DNA from: Branchiostoma floridae
Taxonomy: Eukaryota > Chordata > Leptocardii > Amphioxiformes > Branchiostomatidae
Assembly (NCBI RefSeq): GCF_000003815.2
Contig: NC_049994.1
Location: 7,588,424-7,652,423 of the forward strand
Direction of reading: 5' to 3'
DNA: 64,000 nucleotides
The notes below the pieces were generated by a model. The model saw only the letters and a list, made by a program, of their open reading frames with translations, had not been told where the DNA came from and did no database searches. Of the stretch, positions 1 through 64,000 are shown piece after piece; positions within the stretch are counted from its first letter, which is position 1, and every line of letters starts with the position of its first letter. A program made the translations under genes and the position numbers.

Positions 1-210
1 AAACATTCATAATGATTTAGGAATCAGCAAATAGTAGCACGAGTATGTTTGAATGTAGTTTGTTTGAATCAGATTCTATAGTCTACCATTCTAAGTCTAG
101 AGTGACTCTACTTTTACCCAACCACAAACAACAGCACCATCTCCTGATTTCTGATGATAAATGTTAGCATTGTCATTTAAATAACGCATTTATCATTTCT
201 TCTTTTTTAG

Positions 211-799
211 ACTCATGACCAGTATGTGGGACTTTCGGGACATCATTGACAAGGAAATTGCCGCCATTTCTGGTCACTCACGACCACACCAGTTCACAGC
301 CAAGCTTGTAAGTGGAAAAGTCCAACTAAAAGCAAAGCTGTGGCCCGACCCCGAGGAACCAGAAGTTGACATCCCTGTGAATAGATTCATCCCCCAATTC
401 CCCAAATGCACATCTGTAAAAGAGTGGAAAATAAATGAGCTTGACAGTAGAATAGTAGAACACAAGATTGCATTGAAGTCAGTTGAAGAAGATTTAGAAA
501 AGTGGGCAGAAACCCCAATGGACAAAGTTTCCTTCACCACATTTTGGACAAAATTCTTAGTAGATGAGGAAAGGCAACCAGGAAAACCAGCTTGGAGGTT
601 GAGTCACCTTAAACATCATATGCCACCCCTGGATGAAAAATCAGTTATTAATGATGAAACAAGGGCTTCATTGGAGAAATTAAGCAGAAAGAACAAAGCA
701 CCAATTCAAATTGTGGTGAAGGGGAAACCAGGAAACAGGAAAAGAAAACTGCAAAAGGCAGATGTTCAGAGGTCATGTCCAAAAAAGGCACGAAAGTAA
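211..799 (+). CDS. Terminal coding exon, unrecognised basic protein
   Basis: A pyrimidine-rich acceptor (ending TTTTTTAG at 210) opens a 195-codon frame that ends at TAA 797-799. The first base is the end of a split codon, so earlier exons lie upstream of the window; the ATG at 215 is probably internal. The residues are mostly hydrophilic, with aromatic/proline stretches such as FTTFWTKFLVDEERQPGKPAW in the middle. The last ~30 residues are strongly basic (GNRKRKLQ ... CPKKARK), a likely bipartite nuclear localisation signal. I see no signal peptide, membrane segment or catalytic motif. Codon use and the long open frame support real coding sequence. I do not recognise the family; a nuclear protein is an inference from the tail only. 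AATAAA signals at 830, 1367 and 1615 could end the transcript. Confidence 0.7.
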
Positions 800-1122
800 A
801 GGTTTGACTGCATGAAAAAAGTCAACTCCAATAAAGTTAACTCCATTTCATGTCAAAGTCTAAGCCTATGGGGTAATATTATGCACATCGTTGATGATGA
901 TAATGTTTTTGTTTTCAATGTTATTGTACCTCACACAATAGTTGATCATCGTGTGTTAATAAAGGGTAAACACCCTGAGTGGTACATCATAAGATACATG
1001 ACATTGTGTAAAGCCTGATTGGTTGGTCAAAGAAACCACAATTAGCATACAAGGTGGTTTATGACTTGGGTTTCCCTTCCAGACACATAAGACTATGGAA
1101 TGTACCATTACTCAAAGTAGTT

Positions 1123-1625
1123 TAGTATTTAGTTGATAGTACCCTGAAGTCTTCCAGACTGTAGTTTTCTTACATGCTCCAATGATTCAAGCCTATCAGG
1201 GCACCCCACCCTTACTACCTGTTAGGAGACTGATGTAGAGTTCACATTTCATGTAGTGTAGCATTCTGAGAAGCTCAGATTTCTTGATGCTATTATATTT
1301 TGTTTGAAGTGATGTTCCTAGTACCATTTTTTTCATGTAAATGTTACTACCCAACAAGTAAGGTTGAATAAAGCAGTAGTTCAGAATTTAGTTGATAGTA
1401 CCTTGCAGTCTTCCAGACTGTAGTTTTCTTACATGCTCCAATGATTAGCTTATCAGGGCACCCCAACCTTACTACCTGTTTCTAGACTGATGTAGAGTTC
1501 ACAAATTTTCATGTAGTGTAGCATTCTGAAGATTTCATGATGCTGTTATATTTTGTTTGAAGTGATGTTCCTACTATTACTGTTTCATGTAAATATATCC
1601 AACAAGTAAGTTTGAATAAAACAAG
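1123..1625 (+). repeat. Tandem duplication (~250 bp x2) in the 3' UTR region
   Basis: The segment from about 1123 to 1378 is repeated at 1379-1625. Shared landmarks in order are TTTAGTTGATAGTACC, the CTTCCAGACTGTAG block, TATCAGGGCACCCCA, CATGTAGTGTAGCATTC, GAAGTGATGTTCCTA and a terminal TTGAATAAA. Each copy therefore ends in its own AATAAA polyadenylation signal (1367-1372 and 1615-1620). Small indels and substitutions separate the copies. It lies downstream of the stop codon at 799 and probably belongs to that gene's 3' UTR. Alternative polyadenylation would then give nested UTRs. Confidence 0.7.
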
Positions 1626-1782
1626 TTTTAAGGCACACCTATGTCCTGTGTGGTATGTGTTATTTAAGCCATATATCTTCACCCCCGACCTTTTGAAATT
1701 TTTTCTTACCTGTCAGTCCAATTTGTTTCTGAAAAAATCCGAGACGCAATAAATTAATTTGGTGTGGCATTGGGTGGTAACA

Positions 1783-1987
1783 CTAGTTCACCATTATCCA
1801 CGGGGTAACCTATATCCGTTTGTTTTAAAGTTGGGGTATCTAGGGATCAGGTCGATGGATGACGGTTTCAAACTGCATAATTTGAAAATATTACAATTTG
1901 AAACCAAAGCCTGGCAACTTGACATGCCTAAAATTCCTTGTTAAAAACACAACGGATAAAGGGCACCCACAGATAAAGATGAACTAG
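1783..1987. mobile_element. MITE family 1, copy 1 (CTAGTTCACC ends)
   Basis: A 205-bp element that starts CTAGTTCACCATTATCC and ends with the near reverse complement GATAAAGATGAACTAG. Internal landmarks are GGTAACCTATATCCG near the left end and a GTTTCAAACTGCATAA-like centre. The same layout recurs at about 4520-4744 and 9879-10080. It has no coding capacity; the 61-codon frame across it is incidental. Confidence 0.7.
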
Positions 1988-2562
1988 TAGTAGTATATAA
2001 TATACACATATATATAAATTCATTTTTTAAATAGACTAGTTGAATACTGTAACAGTTGACTTCAGCAAATTGCATGGCAGTTGAACGCAAGTCGGGGATG
2101 TGCATAAAAATCTGGAAACCCAAACCATTTCCCATTTATTTCATTATAGATAAAATGTCATGATATTTGCATGAAATGATGTCACAGTACATGGCATTAC
2201 TGACTTGGAAATATGATGATAAACAAATGCAGTGAATAAAGGATGAGTAACGTCTGTACCGAAGTATTAGCTCACCAAAACTGTTGAAATTGTCCCTGCT
2301 ACGGAGAAATGTGGTTTCTAGTAAAGATCCTTTTGAGGACTACAAGCAGGCAGTTTCGCCCAAAATCTGAGCACCAAAAGCGAACATTGTCATGGGCACA
2401 AAATTGTCAAATAGTGTAATCACAAAAGGATTTTACAAAAGCCTAATCCATAAGATATGAGATTAACTGTATTGTAATATCAGGAAATCTTTCAAGGATG
2501 TTCACTTGACACAATTTCACATTACATAAAATGTCAATATAAATTATATGTATGCATTATCA

Positions 2563-2836
2563 ATAATTGTCTATACTGGTTATATATAATTATGTATAAC
2601 GGTGAAAAGGGATATGTATAATTATGTATAATAGCCAAATGGGTTATGGTTACTATGTATAATAGTGAAAAGTGATATGTATAATTATGTATAGTGGTAA
2701 AAAAGGATATGTATAATTATGTATAGTGGTAAAAAGGGATATGTATAATTATGTATACCAAAAAAAAGTGTTATGTATAATTATGTATACTGGAAAAATT
2801 TATGTATAATTATAGCATACCTATGTATAATTGGAC
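2563..2836. repeat. Minisatellite, ATGTATAATTATGTATA core
   Basis: About eight to nine degenerate units of 25-35 bp, each with a (T)ATGTATAATTATGTATA core and a short variable spacer (GTGGTAAAAAGGGAT and relatives). AT-rich, no coding potential. The stretch 1990-2560 before it and 2840-3160 after it shows no gene or recognisable repeat. Confidence 0.8.
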
Positions 2837-3160
2837 TTCTCCCTAGGGACTTATTAATGTGTTCCGCGTATTAGTCACCCCCTGCTATGTACTCAATAAA
2901 AATATGAACAAGATTGGGTTAAGCATTTTTGAGTTATTGACGTGCAGTCCGGAATTAAATTGTTTTTCCGGAATAGAATTGCGGCTTGTTTAATGTAATA
3001 TCATCTGTACTTTTTTGCATCCTATTCTATAATAGTGTAACAAAATAGTAAAGAATTTTAGAACATAGTAACTGTTCCACTCTTTTGTCCTGTTGTGATA
3101 CACATAATTTAACCCCTCTACCCAGCCTGATTTGTTGTAGCTGAATTACTTCACCTAAAG

Positions 3161-3356
3161 TACTGTAAATGCATTTAAGTTCGCGGGGATTAAATTTCGC
3201 GGTAGCCGTTAAAAGGACTTTTCGCGGTGGTTTTAATTTCGTGGTAACACCATAGATTGCAGTCTTATACCATAATAGAAAAATGTTCGCGGTGGTTTTA
3301 AGTTAACACATAAAACTGCGAACATTAATCCACCGCAAACATTTCTGCATTTACAA
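3161..3356. mobile_element. MITE family 2 (TACTGTAAATGCA / TTCGCGG), copy 1
   Basis: An imperfect palindrome of ~195 bp. The left end reads TACTGTAAATGCATTTAAG followed by TTCGCGGGG. The right end carries the inverted counterparts CCGCAAACATTT and TGCATTTACAATA. Repeated CGCGGTGGTTTTAA blocks lie inside on both arms. Relatives occur at 14159-14369 and, eroded, at 54219-54368. Confidence 0.75.
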
Positions 3357-3366
3357 TATATGGAAT

Positions 3367-3524
3367 AAGGCCACAGCAAGTAAAGTTTATGGACATCCTC
3401 TGCAGACTACAAAAGTAGTGATTGGCGAAAAAAACACGGTGGGTAAAAAAGTTTTTTTCTCAAATCAGGCTAAAATCAATGACCGCCCTGATGTCATCCA
3501 TAGAATCTACTTGCTATAGCCTAA
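3367..3524. mobile_element. MITE family 3 (GGCCATAGCAAGTA ends), complete copy
   Basis: ~158-bp element with inverted ends: left GGCCACAGCAAGTAAAG plus TTTATGGACATC, right GATGTCATCCATAGAATC plus TACTTGCTATAGCCTA. The same terminal sequence recurs inside every unit of the 20.6-22.9 kb array, in inverted orientation at 22.9-23.4 kb, and at ~26.5, ~27.55 and ~32.34 kb. The centre is AT-rich and noncoding. Confidence 0.7.
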
Positions 3525-4519
3525 AGCAAATGATGTATCTGCATGCCTTTAAAATCCGTTGAAAGACACTTCACTTCTTAGTGCCTGACTGTCTCAGTTG
3601 AGCTCCTTATTGTCAAGGATTTCCCAAGAGCATCTACAAAGACGCTAAATGCAAAACAAATTTAGCAGCCAAAGTGCACTTTTCTGTGTAAGCTCTGATA
3701 TATTCAAGGCTACATGTAATGCTTCATGTGGTAGATTCAGGAAAGGATGCTTGAATTGATGAACTTTAGCCTGGAAAAATGGGCACTCTATGGCAAAACT
3801 TTTCTCAGCATAGAGAATCTTACCCATTTTGGAAATGACGAATCAGCACTCTCTAAGAAAATAAATGCCACTGCTCCTAAAGACTGCAAAGGAGACTACT
3901 CTTGTGAAGTCTTGGACTGCCATGTACAACACCACAAGCAAGGTTTCCCTTAGAACTGTGCCTCAAGCATATTCAGTATTTAAATCAATCTTAAGAACAG
4001 CCATTCAGTACCATGAAAATGGTCGTTCAAGGCATGCGCATTCAGCACCAAGGACAGGTACCACTTTAAACCCAAAAAAAACCACAGTGACTGTATATCT
4101 TGAAATATTCACGGTTGTGTTACATGTACTTCTGCGGTTTCTCTCTATTGCAAAATCATGACACTGTAGACATGTGTTTGTTTTGCTACAGTATTGTTTT
4201 GACTGCAAATTTTCAACACCACAAAAGCCTCCTTTCTGCTCCAAACACATAATAAAGCCACTGCAAAAAAGTAATTGAATTCGCAGTATTGCAGCTTATC
4301 AACTGTAATTGTTGAAATTTTTGCATGGTTAAAATATTTTTGTTTTTAGTGGTAATAACCTCTTTGATGTTTAAACAAGAGAAAAAAATTGTGCCCGCCA
4401 AGTGCCTATTTCAACTATAGACTAAAAACCATTGCAAACACTGCATTTTCGCTGTGCCACAAAATACATCACCATGAACATAATACTTAAGAGGCATTTC
4501 CGTTAATACATGTAGAACC

Positions 4520-4744
4520 AGGCTAACGCTGGTGTACCTTAATCCGAGGGCTAACTTATATCCGTTGCATTCAAAAACGGTATTTAGGGATATGCAGTCG
4601 ACGAACGTTGGTTTTAAATTGCAATACGTAAAAATGTTAAAGATAATGCAGTTTGAAACCACCGTCCATCAACTTGATATCTCCAAATACACTGTTTTTA
4701 AATACAAAGAATATAGGTTACCCAGCAGATAAAGGTGAAACTAG
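4520..4744. mobile_element. MITE family 1, copy 2
   Basis: Shares with copy 1 the landmarks GCTAACTTATATCCGTT, TTTAGGGATAT, GTTTGAAACCACCGTCCATC, CTTGATATC and the right end AGATAAAGGTGAAACTAG. The left terminus is eroded. The surrounding region 3525-4519 has no gene or other repeat I can support. Confidence 0.65.
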
Positions 4745-5094
4745 CATTCCATATATCATTGCCTAAAAGTAAGACTAACACCACCTAATTCCACAAAGTT
4801 TGGGCCGCGCTAACTGTAACGTTGCAACTTCTCTCGACTCAAGGCAATGAAAATACGGATCACATATTGGCGCTATCTAACAAGCTCCAGGAAATGGCGT
4901 TGTAGATATCAGTCTGCTAATTTATAAACATTCCGCCCTCCCCGAAGCTAAACTGTGGTCTGCTCTCGTGTAGATAAAGCCTGGATCTGACCGGAGTGCA
5001 CGCCTTCCCCGCGGGAATCCAGTCAGGCGGCCCTCGTCAAATTTAAGAAACTGATAAAGAGGAAATTTGCAACAGCTACATGTACAGATTGTGG

Positions 5095-5240
5095 TAGGTC
5101 CCTGTAGCTCAACTGGTAGCGGGCTCATAGTTGAGGTCCTGGTTCAACCCTGGATGGGGCATCTGGTTAGGGCTGCATCTGCCTTTTGGAAGGGATGTAA
5201 AATGGGAAAAGGCTCCCAGTAGAAAATAATATAGGCCTGT
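5095..5240 (+). repeat. tRNA-derived SINE, family A, copy 1
   Basis: The head reads CCTGTAGCTCAACTGGTAGC, a good pol III A-box, followed ~40 bp later by GGTTCAACCC, a B-box. The body (GGGCATCTGGTTAGGGCTGC, then GGAAGGGATGTAAAATGGG) is shared with copies at 13472-13632 (minus) and 33567-33790 (plus). The shared body and the lack of a closed tRNA fold make it a SINE, not a tRNA gene. Confidence 0.75.
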
Positions 5241-6319
5241 ATCAAAACAATGATTTTTTTGTCAAGATTGTACACTGTTACCGTGTAAAACACTTAACAT
5301 TTTACAATTACAAGCAAACAATAGAATTATGAACAGGTGGTCACCTTCCAATCACACATGCCAATATTGAACATTTCAGAATCTGTAAAAGTTATTTCTT
5401 CCTAAACTTTTCTGCCTCCTTTCAGTTCATTAAGAAGTTCACCACACTTCCAAAGTACTGGGAAAAAAAATAAGCTTATCTCCATTTCTCACAAATCCTA
5501 GCCTCTACCATTCTAAATCACATGCGGGGGAAAAGACATGGCAAGATTTAGCTGTGAAATAACTTATATCAGTTTTACTTGATGTATATATTGAACTTAT
5601 CCTAAGACAAAATAAGCTGTAATGACATTCTTAGGAGACATCCCTAGTTTCTTATCCTATTAAGTCTTTTCTTCTCAATCCGTCTGCCAGTCTGGCTCCA
5701 TTACATATTTCATAGACATGTACACGATAACCCCATGAATACGTTCTCCCTGTTTTGTTTCCAATAAATGAATGATTCTCGTCTTTCAGACAAAATGCGC
5801 CCCGATAAAAACTGCACCATTTAGCAGACTCAAAGGGAACCCTGCATATCAACCCCATCATTTTTCTTCATATCCCGCGATATTAAAACTCATAAGCACC
5901 AAACGGAGCGGCAGTTGGGAAAAATTGATAGGACGGTGGACCGGTTTGATAAGTCCATTCTCTGATACCAACTGGGACATCACTCATTCATAAAGACCCT
6001 TTCTACTTGCTATCAGCTACTTTGATCAAGGAAAATAAATTACCTGCATTTAGGGTACAGACAGACAGTAATACTCTAGTTGTAGGAACACTTCCCAGCT
6101 GCGATTAGCACAGGCATTTATACACTTCTGAAGGAGTATTGAGAAAGATGATAAGAACATTTTCAGTGCGTAAAATGCGGTGCATAGACCTCATTGAAAG
6201 AGTAACAGTAGTTTATCATGGCAAAAAAAATTGAACACCTTTTGATCTGTAGAAACTAATGATACTGCCTAAAATTCTCAAATATTCTTTTAGTAATCCG
6301 GTACATGCAATTGATTCAT
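5241..6319. other. No gene seen
   Basis: AT-rich sequence without splice-consistent open frames, tandem repeats or recognised transposon ends. Short frames at 5652-5861 and 5772-5993 overlap on opposite strands and look like chance. Confidence 0.5.
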
Positions 6320-6507
6320 TGGTTGGTTGGTTGCTTGAGTGAATAAGTGAGTGAGTGAGTGAGTGAGTGAGTGAGTGAGTGAGTGAGTGAGTGAGTGAGT
6401 GAGTGAGTGAGTGAGTGAGTGACTGACTGACTGACTGACTGACTGACTGCTGGCACTGACTGACTGACTGAGCAGGCAAGCAAGTGAGCGAACAAGCAAG
6501 CAAGTGT
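6320..6507. repeat. Compound tetranucleotide microsatellite
   Basis: One continuous 4-bp-periodic tract whose consensus drifts: (GGTT)n at 6320, about twenty GTGA units to ~6420, about seven CTGA units to ~6450, a short break (CTGG CA), more CTGA, then AGCAAGCAAG-type units to ~6507. The 106- and 69-codon frames on the minus strand are just this repeat read as Ser/Thr/His/Leu. Confidence 0.95.
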
Positions 6508-8832
6508 GCTAAGCTGGCTGTATACTTTTTACACAAAGTGTTTGTATTCTTCTGTTTGGTTTGGATGCAGCTAGTAGATTCAGAACATCAAAATTGATTT
6601 CTATCCAAGAATTATGCTAAATACCAGATTTTGCTTGTAGGACCTAATATGATGTCATGACATTGCAATGTAAACTAAAGCATTGTGGAATCAGACACTT
6701 TATGGATATATGACAAATTACGGGTAATGCAGGGTGAATCAAATGCTTTGTACCAGTCTTTGTGAGGGGGTAATGCAGCATGCATAATGAGTTCCTCTGG
6801 TAAGTGTTAAATTGACAGTTATGAAGTAGGTAGCTGACACTCGGAAATCAATCAATTACACGCAGACTACAGACCTTAAAGTTAAGTGGACAGTGACGGC
6901 CTCGCTTTGAAACATTTCCAGGTTTGGGCAGCTCAGGCCACACATATATATATTTTTCCTTATTTCTTAATACATTTTCATCTAAAATTTTAGCAAGGGG
7001 AAATATAATGAAAATAGAGAGCTGGAAAGAAAAATGGCATCTGAGTATGACTGTTAACTGGCTGAAACTGTGAGTCTGTTTTCTTGTTTGTACAAATGTA
7101 TTTATATTTATGTTTACTTTTGAGGAAGGGAAACATAATGTTTTTCAACCATTTCTTCTTCTCCAAACAAATCAGACCTTGAGCAGATGGCTGTCACCAT
7201 GGTTACAGGTGAGGTATCAGGTACCATGTGAATACTACTATTACATTATGTACATGTAGCAAGTGGCAGGACAAATGTGGAGTGTGGAGAGGCTGGTCAT
7301 CATAATAAGGAAATGTGTTTTAGTTTTGATAGGTTAGACCGCGTGAAAGTCATGTATTTGTTTGCAAATGTTGCCTTTCTAGTTCAATCTTGCATTATCT
7401 TTTTCAAAATTTGAGAAACAAAAATCAAACTGGAGTGGCCTTATACCTATTATTTTCCGAGTGTGTTCATTCATGTTTCATTGATAGTACCTATCACATT
7501 ACATTACTGCCGACGACCTTTGGCCCGTACCATTCGGAACACAAAGGGGTCGTAAACCTGTGGACAGACTGATGATGTTTGAAGGATATATTGGCCACTT
7601 TCCAGGTCAAAGGTTAAACAAATTAAAGTAGTACCAGGTCCGTCTATTTCATTGTCTCAGATGGAATGTGGCCTAAAACTGCTATTCTATCAATCTAGAC
7701 TAAATCTTCAATGCTAGAGAGTATAAGTTTATCAGTGGAGAATATTTGTGCCACTAAGGTGTTTTAAAAGCAACGGTAACCTGTCTTTTTGATTGCAATG
7801 CAACTAGTCTGAATCAGATATAAAAAGGCAGCATATACAAAGATTTCCATTTTAGCAAAGGAAAAACTCAGGCATAAGACTGCATCAAGCAAGCATGATG
7901 CCTTCCCTGAGAATCATTTTAGATTTTGAAACAGTGAGTTGTATTTTCACCGTGAACATAATTTAGGACTGCAAAAATCTCCTCTTCCTCCTATGGCATG
8001 ACATTGAATTCCTGCAAAGATAAAGGAATTTACAGTACGTTTAGATGACCCAGTATATTGTCCTTCTTGGAGGTTGTCAGTTCTAATGAAGTAAACGTGC
8101 GATGGGAACAGTGGGAGGTCACAAGGTTACGGAGTCCTTTCAGTCTTCTCTTCAGGGTTCAGTGGCCAAGAGATCAGTAGATGTAAATACAAGAATCATT
8201 TTCTGACATATTCTTAGAGAGGGAAGAATGGGTTGCAGTGACTCATCCCAGTGAACTAAAGGCTCTGGAAATACATTGTTCTGTTTATGTCACCATTTTT
8301 CCAAAAGTCAGCTTCTACGTGACAATTATGGAAAAATTTAAGGAGAGAAGAGAAAAGGAGAAATAAGCTTTAATACTTGAGGCTCAAACCTTCACAAATT
8401 TGTCCTGACATTAAAATATTCATAACTCTTTCCTCTGCACATATTGAACAGAGTTTTGTCTACTGTCAACAGTCCAGCAGCTTATCCTGTATGAAAGTTT
8501 ATATAAAAAAAAAGCTATCTGACACAAAAATTCAAGACCATAGCATGTCCAGGACAAAAGATGGAAAAACAAACAAAAACAAAGATTTGCTGCAGTACCA
8601 AGGATAGCCGCCTGGAGGCCATTTAAGCTTGTCTTCCCATAGCAAGACCTACCTACATAAGCACAATTGCTTCGCCTCTCTTAATTTCTACTGACAACGA
8701 ATTCCCAGAAGCACAAACAGACACACAAAGAACAATTACAACTTCCATTTTTCATGGACTCTGAGACTGATGGTAGACCTTCTGACTGCCCAACATTACG
8801 ACGCACCTGCATTCTGACAGCAATAATTAATG
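6508..8832. other. No gene seen
   Basis: About 2.3 kb of AT-rich sequence. I see no conserved-looking coding exon, tandem array or inverted-repeat element. I looked for downstream exons of the decarboxylase (minus strand) here and found none. Confidence 0.45.
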
Positions 8833-9115
8833 GTTCCCCAATACCTATGTCCCAACACCCCTATATGTAAGACAACACCCATAATTTCCTAATCTCCAAT
8901 GATAGGGTCTATTAGTGGTGTCAGGAAATAGGGTGTCAAACAATTGGGGTGTCAGAACATATATAGGGTGTCGGAACAAGGGGTGATGGAATATTGTAAG
9001 GAGTGTCGAAACATTGGGGTGTCAGAAAATAGGGGTGTTGAAATATTGTGACTGACAATGTAAGGGGTGTTGGAACATTGGGGTATCAGAAGATAGGGGT
9101 GTCAGAACATAGATG
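8833..9115. repeat. Palindromic minisatellite, GGGGTGTCAGAACATA unit
   Basis: From ~8915 to 9115 about ten degenerate 16-22-bp units of the form GGGGTGTC(A/G)GAACAT(A/T)A follow one another. Just upstream (8833-8885) the complementary version occurs (CCCCAATACCTATGTC, CCAACACCCCTAT), so the array begins with an inverted half. Confidence 0.8.
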
Positions 9116-9614
9116 TGTAACCGTCAAAACCTAAAGCATAGTTGTCATTAAGTCTCAATGATACTAAATTAATGTGTACTGGTATTGAATTTTATGATTA
9201 TTGACAACAACAATGACAGATTATTCGATTTTCATTTCCACTTATTGTACATCTATTAGTATATTGTTTGCAATATGTTATGTCACGTGTAATTGTAAAA
9301 TGATGATAATTGTTTTCAATGACATCAAGTTAAAATCTCCCCGCTTGCAAAACTAAAGCTGCACCGGAAATTAAGTTTGTGTAGATGACACCACAGAACT
9401 GATGCTTTTAATTTACATGGGTTCATTTTCGTATCAATAATTAACTTAATGGGTTATTCTTAATAAAACTGGATTGGGTTTGAACTTATAATACCTCATC
9501 AGCTTTAATGTCTTCAATTCATCTTTTGGGAGAAAAGTTTTGTAGAGAGTGCAGAATGATTAAATTTGTTTTTCCAAACCAAAAACTTTAAGACGTCAAA
9601 AACTTTCTTCAATT

Positions 9615-9765
9615 AAGCCTCTAAGTCTAAGTGAAGTGAGGAAGGTCATATTAAGTGCCTTTCCAAAAGGCACCATGTCGGGGCCATGGCGAGTGACAAA
9701 CTTGGGACCTCTAGGTTTCGAGCCCAACAATCTACCTGTTACGCCATACACAACGCTACTTATGA
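9615..9765 (-). repeat. tRNA-derived SINE, family B, copy 1
   Basis: Read on the minus strand, a tRNA-like head with a degenerate A-box (TGGCGTAACAGGTAGATTG) and B-box-like GGGCTCGAAACC is followed by the family's tail, in which CCTTTTGGAAAGGCACTT and a CTTCCTCAC-type end can be aligned to the copies at 27.0, 36.1, 39.0 and 45.7 kb. Strongly diverged. Confidence 0.65.
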
Positions 9766-9878
9766 CGCAACAAACAAACAATGGTCTGACAACCTTTGAT
9801 TCTCACACCTCAAGTGTTAGGTGGCTGACACATGTAAGGGCGTTGCAACTATATGGGCAATACTAAACATGCACGATG

Positions 9879-10080
9879 CTAGTTCACCTTTATCTGTAAG
9901 GTAACTTATATCCGTTTTAAAAAACAGCATTATTTAGGGATATTAAAGGGCGGTGGTTACAAACTGAAATATTTTGAAAATACTGCAGCTTGAGACCACT
10001 GTCCATCATCTTGATAGTCCTAGATACCATGTTTTTAAAAACAATGGATATAGATTACTCCGCAGATAAAGTTGAACTAC
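9879..10080. mobile_element. MITE family 1, copy 3 (best preserved)
   Basis: ~200 bp. The left end is CTAGTTCACCTTTATCTG and the right end CGCAGATAAAGTTGAACTA, an inverted repeat that continues inward (GTAACTTATATCCGTTTTAA against a matching ACAATGGATATAGATTACT). It abuts the splice donor of the decarboxylase exon, so it lies in that gene's intron. Confidence 0.8.
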
Positions 10081-10108
10081 AGTGGTGTATTAAGTGAATG
10101 TCTCTTAC

Positions 10109-10493
10109 TTGTTCTGACGCTGTACTTTACGGTGTCCTTCATGTGCTTGATCAGAGCCTGGTGATCCTCGGGTGTGTCCCGAATCTCCAGGTCCAGCAGG
10201 GTCCTCAGCTCGTCAGGCTGGTGGAAGTCAACGACCTTCTGCGTGATATCCCGCCCTTTCCTCACGCCATCCTCCAGTATGACCTGGAAGACGGCCTTCA
10301 AGAAGTCTTCTTCGTCTTTGGGGAGGGGGTCCTTCTTGGGTGCCTTGACGTTGGCGGTGTCGTCGTTGAGGGAGGATTTGAGGTTCCTGACGGAGCAGTC
10401 GTTGAGGTGTCCGTCGATGCCTCCATTGATCATCTCTTTGGCACAACTACAGGAGAAGCTGCTGTCCTCAAGGCTGGTCAGGATGTTGCTCAT
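10109..10493 (-). CDS. CSAD/GADL1-like PLP decarboxylase, first coding exon
   Basis: The exon runs 10504 to 10109 on the minus strand. The acceptor ...CTGACTCTTCCAG ends at 10505, the ATG lies at 10493-10491, and the donor GTAAGAGA begins at 10108. It encodes 128 residues plus one base. Residues ~60-128 match the N-terminal region of animal group II decarboxylases: FLKAVFQVILEDG, KVVDFHQPDELRTLLDLEI and DTVKYSVRT, which in CSAD, GADL1 and GAD directly precedes the GHPRFFNQL exon. The spacing and the ELRTLLDLE block favour the cysteine-sulfinate/aspartate decarboxylase branch (taurine or beta-alanine synthesis) over GAD65/67. Residues 1-58 are a variable, cysteine-containing leader. The acceptor before the ATG implies an upstream 5' UTR exon at higher coordinates. 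PLP-lysine and substrate-binding exons are not visible downstream within the window. Confidence 0.75.
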
Positions 10494-10504
10494 GGCGATG
10501 TCAG

Positions 10505-12858
10505 CTGGAAGAGTCAGGACAAAACAAAAGAATACCGTAAGTTCATTCACCTTTGCGGGGACTTAAGGGGAAAAGGTTTTCGAAATGTTTCTTTTTTAAG
10601 TTTACGGATGAAGCAATTCTGTAGTAAAGACTATTAGGAATATAATTTGTATCTGCAGTGTCATAAATTGACAGCTATAGCAGAAATAAAACCATGAATA
10701 TTTCAAGGTCTATAGAAATTTCTTGTCTTGGTCTTATTAAGGAGTGATTGGGCAACCCTTCCTTTGCATATTATTTGGACCTAAGTTAGATCTGGCCATG
10801 GCTATTGCAGTCCTCAGAGGGACAAAAGATCATGATTATAATTTCATCTGGAAAAGTCTGGAAAAGAAAAAAGTGCGCAGGCTGAGTTTAAGCCTAAGCA
10901 ACTCTAAAAATCTGAAAATCTTAAGAATTGAAATCTCATTGAATCTCAAGAAGCCGTCCTGGAAATAGAGTCGTTATGTCAAAAGTTTCATACATTTGAC
11001 CAAGGAGGTTTGACAAGAGCAACATCTTGAACATTCTGCAAAACAAACAAGCTCTAGGGGACATTCTGCAATCTTACGTAGGACGTCCTGTGATATTTCA
11101 CAGGACTTCACACCGCAGTGTATTCTGCCATATTCTGCATATTTTGTGGCCTGTACTGTACTATTTACGAAATCAGTTGCTACATCCTTGTGTGACAGAA
11201 TCCCATGTTGTATCAGTCGCTTACTGAGCAGAAACTGCACAAAGCACTGGATAAAGCCTACTAATAGTTAAGTAAGAGTATTTAGCTTTATGCTAACAAC
11301 TAATGCACTGTCGCATTGAAATACACACACCAAATAAAGTCATCCGAGATCAAATTCCTAAAATAAAATCATAAACCAGACCGTTAAGAAAATTGATGGA
11401 ATGGATGAAAAATGCTATTCATATCGTGGCATAGAATAGAGACATATTGTCAATAGGAAAAATCTCTCTCAGTCAGTGCATCAAAGGACTGTCAAAACCA
11501 CTTGCTTGATCCACAATTCCTAACAATGAACTGAGCATTAAGAAATCTATGGAAGAAAAAAGTGAATTGGCAACATAATGATAGAACTTTGTAAAAGCTA
11601 GATTATGGGGTCATCAAAAATTCCTTTGAAAAATTTTGACAAATCACGGAGCTTGCATAGCTGCTAGTGTGATGCCGCGGATAAAAAGATGAAGCCAAAA
11701 GCACATGTAAAAACCACCTGCTGTAAGTGATACCTAAGACAAAATTGTGGCATACTTGTGTATATAAGGCTATTAAAGACATACCAGAAGCTCTTAGTAA
11801 TTAAGAATGTAACTCTACATATAAATAAGAGCAATTACTAGTATGATAGTAACCCGATGTCGACCAAAATGGAGGTAGAAAAATGTGACGGAAATAACCA
11901 GCGTGAGAAAAAGCTTGCCAAGGCAAACGCACTCAAACGCCTTTTTGGTACAAAGCACCTGAAATGTGATTTCAGAACAGATCGAATAGTTGGGAAACAC
12001 AATCAGCACCAAGGACAGGGAAACATGTAGGCAAGCGAAATATATGTACTATCTGGATGCTTTGTATAGTGGTAATACTTAAAAGTACCACTGCAATATC
12101 TGGTAAAACAAAGACCTGTTCGCCACATACCTACAAGTGCTGGAAGACAAGTTGCAGAGAGGAAAGTTCAGTTCAGGTAAGAGTGGATGTAAAGTTGGGA
12201 TCTGTCGAGTCGGGAAATTTCCGCGCTTTTAAGCTGTCCGGGAGAGACGTGCGTGCGTCAAGCGCGACCTTCCGTGGGTGCCTCTGGGTGGAGTCAGCGT
12301 GACGGCCACACCCACCCGACATTCGCAATCCCGCCTCTCCTTCATGCATTGATAAGATAGAATAATGCCCTGCGGGAACACCGCCGCCTGGTACTTTTCC
12401 TCTTAGCTTGGGCATGCTGAATACAGCTATCTGTTTCACATCACTCCTTAGTGCTCCAGGTCTCTCTTCTGTGTTTTTCAACAGGTATTGCACTATTTCT
12501 TACAGAGCTGTCTCTAGAACCTGTTGTTTGGTATTAGGATGGAAATTTGCATGCCGGGACAGACAAAAATTTCATCGTGTTAGTCAAATGTAATTGAATA
12601 TTAGTAAACTGATGAAAATGTATTTTGGTAAGCTTAAGATGACAGATTTAAAAACGAAAATTAATGACATTGGCTCCCAAGCAATAAATGGGAACTTCAT
12701 GACTCAAAAGCTAAACTTTATGACTTGAAATTGATGAAAAGCTATTTTTGCAACAAAAGCGATGGGCTCTAAAACAATGAGTGGGATGGAAAAAAACATG
12801 AAAGCTGGAGGCAGTAAAATGGTTATGTCGAGAAAAAATATGTTTACTACTCTTAGTG
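10505..12858. other. No coding gene; possible promoter/5' UTR region
   Basis: No convincing exon. 12180-12420 is unusually CpG-rich for the window (CGAGTCGGG, CGCGCTTTTAAG, GTGCGTGCGTCAAGCGCG). It lies upstream of the minus-strand decarboxylase exon, so it could hold its promoter or untranslated exon; that is only an inference. A single isolated unit of the 26-bp minisatellite (TCAGCACCAAGGACAGGGAA) occurs at 12003-12022. Confidence 0.4.
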
Positions 12859-13353
12859 CAGGGACAGGGAAACAAAGTCAGCACCAGGGACAGGAAAACA
12901 TAGCACCAGGGGCAAGGAAACACAATCAGCACCAAGGACAGAGAAACATAGCACCAGGAACAGGGTAACGTAGTCAGCACCAGGGACAGGGAAACACAGT
13001 CAGCACCAAGGACAAGGGAAACATAGTTAGCACCAGGGGCAGGGAAACACAGTCAGCACCAGAGACAGGGAAACACAGTCAGCACCAGAGACAGGGAAAC
13101 ACAGTCAGCACCAAGGACAGGGAAACACAGTCAGCACCAAGGACAGGGAAACACAGTCAGCACCAAGGACAGGGAAACACAGTCAGCACCAGAGACAGGG
13201 AAACACAGTCAGCACCAAGGACAGGGAAACACAGTCAGCACCATGGACAGGGAAACAGTCAGCACCAAGGACAGGGAAACACAGTCAGCACCAGAGACAG
13301 GGAAACACAGTCAGCACCAAGGACAGAGGAAACTTTTATCACCAGTGGCAGGA
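12859..13353. repeat. 26-bp minisatellite, ~20 units
   Basis: About twenty tandem copies of a 26-bp unit built from CAGCACCAAGGACAGG plus GAAACACAGT. The central units (13030-13320) are almost identical except for AAGG/AGAG/ATGG variants, while the edges are diverged. The 68-codon frame at 12762-12968 is the array read in one frame (repeated QHQGQ/NIAPG). Confidence 0.95.
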
Positions 13354-13471
13354 AAACACTTTAATTGTTTGTTCCTTTGGGCCCTATAGCTAGTTGCACT
13401 TGTACAGTTTTCTTGCTGTTTCAGTAGCAGGGGATATTTTACACTGACTAGACATTCCCTTCACCTCATTG

Positions 13472-13632
13472 AATGTGGGACCCCCATTTTACACCCCTTC
13501 TGAAAGACGGGTGCAGCCCTAACTGATGAGATGCCCTACCCAGGATTGAACTGTGGTCTCCCAGTTACAAACTATTTGGAACCAGGAGCTCAACTGCAAA
13601 GCTGCTACCAGTTGAGCTACAGGGACATACTC
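13472..13632 (-). repeat. tRNA-derived SINE, family A, copy 2
   Basis: Read on the minus strand: CCCTGTAGCTCAACTGGTAG (A-box), AGCTTTGCAGTTGAGCTCC, a GGGAGACCACAGTTCAATCC B-box segment, then GGGCATCTCATC, AGTTAGGGCTGCACCCGTC and a GTAAAATGGGGGTCCC tail. It is the longest well-preserved copy of the family here. Confidence 0.8.
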
Positions 13633-14158
13633 CTCAAAAATAGATAAATATTTCACAACCAAGAATATAAATTAGTGTGGCCAACTAACTTTCACCATTA
13701 CCTAGTATTCAAATCAACCCAAGTTTGGTGTCCAATCGGATCACATTTATCCTACAACCATATATTATAAAAGATATGACTACAAGACAGTCTACTCAGC
13801 AGAAACTTTATTTGATCTGAAGATTACTACAGTCACTGTAACATTTTTATTAAACTTTTAATATCAAAGGCTTTGTCAGCTTGATATCTGGGACTCGACC
13901 GGCGTCATCAACAGAGGGAGGGGCTGACTCGGAGCAGTGAGGGTCCGTAAAACGACTCGAGACGAATTTTCAATAAACCGCACGATAAGGGACAGTCATG
14001 TGATTGGGCAAAGACATGATGATTTATAGGCAGAAACTTTGTAGAGGTGACATTGCTAAAAACGCTCTCTTGTACGATTTTAGCACCTTTGATGACTTCC
14101 TACAGGTAGTTATATGTGGCCTGGGATTTGATTTTGGTCATTGTATCACTGTGTTGTA

Positions 14159-14369
14159 TACTGTAAATGTAGAAATGTTCGCGGTGGTTCTATGCTCGTG
14201 GTTTTTGGGGTGGCCACTTTGACCCGAACTTAAAACTACCGTGAACATTTTTCCCTTATAGTTTTTGACTACAGTCTATGTCGTTCCACAAATTTAAAAC
14301 CACTGTGAAAACTCCATTTTCCCGCTTACGCGAAAGTAAATCCCCGCAAACTTACATGCATATACAGTA
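14159..14369. mobile_element. MITE family 2, copy 2
   Basis: Starts TACTGTAAATGTAGAAATG and TTCGCGGTGG, ends with CCCCGCAAACTTACATGCA and TATACAGTA. Inner blocks (CGTGGTTTTTGGGG against AACCACTGTGAA) mirror the 3161-3356 copy. Confidence 0.7.
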
Positions 14370-14552
14370 ACTAGTGGTCTACACACTCAGGTACTTGCAA
14401 CTCCTGGTTCAAAATTTGTTGAGCTTTAAGCAGCTCAGATCTGGATATGACTGGAGACAATTGTCGATCCGTTTGGATGTGTATGGAAAAAAAGTAAAGT
14501 TTATAAAGTTTCCTTGGTAAGGCTTGAATAGCAGGAGCGGAGCCCTTACAAT

Positions 14553-14993
14553 TAGGGGTGGATACCAGTACAAAACTGGCTTATTGTGTTAGACCGGTCT
14601 GGAAAAAACAGACCTGAAAAAACAACAACAGTAGACCAGATTTTGGACCAATTGAAAAATGAACAGATTATACCAGCAGGCGTTCATGTATTTTTGGACT
14701 TACTGGTCCAAGAAAATAACAACAGCGAAGAAGATGAGAGTTGATAGTCATTTTTACTAAGTTTCCACAGTCAAACTTTGTCTAAGGTAACGGCAGCAAT
14801 TGGTGTTGTTTACACAAAGACAGGATTTCTAATGCCAGTAGAAGTTGGATACTTTGGCAAATGGACCATCGTTTTGAGTATCACCTATTCACAAGTGCTC
14901 CCATACAATCAGGTTCAGGTCCGGACCTGGCCCTGATCCTCTGGACCTGGATCGTTACCTCACGGGACCTTTTTGTGTCAGTACCCAACCCTA
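14553..14993. mobile_element. hAT-type MITE (TAGGG...GGTACC family), copy 1, with TSD
   Basis: 441 bp. Left end TAGGGGTGGATACCAGTAC, right end GTACCCAACCCTA, inverted relative to each other. The flanks are CTTACAAT (14545-14552) and CTCACAAT (14994-15001), an 8-bp target-site duplication with one mismatch. The 8-bp TSD and TAGGG termini fit the hAT superfamily (established hallmarks). Internal GACCAGATTTTGGACCAATT and the GGACCTG-rich blocks match the copies at 42093 and 59310. Noncoding. Confidence 0.8.
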
Positions 14994-15162
14994 CTCACAA
15001 TGCACAAAGGCGTGGTAGGCTGAACTCATGCCTGACTGAATACCTGAAGTGAATCTTCTCTGTTTTTAAACGCCATGACCATCCTTTAAGTCTCTCACTG
15101 TCAGGGGCTAATTGGTCCCCCTAATCTTCTGATCAGTAGGGGCTCCTTAAATGGTATGTCCC

Positions 15163-16301
15163 CTGGGGTCCCACTAAATACCGAAAACAACTGAAAACAA
15201 CTTTCACAAAATACCGAAAACAACCGAAAACTACCAAAAACCGAAAACAACTCTCACTAAATACCGAAAACAACCGAAGACAACTTTCACTAAATAACAA
15301 AAACAACCGAAAACAACTTGAAACTACCGAAAACAACTGAAAACAACTCGTCACAACCATAAACAACAGACAATCATTTCCATGGGCTATCATCTAATAA
15401 TTTTGACTTTATTTTGGACAGGAGTTAGGCTAGAATAGGCTTGTTTGACGACCCATGTTATTAATATAATATTAGTAATAATTAAGTCAACAATCTCCTT
15501 TGCCTGTTCGAATATATTGATGTTCGAATTCAGATTCACGGATCCTGTCACGGGGACTGCTTGGTCAACTTGCATTCATCAATGGATATCTATACTACTT
15601 GGCATCTATTTTGTAACTCCAAGCAGAGGTAACGGTAGGGGCAGGGTGTAGTATTGGCCACAACAAGAAATCACAGTCACTGCTATCTCCCGACGAAACC
15701 TATGCTTGGAAAATAGGTTTGCTTATTAGTTACAGCTGGCAAATTCTGCTGTCTATGTAGCTAATGTGTACTACATATTTTTTCTAGCAACCAAAACAAT
15801 CTAGTTTATTTCTTGCTCAATTATAACGCATTTCCGCTGCCACAACAAATCGGTTTAAATGGAACAACGGAACAACCACAAACGTGTATTACCACATAGG
15901 CCCCATATTCCGGATTGAATAACTAAATGATCAAAATAAGGATTCTGCTCTACACCATAAAACAGTGTGTGATTGATGGAAAGGTGTTTTCACCGGCTAC
16001 ATCGCCTTTGCTGGAAGAATCCTTCCTTCAGAATCACCCCATTCTCTCCCTCGGCAGTGAAGAAAATAATTCGATAGTAACCAGTAGATGAAGATAAAAT
16101 AGACATTACGAGTTGTTTTCCGGCTGTTTTCGAGTTCTGATCTGTTGTTCATGATTGTTTTGATATGTTTTAGGCGTTTTCGAGTTTTTTCAGTATTTTT
16201 CGAGTTGTTTTTGGTTGTTTTCAGTAGATTTCAAATAGTTTTTGGTAGATTTCAAGTTGTTTTTGGTTGTTTTCGGTATTTAGTGAGACCGTCCCCTAAG
16301 A
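15163..16301. mobile_element. Fold-back-like element with ~200-bp repetitive inverted arms
   Basis: The left arm (15163-15365) is built of repeated ACCGAAAACAACT units. The right arm (~16108-16301) is the inverse (AGTTGTTTTCGGT units). Outer ends match as GGGGTCCCACTAAATACC on the left against GGTATTTAGTGAGACCGTC plus CCC on the right. The ~740-bp centre has no coding frame. Long inverted arms made of short direct subrepeats are typical of fold-back DNA elements. The AT-rich interior contains one POL-free, gene-free stretch. Confidence 0.75.
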
Positions 16302-18830
16302 TGGGCTAATTACTGTCACACTGAAGGCTACTTATGGCCATAATGAACTGCACATGTCACCAAAAAATTCTAATCTTTGGAAACACTCAGTGTCAATCTT
16401 TTTCATATGAGGGTAGGATACGATAATCATGAACTTTTTTGTAAAGTATTTTGTAAAGTATCGACAAACTTAGGTTATTCTCCATCTAAAACTTTACAAC
16501 TATGGTAAGAATTTTACACAGACTATGGTGAAATGTCAAATCAATAGACACCCCACTGAGAAATGACACAGAACGGTGATCTGCCATGTGTGGCCATGTT
16601 TTGGTTTGAAAGATCAGAATTTGAACATGTTTGTATGCAACAAAAATGTTGTAACAATTCCCTCCCAGAATATTGGTAATATGGAAGAAACTAAGTTTGT
16701 ATGATGAAATGATTGTAGTAACAATAATCCCTCGACCCTGAATTTTGGGATCGTTATGTAACTGTGTAACCGAACGACAAGAAAAATTCTACAATACAAT
16801 ACTAGACTATGTAATACTAGTACATGCTCAAAGGAATGATTAAAAGGAGTTCACCAAAATGGTCACTCTAGACCATTAGGCCACTATATAGGCGGTAGTC
16901 TTTGGGTATCACTCAGTGAAGAAAGAATCTAAGACACTGCAGCCATAAAGTGGGCAGGTGGTCCATAAAGAATGTCAAAGGGTGATTAGTAGACTAATAG
17001 TACGACTGCACTCACCTGTGCTCTAGGCCTCAGAAGAACGCCTGCCTATATCAGACTTTGTTGTGCTGCAACAGTTCGAACAGTGAAACAGTGATTTTCG
17101 AACGGCCAAGAGTTGGGGGTCGACCCAGCCTTTCACACCCATGTATAATACTCTGACTGGCGTATCTTTATTGCCATGAAATTGGCTATAACAAGAAGCC
17201 TGTGGCTACTCTAGAGAGGTTATGTCGGTCACAAGACAACAAGAGTATTTATAGAACAATAGTGAGTGAAAAGACAGGGCAAATAGGTCACCATGACTTG
17301 CATAATTACAAATCCCTACCGGACCTTTGCTTGGAATTGAGCAACTGTTGGCATAAGATAAATGAATGAATAAAAAAGCTCTTGTTTCAGCCAAAAACGG
17401 ACGACTTTTCTTTTCATAATTTTTCTTAATTATATTGAATTTTCCTCTGTAGGTCTATTTAAAGAATCTTATGTAATGAAGATGGCACCCCCTATTTGTC
17501 AGTGGTTGAGCCCTATTATAGGTACTTATGCGATAAATGAGGCGTGACAATCACAGGACATGAGAAGAAAGGAAGGTAGTTTACTTTGCACAATTTCCTA
17601 GTCGTTTTGGAGGATTAAAAAGGTCTTCTCAGCAAAAAGAAACTTTCTCCTAACCATTGAAGAAGGCCACCTGAGTGTCACACATACAATGTCATGTGAT
17701 CTGGTTTTGTACTAACTTTCAAACAAGCAGTTTGCTGTCGAAATAATGACAAATACCGGGTCATACATAAATGACAACAGGGTCTTATTTTAGTAAGCTG
17801 CATCTTCTTATTGACTTCGTTTCTGATTTACTTGTCTAAAATAGATGTCAAAATGAAAATCCTATAACTTGAAAGCCAGTGTCGTAATAGTCGAGGAAAG
17901 TTGCAAGTAGCAATCAAATTTCTTTACTAAACACCCCTACTACCCAGTTAGAATGGAAGAGTCTAAGGGCACTCCGAGTGCCGGCCTGTGCAAACTTTCC
18001 CACGACTAAACCACTTGTTGTAGACAATAGGGGGAGGGGTTACATGGCTTTGTTTACACAGCTAAGCTTATGAGAGGCTTGAGCCAAACCACATGCCTAA
18101 AACCCACATGATAACAGGAACTAGCAAAACACAAACCACCAAGGCAAAGAAATAAAGCTGGTCTTGTGGTTCTTGTTGTTGACTCTTCTACCGTACTGTA
18201 AATCGTACAAAGCAGCAGCAAAACAAGAAACATAACGTTATATGCCATATCTTGCAAAAAAAGATAGATGTATAGGAAACCAGATAACATTACTAAATCA
18301 TGCAGAATGCCAACTAGAAAGTCAATTCCAAAGTCAAAGAAAAAGATGAAAGAACAAAAATTTAAAGTAAAGTCTATGGTTTGGTATACAGTATTCTTTG
18401 TGTTTATCATTTGTTCAACCAACTTTAATGAAGGCAATTTTTTTTTAATGCATGCATCAGTTTTGAGTTCCCAGAGAAGTTGTCATATAGTCATGTCAAC
18501 ATGGCCTAATCCTTCCAGACTATGGTCAATATCAATAAATGAACAAAGAGAGAACAAAAGTAAAACAAGCCTGGGCCACACATATAAGTGTGAAGTCTGT
18601 GACGAAGTTTGAATAAGATTCAAAGTTAGGAAAATGAATTTATACAATTCCCAGACTCCAACCAGCAAATTTATGGGGGAAAACAGATAAGTTTCCCCAG
18701 TGAAACCTAGCCCCCACCAGGCCTTGCTATGTGGGTATGAATCATACAGTTCCGATTGAATACTAGTAATTGGCAACCTTCAGTACATTTTCAGTAAATC
18801 AGCTTTTACTGGCTTACTGAAGCATTACTG
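16302..18830. other. No gene seen
   Basis: No support for exons. The 127-codon minus-strand frame at 18054-18437 reads as hydrophobic low-complexity sequence without homology I recognise. 18831-19000 holds degenerate TTACTGACATTTACTG words. Confidence 0.4.
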
Positions 18831-19000
18831 CCAAGTATGTACACATGTATGCTTCTTTCTTTCACTGTCAGTACAGTACTGGAATTCATCTGGCAATCGC
18901 TGACATTTACTGTTAGCCTCTGCTCAATTACTGACATCTACTATTAGCTTCTGGTCAATTACTGACATTTACTGACAGTCTTCTCAATACTGTCGATCAG

Positions 19001-19151
19001 GTGGTTTTATAGATAACTTGTTTGACCAATCAGAGCATTTAAAAGTAAACATGTGATTGGTCCATTTGTACTTCAATTTGGTGCCTTTATAAATGACTTG
19101 TCTGACCAATCATAGCAGTTGCAACCAGTGATTGGTCCATTTGTACTTCAA
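19001..19151. promoter_or_regulatory. Two tandem ~75-bp units with inverted CCAAT-box pairs
   Basis: 19001-19076 and 19080-19151 share TTTATA(G/A)AT, ACTTGT(T/C)TGACCAATCA, GTGATTGGTCCATTTGTAC and TTCAA. Each unit contains ACCAATCA and, ~30 bp on, the inverted GATTGGTC, i.e. four CCAAT/NF-Y-type motifs in 150 bp. A YY1-like CAAGATGG follows at 19170. A promoter role is an inference; it may also be a repeat. Confidence 0.45.
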
Positions 19152-19324
19152 ACCAGTTCCTCCATTTTCAAGATGGAACCATGTTGCCCTCAAGGTGCTG
19201 TGGCAAACCGATTATTTGACAGAGTAGCGCAACAACCTTACACTGATAACTCTCACACGATTCCCTTCTGCATAATTGTGCAGGAAACAACCTGTCTATA
19301 GCTAATCCTTGCTTGATCCACATT

Positions 19325-19401
19325 TAGTGAGCTTAGTGGGGTTTTACTTACATTTGCATTGTTCAACTAAGCTCACTACATGATGCCGTCAATGCAAATG
19401 T
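19325..19401. promoter_or_regulatory. Hairpin pair with two inverted octamer motifs
   Basis: A perfect 12-bp inverted repeat TAGTGAGCTTAG (19325-19336) / CTAAGCTCACTA (~19368-19379) interlocks with a second pair, ACATTTGCATTG (~19350) and CAATGCAAATGT (~19390). The latter contains ATTTGCAT and ATGCAAAT, perfect POU/octamer sequences. Function unknown. Confidence 0.4.
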
Positions 19402-20386
19402 AGTGATAGACGTTCAACTGAGAGATATAATAAACTGCATGTAACATTACTGGATGTCAGTATGAAGTTCCCAAATGTACAGTGTGAAGTTCCCAAAGGT
19501 CCCCTGAATTTACAAAATACCTTCTATAGGTGTATTAACACAAATTAGCTTTGTAGAGTCCTGTTACATTTAAATCAAATTTTTGACACAAGAAAAAATA
19601 TGCATGGGTTGAAATTTTGCATATTTTACTTACATTTCTTTACACTTACATGTAACGTTGTGTTATGTGACATATAGATTTCCCTTGAACCAAATTCTAC
19701 AATGTATGGGATAAGACAAAAGATACATTTTGTACATCATCAACAAAAAAGTAAGTTGAAGCATTACTATGAACATGATTTAAAAACTATAACCTACAAT
19801 TTATGAAAATCTTCCTTTTCTACGCACCCCTTCAGTATAGAAAATCGAATAGTCCTGAGCCTTGGAGGGTTTATCAATTTTTTTTATTTAGTGATCTCGT
19901 AAATGTGCACACAGCATCTTTTTATAATCATATCTTATTTTCAGATATCTTGTCAAACTAAAATGACAAGTTAGCAATTTACTTTTGAACGAGCGACGAG
20001 GTAAATGGACTTGCAACGACGGTCTGAAAAGAAATGCGAAGGACAAGGCTTGAAATGACTACCATTTTAAATAATAACACGCTACAATAATTCCTGGTTA
20101 TGTAACGTATAATCAAAAGAAAATTCATTTCATCCACGCCGATTTGAATGGTGAGAATCATTCTTTAAACACCTCAATAAAAAAAGAAACTCTTTCACAT
20201 GAAGTTGTTAACTACGTCCTTCCCGAAAGGTGACGGTACTTCTCAGTCTTATAAAGTATTTTATCAGTCGTGTGTCATTTGTGTTCCGTCTTTCAGTGCG
20301 AATTAAGTTCGGATTGAGCCATGATAGAGTAATGAAACTTGCTCGCGTCAGTGCTAACATGTGAGCTTCCCCCCACTGCGTACCAA

Positions 20387-20536
20387 TCATGTGCCTATCG
20401 TTTCATTGACGACATCGGCGTTGTTAAATAGCCCTCGGATCTCGTAGACGGGAATGCCTAATGCGGCTCTCACCACCTGTATGTAGAAGATAAGGTGGCG
20501 AGGCTGCGGTCTCAAGCTCACTAGCTTATCTTTCAT
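20387..20536 (-). CDS. Possible short exon, unrecognised
   Basis: A 49-codon minus-strand frame from ATG 20536 to TGA 20387, preceded by an acceptor-like GTGGTATTACAG. It reads MKDKLVSLRPQPRHLIFYIQ then VVRAALGIPVYEIRGLFNNA and further, with balanced composition, unlike the chance frames around it. A second acceptor-like CTTCTACATACAG and a donor-like GTGAGA lie inside, so exon limits are uncertain. No family recognised. The interval 19402-20386 and the bases up to the satellite at 20581 otherwise show nothing. Confidence 0.2.
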   Translation of the reverse strand: MKDKLVSLRPQPRHLIFYIQVVRAALGIPVYEIRGLFNNADVVNETIGT

Positions 20537-20580
20537 CTGTAATACCACCAGGAACAGCCGTGAAATGGGGGAAAATAGCG

Positions 20581-22860
20581 GTGTAATTAATGACAGGGTA
20601 TCAACGCTACCGCGTCTGTCACTAGGGAGAGGAAGTTACGTATGTGTAGGGGGGAGGAGGACACGTGTATGAATGGTCCGGGAACTTTCTTTCATCTGAT
20701 ATGGGGACGTCCCCAAGAAGACCGCTAACTTCGCAAAAACTACAGGAGAGACTTTGAATTTGATCCAGTTGTTTCAAGACTTTTCTCCGTGTTTTGGGGC
20801 TTGGAAAGGGCATAGTAAGTACATTTTATGGATGACTTCGGCGCGTGCGTTGGGTAACTTTGCAAAAACTACCGGAGAGCCTTGAAATTTGTTTCGGTTG
20901 TTTCAAGGCTTTTGACAGGGTATCAGCGCTACCGCGTCTGTCACTAGGGAGAGGAAGTTGCGTATGTGTAGGGGGGAGGAGGACACGTGTATGAATAGTC
21001 CGGAAACTTTAAATTTCTTTCATCTGATACGGGCACGTCCGCAAGAAGACGGCAAGTGCCCGCGCTAACTTCGCAAAAACTTACCGGAGAGCCTTTAAAT
21101 TTGCTCCAGTTGTTTCAAGGCCTTTCTCCTTGCTTTGGGGCTTATAGATTTTCGCCACCGTTTTTGTCACAATGCCATACGAAGTACATTTTATGGATGG
21201 CGCATTGGGTAACTTCGAAAAAATTACCGGAGAGCCTTTAAATTTGCTTCCGAATCGGTTGTTTCAAGGCCTTTGACATGGTATCAGCGCTACCGCCTCT
21301 GTCACTAGGGAGAGGAAGTGACGTATGTGTAGGGGGGAGGAGGACACGTGTATGAATGGTCCGGGAACTTTCTTTCATCTGATACGGGCACGTCCGCAAG
21401 AAGACGGCAAGTGCCCGCGCTAACTTCGCAAAAACTACCGGAGAGCCTTTAAATTTGTTCCGATTGTTTCGTGGCTTTTCTGTATTTTGTGGCTTACAGT
21501 TTTTCGCTACCATTTTTGTCACGTTAAAGGGCATAGTAAGTACATTTTATGGATGACTTCGGCGCGTGCGTTGGGTAACTTTGCAAAAACTACCGGGGAG
21601 CCTTGAAATTTGCTTCGGTTGTTTCAAGGTTTTTGACAGGGTATTAGCGCTACCGCGTCTGTCACTAGGGAGAGGAAGTTGCGTATGTGTAGGGGGGAGG
21701 AGGACACGTGTATGAATGTTCCGGGAACTTTCTTTCATCTGATATGGGGACGTCCGCAAGAAGACGGCAAGTGCCCGCGCTAACTTCGCAAACTACCGGA
21801 GAGCCTTTAAATTTGCTCCGGTTGTTTCCAGGCTTTTCTCCGTGTTTTGGGGCTTACAGTTTTTCGCTACCATTTTTGTCACGTAAGGCCATAGCAAGTA
21901 CATTTTATGGATGACATCGACGCGACTACCGGAGAGCCTTTAAATTTGCTCCGATTGTTTAAAGGCTTTTGACAGGGTATCAACGCTACCGTGTCTGTCA
22001 CTAGGGAGAGGAAGTTACGCATGTGTAAGGGGCGAGGAGGACACGTGTATGAATGGTCCGGAAACTTTCTTTCATCTGATACGGGCACGTCCGCAAGAAG
22101 ACCGCTAACTTCGCAAAAACTACCGGAGAGGCTTTGAATTTGATCCGGTTGTTTCAAGGCTTTTTTCCGTGTTTTGGGGCTTACAGTTTTTCGCTACCAT
22201 TTTTGTCACGTAAGGCTATAGAAAGTACATTTTATGGATGGCATCGGCGCGCGCGTTGGGTAACTTCGCAAAAACTACCGGAGAGCCTTTAATTTTGCTT
22301 CCGAATCGGTTGTTTCAATGCAGGGTATCAGCGCTACGGTGTCTGTCACTAGGGAGAGGAAGTTGCGTATGTTTAGTGGGGAGGAGGACACGTGTATGAA
22401 TGGTCCGGGAACTTTCTTTCATCTGATATGGGGACGTCCGCAAGAAGACCGCTAACTTCGCAAACTACCGGAGAGCCATTAAATTTGCTCCGGTTGTTTC
22501 CAGGCTTTTCTCCGTGTTTTGGGGCTTACAGTTTTTCGCTACCATTTTTGTCACGTAAGGCCATAGCAAGTACATTGTATGGATGGCATCGACGCGCGTT
22601 GGGCAACTTTGAAAAACTACAGGAGAGCCTTTAAATTTGCTCCGGTTTTGAGGGCTTGCAGTTTTTCGCTACCATTTGTTGTCACGTTAAAGGGCACAGC
22701 AAGTACATTTTATGGATGACATCGACGCGCGCGTTGGTCAAAAACTACCGGAGAGTCTTTAAGTTTGCTTCGGTTGTCTCCTGGTTTTCAGTAGTTTTTC
22801 GCTACCCATTTTTTTGTCGCGTAAGACCATAGCAAGTACATTTTATGAATGACATTGAGT
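20581..22860. repeat. ~350-bp satellite array, about six units
   Basis: Units start with GACAGGGTATCA(A/G)CGCTACC at about 20591, 20914, 21275, 21635, 21971 and 22321. Period 323-362 bp. Each unit then has CTGTCACTAGGGAGAGGAAG, GGGGGGAGGAGGACACGTG, GGTCCGGGAACTTTCTTTCA, GGACGTCCGCAAGAAGAC, ACTACCGGAGAGCCTTTAAA (often twice), TTTTTCGCTACCATTTTTGT and the MITE-family-3 end CATAGCAAGTACATTTTATG. The array decays to partial units after ~22620. Open frames of 60-98 codons on both strands recur in each unit but are interrupted differently and are not genes. Confidence 0.9.
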
Positions 22861-22904
22861 TTCACCTGAGTTCGCCTCCGGATGTGGTCAACATTACAAC
22901 AAAT

Positions 22905-23365
22905 ATTAAAATCTGTAAAATAATATCTAGTCATCTTCGGTAATTTTTTTACCCAACTTATTTTTCGTCTCCTCTCGCTTTAACTTCGGAGTCTTCAGAG
23001 TATGTCATCCATGAACTTTACGTGCAGTTGCCTTATCAAGCTATTCGTTGCTAATCTCTGTAAATCAGTAAAATAAAATCCTGTCATCTTGGGTGTTTTC
23101 TTACCCATCTAGTTTTTTATCCGCCCCTCGCATTGAATTTGGTGTCTGCAGAGTCATCCATGATATTTACTTGCTGTGGCCTTATTTTGAGCTATTCGTT
23201 GCTAATCTCTGTAAAATCAGTAAAACCCTGTCACCTTGGGTGTTTATTTACCCATCTAGTTTTTTATCCGCCCCCTCGCATTAAATTTGGAATCTGCAGG
23301 GGATGTCATCAATATAATTTTCTTGCTGTGGCCTTATTAAGCTATTCGTTGCTCCATTTACAGAT
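22905..23365. repeat. Three ~150-bp tandem units, inverted MITE-3 ends
   Basis: Three units each contain TCTTGGGTGTTTTCTTACCC-like, AGTTTTTTATCCGCCCC, a GTCATCCATGA/ATTTACTTGCTGTGGCC segment (MITE family 3 end, opposite orientation to the array before it) and TATTAAGCTATTCGTTGCT. Together with 20581-22860 they form a larger head-to-head arrangement of the same terminal sequence. Confidence 0.75.
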
Positions 23366-23369
23366 AGCT

Positions 23370-25190
23370 TTCAGTCATCACTTATCTACACAGGGACACT
23401 CTGTGACCTGTTGTGAGATCCTATGCCTGGGAATGAGGTAGGGACTGTTTCGCCTCTGGTCGACAAAGTAACAAAGCGCTTCAAGAGCGCGACAGTCACG
23501 AACCTATCAGATGAGTTCAAGAGGTCCGAAAAACTTCATTAAACTGTGCTATCTGTGCGCCAACGCTTGTAACGCACAACTAACTTAGAGTAACAACTAT
23601 GGGGGCACATGACGTAACTGCAAGTAGTCATTGGCCCAGAACCCAAGCTTTTTTGGGTCATGCTACCGAACTTGTGCGATTTGGAAAGGAATAGAAATAC
23701 AGGATACAGGAAAAGAAAACGGTAAAAAATAGGAAGCCTGATAAAAACGCCGAAGAACATAAACAAAACTGCCGTAGCATAACTTTGCGTGGAGTAGTAA
23801 CTTTAAAGTAAACTAACTCGTCACGACTTTCCTCACTACACCCAGGTGTCCCTGACTTCGCGAACGATATCGGTTGGTGAGGTAAAATGCGGCGGATGGA
23901 GAGGGATAGGCTTTGCCTTCCCATACCGTGTCCTAGACACAGTGGATAACAACCTACTGCCCAGGCGGCTTTGAAATGGCTAGGGTACTACCTACCCGCC
24001 CAATTTCACATGTTTTGATGAATTCTACGATCCCCGTACCTCCGTAGCATCCGCCAGGCCTTCCTACGGGAGTGCTGAGAACGCAGAATTCGCCAAAAAA
24101 ATCGGACAGCCAACTCATCTGGTAGCAAAACTTCCCTGCCAAAATGTTCTCCCTATCATAGCCAGCGTAGTCAGTCTGGTAGAGAGTAGTTAGTAGCCCG
24201 TAGGAAGGCCTGGCTGTTGTTGTTTATTGTTGTTGTGCCTGGTGGAGGCTAACCTTGAAGAATTCTGGCCGTACTAGTACTACTTTATGTACCCGCGTCA
24301 TAGACATAGACTAAGGGAATTGCGGATAAATACTGTGTCCTACTACCTTGATATACACAATTATGTGGCATAAGAGGATGGTTGATATCAACGACGATGA
24401 AAGCTTCTTTGTGATATACGATCGCCTCAGATGGTAATACCTTCGATGTTCACTACTTCAATGAATAGATCAGAATTATGACCGAACTTACAGCTACCTG
24501 TAAAAAAAATTGCAAAGCTGGCAGGCATAAAAAGTTTAACGAAAATGCTCAAATTTCAATGGCATGTGCATAAAAAATGCAATTCCGTGCATCATATAAC
24601 ATTCCAGGTGAAAGGTTATTGGATACCATATGTAATAAAATGACACTATCTTCGGTTTTAAACATATTCTATGCATAATATCTGCATTCATAAATAGTGC
24701 CTATATCTTTGAAATGAAAAGAAATGAATGAAATTGTTGGGAAAAAATGACCACATCGTAACTTAAGAACAGTAGAAACATACGTATAACCGTAACACTT
24801 TCTAAATTGTAGTAACTAGATCTAGCTTTATATATATATATATATCATAGCTTCCCTGTTTGAATTTCATTGGTTTAATCAAACTCCTACCGGGTGGGAA
24901 AGATTACGCCGGCGGCAAAAGGCTTCATCTGCCCGAAGGAAATCCTGGCCAATCTACGGTAGACTGGATACAAGCTTAGCAACATTTTTAACGGCTTTCT
25001 TATTTATTCTTTCGCGATTTTATCTTTCAGAGAGCGCCCCCCCCCCCCAACATTTTATATTTTCAGTAAATATTTACTTTTGCATAACCGGCGTCTCGTG
25101 TTGCCGGAATAGTAATTAATCATGCATGTCGTACGCAGACACTAACAAGTGAACCATACACGCTACCTTTTTTGTGTCTATGTCTACCCT
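23370..25190. other. No gene supported; 17-bp inverted repeat at 24054/24198
   Basis: Frames at 23539-23924 and 23954-24142 (minus) lack recognisable features. A perfect inverted repeat CCAGGCCTTCCTACGGG (~24054-24070) / CCCGTAGGAAGGCCTGG (~24198-24214) brackets 127 bp, perhaps a small MITE remnant. Simple repeats: (TA)n at ~24832 and a C10 run at ~25038. Confidence 0.4.
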
Positions 25191-25480
25191 GACCTCAGAT
25201 TAGCAGCTGGGCCGACAAAGTTTCGACGGTGGGGCTGAATCGCAAGCTAGGATCTGGAGTGAGCTGCCATTCGGCGCCACTCAGGTGACCTCAATACGAC
25301 AGTAATTGCCCCAGGTGCGGCCAAGGGACTGTAGGTTTTGAACCACTCACATCGCACCATCGCACGTGTAGTGGGTTCTTTAACGTGCCTGGGGTATGGC
25401 TCTCCCCAGACACGGGAATCATATGATCCTTGATACGATCCAACATGTCCTTTACACGGATTTCGTCACTTTATCAGTAT
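25191..25480. repeat. Probable dispersed repeat fragment
   Basis: GC-richer block with GTGGGTTCTTTAACGTGCCT and GGTATGGCTCTCCCCAGACA, framed by AT-rich sequence. The composition and wording resemble dispersed repeats in marine invertebrate genomes, but there is no second copy in the window, so this is only a suggestion. Confidence 0.25.
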
Positions 25481-25789
25481 CTAGCTTCAGTTGTTTAGCC
25501 TCCTTCGCAGTTTGCACTTCCTTCCTAGGCAAAGTCTCTTCCACGGCAAACTCACTTTCTCGGCATTAGAGAGCCTTTAGCTAACTATGTACTGTGCTTT
25601 TCTGCCTGCTAACTCTTCGGACATGTTATCTGTCTATTTGGTAATTATAAGTTTCTACGACAGACAGACACACACACATATATATATATGTTATACAAAT
25701 GTATCTTAACAAGCAACCGACATAAAGCTACATAGAATATAGTTAGCTGTAAAGGTGTGGTCGAGCTATGTGACAGGTCTTCCAGTGTG

Positions 25790-26080
25790 ATACACCCAGT
25801 TTCTGTCGTGCATGTTAACTTCTTTGCATGAAGTACCGTTGGAGCATCCTCACTAGATAACTTTGAAGAACGTTTGTAGACACAGATATGCAAATGTTAA
25901 GTGTGACAGGTTGTTCAGTGTATGGTATAACCAGCTGCTGTCGCGCCAATTACCTGTAAAGCTGGTGTGTTACGCCAAAAGGCGGTTATATGTATACGGA
26001 TACACATACAATAGCTGGTGTGTTGCGCCAAAGGGCGGTTTTACCGGCTATATAGATACAGATACAGAAATTGCATATCA
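25790..26080 (+). repeat. Dispersed repeat with ~54-bp tandem tail, copy 1
   Basis: The upstream part (25860-25960) and the corresponding part at 53330-53420 encode similar peptides (VKCDRLFSVWYNQLL against VRCDRSFSI and then NQLL). Both are followed by tandem units AGCTGGTGTGTTACGCCAAA plus GGGCGGTTATACCGGCTATA and TAGATACAGATACAGA. Two units here. This organisation, a decayed coding 3' end followed by a tandem tail, would fit a truncated non-LTR retrotransposon; that is an inference. Confidence 0.55.
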
Positions 26081-26269
26081 GCCCCACTGTCATAAAACAG
26101 GTCGGAGGTCTGCGAAGGAGGCCGTATAAAGGAGCCTCTTTTTTCAGGCTACGTAGAAGTCACTATAGGAGCATTGGCTACTACGAGAGCATTGACTGTC
26201 TCAATGCCCGTTGTTCTAGTCTATACAGAAAAGGTAGCAACCAGACAAACGTCTGCTAGCGGTAACTAT

Positions 26270-26375
26270 CCTCACCTGGTATACATAGGCGTAGCATGTA
26301 GCTGGAACTGTTCACCTGTATCTGTAACACACATGCACACACCTGTAACCGTTAAACACCTGTGCACCTGCACCC
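26270..26375. promoter_or_regulatory. Cluster of five CACCTG E-boxes
   Basis: CACCTG occurs at about 26274, 26312, 26341, 26358 and 26366, all in the same orientation within ~100 bp. A second group of four is at 28968-29040. CACCTG is the core bound by Snail/ZEB/E-protein factors. A simple-repeat origin (ACACCTGTAACC-like words) is equally possible. Confidence 0.3.
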
Positions 26376-26506
26376 GGAAGTAATAACAAGCCACGTCAGC
26401 GCCCTTTTCCCGGTGCTGTTTACGTGTTTGCGAAGTTATAAATATTCAAGATGTGTGAGTTTTCATAAACGCCACGTAGCACGCGGTTCGTTTGAACTTT
26501 GTTCAT

Positions 26507-27585
26507 AAGGCCATAGCAGGTACATTTTATAGATAACTTCCTTTGCAGACTGCAAAATAAAGTCAGACGGGCGAAAAAAATATGATGACTAAAAAAAAAA
26601 ACAAGAAGAAGGAAATAAATTTTCAAAACATATGCCAGAAAGGCTGTAACACAAAATGTTGTTGTTGGCATCCGTCTGTCTCGGAAGACAATGGTAGGCG
26701 GACGGGTTTTTAAGGCGACCCGTCTGCCTGGCCTGCACTTGGGTTTTTAAGGTGAAGGAAGGGTGTACACTTCCTTCTTCACCCTCTCGTCCACTGGCGC
26801 ACTAGTCCTACAGGGGCAACTGTATGCAACGTGTAAGACGGCCCCAGCAGATGCAGGTTTGTTGTTTGGAGTTTCCGTCTCCTAGGAGGACTTCCGACCA
26901 AGGATGCAAGGGGTTCCTCCTACCCCTGACTCGTGTCATGGCGGGTGCGTCATGCCCGAACATGCCCCTATGGCCTGTCACCACCACAAAGGCCTGTCAC
27001 TGCCACTAGCCGCAGCGATGTACTCATTTACACCTGAGTTAGGTGAGGAAAGTCGTGTAAAGTGCCTTTCCCAAGGGCACAAGATCGGTGACACGGCAAG
27101 CGGATTTGAACCCCGGACCTCTCGGGCCTGAGACCAACGCGCTCCCGATCGTGCCACGCGGTCCCACTAACACAAAATTATCAGATGTCAACACAAAATG
27201 AAGTGACAAATTATGGTTTCACAGCCAATAAGTATTTCATTACTGTATTCAATACACGTATTGGTGGCGTAAAAGTGACACTAGTGTAGTTGACTGGTAT
27301 CACTTACCAAGTTGGCAATTACAGTAATGACTTCCACAGTGCTGCCACTTGAATAAGCATTATCCAACTATTATCACGCTACAAATACAGTACTATTCGT
27401 GGCTATCTCTAGTGTCACTTCTAAAAGTACAATTATTAGGCTACAACACAACCTATTTGCCCATTTTGGTACTTTCTCGTCATATTGACTATCTCCGAAG
27501 AAGAAAAATTCTTGTTTCTGAAATCAGGCGAAAATTACTGAGCGCGCAGATGTCATCCATAAAATTTGTTTGAAGTGGTATAATG
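26507..27585. mobile_element. MITE family 3 pair enclosing a composite SINE
   Basis: AGGCCATAGCAGGTACATTT at ~26509 and the inverted GATGTCATCCATAAAATTTG at ~27550 match the two ends of the 3367-3524 element. About 1 kb lies between them, including the SINE at 26651-27168. Either one MITE was split by later insertions or two partial copies are coincidentally opposed. Confidence 0.4.
26651..27168 (-). repeat. tRNA-derived SINE, family B, extended copy
   Basis: Minus-strand tRNA-like head at 27168-27100 (GTGGCACGATCGGGAGCGCG A-box region, GGTTCAAATCC B-box), then GTGCCCTTGGGAAAGGCACT and TTACACGACTTTCCTCAC, the family core. A ~380-bp GC-rich extension follows down to 26651, with internal repeats such as CACCCTTCCTTCACC mirrored by GAAGGAAGGGTG-type text at 26750-26790. 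The shorter copies lack this extension. Confidence 0.65.
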
Positions 27586-27589
27586 AGAA

Positions 27590-30525
27590 GCTCAAATTGG
27601 CCTGCAGGTCACTTTTCATCGAGGTCATGAGAGAAGATGTAAGGGTCAGACAAAATACAAAAATATACAGATTTCATTTAAAATCCTAACAAACTATACA
27701 CCCAAAAGGTACAAAAATCATGATAGACTAAAAGCTAGTCACACATATCACCATAGTCACACACGATATGGTCACACACAGCCGACCACGGCCTCCTGAC
27801 CTTCACCAGAACGCGGTCGACAATTGTCGTGAGCAAGGTCAGCTATGATTGGACAGGTCCAACGAGAGATATCTGATGGTCGTCGAGTTCGCCTAAACAT
27901 GTAAGTCTTCACAATGTCTTCTGAACCAGCCGACTCCGGATTTTGACAAACCAAAGTCGCGAAAGTTATATCTTGCTTTGAAATTTGAATGAAATACATC
28001 AGAAAGAGATTTGCAATACTAGCTTGGTCTTCACTTGCCGCAACATAGGTAAGATATTACAAAATATATACAAATTGCGCCGTTCTGTGTCATTTTTGAG
28101 CTCCATTATGTGACTTACATATTACAAATTACAAAGGCAATGATAGAAAGAGACATTGGACTGTCAGGGTCTAGTTTAGTGTCTGCCATGAAGGACAGAT
28201 CGTACTGGAAAAATTTTGCGTTGGACTGTGCTTCACTTGATGAATTATGATGATGATAAATTTATGAAAATTGAAATCAAAGAAGTCGCATTTTCTGGGG
28301 ACAAGTTCAGTTCAGTTCATCCTCTGTAGAGACGCCAGTGACACCAAGATAAAGTGGCAAAAAGGGACAACGTGGTGATAGTTGGAATGCCTGGCGCAAA
28401 CAGCCAATTTGCAGTGAGATGCCCACTTAACGCACACGTGATTGTCGTCAGCGGTTCTGTCCATTCAAGGTCTCCTCGTCCTTGGTCCATTCAGGCACGG
28501 CCACTACGCACGTAACTCACGCGACGTGGTAAAAGCGCCAGCTGACGACGTTCCAACGCGACGTTGTCGTCACAGCAACCACTTTGCAGCGTACGGGAAT
28601 TTTCTTACACCTCGTAATGTACTAGCACCGTCGGGCTACCTGAAAATCGCGCCGAACTCAAATAATATCAACAATATGGAAGCTAGAATACAAAATGATA
28701 ACGCAATATTTAGCTTAGGAAAATTATACACATTAGCTATATTCAACGAATTATTATGTTGAATAATAGCAAAATTATGCTCAGCCAAAATAGGCGTTAA
28801 ACAAAGCGCACAGCACACCCTATGTGCACGCTAACATATGCTAATCGTTTGACTTGAACTCTTCACGCGTCACGCTATTGCTGAAACCCCCCTCCCCCAC
28901 CAACCCACAAATGCGCTCGTGTAACGAATTAGCGAGTCTTTGCCTTTGACCTTGACGTACCTTTGCACCTGTGGGCGCTATCTACCAATCACCTGCACGC
29001 ACCTTTTATCACCTGATGACGTACCAACTATCACCTGCGTAGTCTTCAAATCGTCCAATACAGTTCCAACGGAATTTTAGGATTGGCTCGGAATCGTCAC
29101 GGTCTACGATTGCATCCACACACTATACAACATGGAAGGCTTATATATTGTAAACAGTGTACACTTGGTTTATCCTCCCGTGCCCTTAACTTGTATTTTT
29201 CCATGACGTGGTGCTATAGTCGTAGCGCTGAGGGAACCATTAAGTCCGCGGCATGGTACTCCACGAGCTTTTAGCTCGCTCGTCAATGCCCTGATACATT
29301 TGATAATACGCCCGTCCGACTTGTATTAGGCTTGATAGCAAGATGGACTGCAATGTATACAGCGGCATTGTCTCTGAAGAGGAGGGCATTTTGTTGTATT
29401 ATGTGTGTTACTCTCCAAGCAGAGGTTCAGTTGATTTTGCACGTCGTTTCATGCGTTTTTGTCGGGCTTTCCATTTTGTAACACTGTCTTATTGTCGGTC
29501 ATCCGCCAGAGGTTTGGCTGGTAGACAAAAAGGACAAAACTGACAAAATAGAAATCCCAACAAAAGCACCTAGAATACGTCAAAAACAAATCAAATTCGA
29601 ACCTCTGATTTGAGAGTATATGTGTGTCGGTTTTATTTTTATGAATAAGTCTTTGAAATAATATATTAGTAAACAGAATCAGAATGATTTATTGGTAAAA
29701 CATCGCAGCTTCAGTTTTTATATGAAAAATTGAACATTGACATAATCCACCGTTTTTACGTGAATCTTCTTTCTTGCATCTATACTTATATTGGATAAAT
29801 GACAATGAAGATGACCATATGAAAATAACATTGCGAAGTGAATTGGATTGTTATTTGACGCCGATTCCGAATGTTATTTCAATATTTTAAACTTGTTTCA
29901 CTACTTGTATTATTGTTTGTCTTGTATATTAATGTTGTATAATTTGTATAAGCCACTATTCGCCGTAAACATACACCGAGTCTTTGCTGCATTTGTTATA
30001 TAGAATTTCTTTCTTTTTGTTAAAGGACGGCAACCATCTGTTTCATTTGAAATCGCCGAGCTTAAACTAAGACCTAACCATGATAGATGGAGGGGTGAGC
30101 AGGGTCACCCAATGGAGAATTTTACGGGTCACCGCAAAGTATGACCTACGGAGGATTGATATAATAGGATCAAAAAGTTAGATACACTCGTGAGTGGCTG
30201 ATACAATGCAGTTCCCTGTTTCGTTCACGTGCGTTACCTAGCATTGCAATAATATATTGAAGAAAAGGATAGCATAAAAAAACAGGAAGAAAAAGAGCGA
30301 ATCAAAGGTTTTACGGAAATATATTTGAACATAAATGGAACTTGATATTCTTTACATAAAGAATCCAAGTTGTATGGGCGTGACCACGATTATATACTTT
30401 CCAAGACATGTACATACAAATGTAGTATGCTGCATAGGTGTACCATGCACATCGCGCTCCTACCGGTAGTTCTGCGTACTGCAGCGCGATGTGCTCTTTT
30501 CCCCTTCTTCTATTTCATAACAGGT
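27590..30525. other. No gene supported
   Basis: Frames at 28442-28762 and 29083-29543 have no recognisable domain or splice context. A cluster of ATCACCTG words lies at 28985-29040 and a short C-rich run at 28890. Remainder AT-rich. Confidence 0.4.
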
Positions 30526-30945
30526 GTAATAGTGTGGTTCAAGTGCCGCCAACCTGACCATGCCAAAAGGGTCTGACCATTTTGGCGTAACGGTTTATCG
30601 CGTTGGGTTCGTGATCCGGCATGGAGGATTCCGGGAGCCAGGAGACTGTTTCTACTCGCTTCTTACACTGGTTCCCATGCCGACTCTGAGAGTAACGTTA
30701 CAATAACATGTCTATATGTGCCACACATGGATATCGAACTCGGAGATTCGAGGACGAATCTTGAAAAGAAAAGGGGAGTACTGTAACAGTGGGGTTCAAG
30801 AGGGTTCAAGCGCCGCCAAACTGACGATGGCATGGGTCTGACGTCGACCCTTTGGGCGAAACGGTTTAGCGCGTTGGGCTCGTGATCTGGCATGACGGGT
30901 TCGAATCCGGCAGCCAGGAGACTGTTTCTACTCACCTCACCTACA
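30526..30945 (+). repeat. Duplicated tRNA-like SINE heads (~260 bp apart)
   Basis: 30530-30660 and 30790-30930 share GGTTCAAG(T/C)GCCGCCAA, TGACC or TGACG words, GG(C/G)G(T/A)AACGGTTTA(T/G)CGCG, TTGGG(T/C)TCGTGATC(C/T)GGCAT and GCCAGGAGACTGTTTCTACT. The second copy keeps a good A-box (CGGTTTAGCGCGTTGGGCTC) and B-box (GGTTCGAATCC); the first has a degraded B-box. Too rearranged to be functional tRNA genes. Confidence 0.6.
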
Positions 30946-33560
30946 TTTGTAACTCACTAACTACTTTCCATGTCTCTTGACGTCGGGGAATAGGTAGCTA
31001 TGAAGGCATACAGCCCCTCACTGTATAGCTATACCCTGTTAAACAGCCATCAAGGAAATTTGATGACCCATGTGCCACAGGGAAAGGTGAACAAGAACTA
31101 CAAAGTGAACAGCAACATGACGTTATATAACGTTACATATGAAAGTTCACTTTACAGTGCATATGGCCACACCTGGGCAAATACTACGATGAGTTAGCAC
31201 TTATTGGCAGTCGCCAGAGATATAGATACAGATATAGATTATTAGCCCCACTAATTGTAGGTTTCCCGCAATTCAGCCCCTGGCTGAAGAGGGAGTGGTC
31301 GGCCAACACAATGGTATATCAATTATAAAATAGTTTCGTGCAAAGCCAGTTGATACTATAGTATACAAGAAATGACTAACTCGCATGAAGTTTGATTAGA
31401 GTCTTGAGCTAGCTAGTTGCAAGAAATCAAAAATTTGACAATTTTTCCTTTACCAACATATATATATAGCCCGATAACGATATCATCGTGAGCTCACAAG
31501 GTACTCCACGGCGCCCTGGGTGTTGCTCGCCCGCCCAGTTCATTAGCGCACACCGGGGAATTTTTACGGGGTTGGCGTCAATTACATAGCCTACGGGGCT
31601 GCATTAGTTAGAATGTCCGACTGAAAAGATAGACTATTGCTTAATACAGTAGTAGGACTATGGCTTGCAACATAGAATCCGGTCCGTTTATTATATTGTT
31701 ACAGAGTTATTCAAACGGAAACCACCAACACGTCTGAGTCTGTCTAAACTATAACCATTTATGCCAGCTTGTTCACTATCTTCCTAAAGAGTCAAGGAAG
31801 AATGAAAAAAACAACCTAGACGACGAAACAACATCCTACCTTTTTTAAAACACAAGGAGTAAACCTCTAACAGGGCGCAAGAAAGCTCAGACTTCACTTC
31901 ACTTGAAGACGGCTGTTTTATATAGAAGAACAGATTGAAATTCCTATGTACAGTATAGAGCAAGGCTGCGGTGTATGGTTTGTACCAAATCCCAAGGGTA
32001 GGTAGTAAAACATTAAAAAGAAAGCAAGTTACAAAATATCACAATAACTACTTGTGGATCGTCTAGTAGCAGCTTATACACGTACAATTACAGTGGGAAC
32101 AAAGGTGGTTTATGCTACGTTACCCTTAAAAAAGCGTAAAAACACGTAATGATAGCATGGGATACTTTCTGTATTGACCCCTACGCATATTGGACTAGTC
32201 CAACTCCCAGGGGAGGCCCAGGAGAGGGACATGTTTGTGTTTACTTCCGGGATCGAAAGTTTTTGACCATGTTTGTAAACCGGCAGGTGCCCACTTCTCT
32301 ACTCCAGCTGTTTTGGACATTGTTTTTCTTCTCTTACTTAGGCCAGGGCAAGTAAGTCTTATGGATAACGGATTGATTTTCATCAGTTTTTCGGAGAAAA
32401 TTTTTGCTTCAGTCCTCTAAAATCGCAGCCTCGATGCCAACTACTATTTTAGCTTTTCACCACTCTTTCGGTCGCTTACAGTGACAAAAGTGACTAAGGA
32501 GTAGATCTAAAGGGGGCATGCTAATAGGGCATGCAGGCTTTTAAAATCTGTTCTCCGAGTAGAGGGTAGGATCCGGCTGGTATTTTAGACGTTTTTGTCG
32601 GGCGTAATATTACTAGTATGTCGGGTTTTCTTTTTGTCAGCCAGCCAATTATTAAATTTTGAGACGATTGTTGTAAATTGCAGACAGTTGTAATCACTTT
32701 TAGTGGTAACAATGGCTCTGACAAGACACAGGTTCATGCAAAGAATACTTAATAGAGCCTATCCCAGCCTTGTATTGTTTGGTACATTCCTTCACATAGA
32801 CCCCCGCTAAGATGTGAGCATCGAAGTAGACAGTGAAGATTACTTGACACATGTTTTGTCTTCTGACAATACCGACAACCGAACTTGGTAATAAGTATCC
32901 TAACGGCCATTTCGGGCTAGGAACTAATGGAATGGAATACAACAGCTGCCACAAAATGACAAAAAAGGACCTCTCCTAAACCATGCCCTAAATTACTCTT
33001 TGCCTTTGGAGTACTAGTACTTTAATAGTTCTCTTGTTCTACTGAACGTTGACCTTTGTCTAGTGTCTCCCACGTTGTATTGTACTAAGATTTGTAGTGT
33101 ATATATATATACACACTGTGACAGTTAACTCCAGACAGAGGTTGGATTTTGGCGTGTTGTCATAGACCCCGTCTTTTCGAAATGCTCTATTTTCTTTTTA
33201 TATCGTGCATTATTTATGGAAAGCTCATTTTATGAGCAAGTGAAAGTCTTCGATATTTTGATCTCTAAAATAATCGAAACGATATTAAGATTATCAAAAT
33301 GCCGGTTTAATCATAACTAGGGGGAATATTTATACATTTGTACAAAGAAAATTATAAAAAAAGATGTCCGAACGCGAGTAAGCTTAAGAGTTAATGCACT
33401 GTCTACATTCTCTTGGTTGTTTAACTATACACTATAACGTGTATAGAATGTACGTATGTGTAAATAATAGATACAATGTGTTATTCCATAAAATGCAATG
33501 TATGCATGACTAGGGTCTGCATTGACACCCCTGGTAAAAAAAAGAATTTCCTCACGAACT
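30946..33560. other. No gene supported; MITE-3 half at ~32341
   Basis: GGCCAGGGCAAGTAAGTCTT plus ATGGATAAC at 32341 resembles one MITE family 3 end. A TATATATATA run lies at 33101. Frames at 32149-32420 overlap on both strands and are not convincing. Confidence 0.4.
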
Positions 33561-33566
33561 AGGGCC

Positions 33567-33790
33567 CCTGGTGCTCAGCTGGTAGTAGCCTCACAGTTGA
33601 GCTTCTGCTTCCAAAAAGCTAGTAGTTGGTAACTGAAAGACCCCAGTTCAATCCTGGGTCGGGCATCTTAAGATTGGTTAGGGCTGCACCCATCTTTCGG
33701 AAGGGAAGCAAAATGTGGGTATTGTGTTCGAGGAGGTGCCTCGAGCACGGTAAAGGGGAAGGGCTAGCAACCCCTCCCTGGAAAAATATA
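33567..33790 (+). repeat. tRNA-derived SINE, family A, copy 3
   Basis: GGTGCTCAGCTGGTAGTAGC (A-box), AGACCCCAGTTCAATCCTGG (B-box), then CATCTTAAGATTGGTTAGGG, CTGCACCCATCTTTCGGAAG and a longer 3' tail with GAGGAGGTGCCTCGAGCAC than the other copies. Confidence 0.75.
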
Positions 33791-33926
33791 CCCTGCTAAA
33801 GTTTGTTGTTTTTGACATTTGGTGCTTAAGGCGAAGATTATCAAACGTATGCAGGGTTTAACGCTATTGTGAAGGCAAGCATTCTCAGACATACCTGCCA
33901 GACTTGACTGTCTGATCACATTTGAA

Positions 33927-34095
33927 TTCCAAACTGGGGCCCGGTCGTGAACATAAAGTATGATATAAAAGACATCAAAAGTACAGTATACGTACAGAGA
34001 ATAGTCGTGGGCATTATTTGTGTATATTTTACGTATGCGTGTCTATTTTTAATTTTTTCGTTTCCACGAACAGCCCGGTCAGGCCCCGGTTTGGA
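33927..34095. mobile_element. Small MITE with CCAAACYGGGGCC ends
   Basis: Left TCCAAACTGGGGCCCGGTCG plus TGAAC, right CACGAACAGCCCGGTCAGGC plus CCCGGTTTGGA; the two ends are imperfect inverted repeats of ~25-30 bp flanking ~110 bp of AT-rich DNA. A single copy in the window. Confidence 0.6.
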
Positions 34096-34250
34096 AATGT
34101 GACGTTACCCTTACCTGTGACATATAATCTCGAATGTATGTGCCACTAGGCACTACAAGCAAGTACATATGTAAATACTTTTCGTTTTGTGACCGCATCT
34201 GAACTGTGAGCAGCGACACCTGTCCTGCAGTACAATGTGAACCAGTCAGA

Positions 34251-34296
34251 ATTGCCCTGAAGAAGGTGACAGACGGTCACCGAAACGTCGGTGAGA
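34251..34296 (+). ncRNA. Hammerhead-ribozyme-like fold (possible Penelope-type relic)
   Basis: CTGAAGA (34257-34263) is followed by GGTGAC (265-270), loop AGACG and GTCACC (276-281), which form a perfect 6-bp stem. GAAA (282-285) and then CGTC come next. This is the order CUGANGA - stem II - GAAA - UH of a hammerhead core. The 5' TTGCC and the 3' GGTGA after GTC can pair (with wobbles) as stem I. Stem III would be minimal, as described for ribozymes in Penelope-like retroelements. No reverse transcriptase remnant is visible nearby. The fold is seen in the sequence; activity and element identity are inferred. Confidence 0.45.
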
Positions 34297-34299
34297 ATA

Positions 34300-36114
34300 A
34301 AGCACTGGTTGTGTAAAAAGAGTCTCTTTATTCAAGGTTAGAACGTTCGAACGAAAGTTAGGGTTCACCGCCTAATAAAAATGGGCCGCTAACACCGTGA
34401 TAAGAGTGTTTGATTTGCGGGAGGGGTGAACTCATTGGAGCGATTGATAAATTGTAGCGATACGCTGCATATAGAACCCACAATGGTCCCGTCAACGCAA
34501 CAAAAAGACATTGTTGACATAGGCTCAAATGTCGGATCAGTGTAGAAAACAAAGACAACTTTCTAAGTACTTAATCCGTACATGTATACACTTATCCGAC
34601 CACAATTTTACCGAGTCCTGGGTTAGGATCAAATTCTGATGGATTAGTAATATGTTTTTAATCCGTTGCAACGCTGTAATTCAATCTTTTGTTAACGTTC
34701 AGGTCCAGGTGTACTTTTACGCTTGCCTAACTGATATCGTTGGAGTCAAGCGAGAAAGTTCTTCAAGTACATGAAACCTTAGACAGAGTTGAACAAAATA
34801 CGTAGCCGCTAGCGTAACTACTCATATGCGGTTTGGTGAGCCAAAAAAGTAACCGTATCCGTGCGTATCTTTATTCTAGCAAGATGTGACCGCTTTGTAC
34901 TTGAAATCTAATCCCTTACCGCCATGCAAGTTCAAGCTATCTACAGCAGAAAGGAAGAAAACATTGTGGTGAACAGTCTAGGATCTTTCTCTCTTAAGCG
35001 AAGAGCGTATTTAAATAGGGGCGCCTATGCAATATAGTAGACTGCACGCAAGAGGGTCCTGTTGTGAACACGCTACCAAACTTGGCAAAAGACTGCTCTC
35101 CACAAACAAAAAAGGCGATACACGTGTGCCCCTTCTATTTTGTTGGACATGATTATCCTACAAGCACACAGAGAGTTATCGTAGTGAGCACATATTGGTT
35201 GTAGCCCCCTCACCTTGTATTTTTGGTCACCTTTAATTCTTGGGATACCCGTGCTTGTAGCAATCTCATTTGACACTGCGAGTTCGGCTCTGCACACGGA
35301 AGTGGCGAAAAGTAGCACCGACTGCCCCAGTTAACAGACAGGGGTACATATTTTATAAACTCCCATCAAAAACAAAAACCTTCTGTCTGAAATTCAAGGA
35401 TTCTATTTTTAAAACTTATGCATTAAATGTAGACATACTTACCTGCAAAAAGCTTGGAATAATTAATATGTTGGTTTAATTTTTACTGAACACCCCTGTT
35501 GTAATCTGATAATGGACTAGACTTGAACCTGCTATGGAAGTGACGTCATGGAAAGTTACCCTTACAACGTGCTGGTTCGATATGCTTTGTTAGTGTGTTG
35601 TGTAAGACAACATGTGATAGCGTGACATTAGCGAGACACACCCCTGTCTGGGTACCATTGAGGTATGGGCAAACGGCCAAATCTAGGACTAAGATAGTCT
35701 CTTGCAGACTCCACTGAAGTTCTAGAAACTATTATTAGAAGTTTGCCAAATACTAACGTTACTGTCAGTCAGTCTATAACGTTACAGACTATGACATAAA
35801 CTACTCGTTACACAAAAAAAGTTTTAAAACAAAACATAAGAAGGAAAAACAGATGTCTCAAATACAACTCATGAAGTTAATTAAGTTCAAGCTCAGATGG
35901 CGTATTTGCCAAGGTTGTATAAAAAGTACAAAATTTTCAACCAGAGGAATTAAGTATTGACTGTAAAACAAGGCCAGGTCAGTCCCTCCTACAAAATATC
36001 CGTACTTTCTTGAACGTTTTTTCTTCTAGTTCCGGTAGAAAGTTCTGACTGCCCTATGTTCAGGGTTGCTTATTTTTTTCCCCCGCTTAGGTAGTGCACT
36101 GTCCAGACCGTTAC
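34300..36114. other. No gene seen
   Basis: No exon with supporting features; short frames at 35073-35479 overlap on opposite strands. No tandem or inverted repeats noticed. Confidence 0.4.
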
Positions 36115-36245
36115 CTGAGGAAAGTGAGGAAAGTCGTGTAAAGTGCCTCTCCCAAGGGCACAAGATCGGTGACACGGTAGGATTCGAACTCGAGACCTCT
36201 CGGTCCCGAGCCAAACACCTGCACCACGAGATCTCACTCACTACC
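36115..36245 (-). repeat. tRNA-derived SINE, family B, copy 3
   Basis: On the minus strand: AGATCTCGTGGTGCAGGTGT head, GAGGTCTCGAGTTCGAATCC (B-box), then GTGTCACCGATCTTGTGCCC, TTGGGAGAGGCACTTTACAC and GACTTTCCTCACTTTCCTCA. Very close to the core of the 27.1-kb copy. Confidence 0.75.
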
Positions 36246-38400
36246 TCACGGGGTACGGAGGTTTCATAAAGAATGTTGTTGTGTTGAATAAAGATTATTA
36301 CGTAGACTTCGCGAAGCAGAGAATACGACTATAACCCCATTAGGTTATTCTCAACGAATACGCCCAAGTGTATTATGCACTGTATACATTCGTGTCAGTA
36401 TTGTGACCCCCAATACAAAGCTACAAAGGATTCAAAAACTTTCAAGTCACGTCTGACCAAGACGATATAGGTCAAGCGAGCTTCATTTGACACCGCACAT
36501 ATGGAGCCTACTTGACCAAAGGAGACTGTTTCAGTACATAGATACTGTCTGCCCGCCCTCGAGTATCTGCTTGGAGATTAGACGCCAGGTTAGCCGAGCC
36601 CGACACACCTTTTACTCGCGAGTACCCGGCGGCGGTTTTGTAAAATTCCACCACGACTGCAGTGTTCTACTTCTAGGCGTAACAAGTTGTCAGTGTCCAG
36701 ACAAGTCACGTACATTTGTCACGGTTAGTGGGACCTAAGAAGTGGAATTGCCGGGTTTTTGTCGGGTAAGGACCCAGTAATAGTCGCTTGGATACGTAGC
36801 TTAGACTTGTCATAAAGTTAAAACTACCCAAACAAGTGCTTTTAAAAAAAGCTGGCGTTTCGTCTACGTTTATGAGTGTGAACTGTCTTTTTCTTGAAGT
36901 AAAATCTGTTAGAAAAAGTCAGTCAAGGGCTGTTGCGTCTATAAGAAAAATTGTTATTTTGGAAAGGAGTACTGTTTAATAGCTGGTCTTGGCTTACAAC
37001 TTTATCTTAAATGTACAATAAGTTCATTATAAAATCTATCAATATACTTAGGTACTTATGTACACTTGAAAAAGCACCATCAGCACTGTGACAAGATTCT
37101 ATCTAAATTGACTACCAAATGTCAAACAAATATCCAAACCAATTAACAGCTACCTCATCTCTATTATACTGGTTTCCGCATTTACAACATTTCTTCCTTG
37201 TTTTCCTGGATAATTTTGCTAATATTAATGAAAATTTCCATACTTTTGTGTCGAGCGGTGTGACTTTCCACATCCGTGTTGTCTGAAAATTTCTGAATGA
37301 AGTCGATACTGAACAATGGAGCATTTGCTACTGTAAGAAAGGATCGCTGTTTTTGATGGAGTTTCATGCAAACAACATCAAGAGCCTCTGTTTACATCAT
37401 GAATAGTAGTTTAGTGGCGAGTGTTTTGCGAGAATCATCTTACCGCGCATAGGAGCCGCTGCACGGTATTTTCCATTACCATGAACAGAAAAATTCGAAT
37501 GCCGGGTTTGGAATCTATGAAGTCCTGTTCATAAGACAAAGGCCTTGCATATATGAAATGAATACTAAAATAAATAAAAAATGATATTAAAAAATATAAT
37601 ATCAATAAATAAATAGAATATTTATATATTATCTTCAATATTTAAAAAGAAAAAAAATCCACTCTCGGTTTCGAACCAGGGACTTTCGGAAGTTGTCAGG
37701 TGTATAATCTTTGAGTGTACATTATGCTTTAACCTCACTACATAGTATTATTTATGTCGATTTTCGGTCGCTTTCTTGATAAAATCATTTCTTTTTCTTG
37801 TGCAATCTTGTGGAATAGATGTTATATGGCCATTTTCCAGGATATTGAAGTCCGAAACCACAATGCAATGGTATTGCCGAACAGTTGTAGCAGTTGCATG
37901 CGGTCGTGTTGAACCAAACCAAGCACCAAGCATGCATCCATGCATCCATCCATGCATCCATGCATCGAAGCACTGAAGGTAAAACCCAATACATTGCGTT
38001 TCGTCGCCCGAGAAACGCAACAAAAAAAACCAACACTTACCTCACCTCGCCAGTCCCATAGCTCAAACAGACAAAGGAGCTTTTATCTCCTTGAACAGAC
38101 GTAGGGACACCACCAAAAAGTGGTCATGGTGACCCTTATCTTAAGGTGGTCGCTTGAACAGGTTTGACTACATGTAGCTAGTAATTACCCAAAATTCGCC
38201 CCCCTCCCAAACAATCACCCCTTAGGCGTAAATACTACACTGGTGGAATTACAAGTTTAGCCGCAAATTTCTATCTTAATGTCTACTCCCTTATACATAA
38301 CATAAACTACTAACCCATTGTTCCAAGCCTGCACTTTCTTCTATCGTGTATTTCCAGGAAGGTTTCCAAACTCTAATCAGAGCTCACAATGACACATGCA
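36246..38400. other. No gene seen; CATCCATG repeat at 37930
   Basis: AT-rich, notably 37560-37650. 37928-37970 is a short CATCCATGCATC tandem. The antisense frames at 37748-38036 derive partly from it. Confidence 0.4.
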
Positions 38401-38422
38401 GTCAAGTTGATAGTACTTTACA

Positions 38423-38829
38423 GCTGGCGCACCTTTAATTTGCATCAGTGGAATTTTCCCCTTGGCGTAGCAGGTGAGGCAATGACTGTCGCCCAATCAA
38501 AACTCGCATGGATGAATGCGCACAGTTTGCGCACCTTTGCATCAACCCTGAGTCTCACCCAATGAAAACTCGTATGAATGAATGCCTGTGAATTAATGCG
38601 CACACTTGAAAGTTGACGCACCTTCGCATCAATAAAACTTTACCCTTTGCGTAGGTGTAGCATTGACTGTCACCCAATCAAAACTTGCATGTATAATGAT
38701 TGTGAATGAATGCGCACAGTTGGCGCACCTTTGCATCGATGGAATTTTCACCTTGACGTAGGTGAAGCACTTTTAAACCTGATCATGTGTGTAGACTCAC
38801 CCCCGAATCAAAACTCGTATGATTGAATG
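38423..38829. repeat. ~105-bp tandem repeat, four degenerate units
   Basis: Units at ~38423, 38527, 38608 and 38720. Each starts (T)GGCGCACCTTTGCATCA, continues TGGAATTTTC, CCTTGGCGTAGGTGAAGC, ATGACTGTC(G/A)CCCAATC and AAAACTCGTATGAATGAATG, and ends GTGAATGAATGCGCACAG. The second unit is shortened. Contains CCAATC words but no evidence of a promoter. Confidence 0.8.
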
Positions 38830-38964
38830 TATGAGAATGATCAATTCTGATTTCGTAATCTTTAATTTAGAGTATCCATGCAAGGAAGTTGAAGTAGGCG
38901 GTTGTTTTTTCTTCCGTTTTGAGGCTACCAACTTCAATTTGCTGAAGACTTTTGTAGCCTATAT

Positions 38965-39080
38965 AGGAAAGTCGTGTAAAGTACCTTTTCCAAGGGCACA
39001 AGACCGATGACACGTCGGGGTTTGAGCTCAGGACCTTCTGGACCAAACGTGCTGACGATTGCGCCACGCGGCCCCACGCA
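38965..39080 (-). repeat. tRNA-derived SINE, family B, copy 4
   Basis: Minus strand: GGGGCCGCGTGGCGCAATCG head with A-box, GGTCCTGAGCTCAAACCCCG B-box region, then GTGTCATCGGTCTTGTGCCC and TTGGAAAAGGTACTTTACAC. Same family as 27.1, 36.1 and 45.7 kb. Confidence 0.7.
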
Positions 39081-39702
39081 TCGCCAGACTTGTTAGTTTG
39101 AAACCTCCGTGAAAAATGGTGAATGTTATGTTTTCAGCAGGTGGGGCCGCGTGTGTGTCTTTGAACACGATAGCAAGATTTTGGGACCATGATGCTTGTT
39201 ACATCACAGAATTGAACGATGATTTATTTATTTATTTCATCTTGAAACAAATGGGTAGCCCCTACAACAGTGCATAGTTGATTTCCAAGGGGGCCCATCA
39301 AACATACATGTAAATAACAGATACAGGACAAAACGTGGTAACAATCAGTCAAACTTTGAACACCCAGGGACAACATATACAGTACAGAAAACATAAAACC
39401 GGTGCGTCAAAACAAAATCAGTGTCCATACTCAAGTCGAAAACGTTCCAAGGTCAAAATCAATATGTCAAGAGATGGGTGGAGGTCAGAGGTCAAATCAT
39501 ATATCAAATCACGTGTAAAACGAAAATTAATGAAACTGAAATTTACAAAGTATGGATAGTAAATCATATGTAAAGATTGAACCCCCCAAAAAATTAAAAG
39601 AACAGTAAGGCACATCAGAGACAAATGTGCTATTTCCATACTAAGTTCCAATATTACTTGAGGTCAGATATACATATGTTCTTCAGAGATGTTTATTTTA
39701 TT

Positions 39703-39727
39703 TGGGGGAGGGGCGGGGCGGGGGTGG
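39703..39727 (+). other. G-quadruplex-compatible run
   Basis: GGGGGAGGGGCGGGGCGGGG followed by GTGG: four G-runs of at least four separated by single bases, meeting the usual G4 pattern. Isolated in AT-rich DNA. Confidence 0.6.
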
Positions 39728-41469
39728 CTGGTTCACGAAGCTTTAAAAAAAACGGTACTCTGTGCCGGAAAGGGTGCGGTTTGACTCCCGACCAACTCCC
39801 TTTTCAGCATACCCTAGTAGCCCACGTTGAAAATCACGCACCATGCAAAAGTTGTGCTCTGGAAGTCAGGGAAGAAAGCTACTTTGATGAATATTTGATA
39901 GATACATCCAAATACATCAAGGGACTGTATGATATTTCATGTTTTGTTCATAGGTCAAGAGAAACAAGAACGAGAGGCCATCAGTTGAAAATAAATTATT
40001 TTAGATAATTAAGTTAAGAGTCATTGCAGGAGAAAACCAGGCAGAGGTCGGAAGATGGGGGTCGGCCAAATCAACTCAAACTTTTTATGTGTGATAGGTA
40101 TGGGGAACTATGAACAGCCATATGATTAAAACCCTCCAGCTATTTTTCGTTATGGCGTTCTGGGGCCCCCCTCTGAGACCCTCCAAAATCAAACAATTGA
40201 TGACTGAAAATTACTGAAATTGCGATGGCTATTCTGATACTTCTGATTAATATATGACAAAACGTTTTATATTCCCATATCCCATGTGTTCTTACGTTTT
40301 ACTGACAAAAATTTGAAGATGAAGTATTGAAATTAAGAGGGTGTTACAGGGGTTTACCGGAACCAATAAAAACACGATTTTCAACTCTCTGAATTTCTGT
40401 GATCTTTAAGGGGCTTGTTCTCCGACACCCAGCAATTTAAATGAATGGTTTTACCTTTACTGGAGAGAGGAATATCTACTTATTGAAAATCAAGCGTCGT
40501 CTAATTGGGCCATGTATACCACGAGCCGTGAGCGGGGGTCTTTATGGGGATTTTCCAGCTTTTTGACTACGTTAAAACAGGTAATAGCTGCTCACTATGG
40601 GGTAATGGACGGCAACTTTTTGGTGTTCCTGTGTAGGATCACTGCTTAATTGTCAAAAATGCTTCAAGTAATTACAAGTAATTATTGGGGCTCTGTATGG
40701 GGGGTATAAGGCTACTTGAAAATGAATTATGCTGGTTTTACCCGCATTTGTTGCTCTGTAAATGCTCAATATTGGGTAAGTTATGTCATTTATTTGTGTT
40801 TCTGTATAGGAACAATTCTTAACTGTCAAAAAAAAAGCTATAATTAATTACTGCTATTTATTTGGGCTCTGTATGGGGCATATAGGGATATGTGAAATGA
40901 AATTAAGCTGCTTTTACACATCTCAGTATATCTAAGACGTCAATTAGTATAAGTCCCTTACATAGTGTGCTTTCCCCATATGATACATAATAAAAAAAGG
41001 ATCTACATGGGGGTTATCAGTATACTCCACATACTATTTACTGCACTGCAGGCCACATGGGTGACCGCATACTATGATAGGCAATCTACAACATAGAACA
41101 TGACCCTAACAAAGAATTTTAGCTATTAACAAAATACGATGTGTAAAAGTAAACCAATGGTTTGTTAGTATGCCTGACTGTTCATTTATTCATCACGATA
41201 AGGACAGACTAGAAACATTAAGTCTATGAGAAACCTACATATAGACCCCTATTACAATGGAGCATACTGTCTGCAAAATACACAAACGCACTGTTGAAAT
41301 GCATATTCACAAATGCACACGTTCAGTTCTTGGACTGGTACAATAAGCTGGATCTGATGTAATTTTTTACCTGCAAAGGGTAAGAGACTACGATTGTGGC
41401 TAGGCCTAAAATTCACATGTTTGGTACAGAGTTTCTACACTGTTGTAAAAATCATGTTATAAAACTTTG

Positions 41470-41920
41470 TCAAATTACAAAAAAAAAAGAACTTGCACAT
41501 GTACATGTGGATAAGATGTTCTCTAATGCCTGTATGAAAGAGACTTTCCTTGTCATAGACCCTGTAATGGGTAGATGGAAATGATCTGATATGCACTTCA
41601 GTTGCTTTAGCTTTATTGATTTGAGACCTTTGGTTATAGCCAGTTTTCCCAAGTTTATGTCTTCTAACATGACAGGATGGCTGTAGTCAATACTTAGAAG
41701 TAAAGTATACAAGGTCTTTCGCAGCACCTGCATGCCACTCGCTTTCCTCATCCTTCGCTTCCATGCCAGTGACCACAGATTCTGTGCTTTCTTGCTGTCT
41801 TTGTGCTGCTGAAAGTCTTGCAAAATAACTTGCTGGGCTGGAACAACGTTTGCCATCAGATTCCCTAACGTGCTGTGCACATCTCGTGGGTCACTTGCAC
41901 AGCACCAGCTTTCTGCCCAG
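41470..41920 (-). pseudogene. Remnant transposon ORF inside the TTAA element
   Basis: An open minus-strand frame of at least 136 codons (GTG-initiated at 41880, open further upstream to ~41940) ending at 41470. Its C-terminal part (LKSIKLKQLKCISDHFHLPI, then an ALENIL helix) resembles a SAP-like helix-loop-helix. The N-terminal part reads MANVVPAQQVILQDFQQHKD. No catalytic DDE residues are visible. It is probably the 3' exon of a decayed element-encoded protein; family not recognised. Confidence 0.4.
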
Positions 41921-42092
41921 ACGTAGCTCCCCGATTGAAAATGTCAGTCAGATAGGCCTAAGTTTTCATCTTGTCTGACATCCGTTGGCCGCCTTTCCTA
42001 GTCCGGATTGCCCAGCCTTCATTGACAACTTGGTAGGACGCCCAATCCGGATTCTTCTCCTTGTGACTGTGAGGCTAGGCCAGGGCCATGAG

Positions 42093-42225
42093 TAGGGTTG
42101 GGTACCGGTACAAAACCGGTTTTTCTCATTGGACCGGTCCAAATAAGCCGGACCTGAAAAAATTCGGTGGACCGGATGTTGGACCGATTGGAAAATGAAC
42201 TGATTATATGATCAGGCATTCACAC
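42093..42225 (+). mobile_element. hAT-type MITE, truncated copy 2
   Basis: Begins TAGGGTTGGGTACCGGTAC and continues AAAACCGGTTTTTC, GGACCGGTCCA, TGGACCGGATGTTGGACCG and ATTGGAAAATGAACTGATTA, matching one half of the element at 59310-59708. No second terminus or target duplication is found, so it is a half copy nested in the 3.5-kb transposon. Confidence 0.65.
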
Positions 42226-43860
42226 CTTGCCTCCTGAGGGTCTGAGAAGTCGAAGCATAGAACTGATATGCTAGTTTTCTGACCGATAGCTGGCGGAGAC
42301 AAAATCAGCAGAGCACAGTGATAACACCCTGCAATTTCTCAAAAACACTTTTATTAGTAAAAGATTCACGGACCTGACGGTCTGAAGTACACTTTGCAGA
42401 ATAGCACAGACAGCTGACCAGTCTTGTCGGCAGTTGTTGAAAAATGTGGACAAAACACTCCACATCATACTTGCCTTCATCGCCCTTCGTAATTACTGCA
42501 GCCATTGGGATCTTTTAATTCGATGGCTCTTAATCTATAATTCCCCAACCCACCTATCTCACATGAAAAGTATGCACAGACGATTGATGGCCCAGTTCTT
42601 TTCGCTTCTGCCAAAGATTTCTGATGCAATGACGGTTAGAGTATATCATGTAGGTGGATACCTGATAACCCCCATGCAGAGCCTCTTTCATTAAGTACAA
42701 CATGGTTAATACATAATCATTATGATTCTAAGGAATGTACTATTTGAGGACTTACAGAGCAACAAACGTGGGTAAAACCAGCATAATTCATTTTCAAGTA
42801 GCCTTATATCCCCCATACAGAGCCCCAATAATTACTTGCAATTAGTTGAAGCATTTTTGACAATTAAGCGTGATCCTACGCAGGAACACCAAAAAGTTGC
42901 CGTCCATTACCCCATAGTGAGCAGCTATTACCTGTTTTAACGTAGTCAAAAAGCTGGAAAATCCCCATAAAGACCCCCCGCTCACGGCTCGTGGTATACA
43001 TGGCCCAATTAGACGACGCTTGATTTTCAATAAGTAGATATTCCTCTCTCCAGTAAAGGTAAAACCATTCATTTAAATTGCTGGGTGTCGGAGAACAAGC
43101 CCCTTAAAGATCACAGAAATTCAGAGAGTTGAAAATCGTGTTTTCATTGGTTCCGGTAACCCCCTGTAACACCCTCTTAATTTCAATACTTCATCTTCAA
43201 ATTTTTGTCAGTAAAACTTAAGAGCACATGAAATATGGGAATATAAAACGTTTTGTGATATATTAATCAGAAGTATCAGAATAGCCATCGCAATTTCAGT
43301 AATTTTCAGTCATCAATTGTTTGATTTTGGAGGGTCTCAGAGGGGGCCCCCAGAACGCCATAACGAAAAATAGCTGGAGGGTTTTAATCACATGGCTGTT
43401 CATAGTTCCCCATACCTATCGCACATAAAAAGTTTGAGTTGATTTGGCCGACCCCCATCTTCCGACCTCTGCCTGGTTTTGCCTGGTTTTCTCCTGCAAT
43501 GACTCTTAAAAAGCAAAGCAAAAACGTACAATAAGGGTCTTCATTCATTCATTAAAGTGATGCTTGTCTCTTTTCATGTTTTTTCTTTCCTTATAAGTGA
43601 TACCCTACATAAAGATATAATCCTACATACATGCTCTAATAGTAAACCGTTTCCCGTTTGCTGCGCACCATGCGGAATAAAGATAAAATGCAGTTATAAA
43701 GTTGATGAACTTTTCCACCCCATAGAATCGAGTGGAACAGTCTAGCGATCCCATCAAACACCGCGCAACACTTTCTAGCTCGGCGAAAAAAATACACACT
43801 AAATTTTGGCATTTCTGGACGTTATTTCCTCCTTTCAGGATTGTTTACCGACGGGAAACG

Positions 43861-44181
43861 ATGCCCCTAGGCGTGCGGCCGTGCTGTTCGACATGTAAGA
43901 CCACGGACTCGCCGATGTGGCGGCGAAACGAGTTCGGAGACGTGCTCTGTAACTCGTGCTCCTTGAAACAGCTTCAGCTTAGTGTAGCGCCACCCGCGCA
44001 AGAAAACGGCGATTCCAACAACACGACGCAACCTCTACAGCACCAGAACGGGAACAAGGCGGAGAAGATACAGCTCAGGAAGTCCATGCGTGTCCGCTCG
44101 GCTAAGACTAAGGCGCTACAGCAGACCGGGAAGGGTACGGTGACCAAGGGCAAGAGCAGGAGGATCATCTTCAAGAAAAAC
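43861..44181 (+). CDS. GATAD1: GATAD1 exon 1
   Basis: 107 whole codons from ATG to AAC, donor GTGAGT at 44182. Carries the zinc finger and the lysine/arginine-rich linker. Confidence 0.93.
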
Positions 44182-47100
44182 GTGAGTCGCCCCCCTCCCC
44201 ACCTCACCCAGTTACTTAGTACTCGGGCGGTTCCAAAAAATGTGAGGAGGTGGCGTTGATGACAGCACAGTCAGGTTCTGAGTCCTGCATTCCCAGTTCT
44301 AAATTCTTTGACCCCCTCAGGGCTCGAAATTCATTTTTTTTATTAGGTGCTGCACTGTGCACCCAAGCTAAAAAATTGGGTGCACCAAAAACTATTTGGG
44401 TGCACAACATGAATATAAAGTAGAATGTCGTTGTGGTACGAACACAGGTTTGGGACGTCAAAAATAAGCCCTTGCACAGAGATCAGAAATGCATGTGCGG
44501 CGACAGCAATTCTAGGTAATTGTGTCAAAGGTAAATGGCAGAGACAAGGACTGTTCTCTTTTTCGAGGAGCTTACATTTGACATATTACCTAGAATTCCT
44601 GTTGCCGCACCTCATGTGTTCTCATCTCTGTGAAAGGACTTATTTCGCTGAACCCAAATTCCAACATCATATTTGAAAACAAGTAATCTTACAGACATTT
44701 TATCTTTTTTTTAACACTTAGATGTCAAGAATAAGGTTTATAGTTATACTGGTATTCTTTGATATCTTAACAGTTAACATACATAAACCTACAAAAATAT
44801 TTGGGTGCACTGGTGCCCCCACAGAAAAAAAATTGGATGCACAGCTCCATTTTTGTGTGCACCAAGGTGCACATGCACCCAGTATTTCGAACCCTGCCCC
44901 CTTGAAGTCAAGTCCCTGTCCTAAATGCTGCTTAAAAGTCTACAGCAAACTTAAAACTCTTCAAAAACCTCCTTTACTCTTCTGCAGGGAGGTTAGATTC
45001 CTGTGAAAATAAATGAATTTACAGTAACACTCAATGTATTTTTTTTCCACAGCCACTGAAGGCCCCAGCAGCAGTGTCCACTATAGTCACCAGCGAATGC
45101 TTCTTCTATAAGGTAAGGTACAGAGAAAAATAGACCAATTCTGACTGTCCATCACAATTATCAGTTCCACCAATGATAGCACATGGCAATTAGCCATTCA
45201 ACCAATGAGAGCCTGGCTCAATGTCAGCCAAATATTTGCCGTCTGCCTTTACGATTTGATATGGAGCAAATTACTAGTACAGACATCATCGCTGCTTCCT
45301 TCATGTCTCCACTATATATATACTTTCTATGTTTTGCAAAAGATGCACCACAACATTTGTATTGGTTGATGGCTCAGAAGAAATTATAGCCACGGATTCC
45401 AACCCCAGAAAATGCCTGTTACCTGAGCAGACAAGAGTTCAAATAGTAGCCAGAAAGGTAGTAATTCAGTTCCCAGATTTATTGTTTGTCTGGTAAAGCC
45501 AGCTACCCAGGCCCTCTGACAGATCACATTAGATTGCTAAGTACTGACACTGTAGGGTATTTTTTGTTTCTTATTTTTTGTTATTCATTTCACCAACAAA
45601 ATCGTCTTGAATATGCCCAGGAGGTGAAACCCAGACACAAGCTAATGTTGTTGTTTACCATCCTGTTTAGTCTACTTTATTGTTGTCCCATAAGTGTGGC
45701 GTAACTGGTAGAGCGTTTGGTTTGGAATCAAAATGTCCTGAGTTCGATACCCAACATGCCCTGACATTGTGTCCTTGGGAAAGGCACTTTACATGATTTT
45801 CCCTGACAGTGGAGTGATGCCCACCGAGCCTCCTTTGGCTAATCTGTCTAATTGTGTGCCAAAAACACACTACGGATTTGGTGCGCACATCTGCACATTG
45901 GTCTCCCACCAAAAATCATTAATTTTTTTCTTCTATATGACAGGGTATCTACTACCAGATGGGAGATATAGTGTCTCTGATGGACCATGACGGAGGTATC
46001 TACTATGCACAGATTAAGGGTTTCATGCAGGACCAGTACTGTGAGAAGAGTGTGGTCATCACGTGGTTGTTACCAACCCAGGCCAGCCCCAGGGACCACT
46101 TTGACCCGGCCACGTACATCCTCGGTTAGTTATTTTTTGATAATAACTTTATTACAAGAAGGGTTTGACTTCTATTCCGTATGCAGTGGGAAATGAATTG
46201 TCCAACACTTTTGTAGATGAGCGGTTGGACAACGTATTCTTTTTTGTCTGTGTAGGTATCTGTGTGTGTATACAGGACTCGAAATTCATTTTTGCGATTA
46301 GGTGCACTGGTGCACCCAGCTTAAAAAATTGGGTGCACCAAAAATTTTTTGGGTGCACCACTTAAAGCAAAACACAAGGCAGCGTGAAACCTTTTATTAT
46401 TTTACGCAAAGTACCCCCAAAAGTCGATTTACGAGTTGTTGGTATAGGCCTTCGTACCTACGAGCGGTGCCGGCAGATCATATTTCCGGCTAACCGAGAA
46501 TCCCGGGGACTCCCCGCCGCGGCCATTTTGCCTACATCCGGGTACTTCATGACGTCAGTGGGAGCAGATTCGTGCGTCGTCTGCTGTTCCACTCGCCATT
46601 TTGAAGGATCGCGTTTCACAACAAACCGGCCGGCGTTTCACAACAAACCGGCCGGCGCGCAGCGAAGCTGTGGCGATTCCGTAGGCACGTCAGTTTATTC
46701 CAGCGTCCAGGGAGCAGTGTGGTGCAGTATGGAGCCAGGTCTCGAAGAGGAAATCGCTGGGATGAGCCTCGGCCCCATAGCTTACAATTTTCACCCTCGG
46801 CGCAGCGATCGTGAAAGATCTGGGACTGGGGACGGGAGCGTCAGTGTAGTCCGCCCACGACCTCGAACCCCGGTATCCCCGCCGTCTGAGCCGGAGCTGT
46901 TGGAGAGCATGACTGTTTCAGAGTGGGACGGGGTGGATGTAGAAACAGAGAACTGGCGGCTGGAGCAGTTCACCTGGTGCCGGTGCACGAACTGCCAGCC
47001 GATGCCGTCCGTCCGGGAATGTGTGTGCTGTCATGATCTGACCGAGGCGGAGAAGAAAGGCATTGGTGACGGCATTTTGTGTTTAGTTGAGCACGAGGAC

Positions 47101-50100
47101 TTCCACGCCAACAATATCAACAAGACCGTGCTTCGTTCGGCACTTCTGGCGCGCGTGGAAAACCTGAGGGAAGCTCTGGGGGATCCGATCCTTCATCGCA
47201 CCTACCGGATGCAAGCGTATCGCCAGTGCACCTACTGGCTGCACGAGAGACTCGGCACGCACATCAGACGAGTCATCCCGTCGTGTGTGGTCTGGGCCAT
47301 CCGAGACGCGTATCCAGAGAAGAAACGCGAACATTATAGGGGCTTCCTAGAGGCCGATGAGGTGTATGATTTCATCTATGAAGCTCGGCGTTAAAGTCAA
47401 TTCCCAGTCAGCGAGAGGGTTTTGATATAATATTTGTATTAAGTTTAAACTATTCTAGATAGACGAATATTTCAGTCACTCAAGTTCTAAATTGTTCAAA
47501 CAATTAAAAGTGAAAGTTTGAAAATGTTTGAACCTATCTGGATATGTTGGAAATATTGGGAAAGTAATGGTACAAATATCTCTTTATTTAGAACAATTTA
47601 GAAACATCTAGAAACATCTATGTGTTTTTGTACATGTTATTGTTGGAACATGTGATCAGTGATGTTATAAACAGTTCTAAAAAGTTACTTATTACAATTA
47701 GAATGTTATAAAGATTTCCAAAATGTTGGAAGAAAAGGCAAGAAACACCCGCTTGGTATTGTAAAATTGACTCTAAGAGTTTAATATGACATATAACACA
47801 AACATTCAAGTTTTATGTCGGCCACCTATTTATTCTTGTTCTTGTTGTGTGACATTTGCTAAGATGAAGGGAGTCGTTCATCGTGCATTTTAAATTCTGT
47901 AATACAGAATGTACCAGAATAGATAAGTAAACAGTAACTAATTCTAATACATGTAACATTAACAGTGTTAAAAGTTCAGTAGGAAAGATGTATGCAAAGT
48001 ACCAATGTTATATATTAAAGGGATCTCAGAGTTGTGTGCCACTTTCTGTGCATGCTTTAACAATAATTAATAATAGCATACAAAATCTTATTCTAATATC
48101 ATCACATTCTAACATCATCATATTCATCACATTCCAATATTCATACACTACTGCTATTCAACCATGTAAATTAAATCTCTCCTTCCTATAAATTTTTATA
48201 ATATAAGCTACAAATATTAAATTGCATCTCGCATCACCAGAATCAAACCTTGACTAGGTTAACACATTTAACTACTTAGGTGTAGTCCTTGACAGTGCTC
48301 TATGGTGGAATGATCATATCATTCATATCACAAAGAAACTCTCGCAAGCTATCGGTATCATGAAGTGCCTGAAGCCTTTCATCAACAGACAAGCCTTACT
48401 GACAATATATACTGTACATCCCTTTTCCTTCCACACTTACAGTACTGCAGTACTGTCTGGGACCAAGGCAGCAAGGCTTACATAGACAAACTGAAGAAAC
48501 TCCAAAACAGGCAGGTAGGGTTATCCTGGGCTCTATACACCCAGAGAAACCATTATGCATATACACTCGGATGGACCCCAGTGGTGGACATCCATAAGAG
48601 GAATAAACAGTACAGTGTTACAGTGTTATGGAACTTGCCTCCATCTACAGTGAAAACAGTACTAGTGATATTATGCTCTGAGTATGTAAAGCTAGCGGAG
48701 TCCGAAACGAGTCATGTAACCATCAATGATTGCTTGCTTGTCACCACGCTCCTCTGGAGCAATGTTTCCAGAGATGTCAGGGCCCGGATCTGGCAGCACC
48801 ACCTTGCCACACTTGTACTGGCCACTCGCCTGCCTTCGCACCACATCTGCCATCAGGTACTCCCTGAATTCATACGTTTTCCCCTCGAATAGCCTTCTGT
48901 AGACCCAGCGCTTCGTTCTCTTAGAGAAGGCAGCAGAGCGTCTAGCCTCATCTGTAGTATGACAAATGAGGAAAGTTATATGGATCATAAAACAGTAACT
49001 GTTGTATTTAAAAAAAAAGTTATACTATAGCATTGTTAAGTTTCTCAACTACATGTATCTCTAATGCTTTACACATGTGTAGTGTGTTTTGGGGTGTGTG
49101 TGTGATAGTAATACAAAATATAAGAAATGAGTCTTTTGTCTCCTGGCAATTAACAATTCATGGATACATGTATAAGCAATAAACTATAATAGATATATTA
49201 CAAAAAATATATAGGTGAGAGCCATCATTCTATATAGAATATATGGTACACTTGAAATGTTTAGAAGAGGAGTAGCTGCATACAATTGTTGTGATGCAGA
49301 TAAAGAGAGGTTGACTTAATATAAAGAGGACAAATCTCCACAGTTATGTCTGTACCTTCAAGTGTCTTTGCCTGCTCTCTCAGCACGTTTTCGTTGTGAT
49401 CAAGTACTGCTAGCTGCAACCTCCCCTTCATTCCATGGAAAAAGTAGTGCTGCCTTTTCGGTGCATACTTCAGAAGCATGGAGTGAAACACCTCCACAGT
49501 CCCTGTAGAACAAAAAGAAAGAAAGTGTACATGTATATTTTTGTTTTTGAATTGACAATTTCCTGTTTTATGCATTATGATACAGCAAAGTGAATTTTTT
49601 TACATTCCCAATGCTATGATATAGAATTATCAAAACCCATCTCTACTCATATTGTAAGAAATCAGAATTTCATCTATGACATTACTAGTACTAATATACA
49701 ATTTTCATGTTCTTGTGCAGGTTCAAGTAAATGTGTATGCTTAAACCCAGTCCACATTTAGAGCAAATGCACATGATAAAATAATAGTATCTAATTACCT
49801 GTGTGCTTGAAGCCTGTCAAGTGTGACAAGTCTTTAAGCAGTGTTTTGTTAGTTGCGATGTTGTACAACGCCTGATGTGGGGGGGACCCTGGCCGCAACC
49901 ACATGATGTCATCTGTGTCGGCTCTGTCTAGATGAGGGTGGGCACACTGGGTGAAGATGCTGTTTTCAGGAAACACATGGATGTTGCCAATGTGTTTCAA
50001 CATGGACAGCCATTTCTCTTGGAGGAGCTGCAATGAATAAAGAACTGTTAATTCAAAGGAATGCTTCTGTCACATTAAACCATGCATACAAGCAATGATA

Positions 50101-53100
50101 TAATAGAGAAATATTGACTTCCATGTTGATAGGTACACTAAGTCTAAGGCAATACAATATCAATTTCAATTTTATTGTATATTTTTTCAATTGTAATTTT
50201 CTTCTTACCACATCATCTCCTTGGCAGGTATCTGAGATATGCCACAGATGATTCACAATGAATTTTATCCACGGGCCTAGGTCTTTCTTTGCTCTTCGGC
50301 TGGCCTCTTGCGTTAGCTTCTTCGTAATGGATTTTGCAAAGTGGAAGAGATCAAATTGGTGGTTGATGTCACGTCTCTTCTTCAGGACAGCCCCCACTCC
50401 CCGGTGCCGGTCCGTTACAATGCAGTCTATCTTGATTCCCTCCTCTTCCAGGAAGTCCAGCGACCTTTCAAAACCCAACCTTTCCATAGCATTAGAGCTT
50501 GTTGTCTCGCTAACCTGTACTAGTTGGAAATCGAGGATGAGTTGTGACGTTTCCTCCATTAGACTGTAAGAACAGTATTTTGCGTTGTGCCCAGGAGTGT
50601 CGCATCTCCCATCACCTAGGAGAGTGACCTGGATTTGATCTTCAGGACTTTCTGTGCCTGCATTACGGAATGCATCAAGGGTGAATTCCTGTTGTGATAT
50701 GTAGAAATCATTGATGGCAGGTAGGAGGAATGTCCTTTGGACATTCATGAAGTACGTCTCGGAAAACAGTTTCAGTTTTAGAGTATTACAGATGTCACTG
50801 AATTTCTGATAACTTCCCCCAGCAAAAAGTATAGCTGCAGATGTCAAGAGGTTGCCCTCTGCCATACGTCCAACCTTCGGCTGGGATTCCCAGGTCCCTC
50901 TGTGAAAACTGGTACACTCGTACTTGACAGTCAGCATGGAGCCAGTTGTGAACTGTTCTGTGATCAATAAGGGTTCCCCACAGTGGCATGTCTTAAACCT
51001 TTCACGAATCTTGTCTTTGTGCACGACATAGTACTGCGAGTCATCATCTCCAGAAATGAAGTCATCCTCTCCATCATCCCCACCCTCATCTTCACCACAG
51101 TCAATCTCTTCTTCATTTTCTGAATCAGATGTAAAATCTGACGGATGGAAGGAAGTGTCTTTCATGTCTACTACACTTGGAGATGATAGGAATGATTGGT
51201 CCAGATCACTATGTTTCAGAATGGGGGTTGAGGAAGGCAGTGATGAAACAGAGCCTCTTATAGGTATCACCTTGGGTGTGGAAGGAAGATGTGATGTACA
51301 TGTCACAGTGTCACATGTTTTGGGGCGTGAAGTGGAAAGTAGTGATGCAATAGTGTCACCATCGAGGTCTGTTTGGGTACTTGCATTTACAAACCTGGGA
51401 GGCTGGTCACATGGAGGCTTGCTGTATGTATGAAACATACTGGTGAGTCTGCTGGAAGGATCTTCCCCACTGAGGTTTGTACCACTAGTACTGCCACAAT
51501 GCCCTGCTTCAACAGCTGCCTCATTCATTGGTTCCTGGCTCTCACAATGAAATGTACTTTGTTTTGGACTTGTGGGAAGTGCTGGTATTTTGAGCTGTTC
51601 AGAATTTGGCTGAAGCAAATCTTCCAGGAGCTGAAATATGGACATAAACAAAAAATTGATTTCATGTGGAATGATAAAACTAACATATTAAATAGGGATT
51701 CACTGTGGTTACACAAAAGCTAAATGAACCTTTCATTTCATAAATCACCTCTGACCCCAACCCCACAACATGTAAACATAAAAGGTAAAACACTATAGAA
51801 AAGCCAAGGGAGCTGGAGGTAAAGCCTTCAAGCCTCAACAAGCTTAACATCTAAAATTAACATCTGCCTTATTATGCTTATGATTCTTGACAAAATTGTT
51901 CAGTCAGAAGTCTCATATAGTATATACATTGCTAAAAACATGTTTTCAGACATTTGGTATCATAAATTCTTACATTTTTTTTTTGAGCCATGAAAAATGT
52001 ATTCAACCAGAAACAATGTCTAACAGTTTAAATTAATGAACAGCACAAAATATCTGGTTCAATCAATTTTTTGCATATACATGTATAACAATTTGAATAA
52101 ACGTGAAGCAGAAAAAGCAGTAGGATACCTGTATTCGCGTTCTCTTTTCACGTTGACACTCGGATGAGGAGCGCGATGATTTCAGGCCAAACTGTGTGGG
52201 TACTGCATCGTTGGATATCACTTTGGCTGGCACTTTGTAAGGCACATATTTGGCCTTCTGGTTGTCGGTGCAACAGCTGGGCGAGAAATGATCCGAGCAG
52301 ACGCGGGCGTTGTTATTTGTAGCGATACTATCTTTGATCTTTTCGAGAGTCCATGGCAGTCGCAACTTTGATCTAACCGCGACCAGCCATTTCTGTAGCC
52401 TGTCTTCTTCCCAGCGGGGAAAGCGATGGAAGCTTATCCCCTTCGTGTTTTTGTTGGTGTTCCTACACACCACGCAGACCGGCATGGTTTCCCTCCCTCC
52501 GCGTTTCGGCAGGACGTGAGCGGACGCTGGAATAAACTGACGTGCCTACGGAATCGCCACAGCTTCGCTGCGCGCCGGCCGGTTTGTTGTGAAACGCCGG
52601 CCGGTTTGTTGTGAAACGCGATCCTTCAAAATGGCGAGTGGAACAGCAGACGACGCACGAATCTGCTCCCACTGACGTCATGAAGTACCCGGATGTAGGC
52701 AAAATGGCCGCGGCGGGGAGTCCCCGGGATTCTCGGTTAGCCGGAAATATGATCTGCCGGCACCGCTCGTAGGTACGAAGGCCTATACCAACAACTCGTA
52801 AATCGACTTTTGGGGGTACTTTGCGTAAAATAATAAAAGGTTTCACGCTGCCTTGTGTTTTGCTTTAAATTTAAGTAATAAGTTAATATCAAATTCTTAA
52901 ACAGGTACCATGACAGACATTTTTATTATCTTTCTAATACTTAGATGTCAAGAATATGATGTATATTAGTATACTTTGATATCTTTACATACATAAACGT
53001 AAGAAAATATTTGGGTGCACCCTGTGCACCCACAGAAAATAATTGGGTGCACAGCTCCAATTTTGGGTGCACCTGGGTGCACATGCACCCAGTATTTCGA

Positions 53101-53964
53101 GCCCTGGTATATGTGCGAGTGTGTGTGTGTGTGTGTTTGTGTGTGTTTGTGTGTGTGTGTGTGTATGTTTGTGTGTGTGTGCAAAATTGAGAGAAGGATG
53201 CTTACTACCAAGGGGGCAAAGTCTGATATCAGAGTTACCAACCTAAAATTTGTATTCTCCCAGAACTATCGTAGAGTGGAATTCGTTATCACCAAGCGCA
53301 GTAGGGGTATCTTCGCTGTACAGTTTTATCAAAGAATGCTTGCAGATAGATGTGCAAAGGTTAGGTGTGATAGGTCGTTCAGTATAATATAACCAGTTGT
53401 TGCCATACCGCGTGCCTGTGAAGCTGGTGTGATATGCCAAGGGGCAGTTATATGGCTATATAGATACAGATACAAAAGCTGGTGTGTTATACCGAATGCC
53501 GGTTATACCGGCTATATAGATCCAGATACAGAAGCTGGTGTGTTTGTTTGTTTGTTTGTTTTATGCCAAAGGGCGGTTATACTGGCTATAGAAATGTAGT
53601 TACAAATACAGAAACTGGTGTGTTACTAGTATGCCGAAGAGCGGTTATACTGGCTATATAGATACAGATACAGAAGCTAGTGTGTTACGCCAAAGGGCAG
53701 TTATACTACCTATATAAATGTGGATACAGATTCAGATCTCTGACTGCCCTGTTTTTTTCTCCTTTTTCCCCAGGTCCAGAGGAAGAGCTTCCTCGTCTGA
53801 TGGACTGTGTAGAGTTTGTCTGCCACGCCCCGTCCGAGTACTTTAAGACGAAGAAGTCCCCCCACCCCACCATCCCCTCCCGCCCCGAGACAAACTACGT
53901 CTCTGCCTGTGTGGCGCCCAAACAGCCTCCCAGCACAGCGGAAATATTCGGGGGAGAGTCATGA
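43861..53964 (+). CDS. GATAD1: GATAD1 (GATA zinc finger domain-containing protein 1), four exons
   Basis: Exons 43861-44181, 45053-45112, 45944-46124 and 53774-53964 join in phase to 753 nt, 250 aa (human GATAD1 is slightly longer, ~269 aa). The protein starts MPLGVRPCCSTCKTTDSPMW, giving the single CX2C...CX2C GATA-type finger (C9, C12 ... CNSC), followed by a basic linker (KGKSRRIIFKKN). A BAH/Tudor-like conserved region follows (STIVTSECFFYK, GIYYQMGDIVSLMDHDGG, YYAQIKGFMQDQYCEKS, ITWLLPT...). The C-terminal block is EFVCHAPSEYFK. GATAD1 is a nuclear chromatin reader component found with H3K4me3-binding complexes (known for the family). The third intron is 7.65 kb because it hosts the transposon at 46366-52864. 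An in-frame frame upstream of the ATG (from 43732) is taken as 5' UTR because the vertebrate protein also begins MPLG. ATTAAA lies shortly after the stop, at ~54022. Confidence 0.95.
44318..44896. mobile_element. 'gggtgcaccc' MITE, copy 1 (GATAD1 intron 1)
   Basis: Left end CAGGGCTCGAAATTCATTTT, right end ATTTCGAACCCTG (inverted). Subterminal GGTGCAC words repeat on both sides (TTGGGTGCACC, CACATGCACCCAG). Flanked by CCCCCT on each side, a possible target duplication. Inside, 44445-44525 and 44578-44662 form a second inverted pair (GCAATTCTAGGTAATTGTGT against ACATATTACCTAGAATTCC), suggesting a palindromic core or nested element. Confidence 0.75.
45053..45112 (+). CDS. GATAD1: GATAD1 exon 2
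   Basis: 20 codons between acceptor TTTTTTTTCCACAG and donor GTAAGG, encoding PLKAPAAVSTIVTSECFFYK, clearly matching the vertebrate exon. Confidence 0.93.
45686..45870 (+). repeat. tRNA-derived SINE, family B (GATAD1 intron 2)
   Basis: Head GTGGCGTAACTGGTAGAGCG (A-box), GAGTTCGATACCC (B-box), then TGTCCTTGGGAAAGGCACTT plus TACATGATTTTCC, the family core, and a 3' part GTGATGCCCACCGAGCCTCC. It is the only family B copy here in + orientation. Confidence 0.8.
45944..46124 (+). CDS. GATAD1: GATAD1 exon 3
   Basis: Acceptor TTCTATATGACAG, 60 codons plus one base, donor GTTAGT at 46125. The glycine codon G|GT is split with exon 4. Confidence 0.93.
46366..46708 (+). repeat. Left terminal inverted repeat / promoter
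   Basis: Contains a tandem ~21-bp repeat (CGTTTCACAACAAACCGGCC, twice, ~46611-46655), a perfect CRE octamer TGACGTCA (46550-46557) and two YY1-like GCCATTTTG motifs (46522 and 46595). It ends ~20 bp before the ATG of the ballast gene. The open frame through it is incidental, as it also exists in the right repeat. Confidence 0.9.
46729..47394 (+). CDS. Transposon-borne P2X7 'ballast'-like zinc domain protein
   Basis: A single-exon 221-aa protein, ATG 46729 (first ATG after the TIR) to TAA 47392-47394. Residues 1-75 are a variable, Pro/Ser/Glu-rich leader. Residues ~80-208 match the cytosolic C-terminal ballast domain of P2X7 receptors: WCRCTNCQPMPSVRECVCC (C84, C86, C89, C98, C100, C101), LCLVEHEDFH (C118), HRTYRMQAYRQCTYW (C167), VIPSCVVWAIRDAYP (C186) and YRGF. 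In P2X7 the equivalent cysteines and a histidine bind two zinc ions and the domain binds guanine nucleotide (known). No channel or membrane segment is present here. It lies between the TIR and the transposase, convergent with it, so it is an element-encoded accessory protein whose role (DNA or protein binding, nuclear function) is unknown. ATTAAA follows at ~47503. Confidence 0.85.
   Translation: MEPGLEEEIAGMSLGPIAYNFHPRRSDRERSGTGDGSVSVVRPRPRTPVSPPSEPELLESMTVSEWDGVDVETENWRLEQFTWCRCTNCQPMPSVRECVCCHDLTEAEKKGIGDGILCLVEHEDFHANNINKTVLRSALLARVENLREALGDPILHRTYRMQAYRQCTYWLHERLGTHIRRVIPSCVVWAIRDAYPEKKREHYRGFLEADEVYDFIYEARR
47395..48224. other. Noncoding AT-rich middle of the transposon
   Basis: No frames with features. 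Contains short local repeats (GAAACATCTA twice at ~47590-47615, ATCATCACATTC twice at ~48100-48140). Confidence 0.5.
48225..48655 (+). pseudogene. LINE reverse-transcriptase C-terminal fragment
   Basis: 48262-48400 reads FNYLGVVLDSALWWNDHI, HITKKLSQAIGIMKCLKPFI, NRQALLTIY. After a frameshift, 48400-48655 reads LFLPHLQYCSTVWDQGSK, KLKKLQNRQVG and TLGWTPVVDIHKRNKQ. This is the conserved thumb/C-terminal region of non-LTR retrotransposon reverse transcriptases (CR1/Jockey/RTE-like). No 5' part and a frameshift, so it is dead. It lies ~40 bp downstream of the transposase stop, inside the transposon. Confidence 0.75.
48692..48951 (-). CDS. Transposase exon 5 (terminal)
   Basis: 260 nt, acceptor TTTGTCATACTACAG, stop at 48694-48692. 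Basic (RRSAAFSKRTKRWVYRR), phase 1 joining gives GAT (Asp) at the junction. Confidence 0.83.
48692..52485 (-). CDS. THAP-domain DDE transposase, five exons, intact
   Basis: Minus-strand exons 52485-52129, 51630-50209, 50027-49799, 49502-49356 and 48951-48692 have canonical GT/AG sites and agreeing phases. They total 2,415 nt, 804 aa, with no stop or frameshift. Residues 1-99 form a THAP zinc finger: C4-x2-C7, C63-x2-H66 (VCSDHF) and the AVPTQF box (94-99). A long Ser/Thr-rich then acidic linker follows (DEGGDDGEDDFISGDDD). A CxC...CxxxH knuckle (around residues 334-365) precedes the catalytic core: GDGRCDTPGHNAKY (first Asp, ~459/463), IVTDRH (Asp ~526) and VEVFHSMLLKYAPKR (Glu ~673). A basic C-terminal tail follows. 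The THAP finger would recognise the element ends and the DDE core cut and join at TTAA. The architecture fits Kolobok-type transposases; the precise subfamily was not tested. Confidence 0.9.
49356..49502 (-). CDS. Transposase exon 4 (catalytic Glu)
   Basis: 147 nt, acceptor TTTTGTTCTACAG, donor GTACAG. Contains TVEVFHSMLLKYAPKRQH. Confidence 0.83.
49799..50027 (-). CDS. Transposase exon 3
   Basis: 229 nt (76 codons plus one base), acceptor TTCATTGCAG, donor GTAATT. Encodes LLQEKWLSMLKHIGNIHVF and the segment leading to the catalytic Glu. Confidence 0.85.
50209..51630 (-). CDS. Transposase exon 2 (linker and first two catalytic Asp)
   Basis: 474 codons, acceptor CATATTTCAG, donor GTAAGAAG at 50208. 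The frame continues into the introns on both sides, which is why a longer open frame (51651-50053) exists. Confidence 0.88.
52129..52485 (-). CDS. Transposase exon 1 (THAP domain)
   Basis: 119 codons, ATG at 52485, donor GTATCC at 52128. The ATG follows the TIR by 36 bp. Confidence 0.88.
52522..52864 (-). repeat. Right terminal inverted repeat / promoter
   Basis: Mirror of 46366-46708, with the CRE octamer at 52673-52680. It ends ~36 bp upstream of the transposase ATG (52485). Confidence 0.9.
53113..53183. repeat. (GT)n microsatellite
   Basis: ~70 bp of GT repeats with TTTG and ATGT interruptions, directly after the split MITE; a matching GT-rich stretch lies before the MITE at 46245-46270, so the MITE entered a GT tract. 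Confidence 0.9.
53270..53735 (+). repeat. Dispersed repeat with ~54-bp tandem tail, copy 2
   Basis: Same family as 25790-26080. After the peptide-like part (RRVEFVITKRSRGIFAVQFY) come five to six units of (A)GCTGGTGTGTTACGCCAAAG, GGCGGTTATACCGGCTATAT and AGATACAGATACAGA. A (GTTT)n expansion interrupts one unit at ~53545. It lies just before GATAD1 exon 4. Confidence 0.65.
53774..53964 (+). CDS. GATAD1: GATAD1 exon 4 (terminal)
   Basis: Acceptor TTTTTCCCCAG; encodes (G)PEEELPRLMDCVEFVCHAP then SEYFKTKKSPHPTIPSRPE and ends at TGA 53962-53964. Confidence 0.93.
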
Positions 53965-54218
53965 CACAACAGGCTGTCTTTTGTTGTACATATGAATAAC
54001 TCATGAAGTTCTGTATAAATACATTAAAGAGGATTCTTGTAAAGTTCTGTTGTTACTGTCTTGTTTTTGATCTCACACAGTAGGGGTTAAAGTAATAAGT
54101 CTGTTCATGGTGCAAACTGTGCTTGAGCAATGTAGTTGTAAGTAATATGTCAAAGTTGAAGGCCCCTGAGACATAAACAAACAGGTCTGCACATGTTCTG
54201 TAATTCTTGAAATTTTCA

Positions 54219-54368
54219 CAGTATATGTTTGCAGTATTCACGGTGACCGCTTCACCGCAAATTTAAAAACACAGTAAAAATGTCTGTCCTGTCATCTCCC
54301 ATTGTTCCTACTGCAAATTAAAACCGTTGTGAACACTCCATTTTCGCCCTACCGCAAAAATATACCTA
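54219..54368. mobile_element. MITE family 2, copy 3 (eroded)
   Basis: CAGTATATGTTTGCAGTATT followed by CACGGTGACCGC and, inverted, TACCGCAAAAATATACC, with CCGCAAATTTAAAAAC and TTAAAACCGTTGTGAAC in between, as in the copies at 3.2 and 14.2 kb. Confidence 0.5.
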
Positions 54369-54469
54369 TCATTGCAACCTCATTTTATTGAAAGCGTTAC
54401 AAAGGTCGACCTATACATGTACCATTGGAACGTGGTAGTTTGAAAAACCAATTGCAACATGCACAGCTA

Positions 54470-54605
54470 CAACACTTCGTTGTTTTCTTCCACCATACCC
54501 TTGCGCAAATACTGCGATGATCCCACAGTATATCGTTGTTTTCTTCCACGACACCCTTGCGTACTACGAATACTACCGTAACGATGATCCCACAGTATAT
54601 CACCG
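54470..54605. repeat. Two ~65-bp tandem units
   Basis: CGTTGTTTTCTTCCAC, ACCCTTGCG and GATGATCCCACAGTATAT occur twice (54477-54536 and 54533-54602), the second unit longer by an insertion. It lies in the intergenic space between two convergent genes. Confidence 0.7.
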
Positions 54606-54651
54606 AAGATAGCTTTTGTAAACTGGACTAGAAAGTCTCTCACTTTAATCA

Positions 54652-54999
54652 TTAAAACTGACACATCCTCGCTCCGATGGTGTAGAACTTCCGTGTGCAC
54701 CAACACCTGTTACAGTTTACCTTGTCGTTGTTAGGTCTCATAACGGAGTTTATTTTATCTGCGACCCCGTACCCAGTAGTAGTTCCGGTATAACGTTGAC
54801 AGAACTTGAGAAGTCCGTTGTTATTCTTCTGTGTGCAACAGCGAGGTGGAAACTGTTGAATGGTAGAGGAATACATCAGTTTGGAGACTGCATATGTTGG
54901 TTTACGGTGTTTCTTCGGTCGGCTTGAATTTGCGTCTTTTAGACTCAGTTTAACGTACCGGGCACTGCCTATACGTCGCCTGTAGTTCCGTGACCTACG
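54652..54999 (-). CDS. Terminal exon of a basic, cysteine-rich (probably secreted) protein
   Basis: Minus strand. The acceptor TTTATTTGACCCCCAG ends at 55000, then 115 open codons run to TAA at 54654-54652. The first ~40 residues are rich in dibasic sites (RRSRNYRRR, SRPKKHRKP), typical of precursor processing. The last ~66 residues hold seven cysteines: FPPRCCTQ, LKFCQRY, VNCNRCWCTRK and ARMCQF at the C-terminus. A second acceptor-like site (CTACCATTCAACAG) at ~54853 could start a shorter exon. No start codon exon or signal peptide was found upstream. The pattern suggests a cysteine-rich peptide or growth-factor-like domain, but I do not recognise the family. It is convergent with GATAD1. 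Confidence 0.5.
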   Translation of the reverse strand, partial: RRSRNYRRRIGSARYVKLSLKDANSSRPKKHRKPTYAVSKLMYSSTIQQFPPRCCTQKNNNGLLKFCQRYTGTTTGYGVADKINSVMRPNNDKVNCNRCWCTRKFYTIGARMCQF

Positions 55000-55689
55000 C
55001 TGGGGGTCAAATAAATGTGGCTTTTATAAAAGAACGAGCAGGAAAATCTATGCTCATTTCAAGACATTTCTTAATAATTGTACCCTAGATTTCAACACAC
55101 TTGTGTTATATCCTTGTAAATTGTTTCTGCAACCTGGTATAAATTTTGAGGCCCTTTGGGACCGTCCTTAACCATGTAAATCCCCATAGGCGAAAAACTG
55201 TATACTGAGACCCTCAACTAAAAAGCGGAACTTAACGAGTCGACGGAACCGCCATTGTTGGGGAAGGTTGTACCTGGTGAGTAGTTTTGTTAGAGAAGAT
55301 GGAATCATAATGAGTCGTTTGTATACTGACTACAGTTTTGCCCTCCAAATGTGTAGTTTGATCCTAATGTATGCAAGACGGAAATGCCACTGTTTAAGTA
55401 AAGTTTTCCAAGTCTCCACACGAGTCCACGACAATTACATGTATTTGGCTACCTTCACACAGGGGCTAATTACGTGAAAAGAAGCTTAGATGCTCCTAAA
55501 AGCCTTAATTACTTTAAATGTCGAACTTCTAATTTATTTACATATAAAACCCATATCAAAGTGCACGTCACGCTAACTGTTTCCGGTCACGTATAACGTA
55601 CGCTGCAGCTATTCTGTGTGTTACAAACCAATGCTGGGTCGCACCGATGCGCTGAAGTATACAGGGCCTCAAGAGAAGACGACGTATGG

Positions 55690-57215
55690 ACAAGTTAACC
55701 AGCCTTAAGACCAAGAAGTACTCTTAAAATAACTGCACTGATAACAGAATCAGATATAAAGTGAACAATTTACCGGAGAACTTATTACTAACTAGAGTTC
55801 GGGGACCTCATACCTCCATGAAATATTCATTGCTTTTTTGTGGATGGTATGTATGTTTATTGTCGGTTGTATTTGAGAGTAATGGTTATATAATATAAAT
55901 GTTATGGGAAAGTAGTGGTGTATTTATTTAATGACACAGAGGATGTCCATCTGATTAGTAATTATCAAAATGTGACACTTAATTGTGTAATGTGCGTTTA
56001 AGAGGTCGACGGCATATGGTAGCGTGGTGTTCCTTAAGATTGATGTGTGGCATTTAAAATGTCTAAGGTTGTCAGCATTATTGAGGTTCGACTATGTGCC
56101 TCAGAGCGGTGTGGTGGGAGGAAGTTGGGAAACTCAGAAAGAAGAAGAGATGTGGCCAACTTTAGTCAGATCGTGATTTGATTTCCACCAATATGTCATA
56201 ACATCAGCTGTTCATACGGTACAAAAACGAGATGCACACTTTCCTCTGACAGCCCTACACCAACTGTAAGATGAATACTTGGCGCCAACCCCGTCTGCTA
56301 AAAAACAAGTACCATTGGCTACGAAAGAGACAACTAACAACTGTCCCTTATCGTAACAAAATCAGAACATCTGTTTCGCCCATAAAACTTCTAAAGGACC
56401 TAATGGCATTTTAATCACCATGTCACTCAAATCAGCAGTACAGTATGTGAGACATCCATACCTGTTAAGCATTATCGTTAAATGTACCTCAACTTCTTAC
56501 AATTATACTTACGCTTCACATCTCCATGATATCCTAAGCAGACATAAATAAAACTAATTATCATATTAAAAAAACTCGGGGTTCCCCAAACAGCTGTCAC
56601 CTCACCATCTGCTTGGAGCTAAGTCCATTAACAAACACATAAAGCACGATGCCTGTACCAATATATCTCAAATATAGGGGTGATTTCTGATATTATTACA
56701 TCAATTATAACGACAGATACGGCTCCCAAAATCTCATCGATTCGAGCTTTTATCACACCCCACCAACACAACAAGTATGAAACCAATCCATTCAGCCGTT
56801 CTTGAGTAATCATCTACACAGACAGAGACACATAACAGAAAATATAACCTCCATTCCATGACATTTCATGGAGGTAACTAGATCCAGAGAAAGTCCAAGT
56901 GGACCTGTATATACAGCAAAGAGGAGTGTAGTGGAGACGAAGGCACATGTTACCATTTAAAAATGGTTTGATTATTGTTTGAAGTATACAAGCGACGTAT
57001 ACAACCTTACGCTCAAGAAGCCCTGCTTAACTAACTGAAGAGATTCTTCTCAAAAATGTTTTAATCCGAATGATTTGTGACAAGAATCCGAAATAAAGTG
57101 AACAATTTACCGGAGAACTTAGCTAGATCCAGAGGAAGTCTAATGGGATCTGTATATTCAGCCGAAAGGAGTGTAGTGGGGGCTGACGAAGGCACATTTA
57201 ACCCTTTAATGGTTC
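55690..57215. repeat. Segmental tandem duplication, one copy interrupted
   Basis: GAATCAGATATAAAGTGAAC plus AATTTACCGGAGAACTTA at 55747-55783 recurs at 57082-57121 (GAATCCGAAATAAAGTGAAC). TAGATCCAGAG(A/G)AAGTC and GGAGTGTAGTGG blocks follow at 56880-56970 and at 57122-57205. In the second copy the two blocks are contiguous; in the first they are separated by the insertion at 55796-56874. Confidence 0.8.
55796..56874 (-). mobile_element. 1.08-kb insertion with 7-bp TSD (CATGGAGG family)
   Basis: Flanked by TAACTAG on both sides (55789-55795 and 56875-56881). One end reads AGTTCGGGGACCTCATACCT and CCATGAAA, the other is a palindrome CCATGACATTTCATGG with AGG. On the minus strand it contains ACTCAAGAACGGCTGAATGG and TTGGTTTCATACTTG, matching the tandem repeats at 59.9-61.9 kb. 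No ORF. Confidence 0.75.
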
Positions 57216-57493
57216 GTTTCATTGATTAATTTCACATGCCACAGACACCAAGTGATATTCGTGTTAGTGATGTTTCAAACCCAATATTCAGCACTGTTAA
57301 ACAGTAAAACAAGCATTGGGTACTTGGACGACGTACGGCGCAAACGTACATGTACATGTTAACTTATTGCGGATGCATCATAGGATTAGACTAAAAATCA
57401 CTATTTGCGAAAATGAGCACAAATGTCAGCAGCTGGTCAGCAGTTCATGTATTTATAAGTTTAAATAACAGGTGTTAGGAGTCACGACCTGCC

Positions 57494-59975
57494 ATGGACG
57501 CCTCGGAGTACGAGTTTGAGTGGGCTGTGTATAGGGGAGACGTGCAGACCGTGAGGAGGGGTCTCCAGGCTGGGTGGGACTTCAATCACAGGTTTAAAGG
57601 GTTTCCGGTAACTGCAGTTTATTAGTGTTTTGGTTTTGTGAACTTGGCGTTTCTATCTCTCCTTCTTATCTCACTTTGCTGTGCAGCTCGTATTCCATAC
57701 ACATACCAGACGCAGATTTTTTTCAGCATCACATGATTTTTGTAGCGAGGGAAGATTTCAGGTAGTCCGTCTCCTCGTTCCCGTTATAAGGTGTCCGAGC
57801 CAAGTAGTTCCAATGAGAGTACACAAAGTGTTTCGAGATTTCCAAGTTCCCACTCTGAATAGATATGTATATGAAATTATATACATCATACATGACATAC
57901 GATTCCATTATTCACATTGGTCTGTGCATAGCAAAGGATGATATGACATCATTTAGTGTAGTATAATTGTAAGTCTTAATACAATTTTCCATAGAAGAAA
58001 TTACATGGTTTTCGTAGTAAAGAAAGTGATATGTCGAGATGACGAAACCCTTAATAATGCTAAAGCATGTTCCTAGAATCCAATGACACTGTAGGTTGAT
58101 GTTAGGTTTGGGCAGGTGGATATTTTCTTCTACCTCTACAAATTTGCTGATTCAGAGATATGTTTAAGCTCCCCTCTCAGCTGAAGCCTCATGTGTTTCT
58201 CCGTCTGTTCACTCAGGGTAACGGGACCGCACTCCATGAGGCCAGCTGGAACGGGAACACTGAGATAGTGAAGCTTCTACTACAACATGACGCTGATGTG
58301 AATGCGACGGACTTGGTAAGTGCAAACAATTATATCGTTAAATTCAAAGTAGTCATGATAGATCGTGACGTTATGACAAACCGTGATTTTGAAAAAGAAG
58401 TATTGTTTAGAACATGCATATATGACATCTAAATAATATCTCATCGTGCTTGTTTCATCCACGATCCACTTAATCTTGTATCACGAACATCATGTAAGTC
58501 GGTGTGCTTTCTCAAGTGAAAATACCTGCACACCCAGTACAGAACGTGTGACTTGATAAATAACAGCGTCCTTGGGAAGACATCTACAGTAATTTTGTCG
58601 TTCTATTTTATGATGGGGCGTTTGGGTCCTTCTTAATATGATTTTGATAAGAGATAGGGCATGTTTCCATCTCTGACAACTGGAAAAGAATTTGGTCCTA
58701 ATTTGTAAATCCTATCTGTATGCAGGAAAGGATGACATGACATCATGTCATGTAGCACAAGTTATTCATATAATCAATTTTCCATATAAGAACGTAAATG
58801 ACGTAGTTAAATCACCGACATACTGAGATAACCACGACGAAACTCTTAGTATCAAAAAGCAAAATCATGTTCCTACTTAAATTGTCAGAGGCGCTGTAGG
58901 TTGATGTTGGGTGGGAGTTTCAAAGATTTTTCTGCTTTAATAGGCAGGTCAATATTTTCTTCTACCTCTTCAATTTGCTGAGTTATATATGTTTGAGCTT
59001 CCCTCCCAGCCGAAGCCTCATGTGTTACTCCATCTGTTCACTCAGCATGGCGGGACCGCACTCCATTCGGCCAGCAGGGACGCACTCCACTTCAGCAGGG
59101 TCAGCGTGAACGGGAAAACTGAGACAGTGAAGCTGCTATTACAACATGATGCTGATGTGGAGGCGAGGGACAACGTAAGTGCAAACAATTATGTCCTGAG
59201 ATTGAACATTTCGTCAAAATAATCATAATAGATCGTGACGAAATGGTAAACTGTGATTTTGAAAGAGATGCCGTGTTTAGAACGTGGCATCTAAATAATG
59301 TATCATCGTTAGGGCTGGGTACCGGTACAGAAAGTTCAGGTCCAGGTCCGGTTCAGGTCCGGACCTGAACCTGGACCTGATTCAGTATGACTCATACCAA
59401 TGGTCCATTTCACTACAAAGAAATCTGTTTGGTCGAGTATTAGACTAAAATCCTAGAACGCTAACTGCACCTGTACGATTGACTTTAAACCTTGATAGAA
59501 ATGACTATAAACTCTACTCTACTTCACTCTTGTCATTTTCTTCCAACTGCATGCGTCAAAACGTGTGAATGCCTGATGAAATAATATGTTAATTTTCTAA
59601 TCGGTCCAACATCCGGTCCACCTAATTTTTTCAGGTCCGGTTTTTCTGGACCGGTCCAAGAAGAAAAACCGGTTTTGTACCGGTACGCTGTACCGATACC
59701 CAGCCCTAATCATCGTACTTGTAAGTTTCATCCACGATCCACTTAATCTTGGATCACGAATATCATATAAGTCGATGTGCCTTCTCAAGTGAAAATGCCC
59801 GCACATCCTATACAGTACCTGTGATATTAACAGCGTTCTTTTGGAAGATAGGAATTTTATTGTTTTATGTTATGATGGAGCGTTTGGTTTTGGTGATTAC
59901 CTCCATGAAATGTCATGGAGGTTATATTTACCTCCATGAAATGTCATGGAGGTTATATTTTACCCTGCGTTTGTG

Positions 59976-60007
<32 letters not shown>

Positions 60008-63000
60008 AACAAGATAACTCAAGAACGGCTGGATGGATTGGTTTCATACTTGGTGTGCTGGTAGGGTGTGATGAAAGCTGGAAGTGATTACATTTTGGGC
60101 CCCCTAGCGGCTTTCCTTGGTACTGCAGCGCAACTTCCGGTTTTGCTATCTCGTGTTCTGAACAAGCTATGGTCCCAATTTTTATGTATTACATAGCTCT
60201 TGCGCTCAGAAATAAGTGACATAAGTTTGGGCCCCCTAGCGTCTAGTTAGGGGGCCCAAACTATATTACATTTGCATAATTAATGAGAATATTCTATCAT
60301 AGCAGTTTTTTCTATGTATCTCTTGTCCCTGACGTGATATGGTCTTGACATTAGGGTGGTAGATAGCTTTTAGTGTCATGACAAAGTGGGGCAAGTTTCA
60401 GCCCCCTAACAGTTAATTTGGGAACTGCAGGGGCGTTTTTGTCAAGACATTCCAATGAGGATAACTGCAGAAAGGATTGACGGATTGGCATCATATTAAG
60501 CATGCGGGTACCTTAGGCAAAGATGTTCATAATGATATACATGTTATGCAAATGAGAGCTTAATTTGCATAATTAATGAGGAAATTGTATGATTCCATTT
60601 TTTTCAATAACTGGACTTCAATAAATGTAACACATGTTAATTATGATAGGTAGAATATAAGCAGATACCAAATATGGTAATGAGGAACTTATTTGCATAA
60701 TTTATGTAAAAATTGCAAAACCGCTGTATGATCAATAATGGGAATTTTATAATTGTGACATGTGTACGTTAGTCAATGATGAACAACACCATGCATAAAT
60801 TATGTTAATGTGTTAGTCAATTTCTTGAAATTTATGAAAGCTCTAAATTTTCATGGAGGTATGAGGTCGCCGAACTCTAGTTTACCCTGCGTTTGTGTGT
60901 GTGTGTGTGTCTGTCTGTCTGTCAACAAGATAACTCAAGAACGGCTTGATGGATTAGTTTCATATTTGGTGTGATGGTGGGGTGTGACGAAAGCTGGAAG
61001 TGATTAGATTTTGGGCCCCCTAGCGACTTTTCTTGGTACTGCAGCGCCACTTCCGGTTTTGCTATCTCGTGTTCTGAACAAGATATGGTCCCAATTTTTG
61101 GTTGTTAGATAGCTCTTGTGCTCAGGAATAAGTGACATAAGTTTGGGCCCCCTAGCATCTGGTTTTGGGATAGCAGGGGCATTTTTGTCAGAAACTTCTG
61201 AAGTGGATAACTCAAGAAGGAAACAAAGGATTTTCATGATTTTTGGTCTGTAGGTACCTTAGACAATGTTATACAAGATGAAATACAAATTATGCAAAAT
61301 TAGATTACATTTGCATAATTAATGAGCTTATTCTATCATAGCAGTTTTTTAATGTATCTCTTGTACCGGACATGATATGGTTTTGATATTTGGGTGGTAG
61401 ATAGCTTTTAAAGTCATGGCAAAGTGGGGCAAGTTTCAGCCCCCTAACATTTAATTGTGGAACTGCAGGGGTGTTTTTGTCAAGACACTCCAAAGAGGAT
61501 AACTATAGAAAGGAATGATGGATTGGCATCATTTTTGGCATGCAGGTAGCTTAGGCCAAGATGTTTATAATGATATACATTTTATGCAAATGAAGACTTA
61601 ATTTGCATAATTAATGAGGAAATTGTACAATTCCATTGTTTTCAATAGCTGAACTTAAGTAAATGTAACACATGTAGTTTATGATAGGTGAGAGATAAGC
61701 AGATACCAAATATATACAGAAATAGCAAATCCACATAATGACTAATATTGGGAATTTCATAATTGTGACATGTGTACGTTAGTCAATAATGAACATCGCC
61801 ATACATAAATTATGTAAATGATAGTCATTTGCATGAAATTTACAAAAGCTCTAAATTTTCATGGAGGTATGAGGTCGCCGCACTCTAGTTTTTTAATATG
61901 TTTTTCAATTTGATTTGAATAAGACATGAGCCAAGTTTCCATCGCCGACAACTGGAAAAGAACTTGATGCTAATTTCTAAATCTTATCTGTATGTAGGAA
62001 AGGATGACATGACATCATTTCATATAGTACAGTTTATTCATACAATCAATTTATCATATAAGAAATGACATAAATGACGTAGTTAAGTCACCGACATACT
62101 GAGATAACCACGGCGAAACTTTTAGAATCAAAAAAGCAAAAGCATGTTCCTACTAAAATTATCAGAGGTTGATTTACGTGGAAGTTTCAAAGATTTTTCT
62201 GCTTTAATAGGCAGGTCTATATTTCCTTCTACATCTACAATTTGCTGACTCAGAGATATGTTTGAGCTCCTCTCTCAGTGGAAGCCTCATGTGTTTCTCC
62301 GTCTGTTCACTCAGGATGGCGGGACCGCACTCCATGTGGCCAGCCTGGCCGGGTACACTAAGATAGTGGAGCTGCTATTACAACATGACGCTGGTGTGGA
62401 GGCGAGGGACAACGTAAGTACAAACAACTTTATGCTGAGTTTTGGGCATTTGTTAAACTGATCATGATATATAGTGATTGATATGTGATGATTAACCGTG
62501 ATTTTGAAGGAGATGCAGTGTTTAGAACGTGGCATCTAAATAATGTCTCACCTTACGTACTTATAAGTACGAATACCATATTACTCGGTGTTCTTTCTCA
62601 AGTGAAAATGCCTGCATACACAGTACAGTATGTGTGACTTGATAAATAACAGCGTTCCTTGGGACGATATCCACAGTAGTTTTGTCGTTGTATGTTATGA
62701 TGGAGCATTAAGTGATTTTAAATGTATTTCACCATGATTGTAATACGGATTAAGCCATATTTCCATCGCCGAGAACTAGAAAAGAATTTGGTGCTAATTT
62801 GTAAATTCTATCTTGTGTCCTTGTGAGTGTGTGTGAGTCCGCAATTAAAATGCAAATTTACAGAAGCGTCACGTGTTTCTCCGTCTGTTCACTCAGGATG
62901 GCAGGACCTCACTCCATGTGGCCAGCAGGTACGGGAAGGCGAAGACAGTGAAGCTGCTATTACAACATAACGCTGATGTGGAGGCGAGGGACAACGTAAA

Positions 63001-63832
63001 TGCAAACAATTTGTCCTGAGATTGGGCTTTTCAAAGTAGTTATGAAAGATAGTGAAGTTATGGTTAACTGTGGTTATGAAAGAGATGCCGTGTTTAGAAC
63101 GTGACATGTAAATGATGTCTCATCGTACTCTCATGCATGATCCCCGACTTAGTCATGGATCACGAATATCACGCAAGTCGGTGTGCAGGGTAAGTACAGA
63201 ATATCGTCACATGTAGTTAAGAGAAAAGGCCTATCAATTGATAATTGTTTAGAAAAAGAAACTGCTAGTCTAGTCACATACTCTGATTTCCCTGGTTGTT
63301 CCCATTGGGCATGAGTGTAGTTCAATTTTAGTTGATAACTGTACAACACTTCTCCTACATTCAAACAGTCTAACTACAAGTGACAATTGAATTATTGTTC
63401 TCGTTTACGGTGTTACAATGATAGACAATATTGTTTTGCTGTTCTTTTGGGTCTGAGTGAAGGTACAATAACGGGACAATAAATGATTGTTAACAAATAT
63501 TTACTAGTTTTTAAAATGTTCTCAAAGCTCTTGGATTGCGCTTATTAGTCATAACAGAGTTCAATTTAAGTTAGTAGTAATATCTGATCAGCTCTAGAAT
63601 GATAACTATGTATCTTTTACAAGTATAGGTTAAAAGTTATAGTTCTTCTCAAAGTCTAGCTATAGGCTTTACAATAATGGACAGCCATAATGTTTTGCAC
63701 CAGCTTCATGTGTTTCCCTAACTTTTCACTCAGGATGGCTGGACAGCGCTCCATTTGGCCTGCAAGTACCAGGAGACTGAGGTTGTGAAGCTGTTGATTC
63801 AACATGGCGCTGATATTGAGGTGAAGAACAAA
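57494..63832 (+). CDS. Ankyrin-repeat protein, 5' part (six exons, continues beyond window)
   Basis: Exons 57494-57607, 58217-58315, 59046-59174, 62315-62413, 62897-62995 and 63734-63832, all phase 0. Exon 1 encodes MDASEYEFEWAVYRGDVQTV ... FNHRFKGFP, a typical N-cap of an ankyrin stack; the donor GTAACT at 57608 is chosen because it keeps the phase. Each following exon is 99 bp and encodes one 33-residue ankyrin repeat, for example DGGTALHVASLAGYTKIVEL followed by LLQHDAGVEARDN. Exon 3 is 129 bp because of a 30-bp in-frame internal duplication (RDALHFSRVS inserted). The last visible exon (DGWTALHLACKYQETEVVKL...) ends in GTAAGT, so more exons follow. Scaffold or signalling role is unspecified; downstream domains are outside the window. 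Confidence 0.85.
58217..58315 (+). CDS. Ankyrin exon 2
   Basis: 33 codons, NGTALHEASWNGNTEIVKLL plus LQHDADVNATDL, donor GTAAGT. Confidence 0.85.
59046..59174 (+). CDS. Ankyrin exon 3 with 10-residue insertion
   Basis: 43 codons. GCACTCCA...AGCAGGG occurs twice in tandem, producing GTALHSASRDALHFSRVSVN, which would disturb the first helix of the repeat. Confidence 0.8.
59310..59708. mobile_element. hAT-type MITE, complete copy with perfect 8-bp TSD
   Basis: 399 bp from TAGGGCTGGGTACCGGTAC to GTACCGATACCCAGCCCTA, flanked by ATCATCGT at 59302-59309 and 59709-59716. Inner palindromic GGTCCGGACC words. It lies in the intron between ankyrin exons 3 and 4. Noncoding. A full-length relative lies at 14553-14993 and a half copy at 42093. 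Confidence 0.92.
59897..61885 (+). repeat. Tandem pair of ~0.95-kb repeats (CATGGAGG family)
   Basis: Two units, ~59956-60885 and ~60886-61883, each run CCCTGCGTTTGTGTG, (GTCT)n, CAACAAGATAACTCAAGAAC, TTTTGGGCCCCCTAGCG, CTTCCGGTTTTGCTATCTCG, GTTTGGGCCCCCTAGC, GGCAAGTTTCAGCCCCCTAA, TTGCATAATTAATGAGGAAA and end TTTTCATGGAGGTATGAGGT plus CGCCG(A/C)ACTCTAG. The first is preceded by two copies of the palindrome CCTCCATGAAATGTCATGG. Same family, opposite orientation, as 55796-56874. It fills the intron between ankyrin exons 3 and 4. Confidence 0.85.
62315..62413 (+). CDS. Ankyrin exon 4
   Basis: 33 codons, consensus repeat; acceptor CTGTTCACTCAG, donor GTAAGT. Confidence 0.85.
62897..62995 (+). 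CDS. Ankyrin exon 5
   Basis: 33 codons (DGRTSLHVASRYGKAKTVKL...), donor is the weaker GTAAAT. Confidence 0.8.
63734..63832 (+). CDS. Ankyrin exon 6
   Basis: 33 codons (DGWTALHLACKYQETEVVKL LIQHGADIEVKNK), acceptor TTTTCACTCAG, donor GTAAGT. More diverged than exons 2-5. Confidence 0.85.
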
Positions 63833-64000
63833 GTAAGTATGCGGAAAACAATCTCATGTAAATCTCATCATAATGAAAGGAAAGGGTCAATTAATGCTTG
63901 TTGAAAATATTTACAAGCCTTAGTATATTTATCTGATACCTTGCTTGGCATGTGTTTATTAGCCATGGCAGGGGTTCAGTTTAAGTTAGTAAGAATATTT

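Follow-up and report, generated by a model that had tools for sequence, protein, structure and literature searches.

An open reading frame (ORF) of 221 codons in Branchiostoma floridae that resembles the ballast domain of the P2X7 receptor is very probably KolX, the second gene of a KolX-bearing (Kol0-type) Kolobok DNA transposon, as judged from the features of the element and from KolX itself. The element lies in a 64,000-nucleotide stretch of DNA (the window, whose coordinates are used throughout), is 6,499 bp long and has TTAA on both flanks. Inside the TTAA, 343 nt are identical between the two terminal inverted repeat (TIR) arms. When the flanks of the element were joined, they formed an uninterrupted repeat, and 40 of 40 scored copies of this repeat aligned across the junction. 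The features of the element are as follows.

46362..46365, no strand: left TTAA target-site duplication (flank sequence; joined-flank repeat, 40/40 scored copies)
46366..46708, plus: left TIR, 343 nt, starting 5'-AG, identical to the right arm
46611..46657, plus: tandem duplication of a 22-bp unit within the left TIR, mirrored at 52573-52619
46729..47394, plus: KolX ORF, 221 aa, PF20478 P2X7 ballast-like zinc domain (Pfam, PDB search)
48692..48988, minus: probable last exon of the transposase (similar segment at L056:4316-4609, compared by eye)
49261..49575, minus: transposase exon containing the Glu taken as catalytic (GTVEVFHS; motif assignment)
49791..50033, minus: transposase exon with Cys/His between the second Asp and the Glu (sequence reading)
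50053..51651, minus: main transposase ORF, carrying DxxH and the two Asp taken as catalytic (GDGRCD, TDRH; motif)
52063..52485, minus: first transposase exon, THAP domain (Pfam), starting 36 nt inside the right TIR
52522..52864, minus: right TIR, identical to the left arm
52865..52868, no strand: right TTAA target-site duplication (flank sequence)

The tandem 22-bp units in the TIRs are possible protein-binding sites.

KolX matches the P2X7 ballast domain

An earlier note on this DNA had described P2X7 ballast-like motifs in the ORF. All of them are present, and the ORF matched the Pfam profile P2RX7_C (PF20478) with 60.3 bits (cut-off 23.5; E 3e-16) over profile positions 65-191 of 192. A search of 177,635 distinct PDB sequences returned just four matches at E <= 0.01, every one of them P2X7 (best E 1.1e-4), and a two-sequence profile recovered the same four entries. 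A match to ClpS in NCBIfam was far below the cut-off and was taken as chance. The ORF starts 20 nt from the inner end of the TIR, in line with the note's placement of it directly after the TIR of a DNA transposon. A longer frame (46384-47394) runs on into the TIR. As the aligned start in a relative on C10 (L056) is also a methionine, 21 nt inside the L056 TIR, the ATG at 46729 is the likely start of KolX, and a start within the TIR was set aside.

Like the P2X7 C-terminal ballast (PDB 6u9v and others), KolX has the AYR and PSC..xxIR motifs and, as a pattern with variable spacing, the seven zinc-coordinating cysteines, from which zinc binding is predicted. In the alignment of the two proteins, five of the seven cysteines pair directly, and the CC pair, found in both, is spaced differently, lying five columns apart. 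Equivalents of P2X7 R546 and R578 are present, whereas those of H547, R574 and K583 are not kept. The seven-cysteine pattern and these two nucleotide-site arginines are retained in representatives of all six KolX families, of which family B scores nearer to P2X7 than the KolX of the window. AlphaFold2, given this KolX as a single sequence, produced a model with a mean pLDDT of 44.5. Foldseek with this model found 57 PDB matches at E <= 10, none at E <= 0.001 and no P2X7 among the best 50 of the 57; because the model is poor, the fold comparison says nothing either way.

The claim that the ORF has the ballast domain but no channel also holds, and the P2X channel exons found lie elsewhere. A P2X channel and a ballast domain in one gene were not found: all eight P2X matches fall at C11:13.75 Mb or C19:7.12 Mb, no ballast match is on C11, and the single one on C19 is ∼5 Mb away.

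The element has the features of a Kol0-type Kolobok

The minus strand encodes the transposase, split into several ORFs. The first of these has a THAP domain (Pfam, E 3.6e-13) and starts 36 nt from the inner TIR end. The Asp, Asp, DxxH and Glu of a DDE transposase were placed by motif only. The main transposase ORF had no match in Pfam and a weak match to the IS256 family in NCBIfam (E 1.1e-4), far under the cut-off; a weak ISH3 match of the transposase in NCBIfam was likewise far under the cut-off.

Kojima and Bao 2022 (PMC9587614), who credit Kapitonov and Jurka with the first report of KolX-bearing Kolobok elements, described the resemblance of KolX to the P2X7 ballast and suggested an origin of P2X7 by fusion of a P2X4-like gene with KolX. 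The central idea had thus been published before. Of the features of the group, the TTAA duplication and the 5'-RR/YY-3' termini, which according to the same article separate Kolobok from piggyBac, are present in the window element (AG...CT), in a second copy on C15 (also AG...CT) and in the C10 relative (AGGGG...CCCCT). The window element further has a DDE-type transposase with C/DxxH and THAP, the THAP domain being identified by Pfam and the rest by motif, and a second protein, KolX, whose sequence is homologous to the ballast. Compared by features, no departure from the published Kol0 type was found, and the element is a well-preserved further example of a KolX-bearing Kolobok. One Kolobok of B. 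floridae, Kolobok-2_BF, has already been named (PMC6004289).

Related proteins are known from other settings. Nanor and the solitary ballast (ZCD) proteins of animals are, as described in PMC7016195, likewise short with only this domain recognised, whereas KolX sits inside a transposon. The same source notes that a THAP-type domain (printed there as 'TAHP') precedes the ballast region in a tick protein, which fits a transposon setting. P elements share the THAP domain, and their transposase likewise belongs to the C/DxxH group (PMC9587614). In contrast to the TTAA and the separate ballast protein of the window element, P transposase is reported to have a built-in GTP-binding insertion and to make 8-bp duplications (PMC7776569). 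That the element is instead a piggyBac, which also uses TTAA, carrying a KolX-like protein can practically be dismissed: such piggyBac proteins are without most of the seven cysteines, as far as PMC9587614 describes them, whereas the window element has the cysteine pattern, AG...CT ends and a THAP-domain transposase.

KolX families adjoin transposases across the genome

The earlier note had named copies of the transposon lacking the ORF as evidence that would count against it. The second full-length copy, on C15, is TTAA-flanked and 98.9% identical to the window element, has identical arms, as both copies do, and carries the same ORF, frameshifted. The C10 relative is 6,195 bp long with 212-nt perfect TIRs, TTAA and a THAP domain, and its KolX sits 21 nt from the TIR.

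Genome searches for the transposase used its core (50215-51021) as query. Among 28 PF20478 ballast matches in the genome, 12 have a Kolobok transposase match no more than 10 kb away (0.03 expected), and all 12 linked pairs are convergent; the remaining 16 are without a transposase match within 10 kb. Three ballast matches share 97-99.6% identity with a transposase-linked match over 1.6-2.7 kb, and seven near-identical loci hold a disrupted KolX-like remnant. No transposase was detected beside these seven, two of which were read over 7.7-8.5 kb; an intact KolX in cis is therefore unnecessary for multiplication. Six further matches (L022, L024, L030, L031, L041 and L044) have neither an adjoining transposase nor near-identity to a linked match.

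A search for TTAA-flanked TIRs found perfect pairs in the window and L056 and a pair alike at 21/25 positions in L059; no pair was found in L057 (family B, C6) or L058 at the thresholds used. A family-B transposase exon as query gave 15 matches and no further linked ballast match. Against PF20478, the N-terminal exon of family E scored 13.8 bits, below the cut-off, and that of family C had no match, so the N-terminal halves of these two families rest on tblastn and motif.

KolX and transposase distances were correlated over 10 pairs (r 0.80) and, with one family-D and one family-B pair among seven, at r 0.44 (p 0.04). One pair, C_C1/C_C19, was discordant, with a KolX distance of 0.22 against 0.58 for the transposase. 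The dN/dS ratio was low where it could be estimated, 0.05-0.12 in family C (53 codons) and 0.19 in family B (89 codons); it was computable in two of five comparisons by NG86, as dS was saturated in three, and in one of five by YN00.

Role and origin of KolX

We lean towards an accessory role of KolX in transposition. The identical TIRs could act as a pair of promoters, with KolX transcribed inward from one and the transposase from the other, and KolX would be a nuclear zinc protein that aids assembly or action of the transposase at the TIRs. That KolX is a passenger gene without a role in transposition is suggested by the multicopy family, which keeps only the disrupted remnant, and by the frameshifted copy on C15; we nonetheless consider this improbable, as the cysteine pattern and the two arginines are kept in six of six family representatives, dN/dS is well below 1 in both estimable comparisons of the five, and linked pairs are convergent throughout. 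Equally improbable in our view is that the target of KolX is the host and not the transposase, with KolX countering, for instance, silencing or sensing; the later building of the domain into an immune receptor speaks for it, indirectly.

As to origin, the P2X7 ballast would descend from the KolX family by capture from a transposon, after Kojima and Bao, and transfer in this direction is probable. The earlier note's proposal that a mobile element suggests a route for spread or capture of the domain finds its link supported, and already in print (PMC9587614), whereas the direction is not settled by the B. floridae genome. Conversely, a host ballast gene might have been taken up by Kolobok, and P2X7 would then owe its domain to that old gene of the host. 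In favour of this, PMC7016195 reports that ballast genes of sponge, molluscs, arthropods and echinoderms are linked to two conserved markers, a pattern that an old host gene would show, and six B. floridae matches have no tie to a detected transposase. Of the other 22 of 28, 12 lie beside a transposase, seven belong to one multicopy family and three are near-identical to a linked match, and KolX and transposase divergence go together overall; both points speak against host origin, which we consider rather unlikely.

A much bolder suggestion, for which we see only a slim chance, is that the Kolobok transpososome includes KolX as a distinct subunit that binds guanine nucleotides, an in trans counterpart of the GTP-binding domain of P elements. 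If true, the site for GTP/GDP in the P2X7 ballast would be left over from transposition.

The common origin of a DNA transposon protein and the regulatory tail of an inflammatory receptor is striking and has been in print since 2022. Added here are several KolX families adjoining their own transposases in the B. floridae genome, and two copies of the window element, 98.9% alike with identical arms. These families and matching copies are well suited to studies of KolX function and of how the zinc and nucleotide sites of P2X7 arose.

A P2X7 ballast-like gene in a Kolobok element

The element in the window is 6,499 bp long, bounded by TTAA at 46362-46365 and at 52865-52868, with inverted arms of 343 nt each that are identical to each other. 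The features in and around it are as follows.

Features of the element and its surroundings (window coordinates)
43732-44259: open frame with what we take to be a GATA-type zinc finger, resembling GATAD1
46280-46365 and 52869-52969: interspersed repeat hosting the element; 40 scored copies elsewhere span the insertion point without it
46611-46657: 22-bp unit, twice in tandem inside the left terminal inverted repeat (TIR), with a mirrored counterpart in the right one; possible binding sites
46729-47394, plus strand: ORF of KolX, the second gene of Kol0-type Kolobok transposons
52485-52063, minus strand: THAP exon, beginning 36 nt inside the other TIR

KolX encodes 221 aa. The Pfam profile of the P2X7 ballast domain (P2RX7_C, PF20478) matched its residues 67-206 with an E value of 3.1e-16, and in a PDB search P2X7 was the sole match at E ≤ 0.01. 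In the PDB alignment, five KolX cysteines (C84, C86, C89, C118 and C186, hand-numbered) fall opposite cysteines of the P2X7 zinc site. The CC pair of KolX (C100, C101) was unaligned, the P2X7 pair lying five columns further on; going by the motif rather than the alignment, we regard the two as equivalent. The minus-strand ORFs after the THAP exon show the pattern Asp...Asp...DxxH...Cys/His...Glu, a motif by which we assign a putative DDE transposase. For the main transposase ORF, the best library match was a weak one to the IS256 family (E 1.1e-4), and a Pfam search with it gave no match. The earlier note had described a transposon-borne ORF resembling the ballast domain, adjoining a TIR and followed by the transposase, and this description holds: KolX starts 20 nt inward of its TIR, and the transposase runs on the minus strand from the THAP exon at the other.

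When joined at one TTAA, the two flanks (187 nt) match an interspersed repeat; the junction aligned in all 40 candidates scored, out of 1,763 at first look, at 85-94% identity. Such a match to uninterrupted repeats is as expected if the element inserted within one copy of another repeat. A DNA search of the genome (513,431,437 bases, 431 contigs) with the KolX ORF found five places: besides the window itself, a copy on contig C15 (99%) and, more distant at 72-79%, three partial relatives. The C15 copy is 6,477 bp long and aligns with the window element at 98.9% identity; it is flanked by TTAA at either end, and its two 343-nt arms match each other perfectly. It carries KolX with a frameshift, and so is not one of the ORF-less copies that the earlier note held would count against it. 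A relative on contig C10 (6,195 bp, 212-nt perfect TIRs, TTAA) has a 62% identical KolX that begins 21 nt in from one TIR, and a THAP frame that begins ∼200 nt in from the other.

KolX and transposase loci across the genome

A PF20478 search of the genome gave at least 28 hits at E ≤ 0.01, a lower bound, many being single exons; a transposase-core search gave 33 matches, merged to 25 loci. Of the 28 ballast hits, 12 have a transposase locus within 10 kb (greatest distance 7.3 kb), compared with 0.03 expected under uniform placement, and in all 12 the genes are convergent. The remaining 16 have none that near. Around the other 13 transposase loci, no ballast hit was found within 10 kb. Kolobok transposase loci without a ballast hit at that distance include C2:2785201-2785896, with an 872-aa open frame, and C6:26900078-26900386.

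Seven of the 16 unlinked hits (L037-L040, L042, L043, L045) are members of a single multicopy family, 93-99% alike. This is a Kolobok-like derivative (L058:2724-7419, L059:1434-6333) whose KolX-like remnant is disrupted and at which transposase was not detected; in L059, imperfect TIRs (AGGGG...) adjoin TTAA. Three more (L025, L033, L035) share 97-99.6% identity with a transposase-linked hit along 1.6-2.7 kb. The other six (L022, L024, L030, L031, L041, L044), one at a contig end, fall outside both groups. Three of these six are ballast exons of family B, L022 (C6:27.77 Mb), L024 (C17:7.10 Mb) and L031 (C6:26.21 Mb); no transposase was detected near them, and they may be remnants or host genes.

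We grouped the hits by similarity of DNA and protein as families A (which includes A2), B, C, D and E, with L030 and L041 as weak fits. Representatives of all six groups, partial sequences, share C.C..C...CC...C and P[SA]C, as well as the Arg before AYR, in the place of rat P2X7 R546. For R578, the corresponding Arg in the IR that follows P[SA]C was matched by script in two groups, B and D, and seen by eye in the other four (A, A2, C, E). At 546-547, family B reads RH (RHAAYR). L044 is without the second and last of the pattern cysteines, and the multicopy loci within L037-L045 are without the first cysteine cluster. According to PMC7016195, R546 and R578 are the only GDP-contacting residues conserved in the animal ballast proteins compared there.

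Possible shared history and function

Distances of ten KolX/transposase pairs correlate (r 0.80, p 0.0001-0.0002), as they do without the near-duplicate family-D pair on C13 (r 0.65, p 0.0005) and in seven pairs with one D and one B (r 0.44, p 0.04); the aligned rows overlap partially, those of families B and C being short, and that of family C on C19 probably includes intron read-through. One relation is discordant: the family-C pairs on C1 and C19 are 0.22 apart in KolX and 0.58 in transposase. By contrast, the C1 pair and the family-E pair on C5 are 0.41 apart in KolX and 0.39 in transposase. The correlation supports a shared history of the two genes, without proving it.

The P element also has a THAP-domain transposase and requires GTP at the pairing, cleavage and strand-transfer steps (PMC7776569), and the P2X7 ballast has GTP/GDP and dinuclear zinc sites (PMC9859053). 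By analogy, the Kolobok transpososome might therefore draw on KolX for a nucleotide-dependent step. Against this, three of the five rat P2X7 GDP-binding residues named in PMC7016195 are not kept in the window KolX, the P element is called unique in its GTP use in PMC7776569, and the multicopy family, whose KolX is disrupted, has spread all the same, although it could be served in trans.

Relation to the P2X7 receptor

P2X channel matches were found at two places, C11:13.75 Mb and C19:7.12 Mb, eight in all; C11 has none of the 28 ballast hits, and C19 has one, ∼5 Mb from the channel matches. The window's PF20478 hit has the highest Pfam score of the 28. Against PDB P2X7, a family-B C-terminal exon scored 34.8 bits over 75 residues, compared with 24.8 bits for the whole window KolX and 14.7 bits for a family-D exon; the C-terminal part of the window KolX alone found nothing in PDB at E ≤ 1. 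By these scores alone, family B is nearer to P2X7, and the window lineage is therefore not the best model of the donor.

Rump et al. 2020 reported the ballast domain in many animals (PMC7016195), in an available text in which no word begins with 'transpos'. Kojima and Bao 2022 (PMC9587614) describe a similarity between the P2X7 C-terminus and the KolX that Kol0-lineage elements encode, and they conclude that a P2X4-like gene fused with KolX to give P2X7. In the literature searched, no other paper named KolX, and beyond that paper Kolobok and P2X7 came together only in a review that has each word once. The proposal of the earlier note is therefore already in print: its observation and its reading are both correct, but were published before, and the window element is a further member of the published KolX-bearing kind.
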